Assembly (NCBI GenBank): GCA_019044685.2
Contig: JAGTXX020000006.1
Coordinates: 124,001 to 188,000, forward strand
Direction of reading: 5' to 3'
DNA: 64,000 bases
Source of the DNA: Nannochloris sp. 'desiccata'
Taxonomy: Eukaryota > Chlorophyta > Trebouxiophyceae > Chlorellales > Chlorellaceae
Shown: one piece after another, positions 1-64,000 of the stretch
How positions within the stretch are numbered: the first letter of the stretch is position 1
Layout: every line of letters begins with the position of its first letter
Position numbers and translations under genes: made by a program
The notes under the pieces: generated by a model
Seen by the model: only the letters and a program-made list of their open reading frames with translations
The model's database searches: none
Told to the model about the DNA's origin: nothing

Positions 1-494
1 AGCCGGCTAGCTATCCCATGCAAGCACCTCCAGTAACTACTGCTCCACCGCCAGCTCTAGCTTCTTTAGCTGGGCATAAACGATCACTCGATGAAATTGG
101 GGTGGCTTCTACCGCCGATGCTGCCCCTGCAGCAAAGCAGCTTAATACTGGCAATGGTCTGAATGCCCCTACCATTCCTCAACAGGATGGTCCTGCCGAT
201 GATGGTGCAGCTCCAGCGACGACTTCCGCACCAGCTTCTACAGCAGCAGAAGAAGAGGAAGATGGCATTGGACCAGGTGACAGCGGAGACGAGTTAAATG
301 AAGGTGATGACTTGGCAGATGTAGACGATCATGAAGAGATAGATGAAGAATTAATTAAAGATGTAGTATTAGGTCAATTTGAAAAGGTACATCGTAGTAA
401 AGCGAAATGGAAAGTGAATTTGAAAAATTGTGTAGCGACGATTAATGAGGTAGATTATCTTCTGAAGAAAGTGACGGGAGAAATGAATTTTTGA
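1..494 (+). CDS. TFIIA large subunit (alpha/beta), 3' part
   Basis: General transcription factor IIA large subunit; with the small subunit it stabilises TBP on the TATA box in the nucleus. The frame is open to the left edge (first in-frame Met at 18), so the N-terminal helical domain is upstream and this is a 5'-partial gene. Visible parts are a Pro/Ala/Thr-rich linker, an acidic stretch (EEEEDGIGPGDSGDELNEGDD) and the conserved C-terminal beta-barrel domain with QFEKVHRSKAKWKVNLK and a terminal DYLLKKVTGEMNF, which closely resembles the end of human and yeast TFIIA alpha/beta. The long acidic linker before a short C-terminal domain is the normal family layout. Identification is firm; the 5' structure cannot be seen. 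Confidence 0.9.
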   Translation, partial: PASYPMQAPPVTTAPPPALASLAGHKRSLDEIGVASTADAAPAAKQLNTGNGLNAPTIPQQDGPADDGAAPATTSAPASTAAEEEEDGIGPGDSGDELNEGDDLADVDDHEEIDEELIKDVVLGQFEKVHRSKAKWKVNLKNCVATINEVDYLLKKVTGEMNF

Positions 495-699
495 AGTGGG
501 AGCTGCTTACCTAGTAGTATACTGTATGCGTTAGCCCCGTCTAGTAAATCTTCCGTCTTCAGCTTGTGAATTTGTAGCTTGCACTATTGTGTAATGTGAC
601 CTTGAAAAGGATTTTGAGGTTTCAAACTCTTGAGATATAAAAGAAGGATTCTCTCCGATCGCGCTGCTGCTGGAATGATTAATGTTAAGGATGCTATTG

Positions 700-985
700 T
701 TCAAAAAAATCGCCTAGATATATTATGTAGTGAGGCAATGCATACATCAGCAAAAGACGCTACACGAGCGGTAAATAGAAGTTAGGTGTTTGCGGTGTTG
801 CGTTGTGAGACAATTATGTGGGCTGTGAGACAGTCTCAGATCCAGCAGAGGGTATAATAATAGTAGGCAAGAAGTGCAGCAATTACAAGATTGTGCGCTA
901 TTGCTCTGCAAAATGCCAGAAAAAAGGACTGGAAAATGCAAAAAAAAAAAAAAAAAAAAAAAAAAAGCGTGCAAGGCCGTCCCAG
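700..985 (+). pseudogene. Decayed copy of the MYND-finger gene tail
   Basis: This stretch matches the last 250-300 bases of the intact MYND gene just downstream (about 3750-4015), including a shared run ending in GAGCGGTAAATAGAAG and the finger core YCSAKCQKK. The frame is broken: a TAG replaces the Glu codon after NRS (785-787), the upstream Cys pair is degraded, and the segment coding the last zinc ligands is replaced by a poly-A run. No upstream body of the gene is present. It is best read as a truncated tandem duplicate left by unequal exchange. Confidence 0.7.
940..966 (+). repeat. Poly-A homopolymer, 27 bp
   Basis: An uninterrupted run of 27 A lies inside the decayed MYND tail, at the place where the intact gene encodes the VHKI segment of the finger. 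It looks like local slippage expansion rather than a retroposed tail, because homologous gene sequence resumes after it. Confidence 0.85.
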
Positions 986-1309
986 TGGGGGAGGGAACTG
1001 GCAAGTAAGTAGCTTTTTTTTTTCTTTTTTTTGAATTCAGTTGATTCCAAGTATTAAACACAAAATAGGGACCGGTGGATTGTAGTAAAGCCCGTCCAAA
1101 GCTTTAGTGCACATATTTATGCCCCCCAAGAAGGAAAGGGAAGAACAGGAAAGAGCCTGTTGCTGAACTTCAGCTGCGCCTTCCGAAGTTCGCCCAGCTG
1201 TGAAGTGGAAATACCTTTATTTGTTGAAAGTTGAATTTATTGATGCATTTCCTGTGCTTTAACGATTGAATTTTGATCCCAGGGTGTTAAAGGTAACCAG
1301 CATCCAATT

Positions 1310-4029
1310 ATGGCTGAGTCGGAAGAAGAAATAGAAGCTGGATGGAGGGACCTTGATTCAAAAGTGGATGATGCGATCACGGAACTCGGTGTTCTTATAA
1401 AGGATGCAGAAAAACAAAAGGAAGAGATGGAAGTGTACTGTACCCCTCATATTTTGCGGCTAGTCTTAGCTGGCCTGCAGGTTAAAAATGATGGCAGTCA
1501 CACCCTCGGGGCATTGTCGTGAGTTTTGCTCCTGAAAGAGAAGTTGTTCTTCCCTTTGAAGTGTATTCCAGCCCCATTGTTAAAATGATTCTCAATCTCA
1601 ATCGCAGGGCTATTCTTCCCTTGGCGAAATACTTTGAAGACGCTGTTGTGCCCTGGGCAGACAGTTTCCTGAAAGAGATTTCTACCGACATTGGTGTGGA
1701 CTGCTCTTTTCTCAAAGAACAACCAATTCAAAGGGAATCTATTTTAGGCAGGCTTCTGCTTATTACTAACCTCTTTGAAGGTTACATATTTATAGTTATG
1801 TGGACCCTGCACAACTTTAAAGGCCACCTACCCTACAAAGACGTAGCAACATTGCTAGCCCCGTTGAGCATCCAGTTTAGAGCGATGGACGTAATTGAGA
1901 AGAATTTGCCTACAGAGAAGGATATTTCCGATATGAACAGCAGCACTATTCCTATTTATACTAAAACAGAAAACATGCTGACGACCTTCATCTTGTTTGA
2001 CCTTGTTGCCTCAATACGTGATGTCTCCTTAATCCACCAATCCCCGGCGACCCTTGAGCATCAGCACAAACTGCTAAAGCGCACCAACACAGACTATGCT
2101 GACCACAGCAATATTTTCAAAGCTCTTTGCATTGTTGCCAAGGCACTCTCTTTGTCTGAGCCGCTTGGCACCTTTGATATCGCAGACTATGCGATCAGTC
2201 CTTGGTGTGCTGGTACCGCTTTTACGAGTGTTTGGTACAATTTTCCACGAGCATTGAACACAGCTTTTGAGTTGTATGAAGTTTTAAAACATGCAGATAT
2301 TTACTTATTTATGGAAAGGTTATTTGCTACAAAAGAAATCACAACGTCATTTTTCAAAATAATAACAAGGAGTATCAGTGAGGATCTTCTCGATTTGGAG
2401 CGAACCGGTGCCGACCCTAAATCACTCAAAGAAGTCACTAGACATGTGGCAACAGCCATGTCTAGAATATACATTCAACTAACATTACTTCCCGATCTCT
2501 TCACATCACAAAGTGACAAAGCCACGTTAAAATACTTGGCAGATGAGGCGGTTGAAAAAAATATCGCCATGTACTGCCATGACATTTATCTGTCTGCTGT
2601 ACTAGATGAAGAATCAGATGAAGAAGGCGATGTGTATGATCGTATATTACCTCCTGAGTTACGCATGCAGCTTTTTTGGGCTTGTTTAAACATCCTCTCT
2701 ATATACGGCACCGCTTTTATTCTCCATCACAAAAGAGAGTCCTATTTGTCGAGCGCAGTTTTAGAAATTTGTAGCTCTATTGCAAAGTGTTTTAGTGCCA
2801 TTATGCATGATTATCCAAAAATCTCGGATGAAGAAGAAAAAAAATCGTGGATTAGATTCCGCTTCGCGTCCTTGTCAACCTGGCCAGCCGTCTTCATTAA
2901 TGCAATTTTATTTCAATACGAAACTGATCAACAAGTAGACCGAGAGGATGGGGATATGTCAGCGGTATTGAGCCCGTTTGACATAAAGATGACAACAACA
3001 TTTGCAAAAGAGCTGGATATCAACGATCTTTTTGATGCCGTGGAGAGCTGCTGTGAGATGGGGGCAACGATCCCTTTCCTCCTGACGCTCATTGACGATT
3101 TTCAGTATGGCCTTCAAGTGACCCGTGTGCACATGGTAGTGAGCACACTGCTCCAGCGACTGATGGTTACCATTGGAAACGATATATCAAAACAGTACGG
3201 TTTGATGTTACATGTCCCTCGAGCGATAAACATTGCCATGGATGCAATGAAAATGGTTCGGGCGGGGAATGGAATACCGATGAGCGTTTTGGAAAATCTT
3301 TTTGAAAAGGCAGCGCCAAACCTGGCGGAAATCCCTGATGCTCATGCCCACAAATTGGAACTGGTGTTTAGCGCATTCAAAGTCGTTAATGTCCTAGATC
3401 TATTTACCAGCACCGTGGGCAATAAAATTTCTTTTGAATGCCCTCCGACCTCTGAAAAAAACTATACAGCAATGGCCTTGGTGATTATTCATACCGTACA
3501 AAGCCTTCCCGAAGAGGTGGTATTTCACCCGCAATTTATTGAATTCTTAACTCAATCAATTGGGCGATTGCAAGTCTCGAAAACGCTTTCCACTGTTGTA
3601 TTACCAAGTGACGTCCCGGGAATTGAAAGAATCTGTGCACTAGCAGAGGAAGATTACAGAGAGAGTGCATTACATTTACATTTACAAGCTGAAAGCGCTG
3701 CGAGAGGAAACTCTTTACAGGAGCTTTCCAAAGCAGTGCAGATGGAAAATAGATTACATCATAAAAATACGCTGAACAGATTATTAAATGAAGCAAAAAA
3801 TGCATCTGCGACTGACGCTGGGCGAGCGGTAAATAGAAGCGAAGTGTTTGCGGTGCTGCCCTGTGCTTATGTGGGTTGCACTACTTTTCCAAGGCCAGGG
3901 GAAGATGAGATTGATAATAAAAAGTGCGGCAGCTGTAAATGTGTTCGCTATTGCTCTGCCAAATGCCAAAAGAAGGACTGGAAAGTTCATAAGATAGCGT
4001 GTAAAGCTGTCGCTGCTGCTGGCAGGTAA
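1310..4029 (+). CDS. MYND zinc-finger protein, about 890 aa
   Basis: A large, mostly alpha-helical protein of unknown role ends in a MYND-type zinc finger (last 55 residues): Cys pairs CAYVGC and CGSC, then YCSAKCQ and a final H-x3-C. MYND fingers bind proline-rich peptides, often in transcriptional or chaperone-like complexes. The start at 1310 opens a frame that ends at 1522, and the long frame begins just before. A 53-nt intron (1519-1571, donor GTGAGT, acceptor TTCCAG) joins them exactly in frame, giving 888 residues. It would be the shortest intron in the window, and the skipped segment also reads like protein, so a one-base frameshift is the alternative. A decayed copy of its 3' end lies 0.4 kb upstream. 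No partner or substrate can be inferred. Confidence 0.7.
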
Positions 4030-4448
4030 TTTAAAAATTAATTCATAGTTATGGTGCTCATAGGGATGGTGGAGATACCTTGAAGAAAAGGAATTGTGGC
4101 AACCTATTTAATTCAGTATATGGATCCATTCACCAGTAAATAATTTTTCTACTGATTTTTCGAGCGTATCAACAAAAAGAAATAGAGTTTGACTGATGAA
4201 TTACAAAGCAGAAATCCAATGAAGGTCATGTAAAAGCATGCAGCGTACAAATAATTCAGAGAACAAAACAAGAGAGCGCAAACAACAAAAGAAAACATAT
4301 TATAGAAACGTCAAAACCATGGTACGGGGTAATATATCTATCCATATATACAAAAACAGAGGAAGGATGTGCTTGTACTTACTCAACCACAATAAAGAGC
4401 TAGCAACACTTCATATACCTCGATATATCGACATATATGTATGCAGTG
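4030..4448. other. Intergenic, 3' ends of convergent genes
   Basis: AT-rich DNA between the convergent MYND and phosphodiesterase genes. I see no conserved frame or RNA gene, only short A-rich runs and TATATA-like strings as expected of 3' untranslated sequence. Confidence 0.5.
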
Positions 4449-6386
4449 TTACTGAACCTCCATTCCTGCCTCATCCTCACTACTAACACTACTCTTATAC
4501 GCAGGTATTCCATCAACCGACCAGTCAGGCCCCTGGATCGGCAACCATGCGGCATCAATGCCTTGTTGCCTCAACATAGCAGCAAGCCAGAAATTTTCTC
4601 TGGGGTGACGAGGAACATCAAAAGAAGATCCCTCAGGACAGATACTTAGGCTGTTACTAGTACGTGTACCGCTTGACAGAGATGAAGAAAGCAAAGGGTT
4701 GGTGGTAGGTGGTCCTACAATCCATTGATTATCACTTTCTATTGGAGTACCAGCAACTCTACACACTGCGGGGAGAGTAGAATTCGTAGTAGTAGAAACA
4801 GTAGAGCAAGGGGCAGATCTCCAACGACCATCAGAAGCACTTATTATAGCACATTCAGCAGCACGAGCATCGCCACCGCCACCACCGCCACCGCCATTTA
4901 TAGAATGCATGTTTGCATTACTAGAACTAGAGAAAGGATGGCCCGGTGCCCATGTCCACACTGCTGCAGCTGCTCTACTAGGTGTCAATAAATCAGGTGA
5001 TGGAATATTCACACCACAATCCACGACACCAGGTATGGAAGCTTCATCAAAATATGGAATGTTTCCTCCTTTCCATACAAATTCACAATTTAATGGACCG
5101 TACTCTAATTCACAGGTAGAAACCCTTACTAACGACCCAGTAAATAGCTCAGTAACACCATTCAAAACACATTCGGGGGCAGCAGAGACACTTTGTAAGG
5201 AAGGTTCCGTCCAGCTACAAATACCGGTATCCCTCGGAAATACAATGGGTGCCATATCTTGCCCATAATCAGCTATAGAGACCAAAACCAGTTTTCTACC
5301 AGACATTACCATTTCAGCTCCAGTAGGCCACTGCCAACCATTTTCTGCTAAATCATCTTGTGTAAATATTAATTCTCGAATGAAAACCGACAATATGTCT
5401 TCTTGTAATTTATGTGCTACACCCCACTGCCCTAAATTAGGCTGATCATCAAAGAATAATACAACGAGCTCATCTTGGTTTTCAGGAACATCCATCCAAG
5501 CTTTAATTTCTTGTAAAGCATCTTTCAAGGTTCTTTGAAGCATGGACGGGATACTCGACAAAGAAGGATCGCAGCCCATGGTCTCTGTATCCCATCGTAT
5601 ATGATGCCCTAGTATCTTTGCGACCGTATTCAGTGCTTTAACTAAAGAATTTAACGCCTGTACGTGTAATCCACCACAGTGAGCTACACGTAAGACCCCT
5701 CCAACCCAGTGGGTATCAATTTCAAGTACTCGAACGCCGAGGTTTAATTGATCTGTGAGACTCAGCCATTGATTGTTGGTACGTAAAACCGAGTGTGAGA
5801 AGTCCGCAGATGCCCATTTGACGTATTTGAATAAAGCTTGGTACGAAGGATCGAGGTTGCCGTAGCCGTCGGCCAGAGAGATGGCACTGTTGTGAGTGCC
5901 AAAGAAACAAGAGAAGCAAAAGGGGAGGGTGCGAGCTAAACGAGCTTGAAGACGGACAGCATTTGAGAGCCATGGTTCTACAGCTACAGTTCCGCGGGTG
6001 CAAACTTCAGTGCATTGGCCAGAGTCGCACCAAGAAGTGGGTTGGCAGGAGGTGCCAGGCGGGATGCCTGATCGAGCTTTGAATATTTGCTGCTGCTGAT
6101 CTTCTAGTCGCGGCGTTGAAGTGATACTACTGCGAGCGATATTTACTATAGAATCACTGTCCAAGCAAATGTACTCTAGCAGGTCTAGTTCTTCTGCGGT
6201 AAGATTAGCGTGGGCAGTAGGTATGTCGCTGGTCGGAGCACACCGCTGGCCACGGGGATTTTCTTTTGAAAAGAGCGTCCCGGTGCCCGAAATGCGGTCA
6301 GATATACGCAGAGCACTTATTTTTGTACAGTAGCAGAGGACAGCTGCAAGGGTGCACGCCCAAAAAACCTTTTGAACCGAAAACAT
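4449..6386 (-). CDS. Secreted PI-PLC-like phosphodiesterase
   Basis: Single-exon gene, 645 residues from the Met at 6386. That Met starts a good signal peptide (hydrophobic core FWACTLAAVLCYC); the frame is open further upstream, but that extension is not protein-like. The central part is a PI-PLC X-domain-like TIM barrel. FGTHNSAISLADGYG supplies the first catalytic His, and LGVRVLEIDTHW followed by RVAHCGG supplies the Glu/Asp metal-site region and second His. Members cleave phosphodiester bonds of phosphoinositides or GPI-type lipids; secreted forms in algae, oomycetes and fungi are mostly uncharacterised. Cysteines are numerous, fitting an extracellular protein. The tail is Ser/Thr/Gly-rich with a poly-Gly run. 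It is head-to-head with the dihydroorotase gene, 391 bp apart. Confidence 0.72.
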   Translation of the reverse strand: MFSVQKVFWACTLAAVLCYCTKISALRISDRISGTGTLFSKENPRGQRCAPTSDIPTAHANLTAEELDLLEYICLDSDSIVNIARSSITSTPRLEDQQQQIFKARSGIPPGTSCQPTSWCDSGQCTEVCTRGTVAVEPWLSNAVRLQARLARTLPFCFSCFFGTHNSAISLADGYGNLDPSYQALFKYVKWASADFSHSVLRTNNQWLSLTDQLNLGVRVLEIDTHWVGGVLRVAHCGGLHVQALNSLVKALNTVAKILGHHIRWDTETMGCDPSLSSIPSMLQRTLKDALQEIKAWMDVPENQDELVVLFFDDQPNLGQWGVAHKLQEDILSVFIRELIFTQDDLAENGWQWPTGAEMVMSGRKLVLVSIADYGQDMAPIVFPRDTGICSWTEPSLQSVSAAPECVLNGVTELFTGSLVRVSTCELEYGPLNCEFVWKGGNIPYFDEASIPGVVDCGVNIPSPDLLTPSRAAAAVWTWAPGHPFSSSSNANMHSINGGGGGGGGDARAAECAIISASDGRWRSAPCSTVSTTTNSTLPAVCRVAGTPIESDNQWIVGPPTTNPLLSSSLSSGTRTSNSLSICPEGSSFDVPRHPRENFWLAAMLRQQGIDAAWLPIQGPDWSVDGIPAYKSSVSSEDEAGMEVQ

Positions 6387-6777
6387 GAATATTTTTGAAC
6401 AGAAATTAATGCACCCTAAATATGTTTTGAGCGGGCCATGGTGCTTTAGACGTATATCGATAATTTGAAAATAACGATTTTTGACTTGGACATTGCAAGG
6501 ATAGCGCCATATAGTTGGCTTCGAAAGTTTGAAAATTGCGAGTTTTGCTGCCAGGGTCATCCGAAACGGCAAGCAGTTATTCAGATTAATGGCAGAAATT
6601 AAAATTGATGCACTTATTTGAATTCTATACTGTACCATCATGCTCCCTGCAGCCCTCAGCATTGACAGCAAATCACCACATTTGCGAGGTGATTGATTAT
6701 TATTAATTTTTAAACCAAAAGCTGCACAATTGCCATCCATATAAGATTACTTACGCTTTAACCCGCATACAGATACG

Positions 6778-8393
6778 ATGATCATAGCTGGCCAAGGGAG
6801 GAACCACGCCTTTCGTCGGCTTTCCTCCACCATCACCTCCAGAGCCGCCGCCGCTGCTGTCAATGCCTCTTCTTTTTCTGATACATTAGTCATCACCCGA
6901 CCAGATGACTGGCATCTTCACGTCAGAGATGGGGCAGGCTTACAGTCTGTCGTCCCCCACACCGCTCAAGTCTTTGGTCGTGCTATTATTATGCCAAATT
7001 TAGTGCCGCCTGTTACAACGGCCGCTCAAGCTATAGAGTACAAAAATCGAGTCACAGCAGCCACCCCTACAAATTCTTCTTTTCAACCTTTAATGACATT
7101 ATACTTGACCGATAATACCACCCCTGATGATGTTATGGCAGCGAAAGATGCGGGTATAATTGCATTTAAACTCTATCCAGCTGGCGCTACCACAAATTCA
7201 GATTCGGGGGTGACTGATTGGAAAAAATGTCTTGCTACGTTGCAGACAATGGACAAGGTACATAGATAATTATATTTGTTAGAATGAGCTATATTTCAGT
7301 ATTTTTAAGGTGTATTCCCTGTGTTGAACCATTTAATGCGCTGTGGGGGTTGTGTATTTACTCGATTTTTGTGGGTTTAAAGTGCCTCTATTTCGTTAGC
7401 GTCTCGCTTTTTATTTCTCATAGCGAGATAGCTTCCATTAGGAGGCGACAGAAACGCCACCACAGTCACTTTGCCGTTCTGGCGGTGATCAGTTGGGCCT
7501 GGATGTCTGTCTTGATCGCTTCTTGGTGTTATTTTTGTATTTTCTTTCTTCCTTTGGGGGAGAGAGAATCGGCCAAGAAGCGGCGCCAGCATACAGGGAC
7601 AAAATAGTATCTGTAGATTTGATTTACACATATATGTTCTCAAGAGGAATTAAGGGATTTATATTTTAGTTTTTCCATGCCATAACTCCATTACTTATCG
7701 CGAATATCTTGTTTTTTCTCCCTTCCTTGCTTAATTTATTTGCAGGTTGGCATGCCTCTATTGGTTCATGGAGAAGTCACCGACCCTGAAATCGACTTTT
7801 TTGACCGAGAAAAAGTATTCATAGAAACCAAATTAAAGCCTTTATTAGATGCTATCCCCACTTTAAGGCTCGTCATGGAACACATCACGACAAAGGACGC
7901 AGCAGAGTTTGTCGCCTCGGCGCCTTCAAATATTGCTGCTTCAATCACTCCGCAGCATATTTTATTAAACCGTAATGCTTTGTTTGTTGGTGGTCTTCGA
8001 CCACATGTATTTTGTTTGCCAGTATTAAAGAGAGAAACGCATAGAAAAGCTGTTTCTGCTGCAGCTACTTCAGGAAATACAAGTTTCTTTCTAGGTACTG
8101 ATAGCGCCCCACACCCAAAGGGGGCAAAAGAATCTGCATGTGGCTGTGCTGGATTATTTAGTGCCCCTGTTGCGTTGCCTTTATATGCACATGCATTTGA
8201 ACAAGCTGGTGCGTTGCAGCATTTAGAAGCATTCTCTAGTTTTAATGGACCTGATTTTTATAAATTACCGAGGAATAGCGATACAGTCACATTAAAGAAG
8301 AAAGGATGGAAAGTTCCACAGAGTTATCAATTTGGGGATACAGTGGTCGTACCAATGTGGGCTGGGCAGGAATGCCCTTGGCAAGTTGTCTAG
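6778..8393 (+). CDS. PYRC: Dihydroorotase (PyrC type)
   Basis: Third step of de novo pyrimidine synthesis: cyclises N-carbamoyl-L-aspartate to dihydroorotate. Two exons (6778-7257, 7746-8393) flank a 488-nt intron (GTACAT...TTGCAG), giving 375 residues. After a presequence of about 40 residues (Ser/Ala/Arg-rich, probably plastid or mitochondrial), the protein aligns throughout with bacterial class II PyrC. Visible sites are the zinc motif WHLHVRDG, the carboxylated lysine in [12 protein letters not shown], the histidine strand [11 protein letters not shown], the EHITTKDAA histidine and the catalytic Asp in GTDSAPH. CGCAG and the substrate loop are also conserved. In plants this enzyme is organellar, in keeping with the presequence. 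Confidence 0.93.
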
Positions 8394-8634
8394 TTAGCTA
8401 TCTTGTGAAGTGTTTAGACTATTCTTATTTTAGTATTGATATGGCGTCTCGGCTTTTTTGAATTTAATATTTATTATTACACAGACACCCCACGTGGGAT
8501 AGAAATTAAAAAGCGTTTTATATTGATAGCAAAAGAACACGCCTGATACCAAGTTGAAGTATGCTTGTCTGAGCAAAAGAAAGAAAAATTAGGCCCAGGC
8601 AAGTTGAAACACCCAACTTCACTTTTTCTTTTTT

Positions 8635-9924
8635 TCAACAAGCTAAACTTGCAAGTTCAGACTGCTTCATCTGCAAAGATCCATTCAATTGCGCCATCTC
8701 AGCGTTTGCAGCATTCATATTATTACCACACCCTGGAAGAAAAGGAATGAAAATGGAAGGGTAAGAGAGAGATACTATGAGCGAAATCAATTGAAAATAC
8801 AATATGGCAACATGCAAATGGGAAAGGGCGTTTGACGTACAATCTAAAGCTTGCTTCACTTGATTCGCCATTTCCTGCACTTGTGCTTTAGCTTTATTGA
8901 CCTTCGCGTTCTGCATCATATCACCAATCAACCCAGGAGCTAACAAAGCAGAGAAAAAGACACCACCCATGGCTTGAGAGACATTGGCACTTTGAATAAA
9001 GGGTAATTGAGGGACATGTTGCTTGGCCTGAGAGATTTCGCCGGCAGCAGCCTTCATCAAGTTGTTTGCTTTAGAAATGGTGATGGTATCAATCATATTG
9101 TGGCCAAAATCGTTACGGCGATCCATTTGACGTCCAACTCCACGGTTACGGCCAAACACACCCCCACCACGCATACCGATACGCATGTCTTGAATAGTTT
9201 CAGTAGCTCCACTAATCTGAGTGACTGTAAGAGATTTAAGAGCAGAGCCAAGTTCCTGTTCAGCACGGCGCAGATGTTGTTGTGCGGTGGAGTAGGAGAC
9301 AGTGCCGCGCTGGACTTCGCCTGCGCGGGCGGACATTTGGGCGATCTCGGATTGAAGCTGAGCAGCCTTGTCAGCGCCAGTGGGAGCTGGGGCAGGGGCG
9401 TCCTTGGGAGTTGCCTCAGGGGCGGGGGGTGCGCTGGCAGCGACTGCAGCTTCAGGAACGGGAGCAGAGGCAACAGGAGCTGCTGCTGCTGCATCACCGC
9501 CGGCGTGAATACCATAGGCTTCAAGCTCCTTGCGAATCTTCTTTGTCTGCAGTTGAACAAGATGATGGAGATATTACCGGAGCAATAATTTGTAGACAGG
9601 AAACTCACAAATGCAAACCCGCAAATAATAATTGCAAATCATCCCATAGACACACTTTTCCTCTCGAAAAGATTATCCCGGCTTGTCGTGGTGTTTTCAA
9701 AGATTTCGTTCATCTCAAAGCAAGCAATACAGAGAATTAAAACTTACCTGGAGAGGGGTGCATCCCAAAGACTCCTTGAAGTCAGCATCAGCCAATCCGA
9801 TAAGGTCGCTTCCGTTGACAGCATTGGTTTTGAAAGCTTCTGTCAAGGGACTCAACCCAATCTGTGTTAAGAATCCGCAAACCGTATCTACGTCCCATTT
9901 AGGGACAGGGAGAGGGGCAGTCAT
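8635..9924 (-). CDS. SAM-domain protein, 326 aa
   Basis: Three exons (9748-9924, 8841-9546, 8635-8732) join in frame. Residues 8-60 form a SAM (sterile alpha motif) domain: KWDVDTVCGFLTQIGLS, then an NGSDLIGLADADFKESLG core, usually a protein-protein or self-association module. An Ala/Pro-rich linker follows, then a helical region with coiled-coil character. This includes a Gly-rich turn with two Arg-rich turns (RGGGVFGRNRGVGRQMDRR) and a hydrophobic patch AMGGVFFSALLAPGLIGDMM that may touch a membrane. The C-terminal exon is again helical and Gln/Asn-rich. No signal peptide is seen, so it is probably cytosolic. The partner and role are unknown; the first two exon joins are well supported by GTAAGT and CTGCAG signals. 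Confidence 0.65.
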
Positions 9925-10179
9925 GCTTACTGAACAACCTTGCTAGCGTTCCAAAACAATTGATAGACATAAAATTAGGGTTCCTCAATTTATTTAAAAA
10001 TACTGGCCATTATTCTGGGCAGCATACAGCACAGCGGGCGAGCCTGGTATTTAGAAATCTATGCTAGAGACCCATTCATTCCCCTCGCCGGCTCCCTGCT
10101 TCTCTTCCAAGTTGATTAAATACATTCTATCGATTACAGACTTATATTTGCTAATCCCCACGAGAGATACAATTTTCTT

Positions 10180-11020
10180 TTAATTCCAAGTAACGGGCGT
10201 GGAACCAATCAACAAAGATGAAGTTCTAACCAGTTCCCTAAGCGCTACGTACCTAACAAACCGACCATACACTAGGGGATGGGTCTCGGAAGCTTCAGTT
10301 AAATCAGGTTTTCTACCAAATTTCTTTTCATATGCATCCATCCAGGCAGTCAGTTGTCTTCTCAGCGCGGTCACCTCGATAACTGCTTTTTCCAATTCTA
10401 GTGGATTCAAAATAACTGGCTGTGCTTGCTGCTCATATGGTCCTTCTTCATAGTCACTTTCCCCTTCACTCCCACTATACGCACCACTCTCATTGCTATC
10501 CCTGTAGTCCCTATAATCATCCCTGCCACCTGTACTACCTCCAGTACTCGTCCTGCCTGTACTGCCTACATATATATTGCTAAAGGCAGGGCGTAGATCT
10601 GCAGTAGCTGCTTCTGCAGCTTCTGCTGCACGGGCTGCTAGGCGTTGCTTTTTTAAGGAACGTTTTGTAGTGGAAACAGCAATGCTGATTTTACGGCGCG
10701 TTTCTTCTGAATGAACGACACCTTGTCTAGCTTTGGATATTCTAAGACGATGAACTGTAGGGAGAGAACGAAGATACAGTAAATATATAAGTAATTTAGG
10801 GTAGTTTAGTAGAAGAAAGATATGGAATTTGAGTATTATTATTAAAATCACCTATGGGTCTTGGCGGTCGGTTTTTCATTGCTTGAGAAATTTTTAATTT
10901 TGTTTCTTCACTCATTGGTTTTCGTGTTCTACGGGCAGGAGGTTCATTTGCACCATCTATATCGTCCTTCGTAGTGGCGTTAGCTGCTGCGGGGCCGGGA
11001 TGGCTGAAAAGTAAAGTCAT
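10180..11020 (-). CDS. NUMOD3-motif protein, probably plastid
   Basis: Two exons (10852-11020, 10180-10754) separated by a 97-nt intron give about 247 residues. Two NUMOD3-like DNA-contact motifs are visible, MSEETKLKISQAMK and HSEETRRKISIAV; NUMOD3 was defined as a helix-turn module next to homing endonucleases, but land plants and green algae have nuclear-encoded, often plastid-targeted proteins that carry it without a nuclease. No GIY-YIG or HNH domain is present here. Downstream come a basic KKQRLAARAAEAA helix, a Gly/Ser/Tyr-rich disordered stretch and a C-terminal helical region. The chosen Met at 11020 has no ATG upstream in frame nearby; the true start may be in an upstream exon. Confidence 0.6.
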
Positions 11021-11567
11021 TGGCCTCACCCCCGCCCCATGCAAACTGGTTTTAAATGAACTTCTAAATAGTAGATGCGCATTATAATTATGCAAAGACA
11101 CGAAAGGATGCACAATGCTGGTCAATGGCAACGCTGAAAGTAAATGCAGCCTCAGATTGAACGATTAATGGATGTTTTAGAAGATTGATGGATGGCAAAG
11201 AAATCACTAGATCGTGGCGGATAGTGTTCAAGCTCGGTCTGTAATATTCATGAAATAATTGATGATCTCCTCGAGCTGGAAACTTCTACTTATCTGGGAT
11301 ATTTTTAAATCAGAAATGCCTTTCCAATTGGCAGTGCCGACGCTGACCAACTCCCTGTCTTACATTAAAGTTGCGCAATGAAATTTTTATAACAAACCTT
11401 AGTCTTTGGTTCACCGCGCGGTTGACTTTGACCGTCCATTCCCTAGAAAGGATTCTCTCGATGTCTTTAGTTGATCATACATCAGGGTGAGACTTACAAA
11501 ATCAAGTTACTGTGGATTGACATGGCAAGCATAACTCTACAATAGCATAACTACTAAAATACCTTTG
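11021..11567. other. Intergenic
   Basis: Upstream region of the NUMOD3 gene and upstream DNA reaching to the 3' end of the next minus-strand gene. Any 5' exon of the NUMOD3 gene would lie here. I see no clear TATA box, RNA gene or repeat. Confidence 0.4.
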
Positions 11568-12482
11568 CTAACTTCCGCCCCCCACACCACCACCACCACC
11601 TCCTCTAATACCTCCACCCCTATGAACATCCTCTTTCCAGTAGTACACATCATCATTCAAAGTATCCTCGTAATCATTCCTGGGTTCTTTTTCTAGAGTT
11701 TGAAACTGCATCCAATAATCCTCATTTCTCGCTAAAGAACTCGCAAGCTGTCTCAAAGGCATCAAATGGCCAGAACCACGGATAACATCAGCTAAAATCT
11801 GTGAATCTAGCAACTGAGGTGTAGTTTTAAGCATTTTGTTGACACCGTCTTTTCCAATTTCATCTTTAAATTGATCTAATACAGCTTGATAGCCATTTTT
11901 AACAGAAGATTTCCCATCAATTGGTAATAGTAATACATCTGGCCATATGGAAATTAAATTAGCGACATCTATACAAGGCGGCAATGCTTCTCTGAGTTCT
12001 ATTAACTTTGCCGGCACGTCTTCAATTTTTGAGGCGAGTCTCACCAGGTCTGCAGGCTTCATTTTTTTTAATGCATACGCTCCACCTGGTATGATAGGTT
12101 TCAAAGCAGCTACATTGTGTATTAAAAACTCAGAACTAATGCCAAGTTTGGGACTCAGGACATCGGCTGCAAGTTGTAGCTTGGCGTCATCGGTCCAGGC
12201 AAACCAGTCTGCTGTATTTTCTAAGCTATCTATGATATTTCCATGCTTATCTATAGGACGTCCTATCTTCTTTGTGAGGTAGCGAGTGATTTCCCAAGGT
12301 GCTTCTGTAGTAGGGGTTGATTTAGTTGGTGCAGCGGCAAGTTCTTTACAGTTGTTGACGCTGGAATTAGAAAAAGCTCGGAAGGGTGGATTTCTCTTTC
12401 TGCGTGGTCCCACTGACTTAAAATCACAATGCAGTAGATTTAATCTACTAGAGAGAACCAGCGTGGGGTGAAAGCTCGCCAT
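11568..12482 (-). CDS. Organelle-targeted helical-repeat protein, mTERF-like
   Basis: Single exon, 304 residues. The first 45 residues are Ser/Arg/Leu-rich without acids, typical of a plastid or mitochondrial transit peptide. The body consists of repeated helical units with Leu/Pro spacing (for example LGISSEFLIHNVAALKP, DVANLISIWPDVLLLP, GVNKMLKTTPQLLD) that recall the roughly 30-residue mTERF repeat, a nucleic-acid-binding fold used in organelle transcription and RNA maturation. The C-terminus is acidic then Gly-rich. The mTERF link rests on repeat rhythm only; a generic helical-repeat plastid protein is the alternative. Confidence 0.5.
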   Translation of the reverse strand: MASFHPTLVLSSRLNLLHCDFKSVGPRRKRNPPFRAFSNSSVNNCKELAAAPTKSTPTTEAPWEITRYLTKKIGRPIDKHGNIIDSLENTADWFAWTDDAKLQLAADVLSPKLGISSEFLIHNVAALKPIIPGGAYALKKMKPADLVRLASKIEDVPAKLIELREALPPCIDVANLISIWPDVLLLPIDGKSSVKNGYQAVLDQFKDEIGKDGVNKMLKTTPQLLDSQILADVIRGSGHLMPLRQLASSLARNEDYWMQFQTLEKEPRNDYEDTLNDDVYYWKEDVHRGGGIRGGGGGGVGGGS

Positions 12483-12800
12483 TTTGCATTGAAAAAGTTT
12501 TCAGCCTTGATCTATTTTATAATTGTTGATTCATTTGCAACCTATCTTTCAGAAGTGTTTTTGAGCTTGGTATGAATAGTCAACCTCACATTACGTATGA
12601 TAAAGGAAGTGGCATCTGGTGCATTGGTAGATTAAGCTACAAAATTGGACTTTATTAAAAGAAATATATTTTCTTAATTCTCGCCCGCCTAATCTTCATG
12701 AAAGGCACTGCTAATAATTTTCTATTCCGAAATAACTACAGATACTATTACATTGATTAGTACCAAATACATCATATACACTACTACTATTAATATCTGA

Positions 12801-13517
12801 TCATCTCCCGGGCACCGTTGTCGCTAGAGGTAAATTCAATATTCTTATGATAAGCAACACAGTCAAACCGACAAACAACGATCCTAGATTGCTGGTTAAT
12901 GACTCATCCCCAAAATAATAATCCCACGTGTTCCATACCCCTCTCTCTAACAACACTGCCGCTGTGACAGCCACTAGAGCGGATAAATTTGCTTTAAAAT
13001 CAAATCTGGCGTCCTCCATGGCGCTCTGTACGGCCTCTTGTACCGCGTCCTGAACGACTTCTCCTACTGCATCTGCCACAGCATCTGCGACAGCTTCTGT
13101 TAAGATTTCAACTTCAAGTTCATGGACAGCGTCGTTTTTGGATGTGTTGGTGCCGTCTGTGTTTCTTACTGCCAAAGCATGGACGGGAGATTGACAACCG
13201 CCCCCGTCCGGTGCGCTAGCTAACTACATTATCAATTGAATTGATAGAGAATAGGACCCTCAATTAAGCCATGAATGAAGAGAAGTCAAGTATGAGATAA
13301 TATAACAATTTCTTACCGCCGTCTGCTGCCGTGATAGACTTGCTGCTGCAGTTGCCGTGCCTCCGTTGGCAGGGGGCTGCGACCTTACGGTCAAAATGCG
13401 CCGTGGAGTGCCTGACCTGGCTCGGTTCAAACTGCGCGTTGTTTCAAGTCCTTCCATATCTACGGTATGCTCAAGGAGAGGCTCCTCTGCGTCTGGTGAG
13501 TCTGGGAACTCATCCAT
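12801..13517 (-). CDS. Small membrane protein, 207 aa, unknown
   Basis: Two exons (13317-13517, 12801-13223) join in phase 0 across a 93-nt intron (GTAAGA...TGTAG). The N-terminal half is soluble and probably disordered, with an acidic PDAEEPLLEH start. An amphipathic helix of alternating Ala-Val and acidic residues follows (EAVADAVADAVGEVV...). The C-terminal 80 residues hold two likely transmembrane segments (LSALVAVTAAVLLERG and LFVGLTVLLIIRILNLPL) around a short loop. I do not recognise the family. It is head-to-head with the PRA1 gene, 333 bp between starts. Confidence 0.55.
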
Positions 13518-13850
13518 TGTGATCTACCCGATTTAAAATTAAAATCTCCTACAGTGAGAAGAAAAGAAGCGGTGATATGCCCCCTGGTAATTCCTAAATT
13601 TTTATCTGAACTCGTATTGTAAATAAATCTGAACAATCGCAGTGTGTAGTCAGCTTTTAAGCGGACCCATCTATATTTATATTTGGTCTGTGCTTCATTC
13701 TTGAGGTCTAGGCTGTCAAAGTGTGGCATAAAATCTATATGCATCGATCAGAAAATATTCAACCAAGCTACTGCCAAGCGTGTATGGAATAGCATTGCAG
13801 TCGAATTTCATTTAAGCTTGTCTTAAATCGAAATTCGAAAATAATTAATA

Positions 13851-15030
13851 ATGTTTGCCAGATGGAACCTTCACCGCAGTCCTTTAGCACCAGGTGTACC
13901 TCTTGACGGCACAGACACCGTCGAGGGTCTACGCCAATTAGAACGCCTTCGAGCAGCAAGCTTGCTCAACAGTAGCAACAGGAACGCCGGCGGTCAGGCA
14001 GCTCCTCCTGCTCAGCATAGACGTCGCCGATACCAGAGATATAAAGGCCCTTTCTTAGAACAGCTTTCTGTTGATGACTTAAAGAACGATCCTAGACCAT
14101 GGAGTCAGTTTTCAGGAATACCAAGTATCACCGCTCCGGCTGGTGGTGGTGGTGGCGGTGGCGGTGGTATTATTCGAAGTTCATTGCAAGGATATACATT
14201 TCCTGCCTCATTAGATCTCCTATGTGAGAGAATAGAGGTGAGAGAAAGGATTAAACAACTGTTTTCCATGATTAATCAACTTTTAGACCTAATTATTCAT
14301 TAATTTACACGTATTATTATCCATCTTACAAACTTCGGTCTTCCTCGTAATGCAGGAGAATGCTGCATTTTATTGCACCAACTACCTTCGTTGTCTGCTA
14401 TTCATTCTCGTACTGACTCTCTACCTACGACCAATAGCTGTACTTGGAGCTCTAGTGCTTGCTGTTACCATTTCATTCAATATTAACACCGCCATTGAAC
14501 AGCAACGAAGAAGACTAGGAGTAGGTGCTCAAGGCGAAGCTGCTGCCGCCGCCAATGCTGCTGCCCCCACGACTCTTCAGTCTCCCTTAGGCGCAGTATT
14601 AGCTATCTCTACATGGATCGCAGTTGTATACACACGATGTATGCCTATAATTCTTCTAGGGGTCTCTATTGGCTTGGTAATTTGCCTACTACATGCCTCT
14701 CTTCGCACCTCTCCTTCAGAACTTCGTCTACGTGGCAGCAGCGCCAACGCCACCGCCAACCCAATCACCCTCCATTTTCAGCGATTTAATAGAGCTGCTG
14801 CTGCTCCGCATAGTTATACTCTAGGGCAAGTACTAGGCCGTCAACCGTGTCCACCAGGATGCGATCCAAGGCTTTTGTTTAAGCAGGTACATCGTACTTT
14901 TATAGAACTTACTAAAGCTGCGTTAGGATTAGGAAGAAGGTGGCTAGTGTATTATTTATTAAGTGCCTGGGATACGGTGCGTAGACCGTTTCTGCCTGCA
15001 TTGCGGTCGGCTCAAAATACATGGACTTGA
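13851..15030 (+). CDS. PRA1/YIP3 family vesicle-traffic protein
   Basis: Two exons (13851-14237, 14356-15030), 353 residues. PRA1 proteins are small ER/Golgi membrane proteins that interact with prenylated Rab GTPases and help vesicle traffic. Diagnostic features are the RPWSQF motif before the membrane domain, an ERIEENAAFYCTNY segment like the family RVRxNLxxFRxNY, and paired hydrophobic hairpins (LLFILVLTLYLRPIAVLGALVLAV; later WIAVVYTRCMPIILLGVSIGLVI). The copy is longer than the usual 180-230 residues: it has a basic N-terminal extension, a poly-Gly run encoded by GGT/GGC repeats, an Ala-rich loop between the hairpins, and a C-terminal tail with another hydrophobic stretch. Confidence 0.75.
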
Positions 15031-15255
15031 AATGAGACTGAAGCTTAATACTAAAGTAAATGACGATGTGTTTTTATTGTTTGAAATAATACCAATGTAA
15101 TAATTTTTCGTTTATCTCACAGAATGAGCTCCTTCGAGAGAAGCAACTTACTGAAGATTGACGCAGCAAGCTGCGTGGGTTTCTAATGTATTCTGTATGT
15201 AATAATTTTTACAACTGAGAAACAAGCAAGAGGAAAAGAAATAGTTATTTTGTTT

Positions 15256-16491
15256 TTAATTCTGAGTGAGGCCTGCAAGCTGTGCCATGAGATCATCTAC
15301 GTCGGCATCTGTTGCTTGAACTCCATCCTGCGCCAACTCGTGTGCTGATACACCACCACCAGCTGGCATATCAAACTTCAAACCAATGGGCAAAGCATGG
15401 GCAGCGGTAGAGGTATCTGAAGAAGAGGGTGCCGCACCTGCAGCTGGCGCTGCTTTTACTAAATTACTATCCTCGTCTTTCATGACTTCAATTCCCCACT
15501 CATTCTCTTCGTGCAAAGGCCCAGTATCTTCACCATCAGCTGCAGCAGCAGCAGCAGCAGCCACCACAGCCGCCGCCTCTGCTCTCTCACCCGCTTTGCT
15601 CGCCCATTCTCCTTGCCTTTTCACACACAAATTATTCGTACAACCAGGGTTGGGTTTGATCTCCATAGTAGGAAAGAAATCTGTCAAAGAAGAGTAGCCC
15701 AAGTACTGAGTAACTTGTCCAAAATTTAATAAATATTTCAAAGTGTTTTGAACAAGCAACCCTGCGATAATGCCCATTGTCGTAGGCAATGACGCAGCAC
15801 AAACACCTTCCCTTTTCAGTGTCTTTTCATCGATACCCGAAGCAACAACTAAAGGGGGAACGCATGCAAAGCACGCTGTCTCTCCTGGCGCTACTACTTG
15901 AATGTGACCTGACACAGCATCTTCAGAGACACCGCTCTCCATCCATGTTTGATTTAGCTCCAAACATACCTCATTGATAGTCATACGGGCTTCATAATTA
16001 TCTACACATGATAATACAAGATCTACTCTCGATTTTCCAGTTGCAGGATCCACAATAGAATTTTTAAAGTCATCAAATCCTTGTAATGTGGTGATGTTCA
16101 TGGTATACGACTCCAGAGCGACATCTGGGTTTATTCCAGCGAGAGTCTGTGCTGCAGCATCAGTCTTTGTCATGCCGCATTGTTCGGGGCGAAAAAATAA
16201 GCGATTCATGTTGGCTAATTCGACTTTATCGTAGTCATACATGAGAAGGCGGCCGATACCGCATCGAGTGAGCATCTCACCAGCAACACTGCCAACACCA
16301 CCCATACCGACGACAGCGACTGTAGCTTGACGAATACGTTCGTAATCTTTAACAATACCCATTCTTTGGAGTGCCATGAGGCGACTGTAGGGGTTGGTAT
16401 CAACGACCTCGGCGCTCATCTTGTCGATTGTGCCACGATTGGGAGAAGGAGCGGCAGCAGTGTTCGCAGCAACATCTCCAATATTTTCCAT
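15256..16491 (-). CDS. UBA5: UFM1-activating enzyme E1 (UBA5)
   Basis: Single exon, 411 residues. UBA5 activates the ubiquitin-like modifier UFM1 and hands it to UFC1; ufmylation acts on ER-bound ribosomes and ER-phagy. The ATP site [13 protein letters not shown], the adenylation-site Asp and Arg residues, a zinc CxxC pair (CFAC...CTNNLC) and the catalytic Cys231 in [15 protein letters not shown] are all present. After an Ala-rich linker (poly-GCA/GCC microsatellite) the C-terminal UFM1/Atg8-interacting motif [10 protein letters not shown] is retained, as is the terminal [10 protein letters not shown], the region that binds UFC1 in animals. This layout shows a complete, functional E1. Head-to-head with PreP, 491 bp between starts. 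Confidence 0.95.
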
Positions 16492-16981
16492 GGTGAATCG
16501 AAGGTATATCCTAGTTTCTTTAGGAAGAAAGGAAGGCCTAGATTGCTAATAAAAAGTTTGTTGTTTGTTTTATTGAACTGTGTGATCTTCTTATTTGATT
16601 TAATTGATGAGGGAGGGCAAGGTCCTGTGAGCCCTTGGCAGTGACATTATGAGTACCGGCTAAGATAAGATCAACGCTTTTATGTGTTGGTAGCTATAGA
16701 TATTACCGCACAAGTTTGTCTTCGAATGTCTCTCAGCACACAGCATGAAAAAAGCCTTGTCAAGAGGCCTACAAACGCACCTTCTCAGCAAATCCAACCA
16801 ATAATTCTTTTGTGCGATACCTTGAAAGTGTTCTTCTTGTAGCGAGTGAAGCCATTTCATTTCTGTGAGTGGTAGATTTCAAAATTTTCTGGTTTCCACA
16901 CACGAGTGACCCACTTCCCTCGTTACTCCTGTCTTCACGCTGGCTTTTAGGCAAGCAAAAAATCTGTTGCAGCTGACCAGC
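16492..16981. other. Divergent promoter region UBA5/PreP
   Basis: Lies between the start codons of two divergent genes. There is no TATA box at a convincing distance and no conserved frame. Nothing else recognised. Confidence 0.4.
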
Positions 16982-19900
16982 ATGCTCGCCAAAAGGGCAT
17001 CTAGCAGCGCTGCTGCGCAGGCTGGCTCTTCATCGATCCAGTCTGGAACAAGTGCTCGAAGTGTTGTGCAGGTGCGTTATTAATCCAGCAAATTAGTCAT
17101 TTGTGGTTGAAATAATATATTTGAAGCATAATGTGAAGCGATTGTGGTGAAAATGGGTTTAAAGTTTCTATTTGCTAATTCAATTCCATCTTGTCTGCTC
17201 CCGTCGCTAATTTTAATTTATTTCCCCTCTTCTGCAGCCTATTTTCACCAACCGTACTGCATCATATCTTCGTGGCTCTACTTTCCGTGCAGGAGGTAGC
17301 GCTCTCCTTTCCCGTACCGGCGCTTTGAAGCGTGCCATCCATACCCGTAGTCAAGCTCAGCGCCCTGTCGCCGTTGCGGCCCCCATCCCTGCTGCTACCA
17401 AACCTGCCCCTAAGCAGCTCCATGGCTTTACTCTTGTCGAAGAGCAGTACATCTCCGAGTATGGATCTCAAGTATTGCTCTATCGCCACGATAAAACTGG
17501 TGCTCAGGTCATGTCCGCCATCAATGACGATGAAAATAAAACTTTCGGTGTGACCTTCCGTACCCCTGTCGGCGATTCCAAGGGTACCCCCCACATTCTC
17601 GAACACTCTGTTCTTTGTGGATCTCGTAAATACCCCATTAAAGAGCCTTTTGTAGAGCTCATGAAGGGTTCTCTTAATACTTTCTTAAATGCGTTTACCT
17701 ACCCCGATCGTACCTGCTACCCTGTTGCCTCTACCAACCTTCAAGACTACTACAACCTTATGGATGTGTATTTGGATGCTGTTTTGCACCCAAATTGCAT
17801 TAAAGACCCTAAAATTTTCGCTCAAGAAGGCTGGCATTTGGAATTGGATAACCCTTCCGACCCGCTTTCTTTTAAAGGTGTTGTTTTCAATGAAATGAAG
17901 GGTGTGTACTCCTCTCCTGACTCTGTCAATGGCAGAGTGACTCAGCGTGCCTTATTCCCTGATAACACCTACTCTGAAGATTCTGGAGGCGACCCTAGAG
18001 ATATCCCTAACCTTACTTTTGAACAATTTAAAGGCTTTTATGAAGCGTATTACCACCCTTCCAACGCCCGATTCTGGTTTTATGGAGATGACGATTCTGA
18101 AGAACGCTTGCGCCGTTTGGATGCGTATTTACAAGAGTTTGAAGCACGTCCTGTGGATTCTGCAGTTGCACCTCAGCCGTTGTTCAGTGAGCCTCGTAAG
18201 GTAGTTGAACGCTATGCTGCTGGGGCTGAAGATATGGAGGGTGGTGATGATTCTGGTGAGCCGAAGGCATTTGTCTCTGTGAATTGGTTGTTGACTGAAG
18301 AGCCTTTGGACTTGGAAACAGAACTGGCACTTGGATTTTTGAATTACTTGATGCTTGGTACTTCTGCATCTCCTCTTCGGAAAGCTTTAACTGACAGTGG
18401 TCTCGGTGAGAGTATTATTGGAGGTGGTGTTGAAGATGAGCTTCGTCAACCTGTGTTTTCTATTGGTTTGAAGGGAGTGAAAGAGGAAGATGCAGCTGCT
18501 GTTGAGACGTTGGTCATGGCGACTCTTGAAAGACTTGAAAAAGAAGGATTCTCTGACTCTGCTGTTGAAGCTGCTGTGAATACTATTGAATTCTCTCTTC
18601 GTGAAAATAACACTGGACGCTTCCCTCGTGGGTTATCGCTCATGCTCAGAGCCATGTCTGCTTGGATTTACGATCGCGATCCATTCAGGCCTTTGAAGTG
18701 GGAAGAGGATTTGGAGAGGTTCAAGGCCCGTTTAGCTGCTGGTGAAGATGTGTTTGGCCCCTTGATTCGCCAATACTTGTTGGAGAACAAGCATCGCATC
18801 ACAGTCGAGCTTCGTCCCGATGCCACTTTGGGTGAAGAAATCGAATCTGAAGAAATGAAACGTCTTGAAAAAGAACGTGCTAAAATGGTGGAAGCTGATT
18901 TGGAAGCTGTCGTTGCATCTACAAGGGACTTAAAAGAACGTCAAGAAACTCCTGATTCTCCTGAAGCTTTGGCCTGTGTCCCTTCATTAGCTTTAAGCGA
19001 CATTCCCCGGGAGGCCAGCACTGTGCCTACCACTACGAACACCACCTCTACCACCGGTGTCACTACCTTAGCACACGATCTCTTCACCAATGATGTTCTC
19101 TACATGGATATCGCCTTCGATCTCCGCCCTGTGCCTGCAGACTTGTTGCCTTTAGTCCCTCTCTTTTGCCGGGCACTCACTCAAATGGGCACTGCCACCG
19201 AGTCCTTCATTGAATTAACTGAACGTATTGGCCGTAAAACTGGTGGAATGAGTGTCTCTCCCTTTGTTTCTGCACTTAAAGATACCCCTGCACCTACAGG
19301 ATACGTTATGGTGAGAGGAAAAGCCATGGCTGACAAGAGTGGTGATCTCCTTGAGATTGTTTCTGATGTTTTGTTGAACGCTCGCTTAGATGATAAAGAA
19401 CGTTTCAGACAAATGGTATTAGAAACAAAATCTGGAATGGAAGCTGGTATCATTGGTAGTGGACATAGCTTTGCTGGTACACGCCTTGATGCACAGCGCA
19501 GCGTTGCTGGTTGGGTCTCTGAATTGATGGGCGGCATTACATATTTGGACTTTATTCGGGGTTTAGTCAATAGAGTCGATTCTGATTGGGAAGGGGTCCA
19601 AGCTGATTTAGAAGCTATTCGTACTGGGTTATTACAACGTCGTGGTGCCTTAGTCAATATTACCGGGGATGAATCAGCTTTGTCTGCTGCATCCAGCCAC
19701 TTGTCACAATTCTGGGAAGCGATACCTGCATCCGGAGCTGTCGATGCCAACTGGTCTGGTGCAGGTATTTTAACCCCTCAAAATGAAGCGTTATTAGTAC
19801 CTACACAGGTCAATTACGTCTGCAAGGCTGCTAATTTGTATGAGGATGCTGGATACAAGCTCTCGGGGTCTTCTTATGTTATTAATAAATTGTTAGGTAC

Positions 19901-20372
19901 AACCTGGCTTTGGGACCGTGTCCGTGTGTCCGGTGGTGCATACGGTGGATTCTCTGATTTCGATACCCATTCTGGTATGTTTACCTACTCGTCCTACAGA
20001 GATCCAAATCTCTTGAAGACGGTTGACGTGTATGACGGCACTGTTGATTTCTTAAGGCAATTAGATTTGACCCAGGAAGAGCTTGCACGTGGTATTATTG
20101 GTACTATTGGAGATATTGATGCATATCAATTACCCGACTCTAAGGGCAGAACTGCCTTTATGAGACATATTTTGAAGGTAACTGATGAGGAGAGACAAAT
20201 TCGCCGTGAAGAGGTTTTGGGAACGAGTTTGAAGGACTTTAAAGAGTTTGCTGATGTGTTGGCTGCTGTGAAGGAGAAGGGAAGGGTTGTCGCTGTGACT
20301 TCTGCTGAAAAATTGGAGGCTGCGCATAAGGAGAGACCTGGATTCTTTAATTCTGTAAAGAGGATTGTTTAG
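16982..20372 (+). CDS. PREP: Presequence protease PreP (M16C)
   Basis: Organellar zinc metallopeptidase that degrades cleaved targeting peptides in mitochondria and plastids. Two exons (16982-17071 and 17238-20372) encode about 1074 residues, the usual family size. Exon 1 is entirely presequence (MLAKRASSSAAAQAG...), extended by Ser/Arg-rich residues in exon 2. The inverted zinc motif HILEH sits near residue 150, followed by EPFVELMKGSLNTFLNAFTYPDRT, which is nearly invariant in PreP. The second M16C half carries VSGGAYGGFSDF and SYRDPNL, the Arg/Tyr substrate-pocket region. Codon use is rich in pyrimidine-ending codons compared with neighbours, suggesting higher expression. Confidence 0.95.
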
Positions 20373-20888
20373 GAAGCGTTTTTTTCCTGTCTTTTTTTTT
20401 TTTTTTTAGTGGTGGTTGATTTTGCTGTAATTCTTTCCTTTGTTGCTCAAGCTATACGATTTTTTTAAATGGTTTACGTTGATATTACTTCCTCTCAAGT
20501 TGTAATTTGATTTTTTTCAAGAAAAAACTGCTACTAGTACAGTTGTCTTCAGCGACTCGCTTCGGGGGTTCATAACTTTGTCTGTAGATGATGAGGCCGC
20601 GCTCCTGTCATTTTCAACACAAATATTAGTGAACATCCTATGCTAGAGCTTGTATATATAATTTCCATCAACAGACATTGACTGAAAAGCATAATTCGTC
20701 GAGATGCCCTAAATATTCCTCCCTGCTCCGTCTGAGGCTCCTCTCAGCCACTACTTGCAGCTGCTGCTATACTCGGACCCACCAACGCCGCGTCGGCTAG
20801 GGCTTTTTCAGGCCTTAAACCACACGAATTGCGTCCGTTGGCGTTTAAATAATTACAATTCTTATATTTCCTACCACAATCTATCACA
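20373..20888. other. Intergenic with possible TATA for fasciclin gene
   Basis: Contains T-rich 3' untranslated sequence of PreP (two runs of T) and, at 20653-20661, TATATATAA about 230 bp before the fasciclin start codon. No further gene recognised. Confidence 0.4.
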
Positions 20889-21552
20889 ATGGCTGCCAAA
20901 AGCTTTGCCTTTGCTATCTTTGCACTCATCCTCGTTGCAGGTACGCAATTTTGAGGTTTCAATGAAACCAAATGCATCTCTTCTCACCAATTCAACTCAT
21001 TGATATTGTCAATATGCCATTGTGCCAGTGTTTGTCTTTTCGCATTTTTAATAAATTCTCTTGCCATTGCAATTCATCCTTGTAGGAAGTGAGGCAGCAA
21101 CTGTCTATGCTACGGCTAAGGCTGCTGGCTTGACAACCTTGGTAGCTGCTATCGACGCTGCTGGCATGAAGGGTGCTTTTAACCATAACTTACGTGGAAC
21201 TGTTTTCGCTCCCACCAACGAGGCATTTGCTGAGCTCATCGCCGCTCTTAACACCACCCCTGAGGACCTCCTTGGCAACAAGGCCCTCCTCCGCAAGGTC
21301 CTCAAATACCACGTTGTTTTTGGTAAACCCATCAAGAGCTCTGATATCCCCAAGGGAAAGGTGACCACCGTCTACACCTGGGATGGTTTGCCTCTTGGAG
21401 CCAAGGCTTGGGGTAAAGACCCTAAGAATACGGGAGTCAACGTCTTCTACGGCAAGGATCTCGAGAACAAGGCCAAGGTTGTTGCTCCTGATGTCAGGGC
21501 TAACACTGCCATCGTCCACGTCATTAATAAGGTCTTGGTCCCCGTTTTGTAA
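20889..21552 (+). CDS. Secreted single-domain fasciclin (FAS1) protein
   Basis: Two exons (20889-20940, 21086-21552) give 172 residues. The first exon is almost exactly a signal peptide (KSFAFAIFALILVA). The rest is one FAS1 domain: the opening TVYATAKAAGLTTLVAAIDAAG, the H1 box HNLRGTVFAPTNEAFAEL and the closing H2 box ANTAIVHVINKVLVPVL. FAS1 domains mediate cell-surface or matrix adhesion; stand-alone secreted copies are common in algae. There is no GPI signal or transmembrane tail, so the product should be secreted. Codon use is strongly biased to C-ending codons, suggesting abundant expression. Confidence 0.92.
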
Positions 21553-21737
21553 GTAAGCCAGTGTTTACTTTCATTGGGAATTGTTTTTTTGAACAAGAGA
21601 GGAAAGACTTTCTTTTCGACTCGAATTTTCTCTCTGGTTTTTTTTTTGTGCCGCGTTTCTTCGTTCGCTTTCATTTATTCATTTCAGTGGTTTAACTTCT
21701 CTTTAAATTAAGTCTACCACCTCGGTTACCCTCATGC

Positions 21738-21757
21738 ATATATATATATATATATAT
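21738..21757. repeat. (AT)10 microsatellite
   Basis: Ten AT units between the convergent fasciclin and heme-lyase genes, followed by TATATGCATATCATCATC. Confidence 0.8.
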
Positions 21758-21828
21758 TTATCATGTATATGCATATCATCATCACCATGTAATTACATAA
21801 AAATAAAGTCAGATAACATTTTCACATT

Positions 21829-22765
21829 CTACTCCTGATGCCACCGCATTGACTTTACCCACCTAACTTGCATACTTAATCTCTCCCACAACGCGCCAGG
21901 ACTATCTAAAGCAGGTCTTACATCTAAATGCAATGCAGCAGGCGCTTCAGGATGCGGTGCTGCGTTATAAAAGTCTATAACATATCTTATCTTGGTGCCG
22001 CAACGATCTACTACCCAATCGTGTCGGTCAAAGGGTAATTTATAGCCTAATAAATTTAATAACCTTGCTTTAGGGGAGTAATCTTGTGGTCTCCCTTTAA
22101 ATTTAACCAATCTAGGGCCACCACAGGATGCTGAGGTACCCTGTACAGCTTCCCAGCGTTGAATTTCTCTCCAAGCACGTTCATTTACAGCATTGTGTAT
22201 AGCAACAACAGCGGTCATGTCATCTTCTGCAGGTGCCCAGCCTTTCTTTTTCATTGCGTTGTAAAACATCTGTTCAGAAGGGTAGGTCCATGTGGGATTA
22301 CTTGTAGATGGGTCACCCTCGGTTCCGGTAGGAATAGAAGAGTCTTGTCGCCAAGTGCTGAGGGGCTTTGATTGGCCAGGGAGCGGGGCGTTTGAAGATG
22401 GGGCCATTTGGTTGCCTGGGTTGACGCCAACTACAGGACAGCCACCGCCACCACCATAAGTAGGCATTGATGGTGCTCCAGATGCAGCACCTACTACGGG
22501 GCAGCCTGCAAGAAATATAAACAAATTTCGAATGTCAAGGATGTGATCTAGAAGATGGTTGGGAAAATACTAAATAAAAACGTAAATGATGCCTTTTGAA
22601 CGCACCTGAAGCGTATATTTGACCATCATTGGCTACAGTGGGAACCGTATTGCTAGATTTCATGTTGTTTGAATCATTTTTTGAAGAGGATGCAGCAGCT
22701 TTAACAAAGACATTTTGGGCAGCTGCAACAGAATCCCCCTGCTGTGGAGTTTGAGCCCGCACCAT
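21829..22765 (-). CDS. HCCS: Holocytochrome c-type synthase (cytochrome c heme lyase)
   Basis: Mitochondrial intermembrane-space enzyme that attaches heme to cytochrome c or c1. Two exons (22606-22765, 21829-22505) give about 278 residues. The N-terminal region has two CPVVG heme-regulatory motifs, one made across the splice junction. The catalytic region follows: WTYPSEQMFYNAMKKKGW, IHNAVNERAWREIQRWE, PRLVKFKGRPQDYSPKAR, and FDRHDWVVDRCGTKIRYVIDFY, which carries the histidine used for heme binding. All are family hallmarks. An in-frame Met at 22807 and a possible splice acceptor near 22780 leave the first residues open. Presence of this enzyme shows system III cytochrome c maturation. Start codons of this and the next gene are only 180 bp apart. 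Confidence 0.92.
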
Positions 22766-22944
22766 AGGTCTTAGAGATGGCCTATAACAATAAGCTAAGA
22801 TTAACATGTAAGCATGAATGAGAAGTGAAGTTTGTAATCATTCGGAGAAAGCCTCAGACTTGAAGGCAGGCCAAGCAACCACACCTTCAATTCAACTCAA
22901 TCCTCCCAATTTGCCATAAACTCAATTTCTTCTTAAACAATAAG

Positions 22945-23541
22945 ATGATGGCAACAACTTCTTTTATTCGCGTCTCGGTCAGACTCCCTCAAACAAAGGG
23001 ATTCAGCCAAAATTGGCAACGCAGATCATTGAACTCTCTCAACATTCGCTGCAATGCATCAGACAGCACTGAACAGTACGTGATAAGAACGCAATACGTG
23101 CCACAATAACACACATTGTTCATGAAATTCATCACAGAACTGTATCTAAATTTCTCTTCTGCTTCCCGCAGAAACACTGCAACCGCCGCGGCTTCTCCCC
23201 AATTAATCCAACTCACTATTAAGAAACCTCTAGGCCTTGTGTTGTCTGAAAAGAAACCCAGTGGAGAAGTTTTCATCGAAGAAATCACCAAAGGTGGCAA
23301 TGCTGAGGCGACCGGCAAGGTGCAGGTGGGCGACGTCGTAGCAAAAACTTCTGCAATTGTTTTAAAATCTGGTAAAGACGGCTCAATGTCTGCCGGCCAC
23401 GGCGATCGGCTATACGATAACTGGGAAACGGTAGAATTTGACTGCACTGGACAAGATTTTAATACTGTTTTAGCTGCTATTGGAAGTAATAATGAACGAT
23501 GGGGCATTAAAAACGTCACTTTGACTTTACAGAGAGAGTAA
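22945..23541 (+). CDS. Plastid PDZ-domain protein, 166 aa
   Basis: Two exons (22945-23075, 23172-23541) join in frame. The first 55 residues look like a chloroplast transit peptide (MMATTSFIRVSVRLPQ..., rich in Ser/Arg/Gln). The mature protein is one PDZ-like fold: KKPLGLVLSEK is the carboxylate-binding loop region, followed by EITKGGNAEATGKVQVGDVV. The following KTSAIVLKSGKDG and DTVxxAI-type segment resemble the PDZ unit of the plant thylakoid protein MET1 and related green-lineage proteins. Without a TPR region it is shorter than MET1. A thylakoid or stromal scaffold role is inference. Confidence 0.72.
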
Positions 23542-24183
23542 GAAAGTAAGAAAAAAGAGTATAGTATTGAAATATCTTAGTGATGTAATTGACAGATCCG
23601 GAGTTGAGTAAGGGCAGTGGTTGTAGAGGGGTTTGATAGATATTTACACGTGAGGTATTAGTACAAAACTTCATGAAAATCATCAAAAAAGGTTCGAACA
23701 CTTTTTTTCGAGCGTCGCTCAGTCGGAGGGGTTCAAAAACCATTGCTACCAGTTTTCTGTATCCAAAGTAGCCCTCAAAAAGGAAGTCCATTAAAAGCAA
23801 AGGTTATTATCAAGAATTATTTTCAAAGAGTATTTTGTTTAAAGAAATAGATCTCCATGGTAATGAAGTTCATAGTCTTGAAAAAAATAGAAAAAAACTG
23901 GGAACTCCAGAAGAACTCGATCAAAAAAAAAAAAAAGAGAGGCAAAATTATCTTATATTTTTCAGAACGAATAAAAGAGGGATAGAAAGATCAAAAATGT
24001 GAGATTCTTCTTTATATATCAAAGGAAAACAAAATGGGCTATTAATTAATTGTATTTAACACTCAAACATGAAATAGTACTCATCATCATCCACTATTTG
24101 GTTTATTTTTTGCCCCGGTTATTAAAGAGGACTTTCCAAAGTTATAGATATCATTTTTCTAATTGAACTGACTGAAGTTCTTT
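23542..24183. other. Intergenic between convergent genes
   Basis: AT-rich 3' sequence with several homopolymers (a 14-A run near 23925). A GGTTCGAA string near 23692 recalls a tRNA B box, but no cloverleaf can be built around it. No gene recognised. Confidence 0.45.
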
Positions 24184-26400
24184 CTAAGGACTTTCTTCAG
24201 TAAGAATTTCAGGAACAGGATCTAAATGCCCTGCTTTGCTGTACTGATCTCCTCCTTTAATACTTCTATTCAACAAGAAATCCACTTTTTCCACGGCACT
24301 GGGCGTCGTCCCTAGATGCTGAATACTCGCACCAAGAGCTCCATTCCCACCACTTCCAGCACGTTCAGGGCTTCCTAAAGAACCTAATGAACCGAATCGA
24401 TCGTCATACAGATCCAGTGAATCAGTGGACCCAGCATGAAGCATTCTCATAAATTGTCGGAAATTTAATCCATTCCGTAAAGAAGGGTCTGACCCATAAG
24501 TACCACCTCCATGCCCACTGCCACCAAGGCCGCCAGTAATAACAATATTACCAGTTTGATTACCATTATGGGTCGAATTATCACGAGAATTAACGCCATT
24601 GCTACCTCCATGCGACGACGCATTCTCACCGCCTTCCAGCTGTGTTGCTGTTGCTGTTGTTTCCCGACGGTGAGCTGCTTCGACCAAAGCTTGTCTCACC
24701 GCATGTTCAACTTCGGCAGGCGGTAACTTATGGCGTAATAACGCCACCATATCTTCAGTAGATACTAAACCATCTTTATCTGAATCTAAATCAGCAAAGG
24801 CACGACGAGCACAGCGGAACCAACGCTCTGTTTGATTTTCTTGAAGCGCTTTCCAATCCATTTGTGAAGCAGCAAGCTGAGATTTCGCCACGTGGCCAGT
24901 GTTCCCAGGGTCTAGTTGATCAAGTAAATTATCTACTTCCTCAGGAGTCAGTTTATATCCCATTTCAGAGAGTCCCTCGGCCAACACAGCACGATCAACG
25001 AGAGTTCGATCAACCAACCGCAAACGTTCATAGAGATACCCTAATGGAGAGGCAGAAGGGTGTGAAATAACAGGACGCGCATCAACACCTAATTCACATG
25101 CAGGCCCATCATTACCAGCTGCAGTATCTTCTTCGACAGTAGGCTGCTCAGCCAGCAACTCTTCCGCAATCATTTCCAAAATTGTTCTTTTAAATAAAGA
25201 CGCTTGAGAGAATCGTTGAATACGTTGCACGACAGCAAGGGATAAAGGACGACCTGAAGATCGTTCTTCAATACGGCCACGTAACCATGGGTGTTTTAAC
25301 GCTTCTTTGGCTGTAGGACGCTTTGTAGGATCTTTATTTAAAAGCATTTTAACAAAATCTTTGGCCTCGTCGCTGATACCATCCCAATGACTCCTGCTGA
25401 AATTCAATTCATCTGTTAATATAGATTTCCAGACTTTGGATAATGAAGGACTCATGGGATTCGTTCTATCGTCAAATGGAAAGCGACCAGTGAGTAATTG
25501 ATGTGCCATGACGCCTGCTGCCCAGACATCTGATGCGGGGAAGACTTCAGAGCGCAAAGTCTCTGGAGCCATAAACCAGGGAGTACCCTCCAAACCCAAA
25601 TCAGTACGAGGCAACTGCTTCTCATCGAAAAAGACAGCTAAACCGAAATCGACTGCCTTTAATGGAGCCCGTTCATCTTCAGAAGAAAGCAAAAAATTTC
25701 CCGGTTTGATATCTCTGTGTAGAATTTTATTTGCGTGGCATTGAGCCAATGTACGTAATGTAGCACGTAAGAATGATGCTACAGTGCGTTCAGAGTAATG
25801 CGCTGCGCCAATGCGGTGGTGTAATTCTCCTCCTCTGCAATACTCCATGATGAGATGGACGTGGGTGTCATCTTCATAGGCTTCCTCTAAAGATGCTACG
25901 TTGAGGAAGCCACGTAAGCGACGCATGACATCAACCTCACGTTTGATAGCGTTGACATGGTCATCGCGTTTCCGGTCGGAGAGTTTTGGATCTGATAAAA
26001 CCTTGGGAATGCTTTTCATGGCCCATTCTTGGCCGGTGTGGTGATCAACGACAAGAAAGACGATACCATTGCCACCACGGGCTAGCTCACGTTGTATTCT
26101 AAAGCGTTTATCTAGGTTGCGGGAGTAGCCAAAGGTAGGGGCTGCGCTGGGTTGAGGTGCAGCGTTTTGAGCTGCACGGTCTTCCGGAGCTTGGTTACCA
26201 TTACTAGATATGTCTGAAAAGGCGTTTCTGTCCAGGACTGTGCTGCTCGCCTGGACGTCCAAGCGTTTGTTAGTGTCCGCAGAAGAGTTTGAGGGGACTG
26301 GCTGTGCAGAAACAAGTGGTTTCTGACCGCTAAATGGCAGTGCTGACTTAATTGACTGCCACACAGAGGTGCCGCCGTGCACTTTGCCTTCAGTAGCCAT
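24184..26400 (-). CDS. Calcium-dependent protein kinase-like (CDPK)
   Basis: Single exon, 738 residues from the Met at 26400. A Ser/Thr kinase domain spans roughly residues 95-365 with AMKSIPK lysine, HRDIKPGNFLL catalytic loop, DFGLAVFF and a PWFMAPETLRSEVFPASDVWAAGV activation region typical of CDPKs. An autoinhibitory-like helix and degenerate EF-hands follow; the best is DSDKDGLVSTED. Unusual points: the glycine loop reads ELARGGNGIV, with Ala for the first Gly and Asn for the usual Phe. The other EF-hand loop, DPGNTGHVAKSQ, lacks the standard acidic ligands. The tail is long and Gly/Ser-rich. No N-terminal Gly2 for myristoylation. Likely a cytosolic or nuclear calcium-signalling kinase with reduced calcium sensitivity. 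Confidence 0.88.
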   Translation of the reverse strand: MATEGKVHGGTSVWQSIKSALPFSGQKPLVSAQPVPSNSSADTNKRLDVQASSTVLDRNAFSDISSNGNQAPEDRAAQNAAPQPSAAPTFGYSRNLDKRFRIQRELARGGNGIVFLVVDHHTGQEWAMKSIPKVLSDPKLSDRKRDDHVNAIKREVDVMRRLRGFLNVASLEEAYEDDTHVHLIMEYCRGGELHHRIGAAHYSERTVASFLRATLRTLAQCHANKILHRDIKPGNFLLSSEDERAPLKAVDFGLAVFFDEKQLPRTDLGLEGTPWFMAPETLRSEVFPASDVWAAGVMAHQLLTGRFPFDDRTNPMSPSLSKVWKSILTDELNFSRSHWDGISDEAKDFVKMLLNKDPTKRPTAKEALKHPWLRGRIEERSSGRPLSLAVVQRIQRFSQASLFKRTILEMIAEELLAEQPTVEEDTAAGNDGPACELGVDARPVISHPSASPLGYLYERLRLVDRTLVDRAVLAEGLSEMGYKLTPEEVDNLLDQLDPGNTGHVAKSQLAASQMDWKALQENQTERWFRCARRAFADLDSDKDGLVSTEDMVALLRHKLPPAEVEHAVRQALVEAAHRRETTATATQLEGGENASSHGGSNGVNSRDNSTHNGNQTGNIVITGGLGGSGHGGGTYGSDPSLRNGLNFRQFMRMLHAGSTDSLDLYDDRFGSLGSLGSPERAGSGGNGALGASIQHLGTTPSAVEKVDFLLNRSIKGGDQYSKAGHLDPVPEILTEESP

Positions 26401-26855
26401 AATTTTTGTCTGTCTCGTATTCAAGGTACAAGGAACTCACGGGCGGGCCGCCAATGTATTACGAAAGCTTCCAGAAACTGCCAGAAAAAGAATAAACTAC
26501 CCAGGATTTCTCTCGGGATTGCAACCTCCGACACGAAAGAATTGCTCCGAGCGACGAAAGCGAGGGTTTTAAAAATAAATTTTAAATGTTAATGAGACAC
26601 GGAGAGAATTTTCCAGCATTTATTCTTAGAAATCGCGGTGAACCTCTGACCATGTGATTGTTCATGTGACAAGAGCTCACAAAGGGCCCTCTCCAATCTT
26701 TGCGCCTAAATTTGATGCAACAGAGTCGAAGTCGAGGTGCCTCCTCATGCCATTCGTTAATGGTAAGGCTCCAGTTAGTTAATACTGCAAGAGCGGTTCG
26801 CGTGCCGCGGTCTCGACTGTTAATTTCCTTCTCCCGGATCACTTCAGTCAACAAC
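26401..26855. other. Divergent promoter region CDPK/MutY
   Basis: Separates two divergent start codons. No TATA box near either start and no conserved frame. Nothing further recognised. Confidence 0.4.
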
Positions 26856-28491
26856 ATGGAGAAAAAGCGCGAGGGCTCGGAGGCTGCAGGCTCTGCTAAG
26901 CGCACTAAATCAGAAAATGGAAAAGCATCAAAGCCATCACCATCCCCAAATAAGGAAGCTATCCCTGTCCCTGATCTTGAAGAGTGTGGATTTAATTTAG
27001 AGCAACTACCACAGGTTTGTTATTGTTTTTTCATTAATTTTAGCACACATTCCTCTATTTGGATACTTACTTTGTCACAAGTTCTGTCTATAGATGCGCT
27101 CAGCGCTGCTGTCTTGGTATGATGACAATCACAGAATCTTGCCCTGGCGCCGCAACCCTCACTCCCGCCTCTCCGCAGAACTCATTGAAAAGGCTGCTAA
27201 AGATGGCCAACTTCCTGCTCCAGTTGATTTACCCATTGATCGTTTCATCTACTACGTTTGGGTCTGTGAAATCATGTCACAACAAACGCAAGTTTCAAGA
27301 GCAGCAGAATACTTCCGGAAATGGGTCGCCAAGTGGCCAGACGTCATATCCCTCGCTGCAGCAAGCCAAGAAGAAGTGAATGAACTCTGGGCTGGTCTTG
27401 GGTATTACCGCCGTGCTAGATTTTTGTTAGATGGAGCCAAGTATATCGTTAACGACCTTGACGGGCACTTCCCGCAGACTGCTCAAGAATTAATGAAAAT
27501 TCCAGGCGTTGGGGCATATACCAGCAATGCTATTGCATCTATTGCATGTGGAGAACAGGTTGCAGTTGTTGATGGCAACGTAATTCGTGTCATGTCTAGG
27601 CTTAGACAGCTAGGAGGTGATCCTCGCTCCGCTGCAATGACAAAATTATTTGCAGACGTGGCACAGCAAGCATTAGATCCTGAGCGACCTGGTGATTTCA
27701 ATCAAGCTGTGATGGAATTAGGTGCTACCGTCTGCGTCCCCAATACACAGCCTTCCTGTAAAGTGTGCCCTATCAGAGACTGGTGTTCCGCCTACAAAGC
27801 GGAAAAAGAGGGTACCTGCTCGGTTACTGATTACCCTACAAAAGTTCAAAAGGCTGAGAAGAGGGAAGAAAGTGTCGCTGTGGCTGTGGTGAGAATCCTT
27901 TCTGAGGGTATGAAATTATCTGAAAAGGGGGCTGGAAAGTATTTATTAGTTAAAAGACCACCCGGGGGTTTGCTTGCGGGTTTGTGGGAATTCCCTTTAC
28001 AGCCTGTAGAGGCAGACACTAGCTCTTCTAGACGCCAAGAAGTAATGGATGATTTCTTAACTGGGGTATTGGGTGAAGAAATCCTGGCTGAGAAGTTACC
28101 CACTGGGTCTGTTTCTGATGTTAAAAAAGATGCATTGGGTGAAACTACTGCTGCTGCTGCTGCTCCCTCTGCTTCTGCCTTGCGTGTAGTCGAGCGTAAA
28201 TCTGTTGGTGAGGTTGTTCATGTCTTTTCTCACATCCGTATGACTATGCACGTTGAGGCAGTCACTCTCCAGGGGGCTGTTCCCGAGGCAGTAGTGCAAC
28301 CAGATGACGGCAATGCCAAGAATGCTGCAGAGGTACAGTGGCTGAGTGAAGAAGACTTGGGGGCAAAAGGGCTATCTAGTGGGGTGAAGAAGGTGTTTAA
28401 ACTGTTTACTCAGAATAGAGAGAAAGCGAAACAGTCCAAAGCGCAGTCTATTGCAAGGTTTTTCAAGCCTGCCAGCGGTGGTGCTAAATAG
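26856..28491 (+). CDS. MUTYH: Adenine DNA glycosylase MutY/MUTYH
   Basis: Removes adenine mispaired with 8-oxoguanine. Two exons (26856-27014, 27094-28491; 79-nt intron) encode 518 residues. After a Lys/Ser-rich nuclear-type N-terminus come RILPWRRNPH, EIMSQQTQV with the catalytic Glu (about residue 111), the helix-hairpin-helix IPGVGAYTSNAIASIA, and catalytic Asp in VVDGNVIRVMSR. The [4Fe-4S] ligands are spaced C-x6-C-x2-C-x5-C in CVPNTQPSCKVCPIRDWC. A C-terminal NUDIX-like domain that reads 8-oxoG is present (LWEFPLQ, HVFSHIRMTMHVEAV). The extreme C-terminus, AQSIARFFKPA, resembles a degenerate PCNA-interacting peptide, which would fit replication-coupled repair but lacks the leading Gln at the canonical position. 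Confidence 0.96.
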
Positions 28492-28864
28492 GTAGCACCC
28501 GTCCTCTAAATTATTATTTTTAAATTCCTTTTATTCCTTTTCCCTCTGCTTTGAGAGGAGTTGCTGTTTTGTTTTAGCAATGATATTGATTGTAAGTTTC
28601 AAGGATGTTCACAATGTAGCAAAGACCTGGTTAATTTAAGTATAGATGCCTTGGTGCAGGTACAATTTCGAAACCGCCGGCAGTACAAGGAGCGACGACT
28701 TGAAAAAAGAATGAATACATATCGACGTGTAGGGCAATGCATTTTAATTTTAGACTATAATACACACTTATTCAATAGTAATATAAATTTTCCCTCCATA
28801 AACTTGTTATTATCTCTACGAGCGCATTGATCACGAGCACATTCGAGAAACGTTAAAAAACGCG
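28492..28864. other. Intergenic
   Basis: AT-rich spacer between two co-directional genes. A frame of 89 codons runs through it but has no homology I recognise and biased low-complexity composition, so it is treated as non-coding. Confidence 0.4.
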
Positions 28865-30521
28865 ATGAAACGTTGGAGCTGGCTAAGTCTAATAATAGCA
28901 CTCTTTGCAGTAGCTGTTGCAATTAGACAACACAATGGAGACAGCGGGATTGCACAGTTTAAGGGATTTGCCGCTCATCCTTCTCTCTTTGCAATCATTG
29001 ATCGCTCTCGAGCGGCATTAGTGAAGGCTGGCTTGGTTCGAGGCTACGATGCCTGCTCTTGTGGGGTGAGCTCTAATTGTTCTCCACACTGAACCTGTTA
29101 ATAAACCTGTATCCTTGAAAATTCTACCGTTTATTCGACCAACAAAGCTAATTTACTCCCTATTTTTTTCCCTTCGTTTTTAGAATGTTGTCGACCCACT
29201 GTCCACAGGAGCTGCTTGTCAACTTGAAGGCAGCATTATCCCCGATTGTTGCTGCAGTTACCCTGCTGTGGAACGTGTGAATCGCGACGCCATGCAACCT
29301 CTGCTAGAAGAGCTCGTCAAAACTCCATTTTTCAGATATTTCAAAACTGATTTGTTTTGTGAATGTCCTCTGTGGCCTGACGACGGAATGTGCTCTTTGA
29401 AAGATTGCTCAGTTTGTGAATGCGAAGCTGAGGAGGTGCCACAGCCATGGCGTGATGCCGAGAAAGCATTTGAGGATGGCGATGGGATCGAAACACATGA
29501 ATCTTGTGCTAGTATCCAACATGAGTCTGACCTTGATCGAACCATTCAACCTTCGATCAAAGCAAAATTGAAAAGTGTTCGTGACTGGAAGGGATATAAA
29601 AACCCCTGGATGCCTGATGATAACGGTGTTGAATACTCGTATATCAATTTAGTAAGGAATCAAGAACGGTATACTGGATATAAAGGTGAACACGCGAATC
29701 GCGTTTGGGGTGCCATTTACGAACAACCTTGTTTCAATGATGTGATCAATGCCTCTGCTGACGTTCCAGCAGAGCGCCGAGTTTTTTATAAGTTGATTTC
29801 CGGTATGCATTCCTCAATCACTGCGCATATCGCTGGCGATTACTTGATTGACGCTGAAAAAGGAATTTGGGGTCCTAACTTGGAAATGTTCAAATGGCGG
29901 TTGGGCAATCCCAAAGTACGCATGTATGTTGAAAATCTGTATTTCTCATATTTGTTTGTACTTCGTGCTGCTTTGAAAGCTGGACCTATCTTACGTCAGA
30001 CCCATTTCGACACTGGATCACCCAAAGAAGACGCGAGAACAGCAGAACTGATGAGATCTTTAGTTGACAACCAAGCGCTCAAGCACACCTGCCCAATCCC
30101 CTTTGACGAAGGCAGACTTTGGAAAGATGAAGGCGCAGAAGAGCTTCGTGCACAATTACAGACTGCATTCCATAACATTACACGTATTATGGATTGTGTA
30201 GGGTGTGAAAAATGCAAAATGTGGGGTAAATTGCAACTTTTGGGAATTGCAACTTCTTTGAAAATTCTTTTCTCTTCAGAAGACTGTTCAGGAGGCCTGA
30301 CAGCAGAAGCAGGATTGAATAGTGGAAATGGACAACCACCGTTAATTTTAGAACGCAACGAAGTGATTGCATTGGTCAATTTGCTTGAAAGGTTGTCGAC
30401 TGGAGTTGAGGTAGTCCGAAGTTTGTCATTGCAGTTGGCTGATGGCAAGAAACATCCTCAGGGGCTTGGTGCAATTCAAGAATTGATGCAAGAAAAGTTA
30501 GTCACAGGGTTGAAACAATAA
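28865..30521 (+). CDS. ERO1: Endoplasmic reticulum oxidoreductin ERO1
   Basis: FAD sulfhydryl oxidase that reoxidises protein disulfide isomerase in the ER lumen. Two exons (28865-29065, 29184-30521; 118-nt intron) give 512 residues. The N-terminus is a signal anchor (WSWLSLIIALFAVAVAI). Diagnostic features are CSCGNVVDPL across the splice junction, DLFCECPLWPDDGMCSLKDCSVCEC with the shuttle cysteine pair, and the FAD-binding helices around EHANRVWGAIYEQPCF and FYKLISGMHSSITAHIAGDYL. The active-site CxxCxxC occurs in DCVGCEKCKMWGKLQLLG (about residue 405). All catalytic cysteines are present, so the enzyme should be active. Confidence 0.96.
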
Positions 30522-30761
30522 CTACAATACGATTATAGTGATACATCTTTTTTCTTATGATAATATATAGAATACTATGTATGAATTTGATTACTCTATA
30601 GTTTTTTTTTTTGTTCTTCCTTTCTTCTCGTTTCTTTTCTCCACCGCCTTCCTGTGGATGGATGTGATCCCCCCTTTGCCCTTCTAAACATCTCTCCCTT
30701 CACAAAATACTGGTAAAACAAAAGCAAAAGATTAAATAAATCTATCCAGGACGCATATTGA

Positions 30762-31754
30762 TCAATTGATAGGTGGTTGTTCAGAAAACCAGTGCGTTGC
30801 TATAAATTTTTCTCCACGCAGAACAGGAGCGGCTTCGTGGAGTGCGGCCAGATCTTCCTTGCCGTTTGGCAATGCTGACCAGAACAGCAGGACATGACCT
30901 TGACGAGGCTGAACAGAGAATCCGCTATAATAAGAAGCTTCTGAAGATGAGCTTTTAAGATATTTTACCCCGTTTGTTTCTAAGTTTTTAGTTTTTTTTA
31001 AGAAAGATGAAGCGTTTGGAAAGTGGGTCTGGCCACCAGCATTTTTTGAAAGAGTGCTATTCAGATAAATAATAGCCGTAGCAGCACGTTGCAAGATGCC
31101 ATTATCTTTTTCGGTGTCGTTATCACGGTGTAAAGCGTAAGATTCTCCTTCAGAATACTTGACTACTTGCAGAGCTTCAGTGAGGCGCAGCTCGTTGCGC
31201 CCGAGAGTTGCTGCAATGCTAGAAACTAAAGACTGTAGCCTGGCTTGTACATTTATTGCTGCAGGGTGGTGTCGAAGAGGACCAGTGAAAAATACAGAGG
31301 AAGAGCTACGGTCCGAGGTGAGACCTTCGCCACAGACTCTAGAAGGGTTCAGAAAAGGAGAAGCAAGCTCGATGAGCGCCTGCACAGGAAACGAAAAGTT
31401 TTTAAAATAGTCTTTCTCTACTCTGATTTTATTGCGTGTTTTAGCGTGCATGTTATAATTTAAATGCACATGTTGTACCTGGCATTCATGGGGCTTTAGG
31501 AAATTGGGAATAAGCAGAGCCAGCGGCCGAAGGGATATGAGGGAAGCTCGATAATAAACTACTGGAGTCCGTTTTGCGTATAAAGCTGAAAAGCTTCCAT
31601 CCAGCTTGCGAGGTCCAAAGTCTTTCTTCTGAGATGGTTGAGAAGAAGAAGAGGAAGAGGGGGACGAAGAGAGGAGATGCTGAGGGGAGGAAGAGGAAGC
31701 AGGCGAAGGCTGTTTGCCGTAGCAAGCAAAAAACTTGGTCAACTCATTACCCAT
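30762..31754 (-). CDS. Prolyl-4-hydroxylase-like 2OG-Fe(II) dioxygenase
   Basis: Oxidises peptidyl substrates with Fe(II) and 2-oxoglutarate. The frame is open throughout, but residues between HEC and ALIELA do not fit the family. A 99-nt intron (31380-31478, donor GTACAACA, acceptor TGTGCAG) sits exactly there, keeps the frame, and gives 297 residues in two exons. The double-stranded beta-helix core shows QVVKYSEGESYALHRDND (metal His and Asp), RAATAIIYLN, GGQTHFPN, and HEAAPVLRGEKFIATHWF with the distal metal His and the 2-oxoglutarate Lys. There is no signal peptide; the N-terminus is a Ser-rich linker. Substrate unknown; plant and algal relatives hydroxylate Hyp-rich glycoproteins, but those enter the ER, which this copy does not obviously do. 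Confidence 0.85.
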   Translation of the reverse strand: MGNELTKFFACYGKQPSPASSSSPQHLLSSSPSSSSSSQPSQKKDFGPRKLDGSFSALYAKRTPVVYYRASLISLRPLALLIPNFLKPHECQVQHVHLNYNMHAKTRNKIRVEKDYFKNFSFPVQALIELASPFLNPSRVCGEGLTSDRSSSSVFFTGPLRHHPAAINVQARLQSLVSSIAATLGRNELRLTEALQVVKYSEGESYALHRDNDTEKDNGILQRAATAIIYLNSTLSKNAGGQTHFPNASSFLKKTKNLETNGVKYLKSSSSEASYYSGFSVQPRQGHVLLFWSALPNGKEDLAALHEAAPVLRGEKFIATHWFSEQPPIN

Positions 31755-32017
31755 AGCTAGCTCTATACTTGCAGCTATTTTTTAGAATTATTTAAATAAA
31801 CAAAATAGAAGAAAGACTGAGATTGAGGCAAAGCAAGCTTTTGGGAATATGGGAAAGAATGAAAAATTTGGTTGACTTCGCATCAGCTCCTCCTCGCATT
31901 TTTAGAAAACAAAATAGCGTTTATAAGCATATATGCGCCTTGGATTTCTGTATCATACATCCCAAGCTATTACAATTCTTGCCCTGACATTTCTACACCC
32001 CTGCTTTCGCTTCAATT

Positions 32018-32536
32018 ATGTCTTGGGCTCTTTTAGCAGCGGCTGCGGCCGGTTTGAATGCAGGCTCTGGCCTTCATTGTGTTTTGATGGACGCACAACC
32101 TTCTCCCGTCAATGAACCTGCATTGTACGAGGCAAATTGGCACGTGCAACGTACCCAAGCTGCCTCCAAGGTAAATTTATCATCTACCTTGGCAATCGCA
32201 GCAGCGCTCGGCTCAATCGGCGCCTACACCACCGCACCAGCAAACGCTGCAGATCCTGGATTCATTACGTGTGCTCTGGTATGTTCAACTATCCCTATAT
32301 ATAATGCGTTGATCATGTCGCCTACTGCTTCAGTCGTATCATCAAAGGTAATGGACACAGGCGCTGTCTCCCCTTCTGAGAGAGCGTCCTGGCTGGCTTC
32401 ATTTCAAAGAAAGAGCTGGATTTCTGCTGGTTTGTCCTTAACAGGGTTTGGGTGCACTTTGTTAATGTTGATGAGTGGCAGTGGAACAGAAGAAGGCGTG
32501 CGCGGAAATCCTACTGCCAATCCTATACGTTTCTAG
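32018..32536 (+). CDS. DUF1772-like four-helix membrane protein
   Basis: Single exon, 172 residues. Four hydrophobic segments are visible: LLAAAAAGLNAGSGLHCVLM, STLAIAAALGSIGAYTTA, FITCALVCSTIPIYNALIM and WISAGLSLTGFGCTLLML. The spacing and residues such as NWHVQRTQAASK after the first helix and the ERASWLASFQRKSWISAG segment before the last resemble the DUF1772 / anthrone-oxygenase-like family of small membrane proteins. No catalytic motif can be claimed. No cleavable presequence is obvious, so the membrane it sits in is unknown. Head-to-head with the dioxygenase gene, 264 bp apart. Confidence 0.55.
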   Translation: MSWALLAAAAAGLNAGSGLHCVLMDAQPSPVNEPALYEANWHVQRTQAASKVNLSSTLAIAAALGSIGAYTTAPANAADPGFITCALVCSTIPIYNALIMSPTASVVSSKVMDTGAVSPSERASWLASFQRKSWISAGLSLTGFGCTLLMLMSGSGTEEGVRGNPTANPIRF

Positions 32537-32650
32537 GAAAATGTATAATCCCGTGTTGCATCGTTGTTATGTTGAAAATACCCACATCTGTGCTCGTTCT
32601 TTAACAAAGAACTCAAAATTACACCGCTGTTTAATTTCTACAAGAATAAT

Positions 32651-33986
32651 CTAAAAAGGCATGGTATTTACTTGTTGCTGGGCAGCTTCCAATTGATCAT
32701 ATGGCATTAATTTCAAAAATTCTTTCAATTTCAGGCCTGCTGCGGCTGCACTCTGCTGAGAATATGCAAACATCTCTTTTTGACCACTGCCCCCCCTATT
32801 TCCAATATTCCCACCTACACTGTCAAAGTAGATTTGATAATCTATGCCTTTGACGTATTCGTACACATCACGAGCAATTTCATCTGCTGCAGTGGCTGCC
32901 CGAGAATCAGGAAGAGCTGCAGGTAGTTGAAAGAAAATGAACACATCAAATAGTTAGTAAAGACCGGGGGGGGGGGGTTGTGTGGTAAAGGGAGGAGGAG
33001 ATAGAGAGCTCGATGAGCAAAGGACAGAAATATCGAAATAGAAAAGAAAGAAAGATAGACTTCTGCTACTTACATGCTGCTGCCTTTCTCAAATTATCTT
33101 GGACATTGTTCGGCGGTCCTTCTATTCTCTCGAGCACTCTCCTCAACTGCTCATAATCACCACCAGGAATGATCTTCTCAGCCTCTACCAACAGCTCTTG
33201 CACTCTTAGAAGAGGTAGAAGGTAGAAAAATAGCGGTTTTGAAGGGGCTGGTTGTAATTTTTCAGTTGGAACAAGGGCAAAGGCACCCAAAGCAAGACTG
33301 GCACCGATGCCGATGAGGAGGCGTCGTTGTACTACACCTGCTTCGATGTCAGATTCGCTGCCAGTAGAGCCTGCTGCTTCACTAGGACCGCCACCAGTAA
33401 AGAAATCTACGTCAGATTCACTAAGCCAATTACGGGATTTGGAGTCTGAAAGAGAAAAATAAAGGAGTAGAAATATTATATATATTTTTTTCATTCCAAA
33501 GGATGGCTGTGACAGAAAAAAAACTCTAATTTGTTAACAATGCGAAATGCAATTTAGCTTTCTTACCAACAAATGCTAGGGTTTCTCTGCGAAGATCTCC
33601 GCTGTCAATTCTCTTCGAAGCGCGTTGCGAAGCTTCTTCCTCCTCTCCTGAAGGAGCGGAGGCATCACTCTTAGCGGCTGCCAACTCTTTCTTAAGCCTT
33701 TGTGCCTGCAATATTTTAGGTAGAGATTTTTAAGTTACGCGGTATGAAAAGGCTACGTACATCAGCTGTGTGCGTGTGCTTTGCACTCGTAAATGAAAAA
33801 AAAATACCACGCACGGACCTCTTCTTCAGCAATTTTTAAACGAGCAATGAGGTCTTCATTGATAGGTGATGGGGACTGGCCTTGGGATCCATCACGGCAA
33901 ATCAATCTAGATGATCTGGAACGTCTGTTTTCAGCAACAGCAGCGTGCACACAAGGTGCAACCGAAGAAAATGCTGCGACAAGCAT
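32651..33986 (-). CDS. Plastid coiled-coil membrane-associated protein
   Basis: Four exons (33819-33986, 33567-33705, 33074-33445, 32651-32916) join in frame to 314 residues; this gene cannot be seen as a single frame. The N-terminus MLVAAFSSVAPCVHAAVAENRRSRSSRL looks like a plastid transit peptide. A coiled coil follows (NEDLIARLKIAEEEAQRLKKELAAAK). After an Arg pair comes a hydrophobic stretch LLIGIGASLALGAFALVP, a thylakoid-type or anchor segment. The C-terminal helical domain PLFFYLLPLLRVQELLVEAEKII ... DVYEYVKGIDYQIYFDS ... LKLMPYDQLEAAQQQV has the feel of a conserved green-lineage plastid protein, but I cannot name it. A 12-G run (32966-32977) lies in the last intron. Start codon is 417 bp from the divergent lipase start. 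Confidence 0.6.
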
Positions 33987-34402
33987 GTCCACCCACTTGG
34001 TTTGAAGGTCAATTTAAGCCCACTCGCGCGAGCTAAGATGGTGATCAGGTAGTAATGAATTCAGACAATAGAAAATATTTGCAAGGGCTGTCTGAGAAAT
34101 TGGTTCATATCTTGTCAAGCTCAAATATTTTTCTTTTCATTCCCTTCAAGGCTTTATCACGATTTCAGAACGCGAATCCTGCCCACGTGATGAAAGTATA
34201 CTTCTTTATTAAATATTTCAAATATCTCAAACGCAGCAAAGGGGGCAGAAGCGCACCTCGTGCTCAGATATCTCAACTCCAAATTTCAAACTATTGTTGT
34301 CCGAGTTTAATATTTCTATCGCTTCTGGTTCATCTGCGTCTTAAAAAGCCATCTAAAAAGCCGCATGGCTTACCTAGACGCATAATATCATCTGGCAACA
34401 AG

Positions 34403-37400
34403 ATGTTGGGCTTCCAACGACTTGCTGGACTGATCGTTTGGTGTGTCCTCGTCGTCTTGCAATGGTTTCACGTCTGCTTTGTGGCAATTCCTGCGCAGTG
34501 GTGGCTCGATAACGTCGTCATCACCGCAGAAGAGTCGACTAAAGCTACCGTCCGTGAATATTTCAGCCTCTTCGGTCGAGTTATAAACGGTGTTGCCAGC
34601 TGGCTTGTCGCTTTGTTCGTCGACCGCAGTTTGTTTTACCGTGGCAAACGCCACCAAGCACACAAAAGATCCAGTGCGTGGAAGGAATTTTTAGAACACA
34701 GCAAAAAAAGAGGCACATTCAATGCTGTGATTGAGCAAGAAGGGCTCATTCCCCCTCGTAGCAGATCCCTGTCACCTCCTCCTCGAGGCAATAGAGCTCC
34801 TCGTGGTTCTTTCCGTTCCAAACAGCAGCAGCAATCTTCTAACTCTTCTTCTTGGTGGCCCTCATCAGACTGGTTCTATAGCAACGATAGTAATACTAAT
34901 GGCTCCGCTTCTAGAATTGCTAGTACTTTCCAGCAGCGACGTCACCAGCACCACTCAGAGGCAACTAACAAGGACAGTGGCAGGAGCAACATGAAACGCA
35001 GCGGCAGTGATTTATTCAATCGACCCTCTGGCTTTGCTGTTTCTGAAAGAATGGATCGACGAGGTCTTGGTGAGAGTCTATGGCTCAGCGTAGAACTCGC
35101 AATTGAATCTGTATTCGCGGCATTTAGGTCTATGGTGATTGCCGTTTTATTTTTGAGAGCGACCCCTGGCGGAGCGACGACCCCTCAATCGGAAACGACA
35201 GCAGCTGTAGCAGAGTTTTTTTCGCCAGAGTTCTCTTTTCATCCCAACGGAGATGCCACTGATATTAATGGTAGCGAGAATGATAGATTTAGCAATAGGA
35301 GGAAACAGCGCCGGTCTGCCACTGCCCCTGCAGCTCCCGCTCGTGCAGATGCTGACCACCGCCGTACCCACAGCTTTGGTAGCTGGGAAGACATGGGTGT
35401 CTGGACAGCTTCAGATGTTATTTTACAAGCAGGATACCCACTAGAAGAACACGTCGTCACCACTTCTGATGGGTACATCCTCACTATGCAACGCATACCT
35501 AGGAAAGACTCAAAGGAAGTCGTCTTTTTTATGCATGGTATTCTAGACACTTCTCTAGGGTGGGTATCGAATGGCACACAAGGGAGTCAAGCTTTTGCTG
35601 CTTACGATCGCGGTGCAGATGTATTTCTAGGTAACTGTAGAGCAAATCCCCCCAGAGCGCATGTTGATGCTTCCAGAAGCGGTGCTGCGTATTGGTGTTA
35701 TTCAATCAATGAGTTGGGTATGGAGGATGTTGCTGCACAGATGTATAGAATCCATGCTGTAAAGACTGCAGAGCTTGGTAGTAGTGGCGATGGAGCTGCA
35801 CAGAGTGGGTTTAATATGTCCAGCGTGGTAGGTGGAGAGAAAAGCCGTACAAGTAGCATGGCTGGTGTTGGCGTAGTTGACGCTAGCAGGAGTGAGAAAA
35901 GCAGAGAAAAGACTCCAGGGATGGAAACGAGTTCAAATTATCCTAGCCCAAGTCCTAGTCCACGTTCTGGTATGCATAAACGCAGTGGCAGTGATTCGGC
36001 ATTGGCAGCTGTTCATAATATGAATAGAGCAACAGAAAGGTTAGCATTAGAGGAAGGTGTTGCGGCAAGTGCCCCGCCAAATGAACAGCACATCAAAGCA
36101 TATAATCTAGCAAAGGCAGAGGCAGAGGAAGCAGCAAAGGTGGCAGCAAAAACAAAGAAAACTAGCAGTGGTGCTAGTGCTAGTGGTACGAAAGCAAAGC
36201 AAGGTGGTCGTACGAACCCTTCTAAAAGTAGTAAATTTGTTAGTAGTTTTCTTGGAAACTCCAAATTAGGAAGAACTCGTTCTGGCCCAGTTGATGCATC
36301 TACCTTTGCCTCTCTTTCTCTTAGCCCTTCCTCTTCTAGTATAGATACCGATAGCAATAGTGGGAGTGGTTTTGGTCGTGGTGCTGCTGCTCTATCACCG
36401 ACAACGAGTGTCTTAGACCCTCTTGAAAAGAAAGAGCGCGTACGAAACTATCGTGGTATTTTTTTTTCAAAATTAATGTTTCTAGGTCGTGACGAAAAGA
36501 TGGATGATTCTGGTAGGACACATGCTGCACAGAAATTAAAAAGCTTTAGACTGCCTCACCCTGTCCATGAAGATAACATAGAAGAAGAGGTAGATGCTGG
36601 CGAGTCTCCTACCGCCCTTGTTTTAAACAGTAGCCCGTTTGAACAAGGAAAACAAGAAAACTTATCCAGCGGCAGTACTTCTCTGCGACCTCCTCCTCCT
36701 CTCTCTCTTCCTTCTTCTTCTCCAAATCCACCAAAGCAGCAGCAACAACAAGAACAACAACCTGCTCACAAAATATCTTCTTCTTCTTTGCGTGCACCCT
36801 CCCTCCATCTTCCTACAACTCCAGCCGATTCTACAGAATGCACTCCACGCTGTGCAGCAGCTGCTTTAGTCCCTCCTCAAGAAGATCCATTAATGACTCC
36901 AGATAGGGTCTCTGTTGGTGGGAGAGAACAAGCACCTCTGCAGTGGGCAGTGTATACAAGAAGCACAGGGAGTTATGGTCCCAGACGCTCAATGTCTTCT
37001 TCCTCAACATCAATTTCACCTCTTACTACAGTTTCTCCAACTGTTGAACCGTATCATCTGCAAGCTGTGGGACATTCTCTCGGTGGGGCTGCTCTCATTA
37101 TTTACGCAGTCATGTGTAAAGTGCTGGGCCGGCAGCATCACTTATCCAGGCTCGTGTTACTAACACCTGGTGGGTTTCACAAACGATACCCTAAAGTGGC
37201 GTTACCATTTATGTATATAATACCTGTGTTAATGAAGCTGCTCAACTTCTGGCGTCCGGGGGTGGTAAGAATGAAAAGAAAATAAACATTTTTATAATTA
37301 TCATTGCTTGATCTCTGCTAGGCGGAAACTAGACTACACTAATTCCATTCCATTCCTTTCACTTTTTGTGTTTTCCTTTCCACCTACAGGGTTGCCCTGC

Positions 37401-37956
37401 CTATATCCCATCCTCCTTACTTCGTTACATCACCTTCAAACTCACAGTTGATCTTCAACACGTCCCTGCACTCAATGAACTCACCAGAGCAGGCCTTCGC
37501 CTCTTACTCAACGGGGATGCCTCTGAATGGGATCAAGCATTACAGATGCCACACTACGCTGTAGCCTCAATGCCTGCCATCTCTCTCCATACTGGATCGC
37601 ACTTAATGCAACTCATGTCTGCTAAGAAGTTCCTGTTGTACGACTACGGTTCTCTAGCTGCAAATAGAAAGCATTATGGTACAGATGTACCACCTGACGT
37701 GGCAGCTCATTATCATTTGCTTCAAGGGCTTCCTATTGATTTGGTCGCTGGGAGATCCGATGGTGTGATTGCAAGGGAAGATGTCGAGACTCATTATGAA
37801 GCTATGAAGGCAGCCGGGTTGGAAGTGACACTCAAAGAGCTTGATGTTGGGCATTTGGATGTGACGTTTGCGGTAAAGGATGAGGTGCAGCATTATGTTA
37901 TGTCGAGATTGAAATTAAATAATAATAGCAATGGTCGTGGGTTCTTCTTTAGGTGA
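34403..37956 (+). CDS. Large acid-lipase-type alpha/beta hydrolase with internal insert
   Basis: Two exons (34403-37264, 37390-37956), about 1142 residues from the Met MLGFQRLAGLIVWCVL, which starts a membrane anchor. The frame is open up to an ATG at 34055, but that would leave 68 bp to the divergent gene and encodes unlikely protein. After a basic, Ser-rich region, the gastric/lysosomal lipase fold begins near residue 330: YPLEEHVVTTSDGYILTMQRIP, then VFFMHGILDTSLGW (oxyanion loop). About 430 low-complexity residues follow before the nucleophile elbow AVGHSLGGAAL. Exon 2 supplies the catalytic Asp (LVAGRSDGVI) and His (ELDVGHLDVTF). The triad is complete, so the enzyme should hydrolyse acyl esters, probably neutral lipids, at a membrane. 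Confidence 0.85.
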
Positions 37957-38389
37957 AGTCGATTGCAGTATTAGATGTAGTTAGTAGAGTAAATCCGTTG
38001 GTAGCGTCACTTGTTACAAGCAGCGGTTGTGGTAGCTCTTCTTTGAAATTATTTATGTGTACAGCCTGTCTTGAGAAATGAATCTATTTGATTATTGTAG
38101 AGCTTGCTTTTGTAATAGCCTTTTGTGAAAGTAGAAGAAGAAATGAAGGGGTGTGAAAGTAGTTGGCAGCAGGCTGGCTTCAACTTGAGTCAATTGCAAG
38201 CAAGTGACTTCTGCTGCTAACTGGTGGCTACAAAGTCTTTAAACAAAGGTACCTTTTCATCAGAAATTATAGATATCTTGAAATTTATTTTTCCAATAAA
38301 ATGCGCTAAAGCTGCAGCAACCTATTGCAGTAACACTTGTCGATCATATTTTTAAATTTCAAAACTAATTTCCGATCTTCATCAGCAAC
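37957..38389. other. Intergenic
   Basis: Spacer between two co-directional genes, containing the 3' end of the lipase transcript and the next promoter. No TATA box or gene recognised. Confidence 0.4.
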
Positions 38390-39782
38390 ATGGGCAGAAT
38401 ATCTAATATCTTTCAGCGCAGAAAGACACCAGAACCTCTTGAAAAAAGAAACACGAGCGATTCAGACGAACCGTCTACTTCTGCAAATTTAAATACTTTA
38501 GGACCTCCTCCAGCACGATTGCCGTCGCCATCAACACTCACTCGCCGCAGCTCTGGTGTCGCAGTAGCAGTGCAGGAACGTCTCGCCAAGGAAGTTCTCC
38601 GCAAACTGCACTTGGCTACTGATGCAGAAGAAAAGGAAGATCGAGATGTAGTATGCAGCGAGGTCTTTGCGGACATAACAGGCGAACTGAATACAGCCGC
38701 TAGAGGTAAAATAGCCGAACGAAACAATCTTTTCTGCTTCCCAAAGAAGAACATTCAACAGTATCTAATGAGACTATCATTACAACTTAATATTTCTATT
38801 TTCTTTGTCTTTTACAGAAAGTACTGGAACTATCTATGATCGTTGGTACGAAGCCCTTGCTCCTTATTTCTGCCGGGCGCCCGAAGCCTCGGAAGCAGTG
38901 CTTCAAGTCTGCCGACAGCTTTGGGGACAGCCCTTCACAGCCCCAATCTTTGCCCTTCTGCTTCATCAATGGCTGTTAGTCCATCCCGAAGCTGGAGGTG
39001 CAGATCAACGTCTTAAACACTTGAATATATTATTTTCAGGTGCTCGCCAACTTTTTCTAGGTGATGTAGAGACCGGAAGTGCTGCTTTTCAGTCGCTTTT
39101 TTCGTTTATAGCTGAGCAAACTGTTCTTGCTATACCCAGGACACGGTTAGATTCTATGCCAGGCCCTGCGAGGGAAGGTATTCTGTCCTTAACAGCAGCT
39201 TTTCTCCCTTTCTACCTGCCTCCAAATGAACTAGTAAGAGCACTACGGGATTTCCCACCTCTTTCCGCTCCAGCTCCTGGGACAGCTCCCATTCCAAGTG
39301 AAGGTGCTGATTTGGTGGTCGATAGGGTGGTAGATATGCTTGCGCGTGAAGTGCGTGCTGAGCCTGCTATGCTTCAATATCTACAAGCGGTGACGGCAAT
39401 GAAGGAATCCCCTTGGTTGAAAAATATAAGAACATCAACTCGAGTCCGTTTACAAGGTGAATTGTACTCTCTAACACAGCCAGGAGGGCCGCGGTATGCT
39501 TCGCGTGCTGTGAATAAACTTGCATTTTCTGCATTAGATGCCTTGTTTCCGCACGGACGTAGGACAAGAAGGCTTATTAATCTTGCATTTAGATTTCTAC
39601 ATCCGCAAGAATGGCCATGGGTGTGGTGGGATACCTATGGGGCTGTATTACGTGCTGCTGTGGCCTGGACAGTGGCTGCATGGTTTGCAGTGGTAGCGGC
39701 AGGTGGGCAGGCGGTTGCGGGGATTCGATCGGGGGTAATGAGGCAAAGGAGGCATGTTGCTAGAGAACCTCTTCGTTCCTAG
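38390..39782 (+). CDS. Conserved-looking protein of unknown function, 426 aa
   Basis: Two exons (38390-38705, 38818-39782; 112-nt intron) join in frame. The first 60 residues are basic and Ser/Pro-rich with FQRRKTPEPLEK, possibly disordered or a transit region. The rest is helical, beginning YDRWYEALAPYFCRAPEASEAVLQVCRQLWGQPFTAP, with many buried aromatic and Leu residues and no polar repeats. Near the C-terminus a hydrophobic helix (AAVAWTVAAWFAVVAAGG) suggests a tail membrane anchor followed by a basic end. I do not recognise the family. Confidence 0.6.
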
Positions 39783-39939
39783 TAACATTTTCCTAGGTTT
39801 TATAGTAGTTGGAGGCAATAATTCTTGGAGGCAAGGGGAAAGTTTTGGTCAATTACATGTTTGCAATGGATTGGTGTCGGATCAGTGACCTCTTTACATT
39901 TCTGGATTGCTGACGCCTAGTAGCAAGTAAATGGCAAGC

Positions 39940-39944
39940 AAAAA
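39940..39944 (-). terminator. Pol III terminator after permuted tRNA
   Basis: Five T on the transcribed strand lie 13 nt after the end of the tRNA 5' half, within a short inverted repeat (GCAAAATTTTTGC). This is what a pol III unit needs, and it places the transcript end after the 5' half, as expected for a permuted gene. Confidence 0.7.
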
Positions 39945-39957
39945 TTTTGCTTGTATG

Positions 39958-40048
39958 TATGAAAGCGACGCTCTAACCAGCTGAGCTAATCCGGCGGGCA
40001 ATAGATGCCAGTTGCCGGATACTGGGATCGAACCAGTGGCCTCCGCCT
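39958..40048 (-). tRNA. Circularly permuted tRNA-Met (CAU), elongator type
   Basis: The 3' half (40048-40013) precedes the 5' half (39995-39958) on the minus strand, with a 17-nt intervening sequence (39996-40012). Joined at position 37/38 they form a full cloverleaf. The acceptor stem GCCGGAT/ATCCGGC is 7 perfect pairs with A73, the D stem is GCTC/GAGC with a GG-containing loop, and the anticodon stem is TCGCT/GGCGG (two G-T pairs) with loop TTCATAA. The variable loop is 5 nt and the T stem ACTGG/CCAGT encloses loop TTCGATC. Anticodon CAT and the TTC T-loop indicate elongator Met. The leader GAA before CCA can pair with the loop TTC, as in a bulge-helix-bulge splice site. The order of the internal promoter boxes (B then A) is reversed. 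No 3' half exists downstream of the 5' half. Confidence 0.9.
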
Positions 40049-40922
40049 GGTTCTTTTTCTTTTGTATCTGCCCGCTGCAGTGTTTCGGAATCTACAAATG
40101 TAACACCCCACTGTTTTTTGCTTAAAAAATTTTTTTCTCTCTATTCTCGCATTTCTACAGCCTCTGAGTACTCTTATTATCTTGAAAACCATCTAAGCAA
40201 CAGTATACGTCTCCCTGTCAATCGCGAATCGCCACATGTAGGCACATCTTGCAGAATCAACTCGTCAAATCTTACTAAACCAAGTAGTTATTATACCAAT
40301 AAGCAAGACACTTATCAATTTCATATCCGTTTTGTATCAATACATTATTCTCAACAGAAAACAGACGTGTATTACAAAGACATGATTAACTAAAAAAGTG
40401 GCACCTGCCCGCCAGCCGCTGCGGCAACAAGGTGGGAACGATCGCTGCATCATGCTACATTCAGAAACTAAGAGCCTTCTAATCTTAAATATATCCAAAT
40501 CTACCAGCACCCCCTGCTGCTTCAGAACTTCCAAAACTTGCTCCTTTCAAGGCGGATTTTCTAAAATTGGTATCTAAAAGCTCAATGGGAGAATACCAAG
40601 TTAACTTCTGGCTACGTTGCGCCCTAGACGAGAAAAACAGCGTTACAATGATGTATATATGATAGATTACACTAGCTCAAAACACGGAAATGAACTGAGA
40701 GGGCTGCAGATTAGCAGATGAGAGATATTTTAGCAAACCCTGAAAACGGCGGTAGAGCAGCTCTGTGGCGAAGCTGGATCCACAATCTACCCCTAATGAT
40801 ATTTCGAACGATCTAGAGACAGATTAGACGATAGAGTGTAGAATACTAAAATAGAAATGACTTAGGGTCAACCAGATAAAGTCTTAGTGTCATTCCTTTT
40901 TCCCTTGTCCTTCGCCTCCAAC
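40049..40922. other. Intergenic, tRNA 5' flank and 3' end of CDCA7-like gene
   Basis: About 870 bp without a recognised protein gene. The part next to the tRNA contains the pol III upstream region (A/G-rich GATACAAAAGAAAAAG on the minus strand). The remainder is probably 3' untranslated sequence of the zinc-finger gene. A C-box/D-box-like pair near 40650-40700 is too weak to call a snoRNA. Confidence 0.4.
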
Positions 40923-42224
40923 TTAGAGCATCCCATGGCGAGCGTGCTTCACAGCTGGAACGACCTTTTCTGCAGCCACAGCCATAGCCACATCCACAGC
41001 TTCTTCTCCTTCTTCTTCTACCCTTTTAGCTTTACGTTTGACTCCTCCTACTGCTTCTGCTTCTTTAGTTACCTTTTCAGGTGATACTCCCTTCTGCTGC
41101 TCATAATAATTCTCACTAGCAGGTGCTGGTGCCACCACCACCGCAGAACCCTCTCCTGTTACAGTTTCCGTGCCAATAGCATCCTTCCCTTCCTTCGCAG
41201 CAGCAGCATCAGTTTCCTTTCCTGCCTTTTCCTCAGCCAACTCTGCTTTAATTTCTGCAGCCAATTCAGGAGGCATAAATGGTAAAGCCTCCTCACGAGC
41301 TCCAGGTTCTAAATTATTCAACACCAAATAATGGGCAACGCTCAAAAAGCCCATGGCGTCAGCGTGAGGGAACATCGCTCCAGTAGGTGCCCAACCACGT
41401 CTCGAACGGTGGAAAGAACAGTTGCACAATCCTTTGCAATTAGGGCATTTCCAATCTGGATTCTGGTTCGCTTCATCCAGATTTTCTCCGTACCTCTGGA
41501 AAAGGCAATCACCACAGAATTGTCCTTGTAAACTTTGGCATTGTGAGCAGGAGGTACGTTTGCCTAGATACTTTTGACGACATTGATGGCATGTTTTACC
41601 ATTAGCCTTGTCATAGATTTTATTGCCTTTATCATCGTACCCGTCTTGGAAAACCACCCAAGGCATTTTCCAAGAGCCTAGTGCTCTAACGTGATCCATA
41701 TTATAAAGTTCTTCTTGATAGTTTGTTGAAAAAGAACGAGAATCAACAGCGTCTATGATAGTGCCATCGTAGGCAGGCGCGTCTTCGCCCTTGACACGGC
41801 CAGAGCGGCGGCGAGGGAGGGGAGGGCAGGATGGGGCGGAGGCAGTGGCTCTGGAATGGGCAGCTCGGCGGGCGGCTTTCGCTTGACGTGCGGCAGCTCT
41901 TTCATTGACAGTGACAGTTTTAATGTCAGTGATAGTCTGATAGGGAAGTTAAATTAGTAGGAAGAAAGGGGTTGAGGTCTTAATTGAAAATAATTCAAAG
42001 ATGACGGTGATATCATAACAAAACCATTACTTGCCTGTGTCAGGCCCATCTGGGCCATCCTTGCTCTATTTTTCTGTATTCGCCTCTTAAGTAGAAGAAA
42101 TGAGGGTAATTTGGAATTAGAAAGAGCAGTTTGATCACTGTCGATCAACAAATCTAGAAAACGACCATTTAAAAGATTTCTTCTTTCTCACCTGGCGCTC
42201 CAGCTCATAGTCACTCATGGGCAT
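40923..42224 (-). CDS. CDCA7-type CXXC zinc-finger protein
   Basis: Three exons (42192-42224, 42035-42085, 40923-41936) encode about 365 residues. The second intron needs a GC donor (CAG|GCAAGT), since the nearby GT alternative gives a stop. The core is the CDCA7 / zf-4CXXC_R1 domain: TCHQCRQKYLGKRTSCSQC, FCGDCLFQRYGE, WKCPNCKGLCNCSFHRSRRGWAPTG. This is the cysteine cluster that in animals and plants recognises hemimethylated CpG and recruits the HELLS/DDM1 remodeller for maintenance methylation. Upstream is a basic region with SGRVKGE. The C-terminus is Ala/Glu-rich with a basic KRKAKR patch. Presence implies nuclear DNA methylation in this organism (inference). Confidence 0.88.
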
Positions 42225-42661
42225 TTTGCACTAGTGATTCTTTACGTGCAGCTCTTAAATTAAAATCTTCCAAACTTCAAAATTCAGTTGAGGAATTGGA
42301 ACTTCAATGCTTGTTGAAGTTTATTGTAAACAAGGCAAAACACTGTTATTTTACGTAAATGGTAGTGTTCAACAATTAGTATGGCATTTAAAGCTCCTTC
42401 CTGCTCTTCATTAATTTTAGTAAAGCACAACAGCAGCTTTGAAATTTGAAATTTTTGGGATAGGGCAGCAGAAATTTTTCCTTTTGCATTAAAAAAAATT
42501 TCGGAATTGAGCCCTCAAAACGCTCATCGACTATCAAACCATTTCCTAGACGCGGCGCGATGCAAGGTTTGAAGGGGAATAGCAAGCGGAAGAGCATGCC
42601 GCCCAGCCAACCGCCAAAGCCGCCACTACCTCTACCACCGCAAGACCACTTATCATTCAGC

Positions 42662-42681
42662 GATCAGCGCTGATCAGCGCT
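42662..42681. repeat. Overlapping palindromes built from GATCAGCGCT x2
   Basis: The 10-mer GATCAGCGCT occurs twice in tandem, creating two overlapping perfect palindromes (GATCAGCGCTGATC and AGCGCTGATCAGCGCT), followed by TTTTT. It could be a dimeric transcription-factor site or a simple hairpin; position is intergenic between divergent genes. Confidence 0.6.
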
Positions 42682-42871
42682 TTTTCCGCCTAACTAAATT
42701 ACATGATGATACTATCTCCATGAAACCCTCATGCTCCGCTTGATTTGTTCCCACCCTGTTCCCTCCACCATTTCATCGAAACCGTTGATGATCATGCTTT
42801 CTTCTTGCACATTGCATTAGCGAAAATTGCTCTAATTTCTTAGAGGCAAGCCATCCACATATCTCTTCCTT

Positions 42872-42878
42872 TATAAAA
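42872..42878 (+). promoter_or_regulatory. TATA box of deacetylase gene 1
   Basis: TATAAAA, 138 bp before the start codon at 43016. Comparable TATA boxes precede other secreted-protein genes in this block. Confidence 0.55.
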
Positions 42879-43015
42879 CTTACATACATTTTGGACGTGT
42901 CTCTTTACAGTCCCTACCCTTGCCGTCACTTTTGTAGCTCGTCCAACTGAACTGAATCCCAAATCGATTCAACGGCTTCAGAGCCGCGTATCGACTGTTT
43001 GTACATAATTTTGCA

Positions 43016-44807
43016 ATGGGGCGGGTGAGCAGATCATCGGCTATTATTCTAGCTTTGTTAGGATGCATTGCAGCAGCCACAGGTGAGAAAAGGTCTCCGG
43101 CCAGTCGCTGGGCCGCCCAACTGTTGGATCTGCATTAAAAAAATCGACGTCCTCTGGGCCGTATAGGCTTGATGTGGCCATTAGTTATTTACTAGACATC
43201 ACGATACATGTCCTTGCTGATCCCTGTGGGCCAATGAAGGCCAATCACCTCCAAACGGTCGCGTCCCTTTCCCTCCGTTTTACTCCCCAACTTGATTTAT
43301 TGTTTCATATCTCACCACCTTTTTCCTTCTACTTCTTCTCCCCAACTATTCATTGCAGCATACTCGTGTGACCCAGCAACCTGCGTTGCTCCCAACTGCC
43401 ACTGCGCTTCCGGCACTGCTCCTCTTCCCGTTGAGCAAATGCCGCAATTCATTGTTTACACTCACGATGATAGTACCGCCGAGCTGTCAACAGGCTTAAT
43501 CAACCAGACCATCACAGGATATAAAAATCCCAACGGATGTGCTATCCCTGTCACTTACTTCACCATGCAAGGCTTCACAGATTGCGCCAAGGTGCAAGCT
43601 GCTTGGAAGACCGGTAGTGAAATTGCAACCCATACATGGAGTCACTTGGCTATGCCTCCTGGTTTCAAGGGCGGTCTTGGTTCTATCGACAAAGAAATTG
43701 CCTCCGTTAAAGATTGGTTGATCAACAATTGCAGTATACCTGCTGCTGATGTCGTGGGTTTCCGTTCTCCATTCTTGGTCCATAATCCGACCTACCGTCA
43801 AGCTCTTCTTAATGATGGATTCTTATACGATTCCTCTATCAACGAACATTGGCCTATGCCTTCTTCACCTACTGGCGCTTCACGCTTGTACCCCTACACC
43901 ATGGATGCTGGTATCCCTCAAGACTGCTCCTGGATTAGCGGTAATGCCTGTACCGCCACTGAGGCCTACGCTGGTCTCTGGGAAGTGCCTGTTTGGACCC
44001 TTCAAACTGATACTTACCCTACCCCTGCATATGCTATGGATCCTTGTACCGGAGAGAATGGACCTTGCGATACTGCACAGCTTCTAAAGAGCTTCTTCAA
44101 TACTTCTTATAACGGAAATAAAGCACCGGTGCCTATTTATATCCACTCTCCGTGGCTCTCTAAAAACGTAAGTAGTTTTAGGGTTTAGGGTTACATTTGT
44201 ACTATGAATCAATTATTTACTGTGTTTATTGTGCTGTCTACCACTTTTCTGGCCCCTAGCTATCTAGTATACTTTTGATTTTGCCCACAACTACTGAAAC
44301 CCGTCAAACTTACCTCTGCCTTGATTTTAAAACATGAATTAAACCAATTTCCCCCTTTTGTCTTCTTCTTTACAGATCCAACCCATTAGAAATTTCATTC
44401 AATGGGTGACTTCAAACTATCCTGATGCGTATTTCGTCACTATGCATCAACTCGTCCAATGGATGGAGAACCCAGTCCCGAAAAACAAGATGAACGACTG
44501 GTTGGGTTGCGTTCCAGGTGGTAACGCTGCTGGAGCTGTCGGTGCTGGTGTTGCTGCACCTGCACCAGCACCTGCACCTGCACCCCAGGCAGCTCCCGCT
44601 GCCCCTGTGCCTGAAGCAAAACCTGTTGCTCCTGCAGCGCCTCTCGTTGAGGCCTTACCAGCACCAACAGTTGTACCAGCAGAGGCTAGGGTAGATCCTA
44701 ATGCTGTCCCTGCAGCTAGCAGCGCAACACAGCTCCAACGCAGTGCGACTACTTTCTTCGGCGCCGTTGCTGTTACAGTGGTTGCAGGGTTCATGCAGTT
44801 TTACTAG
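43016..44807 (+). CDS. GPI-anchored polysaccharide (chitin) deacetylase 1
   Basis: Three exons (43016-43082, 43359-44167, 44376-44807) encode 435 residues. Exon 1 is a signal peptide. A Cys-rich segment (SCDPATCVAPNCHCASG) precedes the NodB carbohydrate-esterase-4 domain: IVYTHDDSTAE carries the catalytic and metal Asp pair, ATHTWSHLAMP the two zinc His (H-x3-H), and VGFRSPFLVHNP the Arg strand. After the catalytic domain come an Ala/Pro-rich stalk of about 90 residues and a hydrophobic C-terminal tail (FFGAVAVTVVAGFMQFY) preceded by small residues, a typical GPI signal. So the enzyme probably acts on wall or matrix N-acetylated polysaccharide at the cell surface. The substrate (chitin or other) is not shown by sequence. 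Intron 2 begins with two TTTAGGG units. Confidence 0.88.
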
Positions 44808-45401
44808 ACCTAAGAAATCATTCAAACGCACGCAACATAACATATTAATTCTTTCTCTTTTTCTGTTTCCTTCATTTTTCTCCTCTATGCATACAAAGTG
44901 AAAGTAGTAGCACTCCTGAGATTAGGATTGCAAATAAGCTGTTCGCTTTACATTTATCTGTTGACTCTCCTCAATGTTTTTCGTTAGGTTTTTTTTATTG
45001 CCAGTGGCCCTTTGGTTGTTTACCAAGATCGTTTTGTTTTCTTTTCCTCAGTTGTTTGATTTTTGTTTATTCCAAAGATTGAATGCGGTTCTGATACACG
45101 ACAAGCTTACTAGACCTCAAATCCCCAAACTGTTTGCAAGAATAATTGGACAATATATAAATAAATAAATATTCAGTAAAAGAAAGACAGAGTAGAGCGC
45201 GCAGGCAGAAATTTATAGAAACGTTTTAACTCTCTCTTCTTAGTCTTAGACTTAGCAGGGGTTTTAAAAAAGGATGTTACATATCGGATAGGTCAATATG
45301 GAGCGGTAATGGATTTGAAAAATCAAAGCAATGGCTTTGAAAACAAATATTGAATAGTAAAAAAAAAAAAAAAAGCGTTATTACTAGGCAGCAACCACCG
45401 C
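44808..45401. other. Intergenic between tail-to-tail deacetylase genes
   Basis: T-rich 3' untranslated sequence of both convergent genes, with a 16-A run around 45360-45375. No gene recognised. Confidence 0.45.
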
Positions 45402-46932
45402 TCACATTCCAGAACGGAGACGGCGTCCGATGATAGCCCCCTTTGTTTTAGTAGTAGAATTAGCTAAGAAAGTAAGAGGTTCGACAGGAGGCAAAGGAGC
45501 AGGTGGTGGTTGAGGTCCAAGCTTTTTTCCTACACACCTGTTTGCCAACCATTGAGGCATCAAGCTCTTGGGCACAGGCGCCTTCATGTACTCGATCAAT
45601 TGCCTCATTGTCACGAAATACGTATCAGGCTTAGACAAGGCATATTCAATGAATTTCTTAGTTTCAGCGCTACGAGTGCCGTTAAACCATGATAAATGTA
45701 CGAACACAGGGACAGGAGCGCGATTGCCATTGTACGCAGCATCAAAGGCAGTGGTCAAGACAGCATCAGCAGGACGAACTTCACCATTACCAGCACTGTT
45801 TGCACCAGGATCCATACCGTAACTTTGACCGTCATAAACAAGCTCCCACACGGGTACATTCCACAAACCAGGGTAAGTTTCATTTTCATAACAAACTTGG
45901 AAATCTTCGTTAGGAGTACACGTGGCATCAGCAACACCATAGTCCATAGAGAAGGGGTATGAACGAGCAGAGCCAGGGGGGACATCGAAACCCCATTCGT
46001 GGGTGTTGGAAGAATCGTATAAGAAATTGTTCTTAAGTAAAAACTGCGAGAAAGTAGTTCAAAGGTACGAAACAGGGGAAAGGAGTAAATTAAAAGAAAA
46101 GACCGGGGCAGAAATAAATAAAAATTGTGTTATGTTGGTGGCACACGGTGAAGCTGTATTATTAGAAATAAAATGTAGTGGTCCTAGCTATAATCAAAAG
46201 AATCCAGTATATAAAAACTTACTTCACGAGTAACGGGGTTGGTTACCAGATACGGACTACGGAATCCGACAATGTCTGCTGCAGGCAATAAACATCCCCG
46301 GGTCAAGAATTCTTTACCGGCCATGATCTCTTTCTGGAGAAGAGCCTCAGTGGCATTTTTGGAAAGCTCAGCATGGGTGCTGGTATGAGTAGCAAGCTCA
46401 TCGCCACGTTCGTAACGGTTTTGAGCGACGAAGCACTCACTGCCCTGGACAAGGGTAAACCAGGTGACGGGGATGGGGCAGCTGTTTGATTGCTTATATT
46501 CGCCAATCATTTCATCCATTAAAGCAGCAATTTGTTTATTAACCTGAAGAAATTATAGTAAAATGAAATTAGATAATGGTGCGGGTTTAGCTAAAGGGGA
46601 GGTGTAGAGGTAAAAAAATATAAAAAAAGTTGTCTTACCCCATCATCGTTGGAGATGACAACGAACTGAGGAGCCTCTTCAAGAGGGACAGGGGGGTTGG
46701 TGCTTGCACATCGGCAATTGGGGACCTTGCAAATAGCAGGGTCGCATTGATACCATGTTGGGTATGTATATCCTGCAAATGAGATAATACGAATCAGGTT
46801 AGATTTCAGCTCAACTGCAATCAAGCAATGAATCCACATTTGGTGCACATTAATTATATTCCGCGGGAATTTCTACATACCATTAGCTACGCCGAAGAGA
46901 ATGGCAAGCAGGAATACGGCCTGTACCTTCAT
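45402..46932 (-). CDS. Secreted polysaccharide (chitin) deacetylase 2
   Basis: Four exons (46881-46932, 46639-46772, 46223-46543, 45402-46043), all with in-frame consensus junctions, encode 382 residues. It is a paralogue of the convergent gene at 43016: same signal-peptide exon, the Cys segment QCDPAICKVPNCRCAS, FVVISNDDG (catalytic Asp pair), ATHTSTHAEL (zinc His pair), VGFRSPYLVTNP, and a YAVxxR/QLIEYMKAPVP end region. Unlike gene 1 it lacks the Ala/Pro stalk and the hydrophobic GPI tail, ending in a basic RRLRSGM, so it should be freely secreted or ionically bound. It has two extra introns relative to gene 1. The pair probably arose by inverted duplication with later divergence of anchoring. 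Confidence 0.88.
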
Positions 46933-47384
46933 TTCACTTTTGCTCAACGGCTTTTGGCTCCCAAGATCGATGCGAACGCGTTGCAATCAAAGACTGACTT
47001 CGCCTATATAAGCAGTCGTCTAGGGCCGATGTATACCTAGAAACAATGGTTGCAACCAATAAAATATAGAATTGGCTTGTGAGTGCTAACTTCTTCAAGG
47101 GCCGTTGGTGGCGTTGGTGACTCTGGTCTCTGAAGAAGCAGTTGCCCAATGACTTGGTAGCTGAACTGCATTTTATTTCATGCATTTCGCAGTTGCTTGG
47201 GCAGAGGAAATACAGGCAAACTTTCTTTGCATATCTATATCACACACGCTGCGTTTCAAACATTGAACATAAAAGGTAGACTACATCACGTCATTTAATA
47301 AAGTCAATTTTTTACTGGGAGGAAATTATAAAAGCACAAACCCATTTTTCCCGGTCACAGCGAAACGCTTTCTAAAATCTCAAT
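46933..47384. other. Intergenic, deacetylase 2 promoter
   Basis: Between two co-directional minus-strand genes; holds the TATA box for deacetylase 2 at 47005-47010 and the transferrin-like 3' end. No gene recognised. Confidence 0.45.
47005..47010 (-). promoter_or_regulatory. TATA box of deacetylase gene 2
   Basis: TATATA on the minus strand, about 75 bp before the start codon at 46932, a spacing similar to the other secreted-protein genes here. Confidence 0.5.
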
Positions 47385-49401
47385 TTATATTCTTTGGATA
47401 TCTCTGACGGCATCCTGATACTTCTTCCACCCTTGCTTCTTCTTCGTTTTATTATAATAAATCACTCCTCCTGCTACAGCTCCACCAGCAACTACAATAC
47501 TTACTACGACGATGGCGATGATGGCTGCAGTGGACAACCCACCGCCACCATCACCCCCACTTGCAGCTGCTGCTGCACCTTCTGGAGTAACCTGTCCAGA
47601 TAGTACGTTATCCACTGCACTCATAGTTTTAATAAAATCACCACCAAGGTAATCCTTTGCTGATGTGTCAACCGCAGCAAGACGTAATGTCCCCGGAGTA
47701 ATCAGCCAATATGGAGATAATCCTGCATTTGCTGCAGCATTCATAAAGTTAGGATTACTGCCACTGCCAGCTAAGACAAGAGCATCTCTGACTGCACGGC
47801 CTTGCTCGCTATTAGACCAGTCTTCGGTTGCGATAAAGGCTTGAGCGGGAATATAGCCCAGATTACACGTGGCGTATTCACTCGTAGGGCGGCAATTTTG
47901 ATTCGGATTGCCAGCCTTGGGGCAGAGTAAGGCTGTTAAAGGGACAGCACTAGGGTCTATAGTGGTTGGAGTAGGATTAGGAGTAGGCGTAGGAGTTGGT
48001 GTAGGCGTAACGGGATCACCCCCTGCAGCGTCCTCGTTCTGCATTAAACCTCTGCTACTGCGACGAAGAAGACGGCGGCGGACAAGAGGAATAATACCAG
48101 CAGCCGCACCAGATGCAGCTGCAGTTGCATCTTCGGCTTCCTCATCGTTGTTATCGTCTTCATTTTTACCACCCTTGCCACTGGCATCTGTTGCAGCAGC
48201 GTCAGCCGCTTCTTCTTCGTCTTCTTCTTCTTCATTTTTCGGCGGTTTTGGGGGTTTGGGACCATTGGCTGGCTTAGAGTCCTCTTCAGTAGGAGGTACA
48301 GCTGCTGATGCGTCCGGAGCCGGGCCAGCGGGGACAGGGACAGGGTCAGCGGGGACAGGGACAGGAGTGGCAGGAGTTGAGGAAGGGGTGGGCGTAGGTG
48401 GTGCTGAGGTGGGTGTTAATGACCCAGCACCACGTTTTGTATCAATAGCAGGGTATTCAGTAAATGCAACTATATTCTTAGGCGTATTAAGGCAAGTTAA
48501 AGCACCTACACTGCCGTAATTCGGATTGCTGGTGTCACAGGCAGAGCCGCTGCCACAGAGCTGACACATTTTAGAGTAGGCTTTACTATCCTCTCGTGGG
48601 AAAAATTTATAAAATCCAGGTGCACAGATATCTTTAAAATAGTCAAGGACGCTTTCAGCGTCGTCTTTGTAATCCTTGTTTTTAGATTCAACAGGCATTC
48701 CCCCATCGAGGAAAAGACGTCCGACTGGGATCTGCCAGCCTCCGTCCCTTTGATATCCACTGAAGCATGCATTTGTTCCCTTCAAAGTTGCCAACGTAGG
48801 ATTTTGGCTGCCGTTATCGACGGATGCGCACCAAGAGGGGGCTACAGCAGCGACAGCATAGCCCTCTTTATTTGCCAAGGCGGGATCTTCGAATAAAACT
48901 TCATTGACAATTGGTTTTATCTTATTATATTTAGTGTAGCCTTCATAGATGCCACGACCAGGGAGTTTAGCAAGCTCTACAATGCCGCTGTTGACCATGC
49001 TCAAGCAGGCAGCAACGGTGTCACCAGGGATGCATTGATAGTATAGGCCGTTGGTGGGGTCGTCTAATAATTTAAGTGCAGCATCGCAGGCAGGAGCATA
49101 GCTGGCTTCGACAGGTATGCAGACTCGGACGTTGGGAGTTGTAGAGGAAGGATCAGTGGCAGCAGTGGTCTGTTAAGTAAGGAAATTGAAAGAAGGAGCT
49201 TGTTTATTATTTTGCAATTACAAGATTTCCGTTTTAAGGTGTCATTTCAAAAGTATTTCTAGCATAGCAAAAGATTCAACGCATTAATTGGTACCCTTTA
49301 TTACTCACAGGATCCTGTTGCAGGCGTCGTCCTGTATTTGCAGTAGCCTGGCAGACGAAAGCCAAGGCAGCAATTACTAGCACAGCCTTCAAGCTGGCCA
49401 T
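47385..49401 (-). CDS. Membrane-anchored transferrin-like protein
   Basis: Two exons (49309-49401, 47385-49169), 625 residues. A signal peptide is followed by one transferrin lobe: RVCIPVEASYAPACDAA, GRGIYEGYTKYNKIKPIVNE, GYAVAAVAPS, NACFSGYQRDGGWQIPVGRL, CQLCGSGSACD, and after an insert LLCPKAG..EYATCNLGYIPAQAFIAT and DYLGGDFIKTM. About 170 Pro/Thr, acidic and basic low-complexity residues interrupt the lobe at the interdomain crossover. A C-terminal transmembrane helix (IIAIVVVSIVVAGGAVAGGVIYY) and basic tail anchor it. Transferrins of green algae such as Dunaliella act in iron uptake. Compared with human serum transferrin, Tyr95 and the anion Arg are kept, but Asp63, Tyr188 and His249 appear replaced, so iron binding must differ or be lost. 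Confidence 0.82.
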
Positions 49402-49592
49402 TTTGAGGCAAGCGGGTGGCTTAGCGAACGCTAATACTGTAGGATGGTATTTGTAAAAGTTCAAATATATGCCCTTTACTTCATTACAGTCCCATTTTAC
49501 TACTTTAATTTCTCCGCGTAGCAGAGCTGTCATGCTTCGAAGAGAGATCGAAGCAGGCGTGCGGATGCAATCGGCCATGAGTGGGCGAAAAC

Positions 49593-49599
49593 TATATAA
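49593..49599 (-). promoter_or_regulatory. TATA-like element in divergent promoter
   Basis: TATATAA on the plus strand (TTATATA on the minus) lies 192 bp before the transferrin-like start codon. It may serve that gene; the plus-strand neighbour has its own TATA box at 49691. Confidence 0.35.
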
Positions 49600-49690
49600 T
49601 GTTCCCACGAAATTCTATACATAGTTAAGACTATAATGGGATACCGTGGGACTGTGCGTGGGATTTCAGGGCCTGGCTCCTCGCCCAGGC

Positions 49691-49697
49691 TATAAAA
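49691..49697 (+). promoter_or_regulatory. TATA box of small secreted gene 1
   Basis: TATAAAA 79 bp before the start codon at 49776, in a GC-rich context. Confidence 0.65.
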
Positions 49698-49775
49698 CCA
49701 GCCTCCCAGGCTGTCTGAATTCTCAACAAATAAAAACAGACTCCAACCGCAACCTGCTCCCTTCTACAAGCAAAA

Positions 49776-50045
49776 ATGAAGAAATTCGGTCTCGTCTTAA
49801 TGGCAATTGTACTGTTGGCCAACAGCTTCCAATTTGGCACTGCTCAGACTGACAAGGTTGCTGCCGGCATGGTCACTGCTGACCCCATGGCCGCGCTCGG
49901 CGGTTTCAACCACCAACCTGTTGCCAGCAAGCTCTTGGCTGCCAAGATTAGCGGCGTTCGGGCAAAAGTCAGCGGTGTTCGTGAGCACCTGGATGTTAAT
50001 TATGGTGATGATATGATGACTATGATGGATATGTCCATGCTGTAA
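49776..50045 (+). CDS. Small secreted SG-x-R repeat protein 1, 89 aa
   Basis: Single exon. Residues 1-23 are a strong signal peptide (KKFGLVLMAIVLLANSFQFGTAQ). The mature protein of about 65 residues contains ASKLLAAKISGVR followed by KVSGVRE, two copies of a short [KV]-[IV]-S-G-V-R motif, and ends in a Met/Asp-rich tail (DDMMTMMDMSML). The same ASKLL...KISG-x-R elements recur in the next gene, so the two form a family. No cysteines, no known domain. A TATA box and C-rich codons suggest strong expression. Function unknown. Confidence 0.75.
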   Translation: MKKFGLVLMAIVLLANSFQFGTAQTDKVAAGMVTADPMAALGGFNHQPVASKLLAAKISGVRAKVSGVREHLDVNYGDDMMTMMDMSML

Positions 50046-50701
50046 ATTTCTATGGTATTGCTTTCGGACGGTGATCAAAGCTCATGAGCGGCAACAAGAC
50101 TTTCTTGTCATTACTTGTCTTTTGGCGCTTCTCGTGACTATTATTCTTAATTGTAACGCATACAGCCGATAATTAGTTGCGCAATGAAAGCTAGAGCCTC
50201 TTTTCAGAGGCAGAGTTTTTATCCGGGAATTTTTTTCTTCTTCTTACTCACGTCCCAAGAAGTTTTTTTTTGCCTCTACGTAAACCTCAACTTAAACCCA
50301 TTCTAAACTTGCCTTTTTAACGTTTCAACCCATTCCATACCATATGCACTTTGTGCCTCTTCATTTAGTAATCCTTTTTACACCCAAGGTAATCCCTCTT
50401 GTATCATGCTTGTATTTCTTCACTCCATCCGAGAACCGCCACGGGCAAACTTGCTGTCAGCAAAAAGCAGTACCTTCTCGCAGCTTCCCCGTATTGGAAT
50501 GGTCACTACCCGCGACCTGAATTCTCTCATTACACCGTCCTATCCGGTGCATTTGTTTTACACGGGGTAAAATAGGAATGCCCTTAGCTGCACAATATAA
50601 ATCTGAGCCCATTGCCTTTACCCTTTATTCTCAAATAAAGTTTTTCTCTTCTCCTTTGGCACGTGCCTCTAACCTTTCACCCACACCAACCCTCAAACAA
50701 C
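50046..50701. other. Intergenic, promoter of small secreted gene 2
   Basis: Spacer between the two small secreted-protein genes; contains a TATA box at 50596-50602 and T-rich 3' sequence. No gene recognised. Confidence 0.45.
50596..50602 (+). promoter_or_regulatory. TATA box of small secreted gene 2
   Basis: TATAAAT 100 bp before the start codon at 50702. Confidence 0.6.
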
Positions 50702-51314
50702 ATGAAGTCTGCTATGTTCCTCCTTGGCTTGGTGCTCCTTGCTAGCACTGTTGAACACGGTGAGTGAAAGATCATGAAGAGCGGCGACGTTGTCCGACCC
50801 CTTCCTGCGTCGCTTTTTTCACTCTTCTTTCTCTTCTTTATCTTCACTCCTCGTCTGCACTGAACGCTCTTACTGATACACCTTCCTTTGCTCTCTTTAT
50901 TTTTTTGCAGCTGCTGCCTTTGGACATGTCACTCGTGAGTTTTTTGCCGCGGTCGGCTCTGCCTAGATCGGGCTATTTTTTGCTGCCCGATTTCTCCTTT
51001 CCTCCTTTTTCAACCTTTCCTCCTTGTAATTTATACCTAACTTCTAATTTTCGCTTGCTCTTCTTTTGCTCTTGCATTTTATAGAGGCTATCACCGAAAC
51101 TCATGCTGCTATTCATGACCATATCGCTTCCAAATTGTTGAATAAGGTTAAGATCTCTGGTCCCCGAGATGATGTTGTTGTGGTCTCTGGTCCCCGAGAT
51201 CATGCTGCTAAGATCTCTGGTATTCGCGAGCAGTTCTCTGCGCTAACTGATATTGGATCTGACATTGGAATGGCAAGCGCCAGTGCGAGTGCAAGTGCCG
51301 GTACCGGCTACTAA
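50702..51314 (+). CDS. Small secreted SG-x-R repeat protein 2, 103 aa
   Basis: Three exons (50702-50759, a 24-nt microexon 50911-50934, 51085-51314) with consensus GTGAGT/CAG and TAG junctions all joining in frame; the gene is invisible as one frame. Exon 1 is a signal peptide (KSAMFLLGLVLLAST). The mature part has three S-G-x-R-[ED] units: KISGPRDD, VVSGPRDH and KISGIREQ, spaced about 12 residues apart, after IASKLLNKV, which parallels ASKLLAAK in gene 1. The end is a Ser/Ala repeat (ASASASASAG). No cysteine, no known domain. Together with gene 1 it defines a local family of secreted peptides of unknown role. Confidence 0.72.
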
Positions 51315-51941
51315 ACTTCAACACTGAAGCAACTTCTGTCCCTGCAACCCCCCCACCCCCCCCCCCACCTCCCCCGGGCCCGTCCCGTCCCCTGATCCCC
51401 CATTCTAATAGTGGACTATTGAATTACCCCCTCCCTTCCCCTTCCCTTATTGATTGATGACGCTTACACATCTCCAATTCTTTGAGATATGTCCCAGCAT
51501 TATTTCGTTTTTTTCCCCAATTTCTAAAGTGAACTGTGTTCATCGGTCTTTTGAATTTGGATATGAAGAAACTAGAAATCATCCTTGTGCTTCCCCCTCC
51601 CTTTCACCTCGCGCTTAGAAACCCTTGAAATCCCGTTTGTCGGTTGAGTTAAATAATACATAGCGCTATTAATTAGCAATTGCTGTAATGAAAATTAAGA
51701 AAGCAATAAAGAGAACACCAAGCGTATTCTCGAGATATAATAAACAAAAATCAAAGCAACATAATAATCCATGAAGAAAGCTATGTAATTAAACAAAGTT
51801 TGGCTGACCAATAGAACTTCGTAACCTGCACAGTACAATAACAATAAAAAGGAAGTGAAATCATTAGAAATCAAAGAGCTGATAATTTTACTTTTTATTA
51901 AGACGCCACGGCCAACTCCACATATGAAAAAAAAAATGTTC
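51315..51941. other. Intergenic with C-rich tract
   Basis: Between convergent genes. A C-rich tract (51347-51380; runs of 7 and 12 C separated by single A) lies just after the small secreted gene. The rest is 3' untranslated sequence. No gene recognised. Confidence 0.45.
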
Positions 51942-53836
51942 TTACCTATTCCATTGCTTCCCTCTAGGATCCACCGTTCTCGGTGCTTGAATCACCACTG
52001 GGATTGGCAAATACACATAATGCGTATTCACCAACCCTACTACTACTCCAGTAAATCCAGCAAACGCAGCATGCACAGCGTTATGCGCCAAAATTTTGCA
52101 ATAAATCCTATCAGTTGACGTCGTTGGAATAGATCTTATTATATAACTAGGATCTATATACTTAATATCGACATCCTTAACACCTTTTTTGATTTCGTGT
52201 TTAAGCCAGAGACCCACGTCGCCCAAAATTGGATTGCCCGAGGCGTCGGTTTTTTGTTCTCCCTTGGCAACGAGATCTTGCCCTGCCCCTTCAGCAACGC
52301 AAATGAGGGCATTGCCACGCTCAGCAAGGACTTTTTCAAGGTAGGAGAGCATACCACCTTCTCCGTGCAGTTTAAAAGGCACCTCAGGAATCAAACACTG
52401 CAGAGGAAAATATAAAATAAAATAAATACAGAAGCACGATGGTTTAGCAACTTTCTTGAAAGAAGCAAACACTAGCACAAGCAGCAGCCTATTTGTTATG
52501 AAACCAGATACATTAAACACGTTTTACTTACGATATCGACCATCCCAGAGGCCATGGCTGCATTCACAGCAATAAATCCACTCTGCCTGCCCATTAATTT
52601 CACAATTCCAACCCCTCGAAAAGCAGAACTCGCCTCGACTTTTGCAGAAATTAACGCTCGCTGCGCCTCTTCAACTGCCGTATCATACCCAAAACACTTG
52701 TCAATCAATAAAATATCATTATCAATAGATTTAGGCACACCTACAACCGCACAGGGTACACTACAACGCGCTAATTCAGCCTGAATTGCAGCGGCACCTG
52801 CATTTCCACCATTGCCGCCCACTACAAAACAGATATCGATGCCTTGAATATCTATTTGCTTGACTATTTTTGTAATATCTGCACCACCACGGGATGTACC
52901 GAGTATAGTACCACCTTCTAAATGGATTCCATCGACGCTCTGCTTTGTTAAAACGACCGGTTTGTGTTCTTTATCGTAAAATCCCTTAAACCCAAATCGT
53001 ATTCCCAATATGTTACCGTCGACCACACCATAATCCGTACACTTTTTCACAAGACCTTGGACAACATCGTTCAAACCAGGGCAAAGACCACCACATGTGA
53101 CAATAGCTACCTTTGTTTCCTTTGGGTTCATATATATAGTTTCGCGAGCACCTGCTCTAAATGCCCAGGTAGGCAACGGTATGCAGACCTCGTCATCAAT
53201 CATCGGTTGCAGCAATAAATCTGAATTATAGTTGGTATCTGTACTATCACGGTTATTCATACGTGACTCTGCATCGCTATCGACAGCCATGCATGAGGCA
53301 CCAGCACTGGCGGAAGAAGCGAAACGTAATGCGGTTAGAGCGACCCGATCATCGTTAGAGACAAATCCGCCTCCAAAATTATTTGTAGTAATAAAGGGAG
53401 AAGGCCTGCCGTTAATCGTTTTGTTTGTATTATTAGGGGGGAAGAAGGAGAGAAATAAGGTGTTTGATGTTGAAGTGGTGAGTTTTTAGTTATAGAGAGT
53501 AATACAAGTCTTGAAGAGGACGTTAAAAAAAAATCAAATAGAGGCATAAACTGACCTAGGGTAAAGTTGGTCTCGAAGGGAAGGTACTTCTAAGACATCA
53601 TCATCACTCCATAAGGCATTGCTGTCCCCAGGCGGACTGATATTAAAGCTTGTGTGTGAACTTTCATTGCCACTGGCATAGATACGGCTAGGTCTGTGAA
53701 ATTTATTTAGCAATTTAGAAGAGGAGCGGGGAGCGGCAACATGACCTTTGGCAAGGTTAATTGGAGAGAGGGTCACAGTACTCCGTGGTAACATCCCAGA
53801 TGATCTAGCTATCATGTGAGAGCCAAGAAGCGGCAT
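51942..53836 (-). CDS. PFK: 6-phosphofructokinase, plant type
   Basis: Phosphorylates fructose 6-phosphate, the committed step of glycolysis. Three exons (53556-53836, 52532-53405, 51942-52397) encode 536 residues. The first 130 residues are a probable plastid transit peptide plus linker. The catalytic core shows TCGGLCPGLNDVVQG, GFKGFYD, GTSRGG, VGVPKSIDNDI, DKCFGYDTAVEEAQRA, KLMGRQSGFIA and DICLIPEVPF, matching the plant ATP-PFK clade that keeps PKTIDND. The nucleotide/metal loop, usually GGDGT, reads GGNGG, replacing the Mg-coordinating Asp and following Thr. The C-terminal VVVGLVNTHYVYLPIP segment is normal. Activity could therefore be reduced, regulatory or with a different phosphoryl donor. 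Head-to-head with the phosphorylase gene. Confidence 0.88.
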
Positions 53837-54227
53837 GCTGTTGGCGATGTAAAGGCTGCGCAGTTGAACAAGAGAATGATTGAAAAAAAGAATAATTATG
53901 GAGAAAAAACCCAGAAACTAGGAATGAAAACAGGGGTTCCCCGAGGGTAGTATGTGTATCTGCAGTGTTTTTGATATGGTTCAGGTATCAATATGCGCAA
54001 TGTGCGACTAAAACAGGGTCTTTAAAGGGGCGAAAGTTGTTGCTGGAAAACTTCAAGTTGCACCCAAATGATTCCAAGGTCACGTAGTTCGTGAACCTAA
54101 AGCTATTTGCTCTCATACAAAGTTAGAACTTTAATATAGATATTAGCTATACAGGAATTGCCCAGGGTCGTAAGACAACAAACCTTGGCCACATCATCCC
54201 TATCAACGAAAAACAGTGAAAACCCTG
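53837..54227. other. Divergent promoter region PFK/phosphorylase
   Basis: Separates two carbohydrate-metabolism genes transcribed away from each other, so co-regulation is plausible. No TATA box or repeat stands out. Confidence 0.4.
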
Positions 54228-57200
54228 ATGCTTGGTGCGCCTACCCTGAGGGCCGGGCTGCTCGCCCCATCTGGGGTTACTTCATTTCGCCATCAGCTTC
54301 GTGGTTCCAAGGTGAATGCCTTCCCCATTGGTGGTAATGACCGCAACAGGTCTCATCATCTTGCCCATCGTTTCAACAACAAAGGAACCCAAATCAAGGC
54401 CATTGCTGCGGCAGACAAGTCTGCTTCTAGCGCAGCTGGAGGTTCAAATAATGTAGTTATTGACAACAGTGGAGATAATGAGACCATTGTTATCCTCAGT
54501 GGACAAAACCGACCTGGTAAGATATACCCCATCAATCTCCACAGCCGTCACACAGAATACCTCTTTGTTCTCATCTTGCTTAACCCTTATATTTCTTATT
54601 ATTTCTATAGGTTTATTGGCTTCTCTGGCCTCTATCTTCAGCGACCTTGGCCTTGATGTTGTGAAAGCTGATATTGGATGCGACGATTGCGGTATTCAGG
54701 ACAAGTTTTGGCTCAGAGACATCTCCACTGGCGGTAAGGTCGCTGATGCTGATCTTCCTTCAATCCAAGCTGCCGTTGAAGTATCTCTCGCAACACACGT
54801 CAAAGGAGGCAATATCCGTCCTAAGTTGAAGGTTTCTGGTGCGACTGAACAGCGTGCTGAGCTTCTCCACACTTTAATGGATACCTACACCAACAACTCT
54901 GTTCTTGACATTCAACAATCAATCATTCGTCATGTTGAATACACCTTGGCTCGATCTCGTTATAAATTTGATGATTTGGAGGCATATATGGCTACTTCAT
55001 ATTCATTACGTGATCGGTTGATTGAATCTTGGAACGATACCCAGACGTATTTGAAAGAAGCTGATCCCAAGCGTGTGTATTATTTGTCAATGGAGTTCTT
55101 AATGGGAAGATCATTATTAAACGCTCTTAATAATCTCGAGGTGAAAGATGCTTATAACGAAGCTCTCTCCGAGCTTGGATACAAGCTTGAAGATCTCGTA
55201 GAGAAGGAACGTGATGCTGCCTTAGGCAATGGCGGTCTAGGTCGTTTAGCGGCATGTTTCTTGGACTCGATGGCGACGTTGAATTTGCCTGCTTGGGGGT
55301 ATGGGTTACGGTACCAGTACGGAATGTTCCGGCAAGCTCTTGTTGATGGATTCCAACACGAACAACCCGATTACTGGCTTAATTTTGGAAACCCTTGGGA
55401 ACTGGAACGTTCCGCCACTCATGCCTACCCCATATCCTTTTATGGACATGTCTCTGTTCATGAAGAAGGCGGCAAACAAATATTCAAATGGAATCCTGGT
55501 GAAACCGTCACTGCTGTAGCATACGACGTCCCGATTCCTGGTTTCCATACTAAAAACACAATCAATTTACGTCTATGGACCTCTAAGCCAGATCGAGAGT
55601 TTGATTTACAAGCGTTCAATACCGGTGATTATGTACAAGCTATTCTCTCTAAACAACGCGCTGAAACGCTTTCCTCTGTATTATATCCTGATGATAGGAC
55701 GTATGAAGGAAAAGAGCTCCGTTTGAAACAACAACATTTCTTTGTCTCTGCTACGGTGCAAGATGTCATCCGAAGGTATAAAGACACCCATGACACGTGG
55801 GATCATTTTACAGAAAAAGTGGCTTTCCAGATGAATGATACCCATCCTACGTTGCTGATTCCCGAATTAATGAGGTTATTAATGGATCAGGAAGGGCTTG
55901 GATGGACTCAAGCATGGGCAATGGTACAAGGTACCTGTAATTTCACTAATCACACGGTTTTACCCGAAGCATTGGAAAGGTGGCCTATTGGCATGCTCGA
56001 GAAATTATTGCCTCGGCATATGCAGATTGTATACGACATCAATTGGAGGTGGTTGCAACAGATGCGTACGAAGTTGGGTGATGACTGGGAACGCATTTCA
56101 AAATTGTCTATAATTGAAGAAGTACCCTCTGGTGATAAATTTGTACGAATGGCGTACTTAGCAGTCGTAGCCTCGTCAAATGTGAATGGAGTTGCTGCTA
56201 TTCACTCTGAAATTCTTAAACACGATGTGTTCAAGTCCTTTTATGAGGTGTTCCCGGAGAAGTTTCAAAATAAAACGAATGGCGTCACGCCCCGTCGGTG
56301 GTTGGCCTTCTGTAATCCCTTATTGAGGGATTTGATTACCGAAACTCTCGGTTCTGACGACTGGATCAACGATTTGGATAACTTAACAGAGTTACGTAAG
56401 CATGCTGATGATCCTGCCTTCCAAGAGAAATGGATTAAAGTGAAGACAGCCAACAAAGCAGCTGCGATTGAACTGATCGAGCACGCTGCGGGAGTGAGCC
56501 TTCCTAATAAGAATGCTCTACTTGATGTTCAAGTTAAACGTATTCACGAGTATAAACGCCAATTACTTAATGTTTTATCTATTGTGCACCGCTACGATAG
56601 TATTCGTGGCATGAATAACGAGCAAAAGAAAAATGTTGTCCCCCGAGTTGTGGTCATTGGCGGGAAAGCAGCCCCTGGGTACGAGATGGCCAAGCGTATT
56701 ATTAAACTGGTTTCTGCTGTTGCAGAGAAAGTAAACAACGATCCTGCAATCGGTGATCTTCTCAAAGTTGTATTCGTACCAGACTACAATGTCTCTGTCG
56801 CTGAAGTGATCATCCCCGGCACTGAGCTGAGTCAGCAAATTAGTACTGCTGGTACGGAAGCTTCCGGTACTGGAAATATGAAATTTGTCATGAATGGCGG
56901 GCTCATTATTGGTACTATGGATGGTGCAAATATTGAGATTGCACAGGAAGTAGGGGAAGAGAATATGTTCATCTTTGGTGCTTTGGCTGATGACATCACC
57001 CGTTTACGCCAAGAGCGACCCTCATTCACACCTGACGCTCGTTTCACCCATGTAGTGAATATGATCCGCACTGGTGTGTTTGGATGGCAAGATTATTTCG
57101 CTCCTTTAGTGGATGCGATCACCTATTCGGATTATTACTTGCTTGCGAACGACTTCCCTGCCTACTTGGCGGCACAGGAGGCTGTCGACGAAAAGTATAA

Positions 57201-57333
57201 AGACCAAAAGGCGTGGGTGAGGTCTTCTATTATGAATACGGCTGGATCTGGGTTCTTTTCAAGTGATCGCACTATTAAGGAGTATGCTAAGGATATTTGG
57301 GGTGTTGAACCCATTGATTTGCCTGCTATTTAA
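54228..57333 (+). CDS. ACT domain - alpha-glucan phosphorylase fusion
   Basis: Phosphorolyses starch or glycogen to glucose 1-phosphate. Two exons (54228-54516, 54611-57333; 94-nt intron) give 1003 residues. After a plastid-type presequence, residues 82-150 read as an ACT domain, NETIVILSGQNRPGLLASLASIFSDLGLDVVKADI then DKFWLRD, split by the intron. A linker leads to a GT35 phosphorylase: YYLSMEFLMGRSLLNAL, ALGNGGLGRLAACFLDS, GYGLRYQYGMF, FQMNDTHP, NGVTPRRWL, HEYKRQLLN and the PLP lysine in EASGTGNMKF (about residue 854). The 78-residue insert of higher-plant Pho1 is absent. ACT domains usually bind small ligands such as amino acids, so allosteric control is inferred. Confidence 0.92.
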
Positions 57334-57671
57334 GAGAAACAACAAAAAAATCATCGAAGAGGCGGCGTGGCGTTCAACCAAGTTGTATGAAAATATGCTT
57401 TTCTTTGCAGAAATAATGCTGGTATCTACTATTAATACGTATTACGATAAAATGATGTTATTTCCTCTTCTTCTTCTTTTTACTCTCCCTTCCCTTTTCC
57501 CTTGTTGTCTTATTTATACCCTCTTTTTTGTGTTCTTTTGTGAATGATTTAAATTAATGATGACACTTCCTCCTCTAGTCTTCTTTCTTTTCTTTATTTC
57601 TTTAGTCTCTTTGAGCATGATTGTAAGTCAATAGCATATACTCTTGACCTGATACATATCAATACAGAAAT
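57334..57671. other. Intergenic between convergent genes
   Basis: T-rich 3' sequence of the phosphorylase and HAD-hydrolase genes. No gene recognised. Confidence 0.45.
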
Positions 57672-58811
57672 CTACAGTGCAAAATAGTCGATATAGAATT
57701 GGGGATGAGCTCCAAAACGATGACATACCTCTGACAACAGGGTACCAGTTTCACCCTCACCCTCATCGTCGGATCCAGTAATTTTAATTTTGCCCTGTTG
57801 GACAACATCAAGCTCAACAGCATGGATGCCTCCTCCTACAAATAACGAATCCACCCCAGCACCCATTGCCCCAGCTATATCATGCTCTAAAGAATCACCA
57901 ATAGCAAGCACGTTTTCAGCTGGCAAGTCGAGCATTTGCAACGCACCTTGATATATCACAGAAGCCGGCTTGCCCATCAGATGCACCTCACCTCCTAATT
58001 CTTGATACCACTTGGCCAACGTACCAGGCATGGTTCGTAGCTCAGTACCGTGTACAGTCACCACATCTGGATTGGCCACAATCATAGGAATACTGGATTT
58101 TCCATCTTGACGACGTAAGGCAGCACAGGCGGTAAGGACGGTTTTTATTTTTTCCAGAGAGGTTGGTATAGCTTCAGTGCCAGTTGTTTCAGTTCCCAAC
58201 GCTTCTGTGCCATGGGCGATAATACAGTCAGCTTCATCAGGGTCTAGAGTAACGTCAATTCCAAGATTTTCTAAAGATATGGCCCCACGTGCCCCCCATG
58301 TGAGATGAATGCATGTTTTACGGGACTGCCAAAATTGAGTGCGGCGGTTTTTCAAGGCGTCGTGGGTAACTTCTCCGCTGGTGATGACACCGCAAAAGGC
58401 GTCTCTGGGAAAGCCCATGCGTTCTAAATTATCTAGAGCACCGGAGGAACCTGTAATAGGAGGGAAAAAAGAGAGAGCTCATGCTTGATTATAATTTAAA
58501 ATGTGTCGGGCGCGGCGGCAGTTGCCAACGGGCACTAAACTATATATACTTGAGCGTTTTATTCAATATTAATGGAATTTTCTTTTTTAAATAAACGTAC
58601 GGCGTGATGAATTTGAAATAATGAGTAGTTTCATTCCTCTATCAGCTAAATATTGAACTCCTTCAATGGCACCTGGGTAAGGTGTTGTCCCGTCGTGGAG
58701 AACACCAAATTGATCTAAGAAGACGCCTTTATAGGACAAGGGGATATCTCTGAGACTTGTGAGTCGTTTTGCGTTAGTTGATGGCTCAGTAGCGTAATTT
58801 GGAGCTGACAT
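57672..58811 (-). CDS. HAD-superfamily IIA phosphatase
   Basis: Two exons (58601-58811, 57672-58450) encode 329 residues; an in-frame Met at 58913 would add 34 residues of transit-peptide-like sequence. The nucleophile motif is FLDQFGVLHDG (DxxGV-type, with Gln for the second Asp, typical of the TIGR01459 subgroup). Motif II is LIISNSSRR, the substrate-lid region is GFPRDAFCGVITSGEV, and the final motif is AIGDSLEHDIAGAMGAG. Relatives hydrolyse small phosphate esters, but the DQ in place of DxD suggests altered activity. The product is probably cytosolic or organellar depending on the start used. Head-to-head with the YEATS gene. Confidence 0.85.
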
Positions 58812-59168
58812 TTTTATTCCTTGGGCTCTTAATTGGAGATGATTGCATCTGCAGAAAGCTGGAGAATCTCTGAGCTTCACGGGTTTTCCAGGGGGAACAG
58901 AAATCATGACCATTTCTTCTAAAGACGAAGAAGAGAAAAGGGTGCAAAAAAGATGGAGGAAGGGAAAAGACAGCGTTCAACTAAGCATTTTTTTCTTCTT
59001 TCTCCAAAATTTTCAAATATTTTAGCCTCTAGCAAACTGCAAAATTTACTTTTAAGATTTGGATTGCATTTTCTATTTAAATCAGATCGTTCTAAGGTTG
59101 CACAGCAGGCATATTAATTAATTTGTAAAATTTTATAGCGATCACGTATTGGAAGTGATTTTCCCACA

Positions 59169-60180
59169 ATGGCCGAAGCAGAGGCTGAAAAATACAGTAT
59201 AGGACCTGTAAGATTTATTAAGATGATCTGGAACAGACTAAAGGCCCCATCATGCCTTGTATTTCGGATTCAGCCCCCCTTCACCTCGCACTTGATTTTT
59301 GCAGAGCGGTGAAAAGAGGCTCAAAGGCGTGCAGTTCTCATTCCCTATTATCACTGGCACATTAGCATTTAGCTTAGGAAAAAAGGTAAGAGTAACCTCA
59401 TTTGCAGTTGATAGCTATAATTCTTAAAGCAGACGACCGAGATCTTAACAATTTTTACTTTTGCCGCTCTTCTCTATTTCTGCTTCACCTATTTAAACGA
59501 ATATTGCTTCCTTCAACAGGCTTCTGAATACGCGACACATAGATGGACGGTGTATTTAAGATCGCCGACAGGTGAAGATCTCACCCACATCCTCAAAAAG
59601 GTCAGTACTTCACAAATCCTCTTTTCTTCCGCCACCACCTTCTCTCACCATTCAAACTTATCCTTACCACCTGTTATACTTATTTCTTGAATAAAAGGTC
59701 ACATTTGAGCTGCATAGCAGTTTTGACAATCCAAATCGCGGCATAACCCACGCTCCCTACGAACTCACAGAATCTGGTTGGGGTGAATTCGACATTGTAA
59801 TCAAATTACATTTTCACGACGATGCCATGGAGCCACCATTAGAACTCTATCACCACTTACAGCTCGGATTAGATGCAAACGGCAATCCCTCTAAAAATCC
59901 GAAGCCACATTTATATGAGATTTATGAAGATATTGTGATGTGGGAGCCTACTGAAGCGTTTTACCAAAGGGTAAAGAATCACATCCCTCAATTGGCACAG
60001 CCGTCACAAATGGCACAGTATTATGGAAAGTTTGACCCTGTGACTGATTACGCAAGAGTTCAGAATGCGAGAAAGAGGTTGGCGCCCGTGACTGCAAATT
60101 TGAAAGCGTCTTTGGCGACGTTGTTAGCAGAGGAAGAGGCGGCAGGTGGCGGGAATGCCGTTGGTATGGATATGAGTTGA
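59169..60180 (+). CDS. YEATS-domain protein, GAS41/Taf14 type
   Basis: Four exons (59169-59207, 59305-59385, 59520-59600, 59698-60180) all join in phase 0, 227 residues. The YEATS domain spans residues 14-150: KGVQFSFPIITGTLAFSL, then HRWTVYLRSPTGEDLTHILKKVTFELHSSF, PYELTESGWGEFDIVIKLHFHDD and LYHHLQLG. The HxxW and GWGEF segments form the aromatic cage that reads acetyl- or crotonyl-lysine. Size and C-terminal helix fit GAS41 (YEATS4), a shared subunit of SWR1 and NuA4-type chromatin complexes. A nuclear chromatin reader is the most likely role. Confidence 0.93.
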
Positions 60181-60394
60181 TGCTTCTTTCATATGTTTGA
60201 ATTGTTAAAGATTAATTAATTAACACATGTAAGACTATACTTTAACTCGTTGGAACATGTAGAGGGGTTAAACGCAGGGAAAAGAGGTAGCGTACAGGAT
60301 GATCAAAGCGGCAGTGTGGCGATGAAAAATAAAAATAGAAGCTAGGTAATTGAGTCATGGAGGTCAGGGTAGTGATTAAGACTGCAACCTAACA

Positions 60395-60667
60395 CTATTC
60401 ATCATCTTCTCTCTCGGGCGGGATGCCACAAGGCATAAGCATCGACTGCTTAAAGGTATATTTCACTCTGCCAATGCTTTCATTTTCTCCGATTGCTTGG
60501 TAGGAGGCTAAATGGTGGTGCCCAACAAAAGATGCATATGTATCACGCTTGATATTAACGTTCCACTCAAATCTATTCGTGTCTGCGTGCCCTGTTCCTA
60601 CGTATTTCGATGCTAATAATTCATTTTGAGTATTGACATTAAAGCGGTCTTGCAACGTGGTTGCCAT
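60395..60667 (-). CDS. SF3B5: Splicing factor SF3B subunit 5 (SF3b10)
   Basis: Single exon, 90 residues. SF3B5 is a tiny structural subunit of the SF3b complex of U2 snRNP, contacting SF3B1 and SF3B3 during branch-site recognition. The protein matches the family along its length: RFNVNTQNELLASKYVGTGHADTNRFEW, RDTYASFVGHHHLASY, AIGENESIGRVKYTF and MLMPCGIPPE. A hAT-type transposon begins only 70 bp upstream of its start codon (target duplication at 60730), so the promoter must be the short remaining sequence or lie within the element. Confidence 0.95.
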   Translation of the reverse strand: MATTLQDRFNVNTQNELLASKYVGTGHADTNRFEWNVNIKRDTYASFVGHHHLASYQAIGENESIGRVKYTFKQSMLMPCGIPPEREDDE

Positions 60668-60737
60668 TCTAGCTTAGCAAGAGAAATTATTGATATGTTT
60701 GGAAATGGAAATCAAGTTCATTTATTTGATCATTTAG

Positions 60738-61440
60738 CAGGGTTGCACTTAAGGATTTCGCCTGGCGATTTTTTCGGCGATTTTCAGCGTTTCCAGCTAT
60801 TTTTTTGCTATTTTCCCCGGCTATTTTTGGGCCGATCTGCAGCGTAAAGCTATTTTCCTATATTTCCAATTGTGCGTTGTATTAGATATTTCTTTGTTCC
60901 ACCTCCATAGAGAAGAGTTTTCGCTGAATGCGTCAGCAAATCTGAGATGATTAATTAGTTAAAAAAAAAAAAAAGCTTGATTTCTCAAGCGTCCGCGGCC
61001 CTACGGGGTTTCTGCTCACCTTCTGAAAAGGCTCTTCATCGTCTTTGGTACCAAGGTCAATCATCTCCACATCGGAGGCGGAATCAGGTTGATTAACCAA
61101 GTCGATCACCTCATCAGAGATTGGTTGTTCATGATCGGGTTGCTGAACACTCTGAGGCTCGGCTGGGGTGCTCATAGTGAATAAATGGGTCCAGAAATAA
61201 ATTATGTATGCTTTTGTAAGTAAAATTTGATGTATTTACAAATAGAATTTCAAATTTTATATTCTGAAGTTCGGCTATTTTTGGCTGCTGTGGCCTGGTC
61301 CCCGGCTAAAATTTTCGGCTATTTTTTCTCGCCGGCCAGCATGGCCGGCGAGAATTTCCCGGCTATTTTCCCCTTCTGAAAGCCTTCCGGCGATTATTCT
61401 ATCGCCGAAATCGCCGAATCGCCGGCTAAGTGCAACCCTG
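60738..61440. mobile_element. Non-autonomous hAT-like element, 703 bp
   Basis: Perfect 14-bp terminal inverted repeats CAGGGTTGCACTTA at both ends, flanked by an exact 8-bp duplication TCATTTAG (60730-60737 and 61441-61448). An 8-bp duplication with CAGGG termini is the hallmark of the hAT superfamily. Subterminal regions are dense in short GGCGAT/ATCGCC and CCGGCTATTTT motifs in both orientations, as in hAT transposase-binding arrays. No transposase is present apart from a short frame of 74 codons at 60951-61175, so the element depends on a copy elsewhere. Matching ends and an undecayed duplication suggest recent insertion. Confidence 0.88.
60951..61175 (-). CDS. Possible first exon inside hAT element, SIM-bearing
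   Basis: An ATG-started frame entirely within the transposon. Its first 52 residues are acidic and end at a good splice donor (CAGAAG|GTGAGC), after which the frame becomes low-complexity. It contains two adjacent SUMO-interaction-like motifs, EVIDLV and EMIDLG, next to acidic residues. The rest of the gene appears deleted, so this may be the 5' exon of the parental transposase or a captured host exon. Not a functional gene by itself on this evidence. Confidence 0.4.
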   Translation of the reverse strand: MSTPAEPQSVQQPDHEQPISDEVIDLVNQPDSASDVEMIDLGTKDDEEPFQKVSRNPVGPRTLEKSSFFFFLTN

Positions 61441-61727
61441 TCATTTAGCTTCTGGGCAACGAAACTAAGCCTTGCAACAACACCGTGTCGCGTGACGCCG
61501 CTCCCAGCACCGCAGCATGAAGACCATGTTCACTGATCAATCTCAGAAACGCTCTCACCAGCATATTATTTTACATGCTTGTTGTATGAATCCAATCAAA
61601 ATCAATTTGGAACTACTTTCTCGGTCGAACTGTAAAATCAAATTAAGAAAAATATCAGACAGGACCAACACCACCCCGCCCTTGAATGAAATCCAAGCTG
61701 CTCAACAATCTTATTATTCGCTTATCT

Positions 61728-63836
61728 TTACGCAGAAGCAGGCACCAATCCACTATGACGTAACAGCGCCTCAGCACTAGGATCACGTCCTCTAAATGCT
61801 TTAAACACATCGCCAGGGCTTTTACCTCCACCCATGCCCAAGACAGTATCTCTAAATCTCCTTCCAGTCTCCTGAATAGCTGATTCATTCTCCAAGCCTA
61901 CCTCTTCAAAGGCAGCATAGGCGTCAGCACTGAGCACCTCGGCAAATTTATAAGAATAATACGCTGCGCTATACCCTCCAGCAAAGATGTGGCCAAAGCC
62001 GCACAAGAAGGCATCTTCAGGTAAGGGAGCCATGACAGTAGTATTTTTTGCCACTTTACGTTCTCTATCAAAAATAGTCTCCTCGCCTCCAGGAGTATAC
62101 CTAGAATGCAACTCCAAATCAGTTTTCGCGAAATGGACTTGACGTAACGTCATTGATCCAGATCGATAATTCTTTGCAGCCAACATTCTTCGATACAAAT
62201 CCTCAGGTAATGCTTCCCCGGTTTCGTGATGTTTGGCAAATCCAAACAATGTTTGACGTTCATAACACCAATTCTCCATAAACTGAGAAGGTAACTCTAC
62301 CGCATCCCAAGCAATGTTGCGAATGCCTGCACACAAGCCTTCAGTCTCCTCGGTCAGCATGTGTTGACTTGCATGACCAAACTCATGAAACAAGGTTTCT
62401 ACCTCACGGAAAGTCATTAATGAAGGTTTATCACCAACAGGGGGAGATTGGTTGCATACCATGTGTGCCACAGGGAGACGTACATTGTCAGAACCGGTCG
62501 CAAACAGCTTTGATTGACCACAGACTTCATCCATCCAAGCACCGCCTCGTTTTTCTGCAGGGCGGGAGTAGGGGTCCAAATAGAAGTAGGCTTTAGTTTT
62601 CCCTGCTTTCTTAACAGCAAAGAAGCGAACGTCTTTGTCCCAGACAGGTACCATACCGTCTGCAGCCTCAATATCTACATCAAACAATCTCTTTGCCAAC
62701 TTGAAAAGTCCATCGAGGACACTGGGCAAGGCAAAATAAGGACGGAGTTCCTCATCGGAAATAGCGTACTTTGATTCTTTTAAACGTTCTGCCCAGAAGG
62801 TGACATCCCAATGCATGATTTTCTCATTGAATCCTTGCTCAGCAGCGAAAGTCTCAATATCTTTAAGATCTTCAACAGCAGCATCATAGGATGCAGCACG
62901 GAGTTTTTCTAACAGCTCCTCTGCTTGGTCAAAAGTAGCCATTTTAGACACCATAGAGACCTCTGCAAAGTTGGGATACCCTAAAAGCTTGGATTTCTCA
63001 GCACGAAGCTCCAAAATGCGGTTGATTAAAGGGGTATTGTCAACTTCTCCAGAAGAGGCTCGGGTGATGTTTGCCTTGTAGAGCTCCTCACGCAAAGCAC
63101 GGTTCTTCGCATGAGTAAGCACAGGAATCAAGGAAGGCATATCTAAAGTAAATAACCATGGTCCAGATTCAGGGGTAGCATCTTCATGGCCTTCTTTGAC
63201 TGCTTGCTGAGCGGCAAGGCCCAAAGCAGACGAGGGAAGCCCATCAACTTCAGATTTTTCAGTCACAAGCTTTTTAAATGCCTTGGTGGCATCTAGTAAG
63301 TTGTTGGAAAAGTTGGTACTAAGTTTAGAAAGCTCTTGTTGGATTTCATTGAAGCGTTCTTTCGCTTTACCTTCCAGAGCAACACCACCCAGCACAAAAT
63401 CACGGAGCTCAGCATCAACGATACGTTGCTGTGCTTCAGATAACCCACTCCATCCAGAGCCTTCTTTGATCCCTTTAAATGCTTCATATAAAGGACGAGA
63501 TTGGCTCAATCTGAGCATTAATTTGACTTTCTCGGGTTGAACTTCCTCGACAGCTTTACGCAGGTCTTCATTGTCCTTGACTGCTTTGAGATGAGAGACA
63601 GTGCCCCATGCACGGCCTAGACGATCAGTCATGCGTTCAACAGCTTCAACAACAGTCCAGTTGGGCTGGACATTAGCTTCAAGGGTGTCAATCTCCTTGT
63701 GCATTTGCTCAAGTAAAGAAGTGATGCCAGGAACGACGTGCTCTGCCATGACTTGATCATAGAGAGGAAAAGGAGACTCCTGCACAAAATAGTTATTACG
63801 GAGTATATTGGGAGTAAGTAAGTATAGTGATGGCAT
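61728..63836 (-). CDS. M3-family oligopeptidase (oligopeptidase A / OOP type)
   Basis: Zinc metallopeptidase that degrades peptides of about 8-23 residues; plant organellar members finish the degradation begun by PreP, which is also in this window. 702 residues are shown. The zinc motif HEFGHASQHML with downstream Glu (in the region DAVELPSQFMENW) is intact, as are FAGGYSAAYYSYKFAEVL and the substrate Tyr/His segments. The N-terminal helical domain begins FPLYDQVMAEHVVPGI. The first 21 residues before ESPFPLY are preceded by a good acceptor (TTTTGTGCAG), so the true first exon with a targeting peptide may lie at or beyond the right edge, and the Met at 63836 is uncertain. Confidence 0.92.
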   Translation of the reverse strand: MPSLYLLTPNILRNNYFVQESPFPLYDQVMAEHVVPGITSLLEQMHKEIDTLEANVQPNWTVVEAVERMTDRLGRAWGTVSHLKAVKDNEDLRKAVEEVQPEKVKLMLRLSQSRPLYEAFKGIKEGSGWSGLSEAQQRIVDAELRDFVLGGVALEGKAKERFNEIQQELSKLSTNFSNNLLDATKAFKKLVTEKSEVDGLPSSALGLAAQQAVKEGHEDATPESGPWLFTLDMPSLIPVLTHAKNRALREELYKANITRASSGEVDNTPLINRILELRAEKSKLLGYPNFAEVSMVSKMATFDQAEELLEKLRAASYDAAVEDLKDIETFAAEQGFNEKIMHWDVTFWAERLKESKYAISDEELRPYFALPSVLDGLFKLAKRLFDVDIEAADGMVPVWDKDVRFFAVKKAGKTKAYFYLDPYSRPAEKRGGAWMDEVCGQSKLFATGSDNVRLPVAHMVCNQSPPVGDKPSLMTFREVETLFHEFGHASQHMLTEETEGLCAGIRNIAWDAVELPSQFMENWCYERQTLFGFAKHHETGEALPEDLYRRMLAAKNYRSGSMTLRQVHFAKTDLELHSRYTPGGEETIFDRERKVAKNTTVMAPLPEDAFLCGFGHIFAGGYSAAYYSYKFAEVLSADAYAAFEEVGLENESAIQETGRRFRDTVLGMGGGKSPGDVFKAFRGRDPSAEALLRHSGLVPASA

Positions 63837-64000
63837 ATTGAGACAGCGGCATTGAGCCAGGAGGAGCTACTATAAAGAAGATAGGTTAAGGCGAAAGCAA
63901 CGGCGTTGTTGAGAAAGATTCTCAGCCCAGCAATCTGGAGAGAATCTCCAGTAAAAAAGTCTGATAGCTAGGCCATGGATCTGATCACTGTGACACTTAC

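Follow-up and report, generated by a model that had tools for sequence, protein, structure and literature searches.

A circularly permuted tRNA-Met gene in Nannochloris sp. 'desiccata' and its setting among permuted tRNA genes of the same genome

A tRNA gene whose 3′ half precedes its 5′ half lies on the minus strand of a stretch of 64,000 nucleotides from the green alga Nannochloris sp. 'desiccata' (contig JAGTXX020000006.1, positions 124,001 to 188,000; the window); with high confidence, it is the nuclear gene, and the sole one found, for the cytosolic elongator tRNA-Met(CAU), permuted at 37/38 and presumably processed via a circle. It does not stand alone: 24 of the 34 distinct tRNA genes found in the genome are permuted, and it is fairly likely, on balance, that permutation is the default for cytosolic tRNA genes in this alga. 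As it is, for 13 isotypes, the sole form found, every protein would then be made with the help of circular pre-tRNAs, with the A and B boxes reversed though the B-block subunit of TFIIIC is kept.

Structure and identity of the tRNA-Met locus

The permuted gene occupies positions 39958-40048 of the window (coordinates exact; minus strand). Its 3′ half (40048-40013, 36 nt, tRNA positions 38-73) comprises A38, GGCGG at 39-43, the variable AGGCC, the T arm, the acceptor 3′ strand ATCCGGC and the discriminator A73, which is followed by ACTGG, CCA not being encoded. A spacer of 17 nt (40012-39996), devoid of TTTT, leads from the discriminator to position 1, where the 5′ half begins (39995-39958, 38 nt, positions 1-37 plus 20a) with the acceptor 5′ strand GCCGGAT, followed by the D arm, the anticodon 5′ strand and TTCATA. 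A sequence-only reading of this DNA had proposed swapped halves with a 17-nt spacer, leaving the strand unstated; the coordinates bear this out and place the gene on the minus strand. The window also encodes an adenine DNA glycosylase that is 100% identical, over 465 aa, to a protein of Nannochloris sp. 'desiccata'.

Joined at 37/38, the halves form a 74-nt tRNA with anticodon CAT, and ARAGORN called the joined 74-mer tRNA-Met(cat), in agreement with the anticodon and the junction proposed earlier; longer 3′ halves in the joined molecule gave other, undefined or intron-bearing calls. Watson-Crick pairs make up the acceptor stem (7/7), the D stem (4/4) and the T stem (5/5), so that the perfect acceptor and T stems of the sequence-only reading hold, but its full cloverleaf needs a qualification: the anticodon stem is weaker, with three Watson-Crick and two G-U pairs (27-43 and 31-39). 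In genomic order, ARAGORN reported no tRNA at the locus and none in the window, and Rfam RF00005 had zero window matches at the gathering score. MFE folding of the precursor, the core and the joined unmodified RNA did not yield the cloverleaf.

Evidence that the arrangement is not fortuitous came from a structural scan for a T arm, an acceptor complement and a D arm: the real window gave a single candidate (score 16.0), whereas 40 dinucleotide shuffles (2.56 Mb, both strands) gave none. Furthermore, a covariance model (R2), built from six ordinary tRNAs of the same genome permuted in silico, with the tRNA-Met gene left out, scored the locus at 56.4 bits, the next window matches reaching 11.6 and 9.9 bits; its E-value of 4.4e-17, like all those of R1 and R2, is rough, since isolated halves in ordinary tRNA genes reach about 20 bits with small E-values, and the argument therefore rests on bits. 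Model R1, which includes the tRNA-Met gene, gave it 80.9 bits. The ARAGORN call, the R2 score and the shuffles without candidates thus uphold the original identification of a circularly permuted tRNA-Met gene. Viral contigs, searched for exact matches to this permuted gene, contained none.

Assignment to the elongator class is based on U54U55C56 in the T loop and on the presence of a separate initiator-like gene; the T loop TTCGATC and the G1-C72 pair also fit elongator hallmarks. The second CAT tRNA, locus L004, is in ordinary order and looks initiator-like by its T1-A72 and its GGG/CCC anticodon stem, though its T loop, TTCGAAC, is without A54. DNA searches of the genome (21,550,525 bases, 18 contigs) indicated a single copy of the tRNA-Met gene, the joined tRNA matching only its two halves. 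The sequence-only reading had advised a check for an ordinary elongator tRNA-Met gene elsewhere, and none was found by the DNA and Rfam searches (at least 16 Rfam hits; 63 of 825 candidates scored), a lower-bound search, with 142 of 170 B-box places read, that leaves room for a divergent ordinary gene.

Permuted and ordinary tRNA genes in the genome

The census was based on the surroundings of 142 of 170 B-box places and on 16 Rfam hits. Gapless B-box patterns, which favour neither gene order, were used: GGTTCGAHYCC (50 places, all 50 surroundings read), GGTTCAAHYCC (64 places, all 64 read), GGTTCRAGYCC (27 places, 22 read) and AGTTCGAHYCT (29 places, 6 read). The Rfam tRNA search of the genome (E ≤10, 63 of 825 candidates scored) returned at least 16 hits, 10 above the cut-off and 6 below it; all six of the latter are permuted by model R1, at 41.5-60.2 bits. 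A B-box-like sequence, AGTTCGATCCT, occurs at C10:154932, 158365 and 161092, about 3 kb apart on one strand, which hints at a tandem repeat.

Twenty-four distinct permuted tRNA genes were found versus ten in ordinary order. The permuted genes are spread over 14 contigs, have spacers of 5-73 nt and all share the 37/38 junction, the only one that the census scan detects, with spacers up to 160 nt and introns up to roughly 200 nt. They comprise Met CAT; Tyr GTA; Arg TCG, CCG, TCT, ACG and CCT; Cys GCA; Gly TCC and GCC; Ile AAT and TAT; Lys CTT; Ala TGC and CGC; Phe GAA; Ser GCT and AGA; Leu AAG, CAA and TAA; Glu CTC; Thr TGT; and Trp CCA. The ordinary ones are Val TAC, Gln CTG, the initiator Met, His, Pro TGG, Ser TGA, Ser CGA, Asp, Ser GCT (twice, in a 2.5-kb repeat) and the Pro CGG-like L090. 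Thus, for Ala, Arg, Cys, Glu, Gly, Ile, Leu, Lys, elongator Met, Phe, Thr, Trp and Tyr the permuted form is the only one found. As most tRNA genes found are permuted, many tRNAs of this alga are probably produced by way of circular RNA.

With their halves joined, all 24 permuted genes were recognized by ARAGORN as tRNAs, each with the anticodon assigned to it, and in genomic order none of the 24 was; R2, over the whole gene, scored 23 of them at 27.8-56.4 bits, versus a top score of 23.1 bits (L090) among the nine ordinary-order loci tested. The remaining one, Arg CCG (L054), with a 73-nt spacer, reached 22.8 bits with R2 on part of the gene and 52.6 bits with R1. The D arm of Trp L151 did not satisfy the scan rule, and this gene was included manually. 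For Cys L032 the variable loop was limited to 4-5 nt, giving an anticodon stem of 4/5 pairs; this limit replaced the 12-nt variable loop that had been the script's first choice. Two loci with about 20 bits in R1 were rejected as permuted genes, L050 for the lack of a recognizable 5′ half and L090 for being in ordinary order; L067 (decayed), L152 (a copy of Trp L151) and L153 (a 2-nt insertion) were also excluded from the 24.

Both classes are probably undercounted, since no Asn gene was found in the census (142 B-box places and 16 Rfam hits) and several needed isoacceptors are missing from it, e.g., Val AAC, Thr AGT, Lys TTT, Gln TTG and Ala AGC. Even with a dozen further genes, every one of them in ordinary order, the permuted share would still be about half. 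Among the stretches read, 20 of 261 bases each and 4 of 181 bases each are so short that a distant partner half could escape notice. At C11:1517683 (minus strand), a place outside the surroundings read, an A box follows the B box by about 72 nt, i.e., in permuted order, among 100 of 148 A-box places listed.

Several loci deserve a separate mention. L090 (about 1325-1545; C5 near 482934) is Pro(CGG)-like; besides a canonical intron at 37/38 it has another insertion, at about 31/32, which starts with GTACGT, ends with TTGCAG and in this resembles a spliceosomal intron; by eye, its D loop has no GG. It may be a gene, a pseudogene or a tRNA with an mRNA-type intron, its function being doubtful. 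L020 and L021 (C6:2472079 and C13:296400) are identical Ser(GCT) tRNAs in opposite orientation within the 2.5-kb repeat, the copies of which are 98.6% alike and give the impression of organelle-type or mobile DNA. The permuted Trp(CCA) gene occurs at C8:321685, 551564 and 552570 (L151, L152 and L153), as two alike copies and a third with the 2-nt insertion in the acceptor region, which suggests a recent spread of the permuted gene, and the decayed Leu-like copy at L067 (381-461; C11:1726965) hints that permuted genes are duplicated and later decay. About 40 nt before the permuted Thr gene at L078 (C16:207081), an imperfect second T-arm-like stretch is visible by eye, which could be a relic of tandem duplication. 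A self-comparison of the 24 permuted loci (at least 20 nt, at least 75%, within 600 nt) found six repeats in four loci, and no leftover tRNA halves were recognized among them.

Expression signals, proposed processing and rival explanations

In the tRNA-Met gene a B-box-like GGTTCGATCCC (40024-40034; C6:164024-164034; located by pattern search) precedes, on the minus strand, an A-box-like TAGCTCAGCTGG (39977-39988, tRNA positions 8-19). This is the reverse of the order in an ordinary tRNA gene and matches the inverted internal boxes described in the sequence-only reading. The TTTTT run that this reading had placed after the 5′ half is a putative RNA polymerase III terminator at 39944-39940 (trailer bases 14-18, after 13 nt of trailer). 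By eye, this run overlaps a 9-bp inverted repeat at 39945-39953 / 39935-39943 (CAAGCAAAA / TTTTGCTTG). The signal is general: TTTT occurs within 24 nt after the 5′ half in 23 of the 24 permuted genes, versus 12-14% of window stretches, the exception being Ser AGA, with a 7-T run from trailer base 27; in the spacers it is absent (0 in 534 bases). Base composition of the 40-nt leaders alone revealed no clear upstream TATA-like or common element. The genome encodes a homologue of the TFIIIC B-block subunit, recognized by PF04182 together with the GTF3C1 winged-helix family; PF04182 alone is unspecific and matched in 8 of 14 prokaryote controls.

As described in the relevant parts of PMC10539383 and PMC6614914, introns of eukaryotic pre-tRNAs base-pair with the anticodon loop, beginning at C32; the bulge at the 3′ site has 3 nt, and the 5′ exon runs on for 6 nt counted from position 32. 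If the leader of a permuted gene acts as the 3′ end of an intron, its base -3 is expected opposite position 32. Indeed, 32:-3 is Watson-Crick in 17 of the 24 permuted genes, versus 9.9 expected (p 0.00085, leaders shuffled between genes), and is alone below p 0.1 among 16 position/offset tests; positions 32-35 with -3 to -6 make 63 of 96 pairs, versus 47.7 expected, a count that none of 5000 shuffles reached, and shifted registers (-2, -1, +1, +2 and +3) gave p ≥0.36. These values are to be read knowing that the register was expected from splicing-motif geometry, that the leaders had been viewed by eye before the formal test and that agreement with the cited parts of PMC10539383 and PMC6614914 was established after it. 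Seven genes are without a Watson-Crick 32:-3 pair, one of them having G-U, and position 38 is A in 17 of the 24. At the tRNA-Met gene, the leader end (40049-40054) carries a relaxed BHB-like motif with 3/4 helix pairs: -3 (A), -4 (A) and -5 (G) are paired with T32, T33 and C34, respectively, -6 is unpaired with A35, and -1 and -2 (CC) together with A38 constitute the 3′ bulge.

Sen2-like and Sen34-like splicing endonuclease genes are present in the genome, as are RtcB-like genes, candidates for the ligase. Twenty-four genes of the same build, pairing in the endonuclease register, the T-runs and the Sen2/Sen34/RtcB-like genes together support processing by splicing and ligation. In the pathway that we propose, RNA polymerase III would produce a linear RNA consisting of leader, 3′ half, spacer, 5′ half and trailer, ending at the T-run, in which the acceptor, T and anticodon stems would form across the swapped halves. 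Leader bases -3 to -5, placed on anticodon-loop positions 32-34, would imitate the end of an ordinary tRNA intron; the Sen2/Sen34 endonuclease would then remove leader and trailer at 37/38 and a ligase, possibly RtcB-like, would join the ends into a circle. The 17-nt spacer, predicted to close the acceptor loop in this intermediate, would be cut out by RNase P and tRNase Z, and CCA would be added last. Everything that concerns RNA here, i.e., transcript, circle and mature tRNA, we infer from the DNA.

It could be argued that the locus is a pseudogene, left by a tandem tRNA duplication that lost its outer halves and no longer giving rise to a tRNA. Such a duplication is a published model for the origin of permuted genes (PMC3978253, section 10, part 1), and the genome does contain decayed permuted copies, i.e., L067, with its broken 5′ half, and L153, with its 2-nt insertion. 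However, the acceptor, D and T pairs of the tRNA-Met gene are all intact, DNA and Rfam searches found no second elongator tRNA-Met gene that could replace it, leader pairing and T-runs are common to the 24 genes, and 13 isotypes were found as permuted genes only; a relic is thus very unlikely. That the two halves serve some other use, as tRNA-derived fragments or in trans-splicing with other halves, with no full tRNA coming from the locus, is, in our judgement, highly improbable: their acceptor strands are perfect mutual complements, no T-run interrupts the single unit that contains both of them, and the DNA search found no other source of elongator tRNA-Met. A misassembly that swapped the halves of an ordinary or intron-containing gene is scarcely credible, as an identical swap and junction would have had to arise for each of 24 tRNA genes, spread over 14 contigs, with differing spacers (5-73 nt) and with signals that are sensible in the swapped order alone. 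A functional permuted gene for elongator tRNA-Met is therefore the reading retained.

Comparison with known permuted tRNA genes

Permuted tRNA genes have so far been treated as rare oddities, and here they seem to be the majority in a culturable, sequenced green alga. Such a majority makes several questions testable: how RNA polymerase III and TFIIIC use reversed boxes, whether circles are substrates of RNase P and tRNase Z, and whether it is duplication or the copying of circular RNA that spreads permuted genes; it also bears on the extent to which ordinary tRNA annotation misleads across the whole algal group. A search of titles and abstracts, with subscription papers mostly outside it, found nothing on permuted tRNA genes in Nannochloris. 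For Picochlorum SENEW3, tRNAscan-SE was used in the published study, the main text of which does not contain the word 'permuted'.

The sequence-only reading had limited permuted tRNA genes to a few algal lineages; they are indeed known in algae, but the parts of PMC3978253 cited here also include the archaeon Thermofilum, and the trebouxiophyte Auxenochlorella extends the algal range (PMC12636532). In Thermofilum pendens, as in Nannochloris, a tRNA-Met gene is permuted; however, according to sections 4 and 6 of PMC3978253 it is the initiator, and it differs further in its 59/60 junction, encoded CCA and extra introns. Permuted Ser genes are reported from two chlorarachniophyte nucleomorphs in the relevant part of PMC4494063.

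A close parallel in build is given by the set of 2010 tabulated in section 4 of PMC3978253, which shares the 37/38 junction, the short spacer and the relaxed BHB-like motif. Those genomes have 3-6 permuted genes each (Ser, Leu, Cys, Arg, Asn and initiator Met), elongator Met being unlisted in that tabulation, whereas the single genome of Nannochloris has at least 24, among them elongator Met and five Arg isoacceptors. For Cyanidioschyzon merolae and prasinophytes, PMC3978253 describes, in the part concerned, the mechanism on which our proposed pathway is modelled, with cleavage by splicing endonuclease, ligation to a circle and spacer removal, and the circular intermediate was shown in C. merolae. 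The genes of this alga resemble the Nannochloris tRNA-Met gene in having the 3′ half first, a splicing-type junction, a T-run after the 5′ half and no encoded CCA; they number 11 of 43, however, and have four junction types, whereas 37/38, the sole type that our scan detects, was the only one found in Nannochloris. In addition, the A/B-box subunits of TFIIIC are unidentified in C. merolae according to section 5 of PMC3978253, whereas Nannochloris has a homologue of the B-block subunit.

Auxenochlorella, a trebouxiophyte and hence of the same algal class, also has permuted tRNA genes; its tRNAscan-SE set was incomplete and the permuted genes were found afterwards, as stated in passages of PMC12636532 / PMC12633428. 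Of the 34 permuted genes in the table of PMC3978253 (2014), none is for elongator Met, and no single genome has more than 11 of 43. Permuted tRNA genes themselves are thus already known; a permuted majority in one genome seems to go beyond the published cases found.
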